DNA from: Candidatus Babelota bacterium
GTDB lineage: Bacteria > Babelota > Babeliae > Babelales > UASB340
Direction of reading: 5' to 3'
Assembly: GCA_014730005.1 (NCBI GenBank)
Contig: WJIY01000005.1
Span: forward strand, 1-42,443
DNA: 42,443 bases
Position numbers and translations under genes: made by a program. The notes under the pieces are model-generated. The model was not told the origin of the DNA and searched no databases. It saw only the letters and a program-made list of their open reading frames with translations. Of the stretch, positions 1 through 42,443 are shown piece after piece (position 1 is the first letter of the stretch; every line of letters begins with the position of its first letter).

Positions 1-770
1 CAAATTGACGATCCAAACTTTGAAATATCTGAAGATGATGCAGGAGCGGCTTTAGAAAGTGCAAGTAAGAATGGATATGCTGATATTGTTGAAATTCTTA
101 TTAAAAACTTTAAAGATAAAATATCTGATATTGATGCAGGAGTGGCTTTAGAAAAAGCAAGTTCTAAAGGACATGCTAACATTGTTGAAATTCTTATTAC
201 AAACCTTAAAGAGAAAATATCTGATCATCAAGCAGGAAGGGCTTTAGAAAAAGCAAGTTCTAATGGACATACTAACATTGTTGATATTCTTATTACACAC
301 TTTAAAGAGAAAATATCTTATGATGTAGCAGGAAAGGCTTTAATACGCGCAAGTGAGAGTAAAAAAACTAACTTTGTTAATATTCTTATTACAAACTTTA
401 AAGATAAAATATATTATATTTATGCAGGAGACGCTTTAGAAAGCGCAAGTGAGGAGGGACATACTGAAATTGTTGAAATTCTTATTACAAACCTTAAAGA
501 GAAAATATCTGATCGTCAAGCAGGAAGGGCTCTATTAGGAGCAAGTTATAATGGACATGCTAACATTGTTGAAATTCTTATTACACACCTTAAAGAGAAA
601 ATATCTGATCATCAAGCAGAAGACGCTTTAATAAACGCAAGTGAGAATGGACATACTGATATTGTTAAACTTCTTATTACAAACTTTAAAGAGAAAATAT
701 CTGAAATAGCAGGATGGGCTCTAGAACTAGTAAGTGAGAAGGGACATGCTGAAATTGTTGAAATTCTTAA
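1..770 (+). repeat. Tandem 96-bp (32-codon) repeats encoding ankyrin-like units
   Basis: The 'ggacat' (GH) position recurs at 169, 265, (361, degenerate), 457, 553 and 649 at exact 96-bp spacing, then at 742 after 93 bp. Strong nucleotide identity between units. Confidence 0.9.
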
Positions 771-804
771 ATCTTTTATATCAGAATTAGAACAATCCCA
801 CTAA
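1..804 (+). CDS. Ankyrin-repeat-like protein, 5' truncated by window edge
   Basis: Frame 1 is open from base 1 (QIDDPNFEISEDDAGAALESASKNGYADIVEILIKNFKDKIS...) through the listed ORF 142..804. About eight tandem 32-aa units of the form AGRALEKASSNGHTNIVEILITNLKEKISDHQ. Confidence 0.85.
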   Translation, partial: QIDDPNFEISEDDAGAALESASKNGYADIVEILIKNFKDKISDIDAGVALEKASSKGHANIVEILITNLKEKISDHQAGRALEKASSNGHTNIVDILITHFKEKISYDVAGKALIRASESKKTNFVNILITNFKDKIYYIYAGDALESASEEGHTEIVEILITNLKEKISDRQAGRALLGASYNGHANIVEILITHLKEKISDHQAEDALINASENGHTDIVKLLITNFKEKISEIAGWALELVSEKGHAEIVEILKSFISELEQSH

Positions 805-839
805 AACAAAAATTAGATTTAAACTAAAAATAAACTTCT

Positions 840-867
840 ATAAGGAGCTTGAATTCAAGCTCCTTAT
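840..867. terminator. 28-bp perfect palindrome, probable terminator of the ankyrin gene
   Basis: ATAAGGAGCTTGAATTCAAGCTCCTTAT followed by TTCTT, 36 bp after the stop codon. Confidence 0.65.
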
Positions 868-988
868 TTCTTAGAACATCAAACTAAAAAATAAATCAAA
901 TATATTTGTTTTTGCATAACTATCATTATATTATTTAATATTCATAACTTTAATATTAAATAAATCTGTTCTTAAACGGGGTAAAATT

Positions 989-2401
989 ATGGCTGAATGC
1001 ACTTTTGTAATTTTAGGAGCAACAGGAGACCTGGCAAAAAGAAAACTTTTTCCTGCAATATACAAATTAATCAAAGATAAAAAAATAAAAAAATTTGCAA
1101 TAATTGGGGCTGCAAATTCAAATTCATCAGCAGAAAAAATTTTAGAAAACTCCAAAAAATTTATAAAACAATATAATTCAAAAATTTGGGAAAGCCTAAA
1201 AAAATCAACTTATTACCAACAACTTAATTTTTATAATACTCAAGATTATCCAAAGTTAAAAAAAATAATTGAAGATGTTGAAAAAAAACACAAACTTTAT
1301 GGCAATAAACTTTTTTATCTTGCGACTTTGCCAGAACATTTTAAAAAAATAACCGAACTTTTATCAAAAAATAAAATCGTAAAAAAACATATTAATAAAA
1401 AGGAATGCTCTGATTGTAAACATCCATGGTCACGTATAGTTTATGAAAAACCTTTTGGACATAATCTTAAATCTGCACAAAAAATAAATAAATATATTTT
1501 AAAACTTTTTCATGAAAAACAAATTTATCGCATTGATCATTATTTAGGAAAAGAACTCGTCAGTAATATTACATTAGTAAGGTTTACCAATAAAATATTT
1601 GAACCTTTATGGAATAATAAAAATATTGATTCAGTTCAAATAATTTTAAGTGAAAAATTAGGAATCGATTCACGTGGAAAATTTTATGATAAATATGGAG
1701 CACTCAAAGATGTTGTTCAAAATCATATGTTACAAATGTTAGCAGTAACCACTATGGAACCACCAAAAAAATATACTGCAAAAGAAATTCGTGACGCTAA
1801 GTCAAATTTATTAGAACAAGTAAAAATAGATAATGTAATTTTAGGACAATACCAAGAATATACAAAAGAAAAAGACATAAACCTTAAATCTAAAACAGAA
1901 ACTTTTGCTGCATTAAAACTTTTTATTAATAATAAACGTTGGAAAAATGTTCCATTTTATCTTAAAACAGGAAAAGCTTTAGATAAAAAGGAAGCAAGCA
2001 TTCACTTAAAATTTAAAATGGTAAAATGCATTTTAAGTAAATCTTGTCCTACTGATTCGAATTATTTAACTATTAAAATAACTCCAGAGGAAGGTTTTTT
2101 TCTAGAACTAAATGCCAAACTCCCTGGAGTAAAAGATAAAATAACAACTGTTAAAATGGATTTTTGTCATCCCTGCACATTTGGTCCAAATTCACCTGGC
2201 GCTTATGAAATGTTATTACTTGATGTAATCAACGGCGATCAATCAATATTTGTAAGATCAGATGAAATTGAACTTTCTTGGAAAATAATCGATCAAATCG
2301 ATAAAAATAAATTGAATCTATATAAATACAAAAAAGGAAGTAAAGGTCCAAAAGAAATTGAGCTTTTAGATCCAAACAAGAAAATTATTTGGCGAGCATA
2401 A
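989..2401 (+). CDS. zwf: Glucose-6-phosphate 1-dehydrogenase
   Basis: N-terminal FVILGATGDLAKRKLFPAIY, VYEKPFGHN, active-site RIDHYLGKE, GAYEMLLLDVINGDQSIFVRSDEIE. Confidence 0.95.
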   Translation: MAECTFVILGATGDLAKRKLFPAIYKLIKDKKIKKFAIIGAANSNSSAEKILENSKKFIKQYNSKIWESLKKSTYYQQLNFYNTQDYPKLKKIIEDVEKKHKLYGNKLFYLATLPEHFKKITELLSKNKIVKKHINKKECSDCKHPWSRIVYEKPFGHNLKSAQKINKYILKLFHEKQIYRIDHYLGKELVSNITLVRFTNKIFEPLWNNKNIDSVQIILSEKLGIDSRGKFYDKYGALKDVVQNHMLQMLAVTTMEPPKKYTAKEIRDAKSNLLEQVKIDNVILGQYQEYTKEKDINLKSKTETFAALKLFINNKRWKNVPFYLKTGKALDKKEASIHLKFKMVKCILSKSCPTDSNYLTIKITPEEGFFLELNAKLPGVKDKITTVKMDFCHPCTFGPNSPGAYEMLLLDVINGDQSIFVRSDEIELSWKIIDQIDKNKLNLYKYKKGSKGPKEIELLDPNKKIIWRA

Positions 2402-2520
2402 TTCAATTTAAAAATAAATAAATAATACCTATCCATATTATTTTATTTGAAAAATAATATAATTCTTCGATACAATGTAAAATGATTTTAATTCACTCAT
2501 AAACAGCCATAAGGATTAAA

Positions 2521-3408
2521 ATGGATTTAGGTTTAATAGGACTCGGAAAAATGGGACAAGCCATAGCATACCGATTATCAAAAGATAATCACAAAATTTT
2601 TGCTTATGACCCCAATGTAAATAAAGTAAATATAAAAAATGTAAAACTTGAAAAAAATATTGTCGAACTTACCAAAAAAACAAAAATTATCTGGTTAATG
2701 CTGCCAGCAAGCAAAGTTGATTTAGTCATTAATAATATTAGTCCACATTTACAAAAAGATTCAATTTTAATAGACGGTGGAAACAGCAATTTTCAGGAAA
2801 CAATAAAAAGATATAACAATTTAAAATCAAAAAATATAAATTACTTAGATTGTGGAACATCAGGAGGAATACAAGGAGAAAAAATTGGTTTTTGTTTAAT
2901 GCTTGGCGGTGATAAAAATATTTATTTAAAAATAGAATCAATATTAAAATCAATTGCAGCACCAAATGGATATGCATACATAGGTCCTTCTGGTGCAGGA
3001 CATTATATTAAAATGATACATAATGGAATTGAATATAGTTTACTTCAAGCCTATGCTGAAGGTTTTAATCTTTTAAAAAATAACGATCGATACAAAAATT
3101 TAGATTTAGAAAAAATCAGCAATTTATGGATGCATGGATCAATTATAAGATCATGGATTCTAGAACTTGCACATAATATATTTCAAAAAGATCAGGAGTT
3201 GCTAAATATATCCGGAAATATTGGCGAAAACTTAACTGGTCGTTGGACATTGCAAGAAACTAAAGAACAAAAAATTCCAATGAATTTACTCGAACAATCA
3301 TTAAAAATTAGAAAATGGTCACGCGAAAGTGGTGGTAATTTTGCAACAAAAATTATTGCAAAATTACGAAATAAATTTGGAGGTCATCCAATAAAAAAAA
3401 TTGATTAA
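2521..3408 (+). CDS. gnd: 6-phosphogluconate dehydrogenase, short (about 295 aa) decarboxylating type
   Basis: LGLIGLGKMGQAIAYRLSKDNHKIFAYDPN Rossmann start, CGTSGGIQGEKIGFCLMLGG, GPSGAGHYIKMIHNGIEYSLLQAYAEG. Confidence 0.92.
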   Translation: MDLGLIGLGKMGQAIAYRLSKDNHKIFAYDPNVNKVNIKNVKLEKNIVELTKKTKIIWLMLPASKVDLVINNISPHLQKDSILIDGGNSNFQETIKRYNNLKSKNINYLDCGTSGGIQGEKIGFCLMLGGDKNIYLKIESILKSIAAPNGYAYIGPSGAGHYIKMIHNGIEYSLLQAYAEGFNLLKNNDRYKNLDLEKISNLWMHGSIIRSWILELAHNIFQKDQELLNISGNIGENLTGRWTLQETKEQKIPMNLLEQSLKIRKWSRESGGNFATKIIAKLRNKFGGHPIKKID

Positions 3409-3414
3409 TATTTT

Positions 3415-4326
3415 ATGAAAGTAACAATTACAAATTTTATTAAAAATTTATCTGAACAATTATTCACTGTTTGTTCAACAAAAAAAGAAGCAACCCAACA
3501 GGCTTGGTGGATGTTAGAAGAACTCACTACAAAAAAGAAAGCACAATTACTTGTATATAAAGAAATTGAACTTACAAAAGAACAACAAAAAAAAATGAAC
3601 CTTTGGATTCAACAAAGAATAAAAAAGCAAAAACCAATTCAATATATTTTTGGGCATATAACCTTCTGCAATTTAGAGATAGCCGTAGAATCTCCAATTT
3701 TAATACCTCGTCCAGAAACAGAAGAATGGTGTTATTGGTTAATAAAAAAATTCAAATCATTAAAAAACCAAAAATTTAATATTTTAGATTTAGGAACGGG
3801 ATCAGGATGCATCGCTTTAGCTCTAGCAAAAAATTTACCTAATTCAATTATCATTGGAACAGATATTAATCCACAAGCAATTAAGCTTGCGGAAAAAAAT
3901 AAACGATTAAATAAAATACAAAATGCATATTTTATACAATCAGACTTTTATAAAAATATTGATTTTGAATTAAAAAATAAAAGATTACACATCGATAAAT
4001 TTGATCTTATTGTAAGCAATCCTCCTTATATATCAAAAGATGAATGGGAAAATTTAGAGGACGTTATAAAATTTTGGGAAGATAAAAAAGCTTTAGTTAC
4101 AAATAAAGATGGCTTAGCTGCATATGAAAAAATTATTACAAATGCTAAAAGTTATCTTAAATTTAATGAAATATTAAATAAAAATCGAATTCCCCAAATA
4201 ATATTAGAATTAGGAAAAAATCAAGAAAATCAGGTTAAAAAAATGCTCAAAAAGCAAAATTTTATAAATATTAAAATTTATAAGGATTTAAACGGCAAAA
4301 ATCGTTGGATTTCAGCATTTTTCTAA
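3415..4326 (+). CDS. prmC: Peptide chain release factor N5-glutamine methyltransferase
   Basis: PIQYIFGHITFCNLEIAVESPILIPRPETE, LDLGTGSGCIALALA, SAM motif with NPPYIS, C-terminal YKDLNGKNRW. Confidence 0.93.
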   Translation: MKVTITNFIKNLSEQLFTVCSTKKEATQQAWWMLEELTTKKKAQLLVYKEIELTKEQQKKMNLWIQQRIKKQKPIQYIFGHITFCNLEIAVESPILIPRPETEEWCYWLIKKFKSLKNQKFNILDLGTGSGCIALALAKNLPNSIIIGTDINPQAIKLAEKNKRLNKIQNAYFIQSDFYKNIDFELKNKRLHIDKFDLIVSNPPYISKDEWENLEDVIKFWEDKKALVTNKDGLAAYEKIITNAKSYLKFNEILNKNRIPQIILELGKNQENQVKKMLKKQNFINIKIYKDLNGKNRWISAFF

Positions 4327-4479
4327 CTTTAAAGATTAAAATTTACAAATCTTATTTTAGTGTCTAATAAACCTAATTATTTAGCTTAAGTTTTATTTGG
4401 GTCATAAAAATAAAAACTCAAACAAATTAGATAAACTAATTTTACTAATCCTAATTATTAGCGTTAAATTTTATTATCT

Positions 4480-4870
4480 TACAAACGCAATATATGAAAT
4501 TTTGGATATAGCAGAAATTGTTCAAATAATTGTTAAAAAGCTAAAAATGCAAATAATTGTATTGTATTGTATTGTATTGTATTGTATTGTATTAAAAAGA
4601 AATTTTAAAAATAAGCTACAACAAATAAACAACCAGCTATTATAATTTTGCTTAAAAATTGAATTCGAAAGTCTTTACTAGATGCAAGTTATAGTGGAAA
4701 TTTAAAAATTGTAAATCTATTTATTGATAATTTCTATTATAAATATCGCAAAATAGTATAAAAATCGCTTTAGAATGTGCAAATAACAATGCATTTGCCA
4801 AAGCTTGTAAATGATACAAATATAAACTAACAAATTGTAAATCTGCTTTTGAATTTCTTAGAATAATCAA
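4480..4870 (+). pseudogene. Degenerate ankyrin-repeat gene remnant
   Basis: Frame-broken ankyrin-like pieces: AEIVQIIVKKLKMQI (about 4508-4560), SLLDASYSGNLKIVNLFIDNFYYKY (about 4672-4745), IALECANNNAFAK (about 4766-4803), IVNLLLNFLE (about 4834-4864), separated by stops and shifts. Confidence 0.6.
4556..4590 (+). repeat. Pentanucleotide microsatellite (ATTGT)x7
   Basis: Seven uninterrupted attgt units read directly at 4556-4590. Confidence 0.97.
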
Positions 4871-4873
4871 TAA

Positions 4874-4939
4874 AATTTAATAGAAATCAATATTTATAAA
4901 GATTTGAATGGTAAAAATACTTTGATAACGGTAAATAAC
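4874..4939 (+). pseudogene. Fragment resembling the prmC 3' end
   Basis: NLIEINIYKDLNGKNTLITVNN, compared with the intact prmC C-terminus NFINIKIYKDLNGKNRWISAFF. Aligned codons differ mostly at third positions. Confidence 0.5.
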
Positions 4940-5112
4940 CACCCTTTTGACTTTTTGAAGTTATTTAAACATACTTTATAAGTAAAAAAGCTCAAATATT
5001 AAATTTTCACAAAAATATACAAAAACTGCTTTTTTTATATATAATTTGTAAAAAAGAAAATATTGATTTTTTAAAAAAGTTGGTAATAAATTTGGTAAAC
5101 AAGGATCATTTT

Positions 5113-5562
5113 ATGAAGAATTCTTTAACTATAAAAACAACAATTGCAATGTCAATTTTTAGTATAACTTTAATTTCATTATTTGCATCAAAACTATTTC
5201 AAAATTTTGATGTTGTTTCTGATGCAAAAAATAGAATTAATTTAACATTAGAAGAAAAAGACAAACCATATATTATCAATCTTGAATACAAAATTAATCC
5301 CGGGGAAGTTGTTATTACAAAAAAAACACATTATTCACAATACCGTAAAAAACCAGATTATGAACAACATATTTTAAAAACCAATAATTGTTTAAATCAA
5401 GATATTGATACAACAATAAAATTTACTTATAACAGAAAAGATGACCCTGATAATATAACTCAAATAAATAAACCAATTAAAAAAAGCATTCCTAAATTTA
5501 AAAAAATTGCATTACATCAAAAAAATAATACTTCTGAAATTTTAAAACTACATAATATATAA
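5113..5562 (+). CDS. Hypothetical protein with N-terminal hydrophobic/signal segment
   Basis: ORF 5080..5562. The internal ATG at 5113 (MKNSLTIKTTIAMSIFSITLISLFASKLF) is preceded by an aaggat Shine-Dalgarno-like site. Confidence 0.6.
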   Translation: MKNSLTIKTTIAMSIFSITLISLFASKLFQNFDVVSDAKNRINLTLEEKDKPYIINLEYKINPGEVVITKKTHYSQYRKKPDYEQHILKTNNCLNQDIDTTIKFTYNRKDDPDNITQINKPIKKSIPKFKKIALHQKNNTSEILKLHNI

Positions 5563-5570
5563 GGAAATGT

Positions 5571-5759
5571 ATGCGAGCATACAGATGTTCTGTCTGCAAT
5601 TATTTATATGATATTCAATCTGCAGATTTAGATGTTGAGGGAAATCCAATTCCTTTTGAAAAACTACCAGATGATTGGAAATGTCCTATTTGTGGAATTG
5701 AACCTGACTTATTTATTATCGTAGAATCAGACCGAACCCCAGATGTTCCTGCTAAATAA
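5571..5759 (+). CDS. Rubredoxin
   Basis: 62 aa with paired CxxC: YRCSVCNYLYD...LPDDWKCPICGIEPDLF. Confidence 0.93.
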   Translation: MRAYRCSVCNYLYDIQSADLDVEGNPIPFEKLPDDWKCPICGIEPDLFIIVESDRTPDVPAK

Positions 5760-5804
5760 AAAATTCTTAATTTTTTAAAAAATCAAATATAACAGGAGAA
5801 AGAC

Positions 5805-6746
5805 ATGGATAATCAAAACAATAGCCTAAAAAAAAGCGGTGGGTTTTTTAATTTAATCAAAAATTTATTTATTCTTTTGCTTTTTTTACAATTTGCTCCA
5901 TCAATTCTCATGAATATCAAAAAATATTTTCAAGAACTAATTATTCCTAGAACAAAAGTTGCAAAATTAAATATTAAAGGAATCATTAATAGTTCTACTT
6001 TTTACATAAAAAAAATGGAAAAATTTTTAAATGATAATGAAATAAAGGCACTTTTAATAAATGTTGACTCACCAGGAGGATTACCCGGCTCAAGTCAGGC
6101 AATTTTTAACGCCATTAAAACATTTAAAAAAGAAAAACCTGTTGTAATTTTTTCAGAAAATGTTTGTGCTTCCGGAGCTTATTATTTTGCGGCCGCAGCC
6201 GATTATATAATTACAAGCCCTTCAGCTATGATTGGAAGTATTGGCGTTCTCGCACAAATTCCAAACATTAAAGGATTACTTTATGATTGGAAAATAAAAT
6301 TTGAAAACATACAAAGTGGAAAATATAAAACCGCAGGAAGTCCTATTCAAGATTTAAATAAATATGAAGAAGAATATTTACAAGAAATATCGGATCAAGC
6401 TTATAAACAATTTATAAACGATGTTGCTCAAAGTAGAAATCTAAATTCAGATGATTATAAAAAATGGGCTGATGGAAAAATATTTTTGGGAACAGAAGCA
6501 TTAAAATTAAAACTGATCGATCAAATAGGTGGTTTTCAAGATGCTGTTAAAAAAATCAAAGAACTCGCAAAAATTGAGACCGAAATAAAATTTGTACGAC
6601 CTAAAACAATATCCGGCCTTGCAAAATTATTTTATGGTGAAGATGAAGAAAATAGTGATATTTCATATTCAAGCAAGATAGCTAACTTTCTAAGTGAAGT
6701 ATATTTTAAATTCAATCAAAAACAAAACAATATAATGATTAGTTAA
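5805..6746 (+). CDS. sppA: Signal peptide peptidase SppA (S49 family)
   Basis: LLINVDSPGGLPGSSQAI, SENVCASGAYYFAAAADYIITSPSAMIGSIGVL, SGKYKTAGSP, WADGKIFLGTEALKLKLIDQIGG. Confidence 0.92.
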   Translation: MDNQNNSLKKSGGFFNLIKNLFILLLFLQFAPSILMNIKKYFQELIIPRTKVAKLNIKGIINSSTFYIKKMEKFLNDNEIKALLINVDSPGGLPGSSQAIFNAIKTFKKEKPVVIFSENVCASGAYYFAAAADYIITSPSAMIGSIGVLAQIPNIKGLLYDWKIKFENIQSGKYKTAGSPIQDLNKYEEEYLQEISDQAYKQFINDVAQSRNLNSDDYKKWADGKIFLGTEALKLKLIDQIGGFQDAVKKIKELAKIETEIKFVRPKTISGLAKLFYGEDEENSDISYSSKIANFLSEVYFKFNQKQNNIMIS

Positions 6747-6752
6747 AATTAA

Positions 6753-6983
6753 TTAATCGTCTTCTATGTTTAACTTTTTTATTTTATTATAAAGCGTACT
6801 TCGACTTATGCCCAAAATTTTTGCTGATTTAACATAGTTATATCTTGTCTCTTCAAGAACCAAACAAATTAAATACCGTTCTACTTCTTCTATAATCAAT
6901 GGATAAATATTACCACATCCGTTTTCACCAATACCCGCAACCATTTTTTTTATATCTCTTTTTAATAAATCATACAGTGACAT
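6753..6983 (-). CDS. Small Fis-type helix-turn-helix DNA-binding protein
   Basis: C-terminal NYVKSAKILGISRSTLYNKIKKLNI, matching the Fis/NtrC-type HTH_8 pattern. Confidence 0.75.
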   Translation of the reverse strand: MSLYDLLKRDIKKMVAGIGENGCGNIYPLIIEEVERYLICLVLEETRYNYVKSAKILGISRSTLYNKIKKLNIEDD

Positions 6984-7970
6984 TTACAACCTAAATCCTT
7001 GCGAAAAATTGTTTGTAAAATAATTAACATAAAATAAATCTAAAATACAAAATTTTGATCCAGTCTTAATTGCAAAATCAGCATTATATAAAAAATCATA
7101 TGATTTTTTTATCGTTGTTAAATCAACATTTTTCCAATCCTCTTTGATAAAATTAAAAGGTAAGCTAAAACTTAAAGATCGCGCAGTCGCAAAATCTTCT
7201 TGTTTTAGATATCTAACAACGTAATAAGCTTTCCATAATTTTTCTGCCCAAAAATTAATCCAAAATATTTCTGGATAATCCTTATAAATTTTACTCCATA
7301 GAGTAAAGAAGTTTGCAGTTTTTTTACAAAAAAAGTATTCAGTCAATTTATATAAAGATGAATTTTCGAAATTTAATATCGATAAAAGATATTCCTGAAA
7401 AATGTCTACATTATTCGCATTAACAAATTCTAAATAATCAATAATTGAACAAACCAATTCAATAGAAATTTTTCTTTTATTTTCAAATAAGTTTTTTATC
7501 AAATTAATTTTACTTGAATTAAATTGTTTTTCAAAAAATAACAAAATCGATTTAAATTGTTTATAATTAATTTTTTCATCAATTTCAACTTTCATTTGAT
7601 CATTAATTTTAATTGGAAACCTATTATCATCAACATATAACGAAATAAAATTAGGACCTTTATATTTTAAAAAAAATTCTAAAATTTTCAGTTTATTTTT
7701 ATCTGTTTTTCTAAAATTATACTCACCAAGCCACCAAAAAATACTTTGCCCCAAAAAGCTTTGTTGCAAGTGGCTCAATATTTGAGAATTATCCATTAAA
7801 TCAAAACTTAATTTTTGCAAAGAAGCTGGCAATAATTTTTGTTCTTCCAATTTTTTAAACATTTTTTTAAGAAATAAAACTGGATAATTTGCACTTATTA
7901 AAAATAAAACTCTTTGTTTTGACCAAAAATTTTTATTTTTAATATTTTTTAAAAATTCATTTAGATTCAT
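6984..7970 (-). CDS. Putative DNA polymerase III delta subunit (HolA-like)
   Basis: 328 aa. Weak sequence similarity (QSFLGQSIFWWLGEY; helical C-terminal half); supported mainly by position next to an LptE-like lipoprotein gene, as in the lptE-holA pair of E. coli. Confidence 0.5.
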   Translation of the reverse strand: MNLNEFLKNIKNKNFWSKQRVLFLISANYPVLFLKKMFKKLEEQKLLPASLQKLSFDLMDNSQILSHLQQSFLGQSIFWWLGEYNFRKTDKNKLKILEFFLKYKGPNFISLYVDDNRFPIKINDQMKVEIDEKINYKQFKSILLFFEKQFNSSKINLIKNLFENKRKISIELVCSIIDYLEFVNANNVDIFQEYLLSILNFENSSLYKLTEYFFCKKTANFFTLWSKIYKDYPEIFWINFWAEKLWKAYYVVRYLKQEDFATARSLSFSLPFNFIKEDWKNVDLTTIKKSYDFLYNADFAIKTGSKFCILDLFYVNYFTNNFSQGFRL

Positions 7971-7979
7971 AATGTTTTA

Positions 7980-8486
7980 TCATAAAAATTTTCTGAAATA
8001 TTGTTCAACCTTAGGCACAATTTTTTTAGATATATCTTCATACGTTAATTCAAAAAATTTAGAGCTAAAAATCGGATTGCTCGGTTTACTTATCAAAGAA
8101 TAAGAATAAAATGTTTTTTCAGCAATTTTATTTTTATTCTTATCAAAAAGCTTACATTGTAACTCTAATTTTATACGTAAATCGTAAAGTAAAATATCCG
8201 GAGATACAAATTTTTGTGATTTATCAACATTAATAATTTTGGTATATAAAAAAAAGGAATCTTTTATTCCATTAGTCAATTTATATCCAACCCCACTAAA
8301 ATAGCTACATAATTTCTTATATAATATTGGAGATACATTATCAAAAACTAAAGTATTTTCAGGCATTGCAATAAACATTTTTACTTTATTATTTTTGTTA
8401 TAAGTATTTTCTATTTTTTGGTATGAGCATGAAAAAAAAAATAATAAACATAAAAAAATATTTACAAAAAAATATTGCCTCAACAT
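7980..8486 (-). CDS. Putative LptE-like lipoprotein
   Basis: Signal with lipobox-like FFFSC; VGYKLTNG, LYDLRIKLELQCKLFDKNKNKIAEKTFYSYSLI pattern of LptE/RlpB-type proteins; adjacent to the holA-like gene. Confidence 0.55.
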   Translation of the reverse strand: MLRQYFFVNIFLCLLFFFSCSYQKIENTYNKNNKVKMFIAMPENTLVFDNVSPILYKKLCSYFSGVGYKLTNGIKDSFFLYTKIINVDKSQKFVSPDILLYDLRIKLELQCKLFDKNKNKIAEKTFYSYSLISKPSNPIFSSKFFELTYEDISKKIVPKVEQYFRKFL

Positions 8487-9298
8487 TATAAGCTTTTTTC
8501 TAATCTATTAGCCAAACTAAAAAATGATTTTTTAGTAGATTTTTTTTTACCAGAATCAAATTTTAATTTACTTAAATCATTTTTTTGCTTAAAACAAACA
8601 TCAAATATTTTATTAATCCCATGGATTGATAATTTTTTTATTTTCTCAAAATCTTGCCATGATAAAGGCTGCGTCTCTGCGGTCCCCTGAATTTCAATAA
8701 TTTTTTGAGATTCAGTCATAACAAAATTGAAATCAACATCTGCTTGATTATCTTCAAAAGATGTTAAATCCAATAAAATATTTTCTTTAACCATACCAAC
8801 AGAAATAGCAGCAATATTTTCTTTTAAAATATTTTGTTCTAATATATTTACTTTCATCCATCTAGAAATTGCAATATTTAAAGCAATACAAGCAGCTGTA
8901 ATGCAGGCAACCCTTGTTCCTCCATCAGCTTGTAAAACATCGCAATCCACCAAAATTGTTCGCTCTCCTAATAATTCAAGCGCAACAACAGAACGCAAAC
9001 ATCTCCCAATCAAACGAGAAATTTCAACACTTCTTGAATTTCTTTGATATTGCGAACTTTCTCTAATTGTCCTTTTTTTTGTAGCACAAGGTAACATGGC
9101 ATATTCTGCGGTCAACCATCCCACTTTTTTCCCTCGTAAAAATTGCGGAACACCGTTTTGTATGGTTACAGATATTAAAACCTTAGTTATCCCCATTTCA
9201 AACAAAACGGAACCATCTGAATATCCAAAATGATCATGTTTTATTTTAATTGAACGAATTTGATTAAAAGTTCTTCCATCATATCTTTTATTATTCAT
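8486..9298 (-). CDS. rph: Ribonuclease PH
   Basis: MNNKRYDGRTFNQIRSI, GWLTAEYAMLPCATKKRTIRE, RSVEISRLIGRCLRSVV, DVLQADGGTRVACITAACIAL. Start trimmed from 9340 to MNNKRYDGR. Confidence 0.93.
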   Translation of the reverse strand: MNNKRYDGRTFNQIRSIKIKHDHFGYSDGSVLFEMGITKVLISVTIQNGVPQFLRGKKVGWLTAEYAMLPCATKKRTIRESSQYQRNSRSVEISRLIGRCLRSVVALELLGERTILVDCDVLQADGGTRVACITAACIALNIAISRWMKVNILEQNILKENIAAISVGMVKENILLDLTSFEDNQADVDFNFVMTESQKIIEIQGTAETQPLSWQDFEKIKKLSIHGINKIFDVCFKQKNDLSKLKFDSGKKKSTKKSFFSLANRLEKSL

Positions 9299-9797
9299 AA
9301 TAATTTTAGTTTTTATAAAACCATTAAAAAACACAACCAATTTTAATTAATGCCAACACTGGATAAGAAAATCATGTGATTTTATTTAAATATCATTTTT
9401 TTTTGAAAAAAAGATTGATTAACTTAACCAGGAATTTATTATAACAATTATCCTGTTTCGTCCTGCTTACACGTCAAAAACTAGGCAAAAGGCAGAAGCA
9501 TCTTTAATATTGATTAATCAAACACCTGTCCTGAACAAATGTAGCGAAACGCATCAAAAAGGATCATGTAAAAATTTTTAATTATTTTTTCCCTAAATTT
9601 TATTTATATGAAACCCAGTCGACAACCATTCATTTTTATCGAATCAAAACATCAGGATGAATATAGTAGTTTTTTCATTTCTTCATTGTCTTTAAACAAG
9701 CTCGCATTAATTATGTTTTTAAATAGTCTTTTTTTAACCTATAATACTTATGTTGACATTTATAACTAAAACAAAAAAATGAAACCTTTATAAAAAT

Positions 9798-11906
9798 TTA
9801 GTTTTTTGTTTTAGTTTGTCGTTGTAATTTTGGTGCAATTAATGAAATTCTTCCTGTTTCTTCATCATAACCTTGAACTTTTACTTTTATCTCTTCATTG
9901 ATTTTGCAAACTTCATCAAGTTTCTTTTGAATTTCACGATCAATTTTTGAAATATGAATTAGTCCATCTTTTCCAGGAGCTATCTCAACAAATATTCCAA
10001 AATCTGCAATTTTTTTAATTGTACCAACAAAAGTATCTCCAACTTCTATTTGACCAGCTAAAACTTTTATAGTCTTTATTGCACTTTGAAAATTTTCTGC
10101 TGATTTTGCATAAATCATTACATTTCCATCATCTTCAATATCAATCTCTGTATCTGTTTGTGCAATAATCTCCTTTATTGTCCTACCGGAAGGCCCTATA
10201 ATGATTCCAATTTTTTCAGGATCAATTTTAAAAGTATGAACTCTTGGTGCAAGTTCTGATAATTCTTTTCTTGGCGCACTCAAAACTTTTTTCATTTCAT
10301 TTAGTATATGCAACCTTGCATCTTTGGCTTGTTCTAAAGCTTTAGATAAAATTTCTTTGGTTAAACCAGCACGAGCCTTAATATCCATTTGCATAGACAT
10401 TATGCCTTTTTGAGTTCCAGTAATTTTAAAATCCATTAATCCAAAAGCATCCTCTGCTCCCAAAATATCTGAGAGAATATGATAATCTCCGGAAGAATCT
10501 TTAAATAAACCCATCGCAATACCACTTATCATATTTTTTATCGGAACTCCTGCATCCATAAGAGAAAGAGTGGTAGAACAAACAGTTGCCATTGATGAAG
10601 AACCATTAGATTCTAAAATATCGACAACAGACCTTATTGTATAAGGAAACTCATCTTTAGATGGTAAAACATTATTAAAAGAATTTTCTGCTAAATAACC
10701 ATGGCCAATCTCTCTTCGTCCAACAGATCTCATAGGTTTAACTTCACCTGTAGAAAAAGGAGGCATATTATAATGCAACATAAATCGTTTTTCAGTTGAT
10801 TCTCCAATTAGAAATTCTACTTTTTGAGCATCTTGTATAGTTCCAAGTGTAATACTAGAAAGAGCTTGTGTCTCCCCTCTTTTAAAAACTGCAGATCCAT
10901 GAGTACAAGGCAATATTTTAACATCCATAGATAATGGACGAATTTCATTTAATTTGCGTCCATCAATCCTTTTTCCTTCTTTAATAACTCTATCTGGAAG
11001 AACTTCTTTTAATAAGGAATCAAATAAAAAATTGATATAGGATTCATTTATTTCGCCCTCTTCAATTTCAGGAGCTAATTTATTCAAAAGATCGGTTCTA
11101 AGCTTTTGCATTTCCAAACTACGTTCTTCCTTAGTTGTAGCAAACAAGCCTTTTTCAAAGTCCACAGGCAAAGCTTGCTTAACTCGGTCTTTCCAAAAAT
11201 CCCAATTTATTGTTGTTACAACCTCAGCCTTTTTAATATTTAAATTTTTTTGAATTTCTAGCTGCCAATCAACTTGTTTTTTTATTTCTTCATGAGCATC
11301 AAATAATAAATTTATAAATTCTTCTTCAGAAAGTTCAGCACAATGTCCTTCAACCATACAAATACCATCTTTTGTTCCAGCTATAACAATAGAGGAATCT
11401 AATTTTATATCATTTTGATACTCACTATTAAATTTCCATTCTCCATTTTTCTTATCAGCTTTAACTGCACCCAAAGGACCCAAAAACGGAATATCTGAAA
11501 TTGTTAACGCAATAGATGTACCTAATAATGCCAATATATCAACAGGATATTTTCCATCTGCTGAATAAACAGAAGATAAAAGTTGAACTTCATTAAAATA
11601 ATAATTCGGAAATAATGGACGAATTGGTCTATCTATCATTCTAGATACTAAAATTTCATTGTCACTTAATCTTCCTTCTCTTTTAATATAACCACCTGGA
11701 AATTTTCCTGCCGCAAAAGGTCTTTCTCTATATTCAACACTTAAAGGAAAAAATCCCATGAAATCTTTTGGTTCTTTGGTTGCTACTGCGGTTGATAATA
11801 CAATATTATTTCCACAACTAATCCATGCAGCACCATTAGCTTGACCAGCATACTTTCCTATTTCCACAGCCAAATTTAATTCAGGCAACTTAAAAATTTT
11901 TTGCAT
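9798..11906 (-). CDS. pnp: Polyribonucleotide nucleotidyltransferase
   Basis: Two RNase PH-like domains, KH region (IGIIIGPSGRTIKEI) and S1 domain (GTIKKIADFGIFVEIAPGKDGLIHISKI). Confidence 0.97.
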   Translation of the reverse strand: MQKIFKLPELNLAVEIGKYAGQANGAAWISCGNNIVLSTAVATKEPKDFMGFFPLSVEYRERPFAAGKFPGGYIKREGRLSDNEILVSRMIDRPIRPLFPNYYFNEVQLLSSVYSADGKYPVDILALLGTSIALTISDIPFLGPLGAVKADKKNGEWKFNSEYQNDIKLDSSIVIAGTKDGICMVEGHCAELSEEEFINLLFDAHEEIKKQVDWQLEIQKNLNIKKAEVVTTINWDFWKDRVKQALPVDFEKGLFATTKEERSLEMQKLRTDLLNKLAPEIEEGEINESYINFLFDSLLKEVLPDRVIKEGKRIDGRKLNEIRPLSMDVKILPCTHGSAVFKRGETQALSSITLGTIQDAQKVEFLIGESTEKRFMLHYNMPPFSTGEVKPMRSVGRREIGHGYLAENSFNNVLPSKDEFPYTIRSVVDILESNGSSSMATVCSTTLSLMDAGVPIKNMISGIAMGLFKDSSGDYHILSDILGAEDAFGLMDFKITGTQKGIMSMQMDIKARAGLTKEILSKALEQAKDARLHILNEMKKVLSAPRKELSELAPRVHTFKIDPEKIGIIIGPSGRTIKEIIAQTDTEIDIEDDGNVMIYAKSAENFQSAIKTIKVLAGQIEVGDTFVGTIKKIADFGIFVEIAPGKDGLIHISKIDREIQKKLDEVCKINEEIKVKVQGYDEETGRISLIAPKLQRQTKTKN

Positions 11907-11983
11907 AATTTACCTTGATAAAAAAAATAATAACCATCCATAATTAATTAAAATCAAATGCACCAAATAATACTTTTATATTA

Positions 11984-12250
11984 TTAACCCTTAACTTTCA
12001 ATTCTTTGCTTAATTTATCGTAACTTTCTTTATCATGTTTCTTTAAGTATCGAGAAAGAGTTTTTCTTTTCCCAACTAATTTAATTAAACCAAGCCTAGA
12101 TTGTTTATCTTTTGGAAAAGTTCTTAAATGATCTGAAATTTGTTGAATTCTTTCAGATAATATAGCAATTTGAACTTCACAAGAACCAGTATCATTATTA
12201 GATTTTGCAAATTTATTAACAAGTTCTTTTTTTGCTTCTTTACTCAACAT
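11984..12250 (-). CDS. rpsO: 30S ribosomal protein S15
   Basis: NDTGSCEVQIAILSERIQQISDHLRTFPKDKQSRLGLIKLVGKRKTLSRYLKK. Confidence 0.97.
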   Translation of the reverse strand: MLSKEAKKELVNKFAKSNNDTGSCEVQIAILSERIQQISDHLRTFPKDKQSRLGLIKLVGKRKTLSRYLKKHDKESYDKLSKELKVKG

Positions 12251-12308
12251 TAAAAATACCTCATAACAAAAAACGATTTAATTTAAAATAATTCAAAATA
12301 AAAAATCC

Positions 12309-12383
12309 TGGTAGGCACGAGCGGGATCGAACCGCTGACCCTTGCTACGTCAAAGCAATGCTCTACCACTGAGCTACGCGCCT
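12309..12383 (-). tRNA. tRNA-Val(GAC)
   Basis: Reverse complement AGGCGCGTAGCTCAGTGGTAGAGC...TTGCT-TTGACGT-AGCAA...AGCGGTTCGATCCCGCTCGTGCCTACCA; full cloverleaf with encoded CCA. Confidence 0.93.
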
Positions 12384-12410
12384 AATAAATTTAAATTTCA
12401 GCCAAGCCAA

Positions 12411-15400
12411 CTATTCTAAAGAAATATTCTCAAGACTAGCCTCTAATTTTTCTTCTTGACGAGCCTGTTTCTCAAGATCAGAAACATCTTCTCCTAAGTA
12501 TTTTACCTTAAAAGATGGAATTCCTGTTCCTGCAGGTATGAGTCTACCAATTACAATATTTTCTTTCAAGCCATAAAGATAATCTACTTGTCCAACAATT
12601 GAAGCCTCTGTAAGTATTCTAGTTGTTTCTTGGAAAGATGCCGCTGATAAAAAGCTTTCTGTTCCAAGTGATGATTTTGTAATACCCATCAAAATAGATT
12701 TAGCAACAGCTATTTTTTTTCCTTCCTTTACCATCGAACGATTAACTGCTTGTAAATGTATTTTATCTACCCTATCGCCGATCGCAAAATTTGTATCCCC
12801 AGGATCAACAATTCTAACTTTACGCAACATCTGACGAACAATTAGCTCAATATGTTTATCATTGATGCTTACGCCTTGTAATCTATAAATTTCTTGAATT
12901 TCTTTTACTAAATGTTTCTGTAATTCATCTGGGCCTAAAATTCTTAAAATGTCATGCGGATTGGGAACACCGGATGTTAATAAGTCACCAGCATTAACTT
13001 TTTGTTCATCTTCTATATTAAGATGCTTACTCCTCGGAATACTATATTCAAAAGTATCCCCTTCTTCCGTAGTAATAGTTATTCTTCGTTGTCCCCTATG
13101 TAATCCCCCAAATTTAACAATTCCATTAACCTCACTTATAAATGCAGCATCTTTTGGAATTCGCGCTTCAAATAATTCAGCAACTCGAGGTAACCCACCT
13201 GTAATATCTTTTGTTCTCTTTTCTTCTCTAGGAAGTTTGGCAATAACATCGCCTGGTTCAACCATATCACCGTCATGCACATAAAGTTGAGCGGAAGTTG
13301 GTAAAAAATATCGAGCAACTTCATTATCTTGTGAATCTAAAATAACAATACAAGGCTGCCTTTTTTCATCTCTTCTTTCAAGAATAGTTTTTGTTGATTG
13401 ACCTGTATCTTCATGGTATTGTACCTGATAGGTAATATTTTCAATTAAATCAACAAACTTAACCCTACCTTTCTTCTCCGTAAGAATGATTTTTTGAAAA
13501 TCCCATTCGGCTATTTTTTGACCTTTTTTAACCTTTTGACCATCTTCAACAAATAACCTTGTCCCGTATTCTAATGAAAACTCTTCTAACTCACGCCCAT
13601 CCTCAGAAATAATCGCTATTCTTGATTTATGGTTTACAATAACAGAATTACCCTGCCTGTCTTTTACAATTTCTACATCTTTATATTTTACAAATCCATC
13701 TACTTTGGACTTATAAAAATTTTGTTCAACAACACCACTTGCTGTTCCGCCGATATGGAATGTTCTCATTGTAAGCTGAGTTCCTGGTTCTCCAATAGAT
13801 TGCGCAGCAACAATACCAACAGCGCTACCTACATCAATTAATTGATGTGTTGAAAGATCCATGCCATAACATTTCGCACAAACACCTCTTTTTGCCTGAC
13901 AAGTCATAACAGATCGTACAGCAACTTTTGTAACTGCAGAATCTTTTACTTTATCAACCAAATCATCGGAAACCAACTCTCCTTGTTCTGCAATCAACTG
14001 CCCACTTACAGGATCTTTTAAATCCTCTGCCAATACACGCCCAAAAATTCTTTCTTCTAAGGGTTCAATAATTTCTCCAGATTCTTTTAAATCTTCAACA
14101 ACAACATAACCCAAAGCATTACAATCCATTTTTGTAATTACAACATCTTGTCCTACATCAATTAATCTACGTGTCAAATATCCAGAATCTGCTGTCTTTA
14201 AAGCCGTATCAGCCAAACCTTTTCTAGCTCCATGAGTAGAAATAAAATATTCAAAAACACTTAAACCTTCTTTAAAGTTAGCAATAACAGGTGTTTCCAT
14301 AATTTCACCCGAAGGAGTTGCCATCAAACCTCTCATTGCTGCTAATTGTCTTATTTGTTGTTTCGAACCTCTTGCTCCTGAATCTAACATCATAAAAACC
14401 GGATTAAATGGAACATTCGATTTATCGGCATTTTTTGCAGCTTTCTTATCTTGCTCCTCTAAAATATTTATCATTTTGCCAGAAACTTCTTCTGTAGTTC
14501 GTGCCCAAATCTGTACAATTTTATTATATCTTTCACCATTGGTAATAGCGCCATCACGATATAACTTCTCAGCTTTTTCAACATCTTTTTTAGCTCTAGA
14601 AACAATTTCAGATTTCTCTTTTGGAACAATTAAATCATCAACTTTTAATGAAATTCCTCCTAATGTTGCATATGAAAAACCCAATGTTTTTATTCTATCC
14701 AAAGCTCTCGCTGTTATTTCTTGGCCAAAAAGCCTGAATAATCGAGCAATAAGTCTCACCAAATCCTTTTTCTTAACAGCCTTATTAACCCATTGAAAAC
14801 TTGATCCTTCGGGTAAAACAGAATACAACAATGCTCTTCCCGCTGTTGTCTCAATTATCTTTCCTGAATTTAAACGTAATTTAATTGGCGCTTGCACATG
14901 TAATTGATTATGTTGATATGAAAATATCACTTCTTGAATACTAGAAAACGTTATACCTGAACCAATAACATTTTTTCTAGCTTTAGTTAAATAGTAAAGT
15001 CCTAAAACCATATCTTGACTTGGTGTTGCAACAGGTCTTCCACTTGCAGGAGAAATTAAATTTTTTGTAGATAACATAAGCCGCTCTGCTTCTAAACGAG
15101 CCTTTTTACTCAATAAAACATGAACAGCCATTTGATCACCATCAAAATCAGCATTAAAAGCGGCGCAAACTAATGGGTGAATTTTTATTGCTTTCCCTTC
15201 AACTAATTTTGGGAAAAAAGCTTGAACTCCTAACTTATGTAAAGTAGGCGCTCTATTTAACAAAACAGGCATATTGTACACAACTTCTTCAAGAGCCTCC
15301 CAAATCTCTGGCAACATATTTTCTACCATTTTTTTTGCTATTCTGAGATTTGGAGCCAATTCTCTTTTCTGTAGCTCAACATACACAAATGGTTTAAATA

Positions 15401-16538
15401 ATTCTAAAGCCATTATTTTAGGTAAACCACATTGATTTAATTCTAGTTTAGGATCAACAACAATTACAGAACGTCCTGAATAATCTACTCTTTTGCCCAA
15501 GAGATTTTGTCTAAAACGTCCTTGTTTTCCTCTTAACATCTCACTAAGAGATTTTAAAGGACGTCTATTTGAGCCTCTTACCGGTTGCCCCCTTCTACCA
15601 TTATCTATTAAGGCATCAACTGATTCCTGTAACATCCTTTTTTCATTTTTTATGATTACCTCAGGTGCTCCAAGATCAATTAATCTACGCAATCTTATAT
15701 TTCTATTTAAAACTCTTCTGTATAAATCATTTAAATCTGAACTTGCAAAACGTCCACCTTCCAAAGGAACTAATGGCCTTAAATCTGGAGGCAATACTGG
15801 TAATACTTCTAAAATAGTCCATTCCGGTCGAACATTTGCATGCAACATTCCTGACAAAATTTTTAATTGCTTTGCTATTTTATGCTTAGCAGCAATTGAA
15901 GTAGTTTGTTTAAACTCTTCTTCAAGCTTACGAACCTCAAAACTTAAGTCCATCATTGAAAGTAATGTTCTAATAGCCTGTGCCCCCATATCAGCTTTAA
16001 AAATAGTATCTTCTGGATGTGCACTAATGTAATCTTCAAATTCTGGTGCCGTTAAACAAGTTTTAGCAGGATAAGGTGAATTGCCTTGATTTATAACTAT
16101 GTAACTATCAAAGTAAATAACTCGCTCCAAATCACGAACTGTCATATTCAAAATAAGACTCAAATAACTAGGAATCCCCTTTAAATACCAAATATGAGAA
16201 ACCGGAGAAACTAAATTTATATGTCCCATTCTTTCACGACGAACCTTCGATTGAATTACTTCAACACCACATTTTTCACAAGTAACACCTCGATGTTTCA
16301 TTCGCTTATATTTTCCGCAATTACATTCCCAATCTTTAACTGGGCCAAATATTCGTGCACAAAATAATCCATCTCTTTCTGGTTTTAACGTACGATAATT
16401 TATTGTCTCTATCTTTTTAACTTCACCATAAGAAAGTGAACGAACTTTTTCAGGAGAAGCAATACTAATTTTAATTGCATTAAATTTAGAAGGATTTATA
16501 TATTCTCTAAAGCGCTCAAGTATTCTATTATTCACCAA
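12411..16538 (-). CDS. rpoC: DNA-directed RNA polymerase subunit beta'
   Basis: N-terminal zinc ribbon CNCGKYKRMKHRGVTCEKCGVEV, catalytic NADFDGDQMAVH, C-terminal conserved blocks. Confidence 0.98.
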   Translation of the reverse strand: MVNNRILERFREYINPSKFNAIKISIASPEKVRSLSYGEVKKIETINYRTLKPERDGLFCARIFGPVKDWECNCGKYKRMKHRGVTCEKCGVEVIQSKVRRERMGHINLVSPVSHIWYLKGIPSYLSLILNMTVRDLERVIYFDSYIVINQGNSPYPAKTCLTAPEFEDYISAHPEDTIFKADMGAQAIRTLLSMMDLSFEVRKLEEEFKQTTSIAAKHKIAKQLKILSGMLHANVRPEWTILEVLPVLPPDLRPLVPLEGGRFASSDLNDLYRRVLNRNIRLRRLIDLGAPEVIIKNEKRMLQESVDALIDNGRRGQPVRGSNRRPLKSLSEMLRGKQGRFRQNLLGKRVDYSGRSVIVVDPKLELNQCGLPKIMALELFKPFVYVELQKRELAPNLRIAKKMVENMLPEIWEALEEVVYNMPVLLNRAPTLHKLGVQAFFPKLVEGKAIKIHPLVCAAFNADFDGDQMAVHVLLSKKARLEAERLMLSTKNLISPASGRPVATPSQDMVLGLYYLTKARKNVIGSGITFSSIQEVIFSYQHNQLHVQAPIKLRLNSGKIIETTAGRALLYSVLPEGSSFQWVNKAVKKKDLVRLIARLFRLFGQEITARALDRIKTLGFSYATLGGISLKVDDLIVPKEKSEIVSRAKKDVEKAEKLYRDGAITNGERYNKIVQIWARTTEEVSGKMINILEEQDKKAAKNADKSNVPFNPVFMMLDSGARGSKQQIRQLAAMRGLMATPSGEIMETPVIANFKEGLSVFEYFISTHGARKGLADTALKTADSGYLTRRLIDVGQDVVITKMDCNALGYVVVEDLKESGEIIEPLEERIFGRVLAEDLKDPVSGQLIAEQGELVSDDLVDKVKDSAVTKVAVRSVMTCQAKRGVCAKCYGMDLSTHQLIDVGSAVGIVAAQSIGEPGTQLTMRTFHIGGTASGVVEQNFYKSKVDGFVKYKDVEIVKDRQGNSVIVNHKSRIAIISEDGRELEEFSLEYGTRLFVEDGQKVKKGQKIAEWDFQKIILTEKKGRVKFVDLIENITYQVQYHEDTGQSTKTILERRDEKRQPCIVILDSQDNEVARYFLPTSAQLYVHDGDMVEPGDVIAKLPREEKRTKDITGGLPRVAELFEARIPKDAAFISEVNGIVKFGGLHRGQRRITITTEEGDTFEYSIPRSKHLNIEDEQKVNAGDLLTSGVPNPHDILRILGPDELQKHLVKEIQEIYRLQGVSINDKHIELIVRQMLRKVRIVDPGDTNFAIGDRVDKIHLQAVNRSMVKEGKKIAVAKSILMGITKSSLGTESFLSAASFQETTRILTEASIVGQVDYLYGLKENIVIGRLIPAGTGIPSFKVKYLGEDVSDLEKQARQEEKLEASLENISLE

Positions 16539-19500
16539 CTTGCTCCTTACTTGTTTTAAATAAATCTACCTGCAACCCTAAACTTTGAAGTTCTTTTACC
16601 AAAACATTAAAAGACTCTGGTATGCCTGGATCGGGAACTTCTTCGCCTCTTACAATTGCTTCATATGTCTTTATTCTTCCATTAACATCATCCGACTTAA
16701 CAGTGAGCATTTCCTGTAAAGTATAAGCTGCACCATAAGCAAACAAAGCCCAAACTTCCATTTCACCCAATCTTTGACCACCAAATTGTGCCTTTCCACC
16801 TAAAGGCTGCTGTGTAATTAAAGAATAAGGACCAACTGATCTAGCATGCAACTTATCATCTGCCAAATGGTTTAATTTCATCATATACATCATTCCAACT
16901 GTAACAGGTTGATCAAATGGCACTCCTGTTTGTCCATTATACAGTCGATAAGCTCCAGATTCAGATAAACCCAAATCTTTTAATAAAGGAACAATATCTT
17001 TCGAGTAATCTGCGCCATCAAATATTGGAGTTTTCATAGCTACGCCATTTTTAGCCGATTTCTTTGCAAGATCAATCAAAGCATCTTTTCCATATTTTTT
17101 CTCTATTTCACCAATTACCTCTTTGCCATAATACTTAACAAGCAAATCTTTTAACTTTTTCTCATTAAATTCACTTAGCGCCCGAGCAATTCTCTTTCCA
17201 CTAACTGTGCCTGCAAAACCTAAAATAATTTCCAAAATTTGACCAATATTCATACGGCCTGGAACACCTAAAGGATTCAAAATGATATCTATTGGTGTAC
17301 CATCTTCCATATAAGGCATATCTTCAACATTAACTATCTGTGAAACAACACCTTTATTACCATGCCGTCCTGCCATTTTATCACCAACAGATACATGCCT
17401 TTTTGCCGCAACATATACCTTAATCATTTTAAGTACACCAGAAGGCAACTCATCACCTTTTCTAAGTTTACTTAATTGATCTTCTTTTATCGCAGATAAA
17501 ACCTGTATTTGGTTTTTTAATAACTCTTGATACTTTTTAATTTTAGTATTTATTTCTTTATTTCCTTTAAGCTCAAACTTCAAAAGAGAATCTATATCAA
17601 TATCATCTAATTTTTTAATATGAGAACTCAAACTAGATTTTGATTTAATAATTTTTCGTATTTTTTCAATAACACCTTTTTTCAAAATCGAAATTTGATA
17701 CTGAAAATTATCTTCCACCTTTTCAGCTTCTTTTAATACAAATTCTTTATATCTTTTATCTTTTCTAATTCCACTCCTAGAAAAAACCTTAACATCTACA
17801 ACAGTTGCTTCTACTCCAGGTGGAACTCTTAATGATGTATCTCTAACCTCACGAGACTTCTCTCCAAATATTGCTCGCAATAGCTTCTCCTCTGGAGAAA
17901 CCTGAATATCACCCTTTAGCGTTACTTTTCCAACTAATATATCACCCGGTTTAACCCTTGTACCAACTTTAACAATTCCATCTTCATCTAATGCTTCTAA
18001 ATCTTTTTCATTTATATTTGGAATATCTCTAGTTATTTCTTCTGCTCCAAGCTTAGTATCTCTAGCTTCAACAATAAATTCTTCAACATGAATTGATGTA
18101 AAAACATCCTTGCTCACAAGTCGCTCACTTAATATAATAGCATCTTCAAAGTTATAACCATGCCATGGCATAAAAGCAGCAAGCACATTACTTCCTAAAG
18201 CTAATTCACCTTTAACAGTTGCTGATCCGCTTGCAATAACATCATTTTTTTCGACCTTATCACCAACTCTAACAGCCGGAACATAATGTATCCATGTATT
18301 ATGACTCGAACGTGCAAATTTCTTCAAAGTATAAATATCAATAGGTTTTGAAAACCACCTTTTTTCATCACCCTTAAACTCCTTTAAGCGTACAACAACT
18401 TTATCCGCCGACACATATTCTACTACCCCAGAATTTTTAGCTAATAAAGAGGTTCCTTCTATAGTTCCAATTTCGTGTTCCATTCCAGTCCCAATTAAAG
18501 GCGCTTCACATTTAATTAATGGAACTGCTTGCCGTTGCATGTTTGACCCCATTAATGCACGATTCGCATCATCATGTTCTAAAAACGGAATCAAAGAAGT
18601 TGCAACAGATACCAATTGCCTAGGAGATGCATCGACATAATCAACATTTTCTGCGCTTGCTATCATTACATTACCATCTCTTCTTACTAATAATTCATCA
18701 TTTTTAATTTTATCAGCAGGAGTAAGTTGCGTAGATGCTTGTGCAATATTTTTACCAGATTCTTCAAAAGCATCTAAATATAAAACTTCATCTTTTACTA
18801 ATTTTTTTTCTACAGGTCTATATGGAGTTTCTATAAAACCTAATTCATTAACTTTTGCATATGTAGAAAGTGAAGCAATCAAACCAATATTTTGACCCTC
18901 GGGCGTTTCTATTGGACAAATTCTGCCATAATGTGAAGTATGAACATCTCGAACTTCAAAAGTTGCTCGTTCTCTTGTTATACCTCCAGGACCCAAAGCC
19001 GACAATCGCCTTTTATGGGCCATTTCTGCTAAAGGGTTTGTTTGATCCATAAATTGAGATAATTGCCCAGTTCCAAAAAATTCTCTTAAAACCGCTGCTA
19101 TTGGTTTTACATTTAAAAAATCGTAGGGCATCAAAGACGTTGAACTCTCTTGTAATCTAAATCTTTCTTTAACAATTTTTTCAATACGAACAATTCCCGA
19201 ATAAAATTGTCCTTGCAATAATTCACCTACTAATCTTACAGCTCTATTTCCTAAATGATCAATATCATCCAGCTCTCCTTCACCACGCTCTTTAAGACCA
19301 ATCAAATATCTTATTGTTTCAATTATATCTTCTTTTGTTAAATGAGTTATCGATTCATCTATATTTAATTTCAATTTACGATTTGTTCTTATCCGTCCGA
19401 CAGTAGTTAAATCATAAAACCTTGAATTGAAGAAAATATTATTTAAATATTCTTCCATAATCTGAAGTGAAGGAATATCCCCAGGTCGCAGTTTAGCGTA

Positions 19501-20829
19501 AATTTCCTTTAATGCATCTTCATAATTTGAAACTTTATCCTGTGCTAACGTAACAGCCAAGGTTGGTTGAAAAACATATCCAGCTGATTGCAAAATTTCA
19601 ATTGAAAGATTTCCCAAATTCGAAATCTCTTTAATTAAATCCTCCATCAGTACACTTCCCTGTTGAGCAACAACCTCCCCTGTTTTTGGATCAATAACGT
19701 CTTTTGCCAAAACTTTATTTAATAAACTACTCTTTTTAACTATTAATTTTTCAACACCCGCATCTAACAATTTATTAATAGTGTTTTTAGTAAGACGTTG
19801 GCCAATTATAAATTTTCCTTCTACTTCTTTAGGTAAAGAACCATGTTCTAATCTATAACCGATTAATGATTGATTAATCTTTCTATAAAAATTTCCCTTT
19901 TTTAATTCTATTTTTTCTGCATTATAAAACATTGGCAAAATAGAATCACGCGTATATCCTAATGCTTGCAAAAACGTCGTTACAGGAATTTTTTTCTTTT
20001 TATCTATACGAACATTTAAAACATCATTATGATCAAATTCGAAATCTAACCAAGAACCCCTTCCTGGTATTATTCTAGAAATATGGCACGGAACTCCCCT
20101 AAAATCTTTTGTCTTTTTACTTAAAGCAAAAATAACCCCCGGTGCTCTATGTAATTGACTTACAACTACACGATCAACACCATTTATAACAAAAGTTCCT
20201 TTGTTTCCTAATTTGAAATTTCCATCCTTATCTTCATAAATATCGACCATAACTGGAAGATCACAAAAAAATATTTCTTGTTCTTTAATATCACGAACAA
20301 CTTTAGTTTCTTTTTTTTCATCTAAATCCCAAGAAACAAGTTGCAATTTTACCTTTAACGGCATTGAATATGTTTTTCCGCTATAACGACATTCATCAAC
20401 AGTAATTGCATTTTTAATTAAAACTCTGGATGAACATTTTTTGCAAACTACATAATTTGCAGTATCTTTATGACAATTAGGACAAATAGAATCAGATAAC
20501 CTGCCTACACCAGTTTTTTTACAAGAAGAACAATTCCATTTATATCGATTTTCAATTCCAAAAAGACTACCACATATACAAGACCAAGTTCCAATCTCAT
20601 AGCTAACGTATTCAAGTGAATTTTTTTCATTATGCTCTATAGGAAAAGTATCCCTAAAAACTTTTTCAAGTCCCGTATTTTTGCGCTCCGATGGTAAAAA
20701 ATCTAACTGTACAAAATCATTAAATGATTTTGATTGAATTTCAATCAGATTAGGCAACGACACAACTTCTTTAATTTTCCCAAAAGTTTTCCTAAGCAAA
20801 CCCCTGCCTATTTCAACTTGCGACATCAA
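16528..20829 (-). CDS. rpoB: DNA-directed RNA polymerase subunit beta, with N-terminal cysteine-rich insertion
   Basis: [45 protein letters not shown]-type block, [57 protein letters not shown]. Stop overlaps the rpoC start by 11 bp. Confidence 0.98.
   Translation of the reverse strand: [1433 protein letters not shown]
20401..20589 (-). other. Zinc-ribbon-like 8-Cys insertion within RpoB (about residues 81-143)
   Basis: [64 protein letters not shown] lies between conserved [10 protein letters not shown] and [20 protein letters not shown]. Confidence 0.8.
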
Positions 20830-20926
20830 AAACTCCTAAACCGTAAACTTAAAAAACTTATCAATAGCATTCATATTTTAATGCTTTATACATTTCCCCC
20901 TTAAAATTAAAGAATAAAAAGGAATA

Positions 20927-20969
20927 CCGCTTTAAACACTATAAATTAACCAAAAAATGTTTAAAACGG
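20927..20969 (-). terminator. Hairpin with U-rich tail in the rplL-rpoB intergenic region (possible attenuator)
   Basis: Minus-strand CCGTTTTAAACA...TGTTTAAAGCGG (12-bp arms, one mismatch) followed by TATTCCTTTTTATTCTTT. Confidence 0.45.
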
Positions 20970-21003
20970 CTCCAAATGTAATCAAAATTAAACCTTCTTT
21001 AAA

Positions 21004-21384
21004 TTAAGAAAGCTCAACTTTTGCCCCTGCAGACTCTAAGGTTTCTTTAATCTTTTTAGCTTCTTCCTTTGGAGCAGTTTCAGCTATTACAGCAGGTACT
21101 GCTTCTGTCATATCTTTAGCTTCTTTAAGAGTCAATGATGTAACAGAACGCAAAGCCTTAATAACCTTAATCTTTTCTGAACCAACTTCTTTTAAAGTTA
21201 CTTTAAATTCAGCTTTCTCTTCCTCTTCAGCTTGCGCAGGAGCAGCAGAAGCAGGAGCAGCAGCAACAGGAGCAGCAGCAGAAACACCATATTTTTCTTC
21301 TAACGCTTTGACAAGCTCTGCCATCTCTAAAACAGTTAATTTACTAATCTCCTCAACAAGATCACCCACTATTTTTGTTGACAT
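21004..21384 (-). CDS. rplL: 50S ribosomal protein L7/L12
   Basis: Ala-rich hinge; [45 protein letters not shown]. Confidence 0.97.
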
Positions 21385-21464
21385 TAGAACCTCACTTCTT
21401 TTGTTAACAATAAAAACAACAAAATAAACTTATACAAAAATTATTAATCCGACCCCCTTACTAA

Positions 21465-21986
21465 TCAAGAAGTCTTTTTTTCTGAAATTTGTTTTAAAAC
21501 ATATAACAATCTAACATTCATCGTATTTAACAATCTAACAAATTGACTTACAGGGGCTTGTATAGTTGCTAATAATTGCGCAACTAAAACATCTTTAGAC
21601 GGAATTGAAGCAATAAATTCAACTTGCTTACTACTTAAAACCTTCGATTCAAATAACCCAGAAATAATTTGTAAGGCTTCATTTTTTTTTGAAAAGTCAG
21701 ACAACACCTTCGCAACGCCAGGCACTTCTTCTTTTACAAAAACAAGACCAACCTGATCTTTAAGAACATCTTGAAGACCCCCTTCAATATCTATATCTTG
21801 GGAAGCTATTTTCATCAATCTTGCTTTAGTAACCTTAAAATGGGCACCAACCTCCCTCAATTCACCACGTAAAGATTGTATTGAGGCAACATCAAGCCCT
21901 TTATATCCAACCAAGAAAGCTGCCTTACTATTCGAAAACATTTCTTTTAAATCTGAAACTACAGCTTCTTTTTGTTGACGATTCAT
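21465..21986 (-). CDS. rplJ: 50S ribosomal protein L10
   Basis: NRQQKEAVVSDLKEMFSNSKAAFLVGYKGLDVASIQSLRGELREVGAHFKVTKARL. Confidence 0.95.
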   Translation of the reverse strand: MNRQQKEAVVSDLKEMFSNSKAAFLVGYKGLDVASIQSLRGELREVGAHFKVTKARLMKIASQDIDIEGGLQDVLKDQVGLVFVKEEVPGVAKVLSDFSKKNEALQIISGLFESKVLSSKQVEFIASIPSKDVLVAQLLATIQAPVSQFVRLLNTMNVRLLYVLKQISEKKTS

Positions 21987-22011
21987 TTTTGCCCACCTCT
22001 TAAATTAACAA

Positions 22012-22704
22012 CTAACTAATTTCTTCAGGATTTATATTTATACCAACGCCCATAGTAGAAGACACCACTATCTTCTTTAAAAATTTGCCTTTTGATGCTG
22101 CAGGCTTACTAGCCTTTAATGAACGTAATAATGTGCCTAAATTTTCCAGCAATTTATCTACACCAAAAGAAACCTTTCCAAACGGTGCATGAACAACACC
22201 TCCTTTATCATTTCTATAAGCAACTCGCCCCTTTTTTAAATCAGATACAATTGATGCTATATCAAAAGTAACAGTGCCAATTTTTTTATTAGGAAGCAAA
22301 CCCTTAGGACCTAAAATTTTAGCAACTCTTCCAACAGCTACCATCATATCTGGCGTTGCAACAGATACATCAAAATCTGCCCAACCTTTTTCTATTTTTT
22401 CAATTAAATCTTCTGCTCCAACAAAATCTGCTCCCGCCTTTTTTGCTGCATCTTCATATTCGCCTTTTGCGAAAACTAACACTCGTACGGTTTTACCAGT
22501 ACCATGAGGCAACAATACAGAACCCCTAACCGTTTGTTCCCCTTTAGAAGCATCAATTCCCAAAACTGCATCTAAAGATAAAGTTTCATCAAATTTAGCA
22601 TATGAATTTTTAATAATAAAATCTAAAGCTTCATCCGGTTTTTTAATTTCTACAGAAGCCAACTTGTCTTCAAGAACTCTATGCTTTTTACCTACTTTGC
22701 TCAT
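22012..22704 (-). CDS. rplA: 50S ribosomal protein L1
   Basis: RGSVLLPHGTGKTVRVLVFAKG, TPDMMVAVGRVAKILGPKGLLPNKKIGTV. Start trimmed to MSKVGKKHR. Confidence 0.96.
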   Translation of the reverse strand: MSKVGKKHRVLEDKLASVEIKKPDEALDFIIKNSYAKFDETLSLDAVLGIDASKGEQTVRGSVLLPHGTGKTVRVLVFAKGEYEDAAKKAGADFVGAEDLIEKIEKGWADFDVSVATPDMMVAVGRVAKILGPKGLLPNKKIGTVTFDIASIVSDLKKGRVAYRNDKGGVVHAPFGKVSFGVDKLLENLGTLLRSLKASKPAASKGKFLKKIVVSSTMGVGININPEEIS

Positions 22705-22736
22705 ATATAAATCCAATAAAATTTAAACTTTTTTGT

Positions 22737-23162
22737 TTATTCCTTAATTTCCAACCCCATACTTCTTGCACTTCCAGCAATTATTTTTTTTGCTGCATTT
22801 AAATCATAAGCATTTAAATCGGGCATTTTGATTTTCGCAATCTCTTCAATATCCTGCCATTTTATAACCCCAGCCAATTCTTTTCCTGGATTGCTCGAAC
22901 CCTTTTTTAAATTTGCCCTTTTTCTAATTAATTCTGAAACTGGAGCCGTTTTTAAAATAAAATCAAAAGTTTTATCTACATATATAGTTATAAGTACAGG
23001 AACTGTCTCTCCCTTACGATCTACCGTTTGAGCATTAAACTTCTTACAAAAATCCATGATACTAACACCATGCTGTCCCAATGAAGAACCAACCGGTGGA
23101 GCAGGATTTGCACCTCCAGCAGGAATTTGCAATTTTACAGAAGCTTTAATTTTTTTAGCCAT
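22737..23162 (-). CDS. rplK: 50S ribosomal protein L11
   Basis: VKLQIPAGGANPAPPVGSSLGQHGVSIMDFCKKFNAQT. Start trimmed to MAKKIKA. Confidence 0.96.
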   Translation of the reverse strand: MAKKIKASVKLQIPAGGANPAPPVGSSLGQHGVSIMDFCKKFNAQTVDRKGETVPVLITIYVDKTFDFILKTAPVSELIRKRANLKKGSSNPGKELAGVIKWQDIEEIAKIKMPDLNAYDLNAAKKIIAGSARSMGLEIKE

Positions 23163-23183
23163 AATACTTACCCAATAATACAA

Positions 23184-23702
23184 TTATTTTTTAACCTGAT
23201 CAAAACTTAACTCAACAGGAGTTAATCTACCAAAAATACTTACCATTACAACTAACTTTTCACGCTCTTCGTCAACTTTATCGATAACTCCAACAAAACC
23301 TGCAAATGGGCCACTTTTTATACTAACTTCTCCTCCCACTGTAAACATTTGCTTTTCTGCTGAAACAGGCAATTGACCACTTACTTGTGCAAAAATCCTT
23401 TCTACCTCCTTATCTGACAAAGGAACAGGCTTTTCTCCGCCCAAAAATCTAGTAACCCTTGCATTGCGTGAAACAAGCCTAAAACTCTCAGGAGTCATCT
23501 CCATTTGAATCAATAAATAACCTGGGAAAATTTTTTCTTTTTTTTCTGAGTCTTCAGAGAAAAAACTTGCTACCTGACCAGTTGGAATTAATATTTCACC
23601 AAACAAGTCCTCATACCCTTCTTCAACAATACGTCTCTCAAGGTCCAACTTGACAACATCTTCAAAACCCGTATAAACCTGAACAACATACCAACGCTTC
23701 AT
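23184..23702 (-). CDS. nusG: Transcription termination/antitermination protein NusG
   Basis: MKRWYVVQVYTGFEDVVKLDLERRI, FPGYLLIQMEMTPESF, KOW region SIKSGPFAGFVGVIDKVDEEREKLVVMVSIFGR. Confidence 0.96.
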   Translation of the reverse strand: MKRWYVVQVYTGFEDVVKLDLERRIVEEGYEDLFGEILIPTGQVASFFSEDSEKKEKIFPGYLLIQMEMTPESFRLVSRNARVTRFLGGEKPVPLSDKEVERIFAQVSGQLPVSAEKQMFTVGGEVSIKSGPFAGFVGVIDKVDEEREKLVVMVSIFGRLTPVELSFDQVKK

Positions 23703-23749
23703 GATTCAACCATAAAAGTAATAATTAAAAAAACAAAATGCCTAAAACT

Positions 23750-23947
23750 TTAATATAAAGTTAAAATCTTTTTAATAATTAGTCCAAAAACAACATCCAT
23801 TCCACCCAAAATCGCCGCCATAACCAAGGTAAAAAAACAAACGATAATAACAGTCCCCACCACATCTTCTCTTGAAGGCCAAGTTATTTTAAAAATTTCG
23901 GCTTTAACTTCATTAAGAAACATAAGAGCATTCTTTAAAGCATTCAT
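23750..23947 (-). CDS. secE: Preprotein translocase subunit SecE
   Basis: MNALKNALMFLNEVKAEIFKITWPSREDVVGTVIIVCFF. The longer ORF start (24016) runs into tRNA-Trp, so it was trimmed. Confidence 0.92.
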   Translation of the reverse strand: MNALKNALMFLNEVKAEIFKITWPSREDVVGTVIIVCFFTLVMAAILGGMDVVFGLIIKKILTLY

Positions 23948-23986
23948 TGTATTATATCCCTTATTTTTCAAACTATCAAATAATTT

Positions 23987-24063
23987 TGGCAGGTCAGGAG
24001 GGAATCGAACCCCCAACCTACGGATTTGGAGTCCGTCGCTCTGCCTAATTGAGCTACTGACCT
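23987..24063 (-). tRNA. tRNA-Trp(CCA)
   Basis: Reverse complement AGGTCAGTAGCTCAATTAGGCAGAGC...CGGA-CTCCAAA-TCCG...GGGGGTTCGATTCCCTCCTGACCTGCCA. Confidence 0.94.
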
Positions 24064-24077
24064 ACTAAACTGCCAAA

Positions 24078-24236
24078 TCATTTAGTTTCTTTATGTTCAT
24101 TGTGTATGCGACACTTAGGACAATATTTATTTATATTTAACTTAGCAAATTTCCTTTTTTTGGAAACCATTTTGCTATAGTTACGTTCCTTGCATTGTTT
24201 ACATTCAAAATGAATTATTGTTCTAGCCTTGGCCAT
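24078..24236 (-). CDS. rpmG: 50S ribosomal protein L33 (below the cutoff of the supplied ORF track)
   Basis: Own translation: MAKARTIIHFECKQCKERNYSKMVSKKRKFAKLNINKYCPKCRIHNEHKETK, with paired CxxC. Confidence 0.92.
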   Translation of the reverse strand: MAKARTIIHFECKQCKERNYSKMVSKKRKFAKLNINKYCPKCRIHNEHKETK

Positions 24237-24278
24237 GTTTTTCTATATCCTCGATTTTTTAAATATCAAAACAAGTCT

Positions 24279-24354
<76 letters not shown>

Positions 24355-24373
24355 AATTAGCCTAATTATAAAT

Positions 24374-24449
24374 TGGAGCTGGCAACTGGACTCGAACCAG
24401 CGACCTGCTGATTACAAATCAGCTGCTCTACCAACTGAGCTATGCCAGC
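24374..24449 (-). tRNA. tRNA-Thr(TGT)
   Basis: Reverse complement GCTGGCATAGCTCAGTTGGTAGAGCA-GCTGA-TTTGTAA-TCAGC...CTGGTTCGAGTCCAGTTGCCAGCTCCA. Confidence 0.94.
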
Positions 24450-24463
24450 CTTAAAAATATCAA

Positions 24464-24540
24464 TGGAGCGGGAAACGGGTCTCGAACCCGCAACCTACAG
24501 CTTGGAAGGCTGTCGCTCTAGCCAATTGAGCTATTCCCGC
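24464..24540 (-). tRNA. tRNA-Gly(TCC)
   Basis: Reverse complement GCGGGAATAGCTCAATTGGCTAGAGC...ACAGC-CTTCCAA-GCTGT...GCGGGTTCGAGACCCGTTTCCCGCTCCA. Confidence 0.94.
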
Positions 24541-24668
24541 AAATTTCAAATTTTAAAAAACTATGTTTTTGCCAGTCTACCTTTTTTCGCCAAATAATTT
24601 TTTGTGCAATTTTACTTCTTTTTTTAAGATATCTTTAGCTAATTGACATTACACAAATGACTTAAAAA

Positions 24669-24753
24669 TGGTGGGGAGAACAGGATTCGAACCTGTGAAG
24701 GCTGAGCCAACGGATTTACAGTCCGTCCCCTTTGACCGCTCGGGAATCTCCCC
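24669..24753 (-). tRNA. tRNA-Tyr(GTA)
   Basis: Reverse complement GGGGAGATTCCCGAGCGGTCAAAGGGG-ACGGA-CTGTAAA-TCCGT... long variable arm ...ACAGGTTCGAATCCTGTTCTCCCCACCA. Confidence 0.94.
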
Positions 24754-24946
24754 TAATTTCAATTAATACATCGTTATACAGGTGGTTAATTGAAAGCTAA
24801 TTAAATGATAAAATGTAGCACAATCTGAAATCCAAATATAATGATGTTTAAAACCAACCTGCCTCATTATGATAGTGATTTTATAAAAGTTTTCAACTTT
24901 TTTTGAAAAAAAAACATAAAAAAAGAATCATTTTTATAATTTCAAA

Positions 24947-25384
24947 TCAAGAGCTCTTAATAATTCTTTTATCCAGCTCATTTCCATTATAAGTTATAAA
25001 AATCTTAAAAACCTTATTTTTGAGAGGAATTTTATTTAATAATGAATCTATTACTTCTGGCCATTCAATCAAATTCCATGTTTTTTCATTTTTATACAAA
25101 TATTCATCTAACCCTAACTCCAAAAAATTATCTATACTTGTAATTCTATATAAATCAAAATGATTAAATACTTGGCCTTGTAAGTTAACATAGGTATTAA
25201 CATAATTAAAAGTGGGACTAGTCACAACTTCGCTAACACCACATTTTCTTAATAATTCTTTTATCAAGGTCGTTTTACCCGCCCCTAGTGGACCTCGAAA
25301 TGTAAAAATTTTAAATTCATCTAACCTAGGAATTAATATTTTTTCTACAATTTTATCTAAATGCTTAATGTCATATTTTTTCAT
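24947..25384 (-). CDS. tsaE: tRNA threonylcarbamoyladenosine biosynthesis ATPase TsaE
   Basis: FRGPLGAGKTTLIKELLRKCGVSEVVTSPTFNYVNTY, HFDLYRI, LIEWPEVI. Confidence 0.93.
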   Translation of the reverse strand: MKKYDIKHLDKIVEKILIPRLDEFKIFTFRGPLGAGKTTLIKELLRKCGVSEVVTSPTFNYVNTYVNLQGQVFNHFDLYRITSIDNFLELGLDEYLYKNEKTWNLIEWPEVIDSLLNKIPLKNKVFKIFITYNGNELDKRIIKSS

Positions 25385-25389
25385 ATTTT

Positions 25390-26016
25390 TTAAAGTTTTT
25401 TTATTTTTTTATAAATCTTTTTTTCTTTTTTAGGTAACTTACCTTTTTTCTTATTATTTTTTACATCATTTTTTTCATATCTTTCTTTTTCTTCCAGAAA
25501 AGAATCTATTTGAGTTTCCTCCATCAAAAGATCTAATATTTTATCATTAGAATTAAGTTTATCATCAACATAAATATTTTTTTCGTATTTTTTTACTAAA
25601 TCGTTTATTTTTTGTTTAGACGAAACATCTTCTAATATAGAACTTTGAACTAATTCATAAAATTCTTCAACATCAATAGCATCCGCCCCATAATTTTCGC
25701 ATTTAGAAATAAGTTGCCTATCTCTGCTAACTAATAAGATTTGATATTGTTTATTTTTTTTTATGTAATTTATTATCCAATCATCTGCGCTACTTTTTTG
25801 ACCCGCAAAAATTGTTACAACACCATTATGAATTTCTCTTGTTGCATGTCTAAAATACCCGCCATCAAAAACTATTATAATTTCATTTATTTCATTTTTC
25901 TTTGACTTATAATGTCCAAGCTGCTTTATAAAATGATTTCTTTGCTCGGTTAATTTACCTTTAACCTTATAAAAAACCGCTCGGAGCAAATTATACCCAT
26001 CAACTATTACAATCAA
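25390..26016 (-). CDS. NYN/YacP-like domain protein (putative ribonuclease)
   Basis: MIVIVDGYNLLRAVF, IIVFDGGYFRHATREIHNGVVTIFAGQKSSADDWIINYIKKN, LLVSRDRQLISKCENYGADAIDVEEF; lysine-rich tail. Confidence 0.8.
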   Translation of the reverse strand: MIVIVDGYNLLRAVFYKVKGKLTEQRNHFIKQLGHYKSKKNEINEIIIVFDGGYFRHATREIHNGVVTIFAGQKSSADDWIINYIKKNKQYQILLVSRDRQLISKCENYGADAIDVEEFYELVQSSILEDVSSKQKINDLVKKYEKNIYVDDKLNSNDKILDLLMEETQIDSFLEEKERYEKNDVKNNKKKGKLPKKEKKIYKKIKKL

Positions 26017-26149
26017 AGCACCCTCTTTTTTTATAAAAAATTTTTTACTTTAAAATTTTACTTATAAATTATTGCAAAAAAAAATATTTTGGACTAGGGT
26101 TTAATTATATTAAACTATATATTATAGCTTGTTATTAAGGAAATTTGTT

Positions 26150-26995
26150 GTGGCGCAAATAACTCAATTAAAACAAAAAATAAAATCAATAAAAACCACA
26201 AAAAAAATTACTCACGCTGTTCGATTAGTTTCAATGTCTAATTACTCCAAGCTTGAAAAACAAAATGAATTACTAAATTTTTACCAACAAAATATACATA
26301 ATACTTTTTTTGAACTAATAAAAACTGAACCGGAATGGCAAAATTCAACAATATTTCCACAAGATGTATTTGATATAAAACCATTAATAATAATTGTATC
26401 ATCCTCCAAAGGATTATGTGGAAGTTTCAATTCAAACCTATTGCGTTACTACGAAAGAACCTTTTTAATTGAAGAGCAACAAATGCCATCATTTATTGTG
26501 ATTGGAACCAAGGCTTTAAAATTTTTAAAAAATAAAGGAACTATCAATATTATTAGTATTTTTGAAGAATTAACTTCAAGTAATTACATCTACATAGCTG
26601 AAAAATTAACTGAATTAATTTTTAACACGAAGTATAAATTTTCTTCTGTTTCATTTTTCAGTAATTATCTTAAAAATTTTTTTTTACAAATTCCACAGAA
26701 AATTTCTTTAATTCCTATAAATATTCCTTCTAATTTAACTAGCAAGTCTATAGAATTCGAATGGGAACAAGATAAAAATACCATTTTAGAATTTATGGCA
26801 ATTAACTATATTAAAAGTTCCATTTTAAATATTTTATTTCAATCTCTAGCCGCCGAAAGTGCTTCAAGGTTTTTAACTATGGATAAAGCTACAAATAATG
26901 CAGAAGAATATCTTGAAGAATTAACTCTTCAATATAATAAAACTAGACAAGCCTTAATTACACGGGAAGTATCTGAATTGGCAGCTAACTTTTAA
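26150..26995 (+). CDS. atpG: F0F1 ATP synthase gamma-like subunit (GTG start)
   Basis: VAQITQLKQKIKSIKTTKKITHAVRLVSMSNYSKLEKQ, IVSSSKGLCGSFNSNLLR, LAAESASRFLTMDKATNNAEEYLEELTLQYNKTRQALITREVSEL. Upstream aagga. Confidence 0.85.
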   Translation: MAQITQLKQKIKSIKTTKKITHAVRLVSMSNYSKLEKQNELLNFYQQNIHNTFFELIKTEPEWQNSTIFPQDVFDIKPLIIIVSSSKGLCGSFNSNLLRYYERTFLIEEQQMPSFIVIGTKALKFLKNKGTINIISIFEELTSSNYIYIAEKLTELIFNTKYKFSSVSFFSNYLKNFFLQIPQKISLIPINIPSNLTSKSIEFEWEQDKNTILEFMAINYIKSSILNILFQSLAAESASRFLTMDKATNNAEEYLEELTLQYNKTRQALITREVSELAANF

Positions 26996-28251
26996 AAAGA
27001 AATATTTGCTCCTAATTTTTTTAATTTTTCTTCTAATTTATCATAACCTCTTTTCCAATGATGGATTCCTAAAATTTTAGTTTCACCTTTTGCAACAAGG
27101 CCGGAAATAACTAAAGCTGCTGATGCACGAATATCTGTTGCAATAACTTCAGTGCCATATAAATATTCAACTCCATTTACTTGCGCTTTATTTCCATAAA
27201 TTTTAATTTGCGCACCCATTTTTTGCAATTCTATCGTATGCATTAATCTGTTTTCAAAAACTGTTTCTTCAATAATGCTTCTGCCATTAGCTACGCATTG
27301 AGCTACCAACATCGGCGCTTGCAAGTCAGTTGGAAAACCTGGATGTGGACCAGTTTTAAATCCAACAGCTACAGGCAAATCTGTTGCTTTTAATTTTATC
27401 CCATCATTGCATTCAACTTCATGTCCCATCTCTTTTAATTTTTCTAAAAAAACATCCATCTGTTCTGATTGTGCGTTTTCAACATGAATTTCTCCTTTAC
27501 AAACAGCACAAGCCAAAAGTAATGTTCCAACCTCTAATCTATCAGGAATAATTTCGTGCTCTACTGAATTAAGTTTTTCTACACCAATAATTTCAATTGT
27601 TGCAGGAAGCTTGATATTTATTTGTGCTCCCATTTTTTTTAAAACATCTAAAAAATCTAAAACTTCTGGTTCGAGTGCAGCATTAATAATTATTGTTCTA
27701 CCTTTTTTTAAACATGCAAACATTGCCAAATTTTCAGTTGCACCCACACTTGGATATTCTAAAATAATTTTATTATTCACAACACCTTTATTCATAAAAG
27801 TAACATCAAAAAATGGTATTTGTTCTTTTACATTAACACCCATTTTTAAAAAACCTTTTAAGTGAAAATCTATTGGCCTTGCGCCAATTAAGCATCCTCC
27901 CGGCATTGCAACTTTAGCTTTATTAAAACGTGCAAGCAAAGATCCCATAACTAAAATTGAGGCGCGCATTTTATTCATAATCTCGGACTTAACCTCAAAG
28001 TTATTTATTTCTGATGTATCAACTTCTAAATAATTATTTTTTGTGTCAAAAAAAATTTTTGCTCCTAAATCTTCAAGTAACTTAATCATTTGTTTTACAT
28101 CTGTAGAGTTAGGAATATTTTTTAAAACATTCTTGCCTGAATTTAATATTAAAGCTGCCATAATAGGCAACGCAGCATTTTTTGCTCCACTTGCTTTCAC
28201 TGTTCCATACAAAGGTTTTGATTGTTTTACCAATATATATTCGTTTGACAT
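26992..28251 (-). CDS. murA: UDP-N-acetylglucosamine 1-carboxyvinyltransferase
   Basis: GTVKASGAKNAALPIMAA, MPGGCLIGARPIDFH (active-site Cys retained), YPSVGATENLAMFA, GFPTDLQAPM, DIRASAALVISGL. Confidence 0.97.
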   Translation of the reverse strand: MSNEYILVKQSKPLYGTVKASGAKNAALPIMAALILNSGKNVLKNIPNSTDVKQMIKLLEDLGAKIFFDTKNNYLEVDTSEINNFEVKSEIMNKMRASILVMGSLLARFNKAKVAMPGGCLIGARPIDFHLKGFLKMGVNVKEQIPFFDVTFMNKGVVNNKIILEYPSVGATENLAMFACLKKGRTIIINAALEPEVLDFLDVLKKMGAQINIKLPATIEIIGVEKLNSVEHEIIPDRLEVGTLLLACAVCKGEIHVENAQSEQMDVFLEKLKEMGHEVECNDGIKLKATDLPVAVGFKTGPHPGFPTDLQAPMLVAQCVANGRSIIEETVFENRLMHTIELQKMGAQIKIYGNKAQVNGVEYLYGTEVIATDIRASAALVISGLVAKGETKILGIHHWKRGYDKLEEKLKKLGANISF

Positions 28252-28343
28252 ATGTTTTTCCTGAACTAAAATCCTAATTCTTGAATTAATGCATACAAAT
28301 TTTAATAACTTTTATAAATAATTTTAAAATACCGGAGTATATA

Positions 28344-29114
28344 GTGTTTCTTAAAAAAAAAATAGCCTGCATAATTCCTGCGAGGTTAAATTCTTCTCGC
28401 TTCCCAGAAAAAATTTTAAAAAATCTAGCAGGAAAACCTATATTACAATGGGTTTGGAACGCTGCAAATAAAATTACTTTTTTTGATAAAATAATATTTG
28501 CTATAGATTCCCAAAAAACAGCCAATCTTTTAAAAACATTTGGTGCAAATTTTATTATGACTTCCCAAAACTGTAAATCTGGAACCAATAGATTAATCGA
28601 ATCAATTAACTCAAACAATGTAGATGCGGATATTTTTGTAAACTGGCAATGTGATGAACCTTTTCTTAATCAACAAATGATAGAGACACTTCTACAAACA
28701 TGTAATCATGATAATGCAGATATTTGGACACTAAAAAAACAAATTCAAAAAGAAGAAGAAATAATTTGCCCAAATACGGTAAAAGTTATTTGTAATAAAA
28801 AAAGCTTTGCACTTTATTTTTCTAGATTTGCTATACCATATTACAATGACAAAAAAAAATCTGACAAAATTTATTATAAACATATAGGAATTTATGCTTA
28901 TACACTTAAAGCTTTACAAAAAATTTCTCAATTTAATAAATGTTATTTAGAAGAAGCAGAAAAACTAGAACAACTGAGTTTTTTATATAACGGCTTATCA
29001 ATAAAAGTACATGAAACAAATTTACAAGCTATCGGAATAGACACAAAACAAGATCTTGAAAAAGCTGAAAATTTGATTAAAAATAAATCAATACAGTTAA
29101 AATTTTATAATTAA
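28344..29114 (+). CDS. kdsB: 3-deoxy-manno-octulosonate cytidylyltransferase (GTG start)
   Basis: IACIIPARLNSSRFPEKILKNLAGKPILQWVWNAA, VNWQCDEPFL, HIGIYAYTLKAL, LEEAEKLEQLSFLYNG. Confidence 0.93.
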   Translation: MFLKKKIACIIPARLNSSRFPEKILKNLAGKPILQWVWNAANKITFFDKIIFAIDSQKTANLLKTFGANFIMTSQNCKSGTNRLIESINSNNVDADIFVNWQCDEPFLNQQMIETLLQTCNHDNADIWTLKKQIQKEEEIICPNTVKVICNKKSFALYFSRFAIPYYNDKKKSDKIYYKHIGIYAYTLKALQKISQFNKCYLEEAEKLEQLSFLYNGLSIKVHETNLQAIGIDTKQDLEKAENLIKNKSIQLKFYN

Positions 29115-29133
29115 TTTCAAGGATAAAAAAATT

Positions 29134-29781
29134 ATGAGCAATTCCAGTGAAAAAAAAATTGGAAAAGGAAGATTAGAGGTAATTTGCGGTTCTATGTTTT
29201 CAGGAAAAACTGAAGAACTTATGCGAAGATTGCGTAGAGCAGAATTTGCAAAACAAAATGTCTTAACAATCAAGCATAAAATTGATATTCGAAAAAGCAA
29301 AGCCTGTATTGTATCCCACCAAGGAAATGAAAGATTAGCATTCTCGATAGATAATACAACTGAAAGTCTTAAAAAAATATTGGAACTTGCCAATAAAAAT
29401 ATAAGTGTTGTGGGAATTGACGAATTAAATTTTTTTCCAGAGATAATTATAAACGTTATATGCAATTTAATAAATATGGGTAAAAGAGTAATTTGCGCTG
29501 GATTAGATCTAGATTTTAGAGGAGAACCTTTTACACAAGTTTCAACTTTACTCTCTTTAGCCGATGAAGTTACAAAATTAAAAGCTATTTGTGTTAAATG
29601 TGGAAAAGATGCGCATCATACACAACGTATAGTAAATGGGCAACCAGCAAAATATGCAGACCCTATTATTCAAGTTGGAGCTGAAGAATGTTATCAAGCA
29701 AGATGTCGTAATTGTTTTCAGATAGATAAGCCTTTACAATTTAATACTGAATTTGAAAAACAAAAAGAACAAACTTTATAA
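29134..29781 (+). CDS. tdk: Thymidine kinase
   Basis: GRLEVICGSMFSGKTEELMRRLRRAEFA, AGLDLDFRGEPF, zinc site CVKCGK...CYQARCRNCF. Confidence 0.95.
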   Translation: MSNSSEKKIGKGRLEVICGSMFSGKTEELMRRLRRAEFAKQNVLTIKHKIDIRKSKACIVSHQGNERLAFSIDNTTESLKKILELANKNISVVGIDELNFFPEIIINVICNLINMGKRVICAGLDLDFRGEPFTQVSTLLSLADEVTKLKAICVKCGKDAHHTQRIVNGQPAKYADPIIQVGAEECYQARCRNCFQIDKPLQFNTEFEKQKEQTL

Positions 29782-29914
29782 TTAAACAATCTAATTTTAT
29801 AATATATAAACAACATAAACAAAGGGAATGAAATATCTTAGGTTGTTAATTCAATCAAATATTTATACAACATTTTAAAGATAATAGCAGCCAATTGTAA
29901 AATGTGGATTTATA

Positions 29915-31270
29915 ATGACAAAAAATAAAATTCATTATCGGTGTACTAATTGTGATTATTTAAGTTTCAAATGGATTGGTTGCTGCCCAACATGCAATGA
30001 ATGGAACAGCTTTATAGAAGAAGAAAAAAAAGTTTTTGAAGGTAAAAACAATTTTTCGGGAAAAAGTCATTCAAACTTGCTTTGTAATTTGAAACAAATC
30101 AAAAGTGAAGAAAAAACTAGAATAATTTCAGGCATTCAAGAATGGGATCGCGTTATTGGTAATGGAATTTTGCCCGGGTCTTTTCTAATTTTAACTGGTG
30201 ATCCAGGAATTGGAAAATCTACCATTCTTCTTCAAATTGCCTCTAAAATATCAATAAAATATAATGTTTTATATTTTGCCTCAGAAGAATCGTTGCAACA
30301 AGTAAAAAGCAGAGCAAATAGATTAGGAATTCAAAATAATACAAATCTTTTGTTTTCAGATCAAGCATGTTTACAAGATATAATTGCTACAGCAAAAGAA
30401 ATAAAACCTAATTTGTTGATTTTAGATTCTATACAAAATTGTCATCTTTCAAATGATTCGCATACAATACCTGGAACAATAGCACAGTTGCGTGAAGCAG
30501 GTTTTTATTTAATGAAACTTGCAAAAGAAAATAATATCGCTATATGCATAACTTGTCACATAACTAAAGATGGCGGAATAGCTGGTCCTAAAATATTAGA
30601 ACATATGGTTGATGGAGTTTTTTATTTACAAGGAGAAGATAAGTGGCACACAAGGATTTTACGTTCTCTAAAAAACAGATTTGGTACAATTTATGAAAGT
30701 GGTTTTTTTGAGATGGGCGAAAATGGATTAACACCTGTTTTAAATATCAACGAATATTTATTAAGTGATTTTTCGGCTACTCCAGGATCTGCAATTATTA
30801 GTAGCCTTGAAGGATCAAGGCCAATACTTCTTGAATTGCAAGCATTATGCGTCACTTCAAAATTTGGTATACCGCAACGAGTTATAACCGGTATTGATCC
30901 AAAAAGAGTAATGTTAATTGCTGCTATTTTAGAAAAATACTTACATATAAAATTTAGTTCTCAAGATATCTTTTTCAAAGTAAGCGGTGGATTTAAAATT
31001 AAAGAAAGTTCTTGCGATCTAGGAATAGCACTAGCTCTACTTTCAAGTTATTTTCAAAAGCCTATCACAAATAAATCCATATCATTTGCTGAAATTAGTT
31101 TAACTGGACAAATTAAACCCATAAATCAAATTTCAATTCGAATAAAAGAAGCTGAAAAATTTGGAATTAAAAATGTTTTCATTTCAAAATCTCAAAAAAT
31201 TAAAACTACATACAATTTTTTTAAATTTTCAAACGTTTATGAATTGTTAAAATTATTTCCTGAGAGTTGA
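29915..31270 (+). CDS. radA: DNA repair protein RadA
   Basis: Zinc finger CTNCDYLSFKWIGCCPTCNEWNSF, Walker A GDPGIGKST, KNRFG motif, Lon-like C-terminal domain. Confidence 0.95.
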   Translation: MTKNKIHYRCTNCDYLSFKWIGCCPTCNEWNSFIEEEKKVFEGKNNFSGKSHSNLLCNLKQIKSEEKTRIISGIQEWDRVIGNGILPGSFLILTGDPGIGKSTILLQIASKISIKYNVLYFASEESLQQVKSRANRLGIQNNTNLLFSDQACLQDIIATAKEIKPNLLILDSIQNCHLSNDSHTIPGTIAQLREAGFYLMKLAKENNIAICITCHITKDGGIAGPKILEHMVDGVFYLQGEDKWHTRILRSLKNRFGTIYESGFFEMGENGLTPVLNINEYLLSDFSATPGSAIISSLEGSRPILLELQALCVTSKFGIPQRVITGIDPKRVMLIAAILEKYLHIKFSSQDIFFKVSGGFKIKESSCDLGIALALLSSYFQKPITNKSISFAEISLTGQIKPINQISIRIKEAEKFGIKNVFISKSQKIKTTYNFFKFSNVYELLKLFPES

Positions 31271-31348
31271 ATGAATACATTATATTATTTTTTAAAACAA
31301 AACTTAATATTTTTTATTAATTTAACCCTATAAAAATAGGAGAATCAA

Positions 31349-31891
31349 ATGAAAAACATTAAATATTTCTTCTTAATATTTCATTTTTTTATGTTTTCAA
31401 ATATAATGTGCATGCTAGAACAAACACCCCCTTATAATGATACAAATGAAGATATTAAAGAACAGATTAAGAAACAATTAATAAAAAAACTTATTAAAAG
31501 CCCAGGGAGCAAAATCTATCAAGAATTAAATGAATATCGTATTGATGAAGAAAATCTTTTAAACCTTATTACTACAAAAAGCATTCAATATATAGAAACA
31601 CATAAAGATTATTTTTCTAATATTAATGAAGAATATCTAAATAATACCCAATTAATTCAAAACATTTGTAGCGAAATTCTACCATACATTATAAACAATC
31701 AAGACAATATCATTGAAAATGCTCCAACATTATTTGATGACATTAAAAAACATCCTAAAAAATATATAAGTATAGTTTCTACAATAATATCATTTGCTAG
31801 CATCATTTATTTATTAAAGCTCTTTGGGTATATTACAGAAGAAAATATTGAACAGGTTTTAAAAGCATTTAACAACACTGCTAAATTATAA
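31349..31891 (+). CDS. Hypothetical secreted protein with C-terminal hydrophobic segment
   Basis: Signal-like MKNIKYFFLIFHFFMFSNIMC; Asn/Ile/Lys-rich helical middle; SIVSTIISFASIIYLLKLFGYI near the C-terminus; upstream aggagaatc RBS. Confidence 0.7.
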   Translation: MKNIKYFFLIFHFFMFSNIMCMLEQTPPYNDTNEDIKEQIKKQLIKKLIKSPGSKIYQELNEYRIDEENLLNLITTKSIQYIETHKDYFSNINEEYLNNTQLIQNICSEILPYIINNQDNIIENAPTLFDDIKKHPKKYISIVSTIISFASIIYLLKLFGYITEENIEQVLKAFNNTAKL

Positions 31892-32084
31892 AAAAATCAT
31901 CGAAATTAAAAATTGTAAATTTTGCCTTCAAACTTTTAAACTCTGTCAAAACCTAATAAAAATATAAATATTTTCATCCTGTCACAATCACTCTTAACGG
32001 TTTTGTTTTGTTCTTAATTAAAATTCCAAGATGTTTACATTTTGACGATTTTTATTTTAAATTTTAAAAAAATTAAGACTCAAA

Positions 32085-32138
32085 AAATCGAGAAAGAAAG
32101 AAAATAATAAATTTATTATTTTCTTTCTTTCTCGATTT
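32085..32138. repeat. 54-bp perfect palindrome (27-bp arms, no loop)
   Basis: AAATCGAGAAAGAAAGAAAATAATAAA / TTTATTATTTTCTTTCTTTCTCGATTT read directly. Confidence 0.93.
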
Positions 32139-32214
32139 AAATAATCAGGTGTAGCAACAATAATTGGGTTTGACTCAACATAATTTTTTATATTATAAGT
32201 AGGGGGCAAGTAGT

Positions 32215-32946
32215 ATGAAAATTTTAAATATAATTTTTTTTATTTCGCTGATTTTATTTACACAAAATGGTCTTACCACTAAAATATCTGATAAAGATAC
32301 TCAAGAACTTAAAATAATTACACTAAAACCAGAAGAATCATGTTGGCTAAAATATTATGATCCTATGGAAAAAACATTAAATCTAAGTAATACAAAAATA
32401 ACAGAAGATGAATTTGAACAACAGTTACCAGAAATTTTTAATTTTTGTACAATTCATAAAATTCAAAGATTAATATGTGAAAATATTAATCTTTCTAATA
32501 TACCCGAAAATTTTATCAACGATTTCAAAAATCATCCAAGTTTATTATATCTATCTTTAAAAGGAAATCTTTTTTTAAATGAAAATAAATTATCTACAAA
32601 TTTACAATATGATAATATAATACCTCAAATAATACTGGATTTAATTGAAAAAAGATTAGGTTACATATCAAATCATCTTGAAGATGGGATGGAAAACCTG
32701 GAGAATCTTAATAAAAAGAAAATTGTAAAAAGAATAGATTTTACTGATAACATATATTTAATAATTCCATTAGCCTACACAAAAGATTTTTTTCATATAA
32801 TTAAAAATATTTTTTATAAAGCATTATATACTATTAGTGGAATAATAATTGGTTTAACCCCATATACAATTGATTTTCTTGTAAAACGTTACGCTGATCA
32901 ATCATCAGAAGAATCTAATTTTTTAAATTCAACTTCAACAGCCTAA
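32215..32946 (+). CDS. Hypothetical secreted protein with LRR-like segment and C-terminal hydrophobic region
   Basis: Signal-like MKILNIIFFISLILFTQNGLTT; TLNLSNTKITEDEF, RLICENINLSNIPENF, LLYLSLKGNLFL; ALYTISGIIIGLTPYTIDFLV. Confidence 0.7.
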   Translation: MKILNIIFFISLILFTQNGLTTKISDKDTQELKIITLKPEESCWLKYYDPMEKTLNLSNTKITEDEFEQQLPEIFNFCTIHKIQRLICENINLSNIPENFINDFKNHPSLLYLSLKGNLFLNENKLSTNLQYDNIIPQIILDLIEKRLGYISNHLEDGMENLENLNKKKIVKRIDFTDNIYLIIPLAYTKDFFHIIKNIFYKALYTISGIIIGLTPYTIDFLVKRYADQSSEESNFLNSTSTA

Positions 32947-32981
32947 CTATCAAAATTATTAATACGATGTAATAAAATAAT

Positions 32982-34898
32982 TTATTCAACAGTTACAGAT
33001 TTAGCTAAATTGCGCGGCCTATCAATTGGACGATCTAATTCTTTTGTGATTTGATAAATAAAAAATTGCATAAGCCCCGTCATTGCTAAAGGTCCAAGAA
33101 ATGGATTAACTCTAGAAACTATAAAAGAATAATCCGATAACTCAATAAGCTCCTGTTGACCTTCAAATACAAATGTTACTAAATGTCCATTTCGTGCTTT
33201 TACTTCTTGAGCGTTTGCTACCAATTTTTGATAAATTAAATCATTTAAAGACGAAAAAAGAATTACCGGTGTTTCCTTATCAATTAAAGCTATTGGACCA
33301 TGCTTTAACTCCCCAGCAGGATAGCATTGTGCAAAAATATATGAAATTTCTTTTAACTTTAATGCCGCTTCTAAAGCAAATGGATAACTTATATGACGCC
33401 CAAGAAAAATAAAACGATTATATTTAGAATATTTTTTGGCCAGTGTTTGTTTAATTTCCCATTTATAACTTTCAATTGAAATTTCTAAAACCTCTGCCGC
33501 AAGTAAAAGATCTTCTTCTGCCGCCTTCATAACTTCAATATCTATTAATTTTTTTTCTAAAGCCACACGATTAGCCAACCAAAATAAAACGGATACTTGT
33601 GTAGAAAAAGCTTTAGTTGAAGCAACAGAAATTTCAGGTCCTGCTTGCATGGGTAAAAAACCATTTGCTTCTCGCACTATAGAGCTCGAAGGAACATTTG
33701 TAATAGCTACAGTAAAAACATTACAAGAATTAACAACTCTTAATGCTTCTAAAGTATCTGCAGTTTCACCTGATTGTGTAACAAAAATAGCCAAAGAATT
33801 TTCTTCGGGGAAAAAAGGCATATAACCAAACTCAGATGCCAAATACACATATGTAGGAATTTTGCAAATATTCTCAAAAAAGAATTGTGCTATTCTACAT
33901 GCATGCCATGATGTTCCTGCAGCTATGAGATATATATATTTTAATTCTTTTATTTTTTCAGAAGTTATTCCCAACTGAGACCAAATACTATCTTGATACT
34001 GTATTTTTGCTTCTTGTGTTAAAAAGTTATCAGAAATATGAGTTAAATTATTAAAATTGTTGCTTCCTATAAATTTGCAAAAAGATATTGATCTATCAAT
34101 TGATCTTTTTTGTTCATAAATCTCTTTAAGCATATAATGCTCAAATCCCTGCTTATCAACTTGATCATGCTTAAAATCGATCTCTTGAGGTTTAATAATT
34201 AAAGCCTTGCCTTCAAAATCAAAAAGTTCAATTTGATCTTTTTTTACAATCGCAAAACTTTCTTCAGGCATAAAAATTACTTTATTCGTCTGATCACAAA
34301 AAGCTAACACGTCTGAAGCAATAAACATCTCATCGTCACCAACGCCTATTAATAAAGGAGAACGTTTTCGTATCAAAAGAAGTTGATCGGGATATTGCTC
34401 AAAAAGAAAAACCAAGGCATATGCACCCTTAAGTTGCCTTACTAGATCAACTATTGCTGCTTTCAAAGTTTTATGCGTTTTAATAAGAGATTCTAATAAA
34501 TGAGCTACTACTTCTGTATCTGTAGAAGATTCAAATTCATGGCGAGATTCGATAAGTTTTTTTCTTATTTCTTCATAACTTTCTACAATACCATTATGAA
34601 CAACAGCTATACTTTTATCACAATTAAAATGTGGATGGGTATTAAGCTCATTAACAATACCATGCGTAGCCCAACGGGAATGGCCTATTCCTATGGAACT
34701 CTTTAATTCTAAATCATGTAAAGCTTTTTCAAGTTCTTGTACATGACCCACTTTCTTAAAAAAATTAAATTGTTTATGTTTCTGATCAATACAAACAAAC
34801 CCAGCTGAATCATAACCTCTATATTCAAGTCTTTTTAAGCCATCAATAACATATTTTTTACATTTCCCCTGCCCAACATAACCAACTATTCCACACAT
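32982..34898 (-). CDS. glmS: Glutamine-fructose-6-phosphate aminotransferase
   Basis: MCGIVGYVG, LEYRGYDSAGF, GIGHSRWATHG, TQSGETADTLEALR, STKAFSTQ, GELKHGPIALID, C-terminal RPRNLAKSVTVE. Confidence 0.97.
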   Translation of the reverse strand: MCGIVGYVGQGKCKKYVIDGLKRLEYRGYDSAGFVCIDQKHKQFNFFKKVGHVQELEKALHDLELKSSIGIGHSRWATHGIVNELNTHPHFNCDKSIAVVHNGIVESYEEIRKKLIESRHEFESSTDTEVVAHLLESLIKTHKTLKAAIVDLVRQLKGAYALVFLFEQYPDQLLLIRKRSPLLIGVGDDEMFIASDVLAFCDQTNKVIFMPEESFAIVKKDQIELFDFEGKALIIKPQEIDFKHDQVDKQGFEHYMLKEIYEQKRSIDRSISFCKFIGSNNFNNLTHISDNFLTQEAKIQYQDSIWSQLGITSEKIKELKYIYLIAAGTSWHACRIAQFFFENICKIPTYVYLASEFGYMPFFPEENSLAIFVTQSGETADTLEALRVVNSCNVFTVAITNVPSSSIVREANGFLPMQAGPEISVASTKAFSTQVSVLFWLANRVALEKKLIDIEVMKAAEEDLLLAAEVLEISIESYKWEIKQTLAKKYSKYNRFIFLGRHISYPFALEAALKLKEISYIFAQCYPAGELKHGPIALIDKETPVILFSSLNDLIYQKLVANAQEVKARNGHLVTFVFEGQQELIELSDYSFIVSRVNPFLGPLAMTGLMQFFIYQITKELDRPIDRPRNLAKSVTVE

Positions 34899-34963
34899 TT
34901 AGTTAATCCTTAATTTCTTGAATACAGAAATTACTACTCGGCTTACGGGAATTTTAATCAAAA

Positions 34964-35374
34964 TTAACGTTTTACGAATTGGAATTTGCGTCTAGCACCC
35001 TTTTGACCATATTTTTTACGTTCTTTGACTCTTGAATCAACTGTTAAAAGTCCATGCTTACGCAAAATTTCTTTAGCTTTAGAATTAGTTTTTAACAAAG
35101 CTCTACTTACACCAAGTCTTACAGCTCCTGCTTGACCAACAGGTCCACCTCCATAAACATTAACATCTACATCAAAATTCTTTTCTATTCCTAAAACTTT
35201 AAATGGTAAAGCAACCATATCTTTTGTTAACTTTGTTGGAAAATATTTTTTATATTCTTCACCATTAATTGAAATTTTTCCACTGCCCTTTTTAAGCCAA
35301 ACTCTTGCCACCGCAGACTTTCTACGACCTACACCATGAATATTTTTTGCTGCAGATTCATCTCTTTTTTCCAT
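34964..35374 (-). CDS. rpsI: 30S ribosomal protein S9
   Basis: GVGRRKSAVARVWLKKGSGKISING, DVNVYGGGPVGQAGAVRLGVSRAL, C-terminal KKYGQKGARRKFQFVKR. Confidence 0.96.
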   Translation of the reverse strand: MEKRDESAAKNIHGVGRRKSAVARVWLKKGSGKISINGEEYKKYFPTKLTKDMVALPFKVLGIEKNFDVDVNVYGGGPVGQAGAVRLGVSRALLKTNSKAKEILRKHGLLTVDSRVKERKKYGQKGARRKFQFVKR

Positions 35375-35498
35375 AATCCTCACATGTGCTATAAATATAG
35401 TTCTAATAAATAATAATAATCCTTCGCTTAAAGCTCTAGACTATAATAAACCTGAATAAATACTACATAAATAATGCTTTTTTGTCAAAAATAAGCCC

Positions 35499-35573
<75 letters not shown>

Positions 35574-35583
35574 ATTTTTAATA

Positions 35584-35934
35584 TTATTTTTGTTCCTCAA
35601 TGGCTTCCTGACATACAATACATCTAGCAGCATATGGAAAAGTTTCCAATCTGACATTGGAAATAGGTTCACCACAATCAATACAAATTCCATATTCACC
35701 TTTTGATATGCGATTTAAAGCATCATCAATCAAATTGAGTTCATCTATTTCTGTCTGTTCAAGAGACGTTTTCAATCTCTCCATATAAAGCGAAAGAGCT
35801 TCATCACCACTGTCTCTAACCTGATCATCTGAAACTTTTTCACTGGATAAATCAGAAAGCTCTTGCAACATTTCCTGCCGTCTCTTTAATAATCGTTTTT
35901 TTATTTTTTCTATAAATTCTGCTCTATGCTTCAC
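35584..35934 (-). CDS. TraR/DksA family C4 zinc-finger protein
   Basis: RDSGDEALSLYMERL, GEYGICIDCGEPISNVRLETFPYAARCIVCQEAIE. Confidence 0.88.
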   Translation of the reverse strand: MKHRAEFIEKIKKRLLKRRQEMLQELSDLSSEKVSDDQVRDSGDEALSLYMERLKTSLEQTEIDELNLIDDALNRISKGEYGICIDCGEPISNVRLETFPYAARCIVCQEAIEEQK

Positions 35935-36407
35935 TTGCTCACCTTTCTCTTTTTATTCCTAAGTATTTTAAAGAATTGCTGAAGAATATCAATACACTCT
36001 TGTTCTTTAAAGTAACCTTTAATTAAAAGCTTTTTATCCACGAGTTTCAAAAAGCCCTTTTTTTTGTACCCAAAACCAAAAAGATCCGATCTCGCTCCAA
36101 AAATTAATCCTTTAATTCTACTAAGTTTTATTAACCCATAACACATTAAACAGGGCTCTAGGGTTACATATAACCAACAATTATCTAACCTCCAATCTCC
36201 TACTACTTTACAAGCTTTTGTAATAGCAATAACTTCAGCATGAGCTGTCTGGCATTTCTTTGATTCAATTTTGTTATAGCCCCGTCCAATAATGTTACCG
36301 CTAGAAGTTACTATAATAGCACCTACAGGGACTTCGTTTCTTTTTAAGGCTAACTTAGCTTGACTTAGAGCTTTTTGCATAAAAAAATTATGTTTATCAT
36401 CTTTCAT
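35931..36407 (-). CDS. tadA: tRNA-specific adenosine deaminase (TadA-like)
   Basis: EVPVGAIIV, HAEVIAI, LEPCLMCYGLIKLSRIKGLIFGA. Start placed at MKDDKHNFFMQKAL with an upstream GGAGAG; overlaps the dksA-like start by 4 bp. Confidence 0.87.
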   Translation of the reverse strand: MKDDKHNFFMQKALSQAKLALKRNEVPVGAIIVTSSGNIIGRGYNKIESKKCQTAHAEVIAITKACKVVGDWRLDNCWLYVTLEPCLMCYGLIKLSRIKGLIFGARSDLFGFGYKKKGFLKLVDKKLLIKGYFKEQECIDILQQFFKILRNKKRKVSK

Positions 36408-36573
36408 AAAATACTTACTCTCCGTTTCTTGAATTTTCATACCAAAAATATTTAAAATACTGTCAAGCTTAAGTCGTTTTAGTTTTAAAAAATACTTATT
36501 AGTATATAATAATAAATATAGAATAATACCTGTCATAAAGATAGTAAAACAACAAAAAACCTAAACCTATTAA

Positions 36574-39081
<2,508 letters not shown>

Positions 39082-39090
39082 AATTAAATC

Positions 39091-39135
39091 TTGTTAAAAA
39101 GAACGACATTTAAAAAATGTCGTTCTTTTTAACAA
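39091..39135 (+). terminator. Strong hairpin terminator after gyrB
   Basis: TTGTTAAAAAGAACGACATTT-AAA-AAATGTCGTTCTTTTTAACAA: 21-bp perfect stem, 3-nt loop, T-run within the arm. Confidence 0.85.
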
Positions 39136-39147
39136 TTCAAGATAATA

Positions 39148-40476
39148 ATGCAACAACAAACTTTATTTTCAAAAACACATATTCCACCGTTAGCAGAAAA
39201 AATAAGGCCCAAAACTTTAGATGAAGTTGTAGGTCAAGAACATCTAGTTGGAAAAAATAAACTTTTTAGAAAATCAATTGAAAATGATACTTTTTCAAGC
39301 TGCATATTTTGGGGTCCACCAGGAAGTGGAAAAACAACTTTAGCAAATGTCATCGCACATATAACAAAACGACCTTTTGTTCAATTCAATGCAGCATTTA
39401 ATGGAATAAAGGAAATCAAACAAATAATAGAGCAAGCAAAAAAAAGAATTGAAAATGGAGCAAACAATACAATTTTATTTGTCGATGAAATTCATCGTTT
39501 TAATAAAGCACAACAAGATGCATTTCTACAACCAATTGAACGTGGTATAATTTTACTAATTGGTGCTACAACTGAAAATCCTTCTTTTGAAATTACCTGC
39601 GCTCTTTTAAGTAGATGCAGTGTGCATGTTTTAAAACCTTTACAAGACATTCATATTGAACAAATTATTCAAAAAGTTTTAAATGAAAATTTGGCGGATA
39701 AAAAAAATGTTTTCTTGCAAGATAACGCACAAAAACTACTTGTAAATTATGCAAACGGTGATGCACGAATCGCATTAAACGTTTTAGAAATTGCAATAAA
39801 AACTACTTCGCCTAATAAAATTGGCAATATTATTATAAACAAACAAATTATAAAAGAAGTTATGAGTTCGCGCCGAGTAGCATATGATAAAAAAGGTGAA
39901 GAATACTACAATTTAATTTCAGCATTACATAAATCAATGCGAGGCTCAGATCCACATGCAAGTTTATATTGGCTAGCAAGAATGATTCAAGGTGGTGCTG
40001 ATCCTTTGTATATTGCACGCCGCTTGGTTCGTTTTGCATCAGAAGACGTTGGGCTTGCTGATCCCAGTGCACTTACACAAGCAATTGCAGCAAAAGAAGC
40101 AGTAAATTTTTTAGGATTTCCTGAAGGCGATACGGCATTAGCTCAATGCGTTATTTATCTTGCAACTGCACCTAAATCTAATAAGATATATTTGGCAATC
40201 AATAAAGCAAAATCTGATGTTAACGAAAAAACTAATGAACCAGTTCCTCTGCGTATTCGAAATGCACCAACAAAATTAATGAAAGATATTGGATATTCAA
40301 AAGGATATCAATACGAACATAAATTAAAAAATTCTTTTTCAGGACAAAGTTTTTTACCTGAATCTTTAAAAAATCAAGAATATTATTCTCCAGGCGAATA
40401 TGGCTTTGAAAAAGAAATAAAAAAACGAATGGAATTTTGGAAAAAGTTAAAGCTCAAGATGAATAAAAATACTTAA
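39148..40476 (+). CDS. rarA: Replication-associated recombination protein A (MgsA/RarA AAA+ ATPase)
   Basis: LAEKIRPKTLDEVVGQEHLVG, WGPPGSGKTTLANVIA, LFVDEIHRFNKAQQDAFL, GATTENPSFE, SMRGSDPHASLYWLARMIQGGADP. Confidence 0.95.
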   Translation: MQQQTLFSKTHIPPLAEKIRPKTLDEVVGQEHLVGKNKLFRKSIENDTFSSCIFWGPPGSGKTTLANVIAHITKRPFVQFNAAFNGIKEIKQIIEQAKKRIENGANNTILFVDEIHRFNKAQQDAFLQPIERGIILLIGATTENPSFEITCALLSRCSVHVLKPLQDIHIEQIIQKVLNENLADKKNVFLQDNAQKLLVNYANGDARIALNVLEIAIKTTSPNKIGNIIINKQIIKEVMSSRRVAYDKKGEEYYNLISALHKSMRGSDPHASLYWLARMIQGGADPLYIARRLVRFASEDVGLADPSALTQAIAAKEAVNFLGFPEGDTALAQCVIYLATAPKSNKIYLAINKAKSDVNEKTNEPVPLRIRNAPTKLMKDIGYSKGYQYEHKLKNSFSGQSFLPESLKNQEYYSPGEYGFEKEIKKRMEFWKKLKLKMNKNT

Positions 40477-40492
40477 ACTTTTATTCATCTTG
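40455..40492 (+). terminator. Hairpin overlapping the rarA stop codon
   Basis: CAAGATGAATAAAA...TTTTATTCATCTTG, 14-bp perfect arms, 10-nt loop containing the TAA stop. Confidence 0.6.
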
Positions 40493-40663
40493 TACAATGA
40501 CATAATCGATTAATTTTCAAAATCGTCCTAGCTGAATTGTTGCTAATTAAAAATAACTTTAAATCACCATAAAATCTAATTGAATTGGCAAAAATTGACT
40601 TTTTGGTACTATAAAAGCGGGGTTAATTTAATATGTTTGAAATAATAAATAAATGGAGCTTTA

Positions 40664-41347
40664 ATGAAAAAAATTTTTATAATCTTAATGTTAATCTCTT
40701 CTTTTTATCTAAATGCAATGCCATCAAATGATAATCCATCAAACAAAATCTCAATACCAAATAATTGGGAAGAAATTTTATTGCAAGATCTACAAAATAA
40801 CCCTACATCCATAAATCAAAATTCAAATAATTTAGAAAAAATAACTTCTTCTCTTTCTAACATTCCAGATAAAATATCTATTCTTGCAGATAAAGTTAAT
40901 AAAACTTTCAATTTTGTTGCCGATCATATTGACACACTCTTGACCAAAAGAGGTGCCATTAAAACATTATTAATCTTAGGTCCGCTTTTTACATTATATT
41001 GTCATTTCTTTTCTGCCGAACCGGTTATGGAATTAATAAAAAAAATTGTTAGTTCTTCTTCCTATGGAGCGTCAAAAATAGCATCTTATGCAGCTGAAGG
41101 ATTTAATGAAAATCAAAAAGACATAAATACTGCGATCAGTAAAATTTCAGATGAATACGGTATGCTTGAAGGAAGACAAAATGTTATGACTGAGATAGGA
41201 AAATTGAATGGTTTATTTCAATCTATTTGGGACTACCCATTTTCAACAATGGCTTTAATTTCTAGCAAAGGAATAAACATGGCTGCAACATTAGGTGTTC
41301 CATTTGCATCCGGTGTATTATTTAATAAATTTATGAAAATTAAATAA
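40664..41347 (+). CDS. Hypothetical secreted/membrane protein
   Basis: Signal-like MKKIFIILMLISSFYLNAM; internal hydrophobic IKTLLILGPLFTLYCHFFSA; MAATLGVPFASGVLFNKFM at the C-terminus; upstream ggag RBS. Confidence 0.7.
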   Translation: MKKIFIILMLISSFYLNAMPSNDNPSNKISIPNNWEEILLQDLQNNPTSINQNSNNLEKITSSLSNIPDKISILADKVNKTFNFVADHIDTLLTKRGAIKTLLILGPLFTLYCHFFSAEPVMELIKKIVSSSSYGASKIASYAAEGFNENQKDINTAISKISDEYGMLEGRQNVMTEIGKLNGLFQSIWDYPFSTMALISSKGINMAATLGVPFASGVLFNKFMKIK

Positions 41348-41447
41348 TTAAAAATTTAATTCTAATTTTTTCCTTGCCTTCGATAGTAGAATTAATATAG
41401 TTATAATTTATTAATTGTCCCAACTTAATACAAAGGAAATAATATCT

Positions 41448-42209
41448 ATGAAATCTGTAACCAAAAATCTAATTTGGTTTATTTTTTTGCTCTGCACAAT
41501 AAATAAAACCTCTTCTTATAACAATGATGACTTATTACAAATACAATATTACGGATATAAGATAGCACCTATGATAGATTTATGTTTTGCACCTTTAAAT
41601 AATGAAAATTTAAATGGAACAGATTTCGGAGCAGCTTGGTTAATAAATGCGACTTTTGAAAATTCTAGTCTAAAAAAAGCAGACCTGCGTAAGGTATATG
41701 CTCCAGGAGCTAATTTCATCAACACTAATTTAGAAAGGTCAGACATATCAGGAGGTATTTTTTATAGAGCATCATTTCATGGTGCAAATTTAAAAGATAC
41801 AAAGGTTAAAGGAGCTAATTTTCAATTTGCACGAGGTTTAACCAACCAACAAAAGGAATATTTACGTGAATATGGAGCTATCAATGTTCCAGTTGATATT
41901 GAATATGATTTGGAAGATTATCCTAAAGAAGTTTATTATCCTACCCCTGAAGAATTAACCCTCTTTGAAAAAATAAAAAAATACTTCTTCAAAAAATTTC
42001 AACAAAATAATTGTAAAGATCAAGGTACTCAAAAGTTCGATGAAGATTTCGAAGATTATCCTAAAGAAATTGTTGAGATTAAAGATCCATCTTTCATAGA
42101 AAAAATTAAACAATATTTTGTAAAAAAGTATAAATGGTACTTTCAACAAAAAGACCAAGCAATCCAAGTGAATGAAGAAGATTTAGAAACAACACAAAAA
42201 CACCAATAA
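41448..42209 (+). CDS. Secreted pentapeptide-repeat-like protein with duplicated C-terminal segment
   Basis: Signal-like MKSVTKNLIWFIFLLCTINKTSS; A(D/N)L/F pentapeptides (NLNGTDFGAAWLINATFENSSLKKADLRKVYAPGANFINTNLERSDISG...ASFHGANLKDTKVKGANF). Start trimmed to the ATG after aaaggaaat. Confidence 0.8.
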   Translation: MKSVTKNLIWFIFLLCTINKTSSYNNDDLLQIQYYGYKIAPMIDLCFAPLNNENLNGTDFGAAWLINATFENSSLKKADLRKVYAPGANFINTNLERSDISGGIFYRASFHGANLKDTKVKGANFQFARGLTNQQKEYLREYGAINVPVDIEYDLEDYPKEVYYPTPEELTLFEKIKKYFFKKFQQNNCKDQGTQKFDEDFEDYPKEIVEIKDPSFIEKIKQYFVKKYKWYFQQKDQAIQVNEEDLETTQKHQ

Positions 42210-42353
42210 ATAAATTAACCAAGAAGCTCAAATACAAGAATCTTTTATATTTTTATTTTTTTGTAATTTTATAATTTTAGAATAAATATTTAAAGATTTT
42301 TCACAGGACTTTGCCCAAAGTAAAAAAAGTTTAGATTTCTATTAACAAAAAAA

Positions 42354-42411
42354 GCCATCTGAGCGATCCTATTTAAAAACAAAAACATTAAAAAAGGAGA
42401 ACTCAGATGGC
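42354..42411 (+). promoter_or_regulatory. 10-bp inverted repeat enclosing leader, RBS and start codon of the next CDS
   Basis: GCCATCTGAG (42354-42363) and CTCAGATGGC (42402-42411). The ATG at 42407 lies in the right arm and the aaaaaggaga RBS lies in the loop. Confidence 0.5.
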
Positions 42412-42443
42412 CAACATATTTCAATTAGAACTAATTACAAAAC
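42407..42443 (+). CDS. 5' start of an unidentified CDS truncated by the window end
   Basis: ATG GCC AAC ATA TTT CAA TTA GAA CTA ATT ACA AAA (MANIFQLELITK), preceded by aaaaaggaga. Confidence 0.55.
   Translation, partial: MANIFQLELITK

Follow-up and report, generated by a model that had tools for sequence, protein, structure and literature searches.

The RNA polymerase beta subunit (RpoB) encoded in the window, the whole stretch of 42,443 nucleotides analyzed here, carries a lineage-specific insert whose proposed double metal site is unusual and probably nested. In the reading that we favor, the insert is probably an accessory ribbon-within-ribbon metal-binding module on the beta1/protrusion, likely serving as a surface platform. 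No bacterial machine has been studied better than RNA polymerase; even so, in a pair of phyla, of which one abounds in soil, its core beta subunit has an extra probable metal-binding module that apparently has neither a solved structure nor a published description.

The source organism is a member of Dependentiae, and the best-matching named RpoB, at 61% across the entire protein, was that of Candidatus Dependentiae isolate SZAS-2. The rpoB gene starts with an ATG at 20826, with the Shine-Dalgarno sequence AGGAG six bases 5' of it, and belongs to a minus-strand block in standard order, secE-nusG-rplK-rplA-rplJ-rplL-rpoB-rpoC (Table 1). A tRNA cluster (Tyr-Gly-Thr-Thr-Trp, window 23987-24753) adjoins secE/nusG and leaves too little space for tuf, which is often located among such tRNAs. 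Since the start of the listed SecE open reading frame overlaps tRNA-Trp, the true SecE start is probably further downstream. A tRNA-Val(gac) gene (window 12309-12383) lies between rpoC and rpsO-pnp.

Table 1. Features of the rpoB-rpoC region, in coordinates of the window
Feature	Position	Strand	Basis
rpoB, RNA polymerase beta subunit, 1432 aa	16528..20826	-	Pfam Rpb2 domains
Insert, RpoB residues 80-141	20404..20589	-	Alignment to E. coli beta and to insert-less RpoBs
Pair 1, C83-x-C85, proposed outer metal site	20572..20580	-	Kept in 19/19 inner-site-less Dependentiae genes; in Acidobacteriota lost with pair 4
Pair 2, C99-x2-C102, proposed inner metal site	20521..20532	-	Lost with pair 3, 7 independent events
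Pair 3, C115-x2-C118, proposed inner metal site	20473..20484	-	Lost with pair 2
Pair 4, C128-x2-C131, proposed outer metal site	20434..20445	-	Kept and lost jointly with pair 1
RpoC zinc ribbon, comparison sequence	16269..16331	-	Next hit after RpoB for the insert profile, 18 Dependentiae genomes

Alignment to the solved E. coli beta subunit showed that the coordinates and sequence reading given for the insert in the preliminary description were correct. The insert stands in for E. coli residues 77-80, and its flanking residues 79 and 142 correspond to E. coli G76 and D81. Domain beta-uD1 spans E. coli residues 1-152 (PMC11515920), and the alignment places the insert in the beta1/protrusion part of RpoB. 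Of 120 Dependentiae sequences, a set in which some genes occur more than once, 100 retain all eight cysteines, as do 88 Acidobacteriota sequences; this pattern is far above chance. The Cys-rich segment with four CxC/CxxC pairs, as originally described, is therefore real, and the conserved pairs would supply the two CxxC-type knuckles, with four cysteines per metal, of a zinc ribbon; the insert is probably a metal-binding module, as had been proposed. On the other hand, the histidine of the "CH" following pair 3, which had also been pointed out, was not conserved among the aligned inserts. A second, short insertion of ~13 aa (window ~20203-20241, minus strand; RpoB residues ~196-208) was observed in every aligned Dependentiae RpoB and was absent in Acidobacteriota and the other phyla aligned.

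The distribution of the insert across phyla was mapped, as the preliminary description had proposed; nearly all Dependentiae and most Acidobacteriota carry it. A profile of the insert matched 89 of 101 Dependentiae genomes, including 68 of the 68 that are at least 90% complete, and 224 of 247 Acidobacteriota genomes, one of them (G327) through a Cys-less remnant. In the RpoB of ten Acidobacteriota genomes the insert is gone or shrunk to a remnant, and most of the remaining non-matching genomes gave no rpoB match whatever. The culturable acidobacterium Bryocella elongata (L055) is among the carriers of the eight-Cys insert. The Dependentiae and Acidobacteriota profiles aligned in hhalign over their full length with the eight cysteines in register (96.6%, E=5.2e-10), and by this comparison the two inserts are clearly homologous. 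The insert was not found in RpoB of the 727 genomes scanned from four neighboring phyla (148 Nitrospirota, 198 Desulfobacterota, 189 Myxococcota and 192 Bdellovibrionota). Three weak matches in Nitrospirota and Desulfobacterota (L197-L199) were dismissed because they had no RpoB match. Nor was the insert found in the alpha- and gammaproteobacterial rpoB loci compared or in beta chains of the PDB, where sequence searches gave only weak generic zinc ribbons. Thus, among the six phyla scanned, only Dependentiae and Acidobacteriota have the insert; it is lineage-specific with respect to the four other phyla, but it is standard in Acidobacteriota too and extends beyond one lineage.

In a tree of insert-masked RpoB, whose root is not known, Dependentiae and Acidobacteriota fell on the same side of a branch that separates them from the other phyla (SH-aLRT 86). 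Horizontal transfer of the insert is therefore not needed, and a single origin with later losses would be an adequate explanation, making the insert a candidate shared character joining Dependentiae and Acidobacteriota. Outside the insert table of Lane and Darst (2010), who reportedly named the early beta inserts and may list this one for Acidobacteria, literature searches did not turn up any account of the insert.

Clean losses of one site or the other have recurred and serve as a natural mutagenesis experiment, from which the likely ligand pairing can be read even before a structure is solved. The 20 Dependentiae exceptions to the eight-Cys pattern represent 19 distinct rpoB genes without pairs 2 and 3, and in each of them pairs 1 and 4 were complete. 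Pair 2 was usually lost by substitution (for example WSCSSCKK vs WIDAKAKK) and pair 3 through a short deletion further along, with GCSRL between them retained, so that a single deletion cannot explain the joint loss. The Dependentiae RpoB tree required six inner-site loss events, and branches with strong support made four of these unavoidable. In Acidobacteriota, L280 had lost pairs 2 and 3 and nothing else. Pairs 1 and 4, which are ~45 residues apart, were jointly lost in L172/L298/L300 (WKSRSG ... TIDEVCG) and in L228 (WESKCG ... VSSCG), in both cases with the CxxC pairs between them intact. The Acidobacteriota tree thus showed two outer-site losses, one inner-site loss and about four losses of the whole insert. 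Shrunken, Cys-poor insert remnants were seen in the Acidobacteriota RpoBs L173 and L179 (GNWDECGWGDEARGLVHEIGG; GDWEPAADVPGVRYHVVRDFGGQ), and these are apparently decay intermediates.

In both phyla together there were nine independent partial losses, seven dropping pairs 2 and 3 but keeping 1 and 4, and two dropping 1 and 4 but keeping 2 and 3. All nine respected the division 1+4 and 2+3, and none (0/9) the division 1+2 and 3+4; if the pairs were lost independently of each other, all nine would agree by chance with a probability of ~(1/3)^9 = 5e-5. Since every partial loss fits 1+4 and 2+3, we infer a nested arrangement, and the model that parsimony favors has an outer ribbon formed by C83, C85, C128 and C131 around an inner one formed by C99, C102, C115 and C118. 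We regard this nested anatomy as quite likely. The insert had been read before as two ribbons, one in each half (pairs 1+2 and 3+4), which is probably wrong, since the joint losses indicate the pairings 1+4 and 2+3.

The likeness of the insert to the zinc ribbon of RpoC (beta') also bears on the pairing. When 101 Dependentiae genomes were searched with the insert profile, the only matches besides RpoB were to the ribbon end of rpoC-sized genes, in 18 genomes (E ~5e-4 to 1e-3), and the gene position was that of rpoC where the contig was shared. The match is short, with E ~1e-3 genome-wide and a probability of 60-97% by sequence set. The observed score was above all 60 shuffles of the non-Cys columns in each phylum, for pairs 1+4 as well as for pairs 1+2 (0/60 reached it), indicating that the likeness first noticed in the preliminary description is real beyond the Cys pattern. 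Its assignment to the first half of the insert was not supported, since in both phyla pairs 1+4 scored higher than pairs 1+2 (28.7 vs 22.0 in Dependentiae; 44.4 vs 38.8 in Acidobacteriota). When pair 1 was joined to pair 4 at RpoC spacing, a spacing picked to fit RpoC, the match to the Dependentiae RpoC set rose from 15% to 76% for Dependentiae and from 93% to 95% for Acidobacteriota. By these scores, the outer ribbon is the part that most resembles the beta' ribbon, and descent of the insert from the latter is possible.

Two tandem zinc ribbons (1+2 and 3+4), the first being a copy of the beta' ribbon, look natural from sequence alone. In Acidobacteriota the first half aligned gaplessly to RpoC over 28 columns (94.6%; 12 columns and 60.6% for the Dependentiae insert), its C-x-C-x12-C-x2-C spacing is that of RpoC, and pairs 3+4 resemble DZR and, at the classical spacing, hit Pfam models of single ribbons (Zn_Ribbon_1, E=6e-5). 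However, in a tandem arrangement all nine partial losses would have broken both sites and left four orphan cysteines, and in Dependentiae the 1+2 match to RpoC is weaker than the 1+4 match. We therefore consider the tandem arrangement unlikely.

Structure prediction was at least consistent with the nested arrangement. Modeled on its own with AlphaFold2 (10 sequences), the insert had a pLDDT of 49, and this model was consequently not taken into a fold search. In a model of RpoB residues 1-640, residues 81-90 and 121-140 had pLDDT values of 75-89 and the middle, residues 101-120, ~50; only the ends of the insert are thus well placed, and such a model would be compatible with a nested insert. Foldseek of the 640-residue model returned RNA polymerase beta chains only and was uninformative on the insert.

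With the nested arrangement, the module would most likely hold two Zn2+; both zinc and the exact ligand pairing are what we infer. The outer beta'-like ribbon (CxC pair 1 and CxxC pair 4) would close the module onto the beta strand and the inner CxxC/CxxC ribbon (2+3) would stabilize its tip, giving a rigid surface platform that may modulate transcription via upstream DNA or a protrusion-adjacent transcription factor. The whole insert was lost about four times in Acidobacteriota, several of which live without it; this surface module of the beta1/protrusion is therefore accessory.

The Dependentiae insert had a mean net charge of +7.3 (+6.6 in variants without the inner site), and NRYxW, SRL, RY and SRV were conserved, also after inner-site loss; basic charge and retained motifs fit a nucleic-acid contact in this phylum. 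The Acidobacteriota insert is nearly neutral (mean net charge +0.9), so that a protein partner fits better there. Charge and conservation thus support the view that the insert is a contact surface, possibly with a different partner in each phylum. The insert could instead merely decorate the structure, as a stable surface loop with bound metal that regulates little, persists by inertia and is freely lost: the inner site was lost 7 times, the outer twice and the whole insert ~4 times, and its total loss in several Acidobacteriota is compatible with a near-neutral decoration. Decoration is rather unlikely in our judgment, since all good-quality Dependentiae genomes, small as they are, contain the insert and the non-Cys motifs are kept even in inner-site-less variants. 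Contact with DNA or a factor, as opposed to decoration, is put forward only tentatively.

The beta protrusion is the anchor of the Mfd RID and lies beside upstream duplex DNA (PMC7864632), and the beta' ribbon touches nascent RNA structures such as putRNA (PMC9378689). Docking of a protrusion-binding factor such as CarD on the insert was considered because the related Mfd RID binds the protrusion (PMC7864632) and the genome (94.6% complete) encodes one CarD_TRCF_RID protein, a CarD family member of 192 aa (L310 1468-2046). Since this protein was the only match to the family, no full-length Mfd was seen in the genome. The RID family, however, also matched in control genomes of phyla without the insert. 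Moreover, the site on E. coli beta touched by the RIDs of Mfd and CarD is presumably near residues 108-120 rather than at 76-80. Docking of this kind is improbable. It is also doubtful that a beta'-type ribbon was duplicated, moved into the beta protrusion before the split of Dependentiae and Acidobacteriota and interrupted by a second ribbon, and that it serves as a second nucleic-acid-contacting ribbon tuning promoter opening or pausing from upstream.

The insert can be compared with three known systems. It shares with the beta' ribbon the W-x-C-x-C-G ... C-x-x-C-x-x-V layout, but it lies in RpoB, has eight cysteines, and its inner CxxC/CxxC unit splits the best RpoC-like pairing. Like the Pfam families DZR and Zn_ribbon_6, it has eight cysteines in four pairs. 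DZR matched 8/8 Acidobacteriota inserts (best E=3e-7), and the best Pfam match of the Dependentiae inserts was Zn_ribbon_6, below cut-off (E=9e-4; 19.6 bits for the window insert vs 25). Unlike members of these families, the window insert falls under every curated cut-off and its pairing is apparently nested. Finally, the beta-i series of Lane and Darst and the BEAN domains are likewise sporadic, phylum-level inserts in beta surface loops (PMC11515920). The BEAN inserts occupy the lobe or domain 3, at residues 240-338 in E. coli and 286-370 and 511-601 in other species (PMC11515920), whereas the insert described here is Cys-rich and lies in beta1 at E. coli 77-80, outside the sites of BEAN types 2-4.
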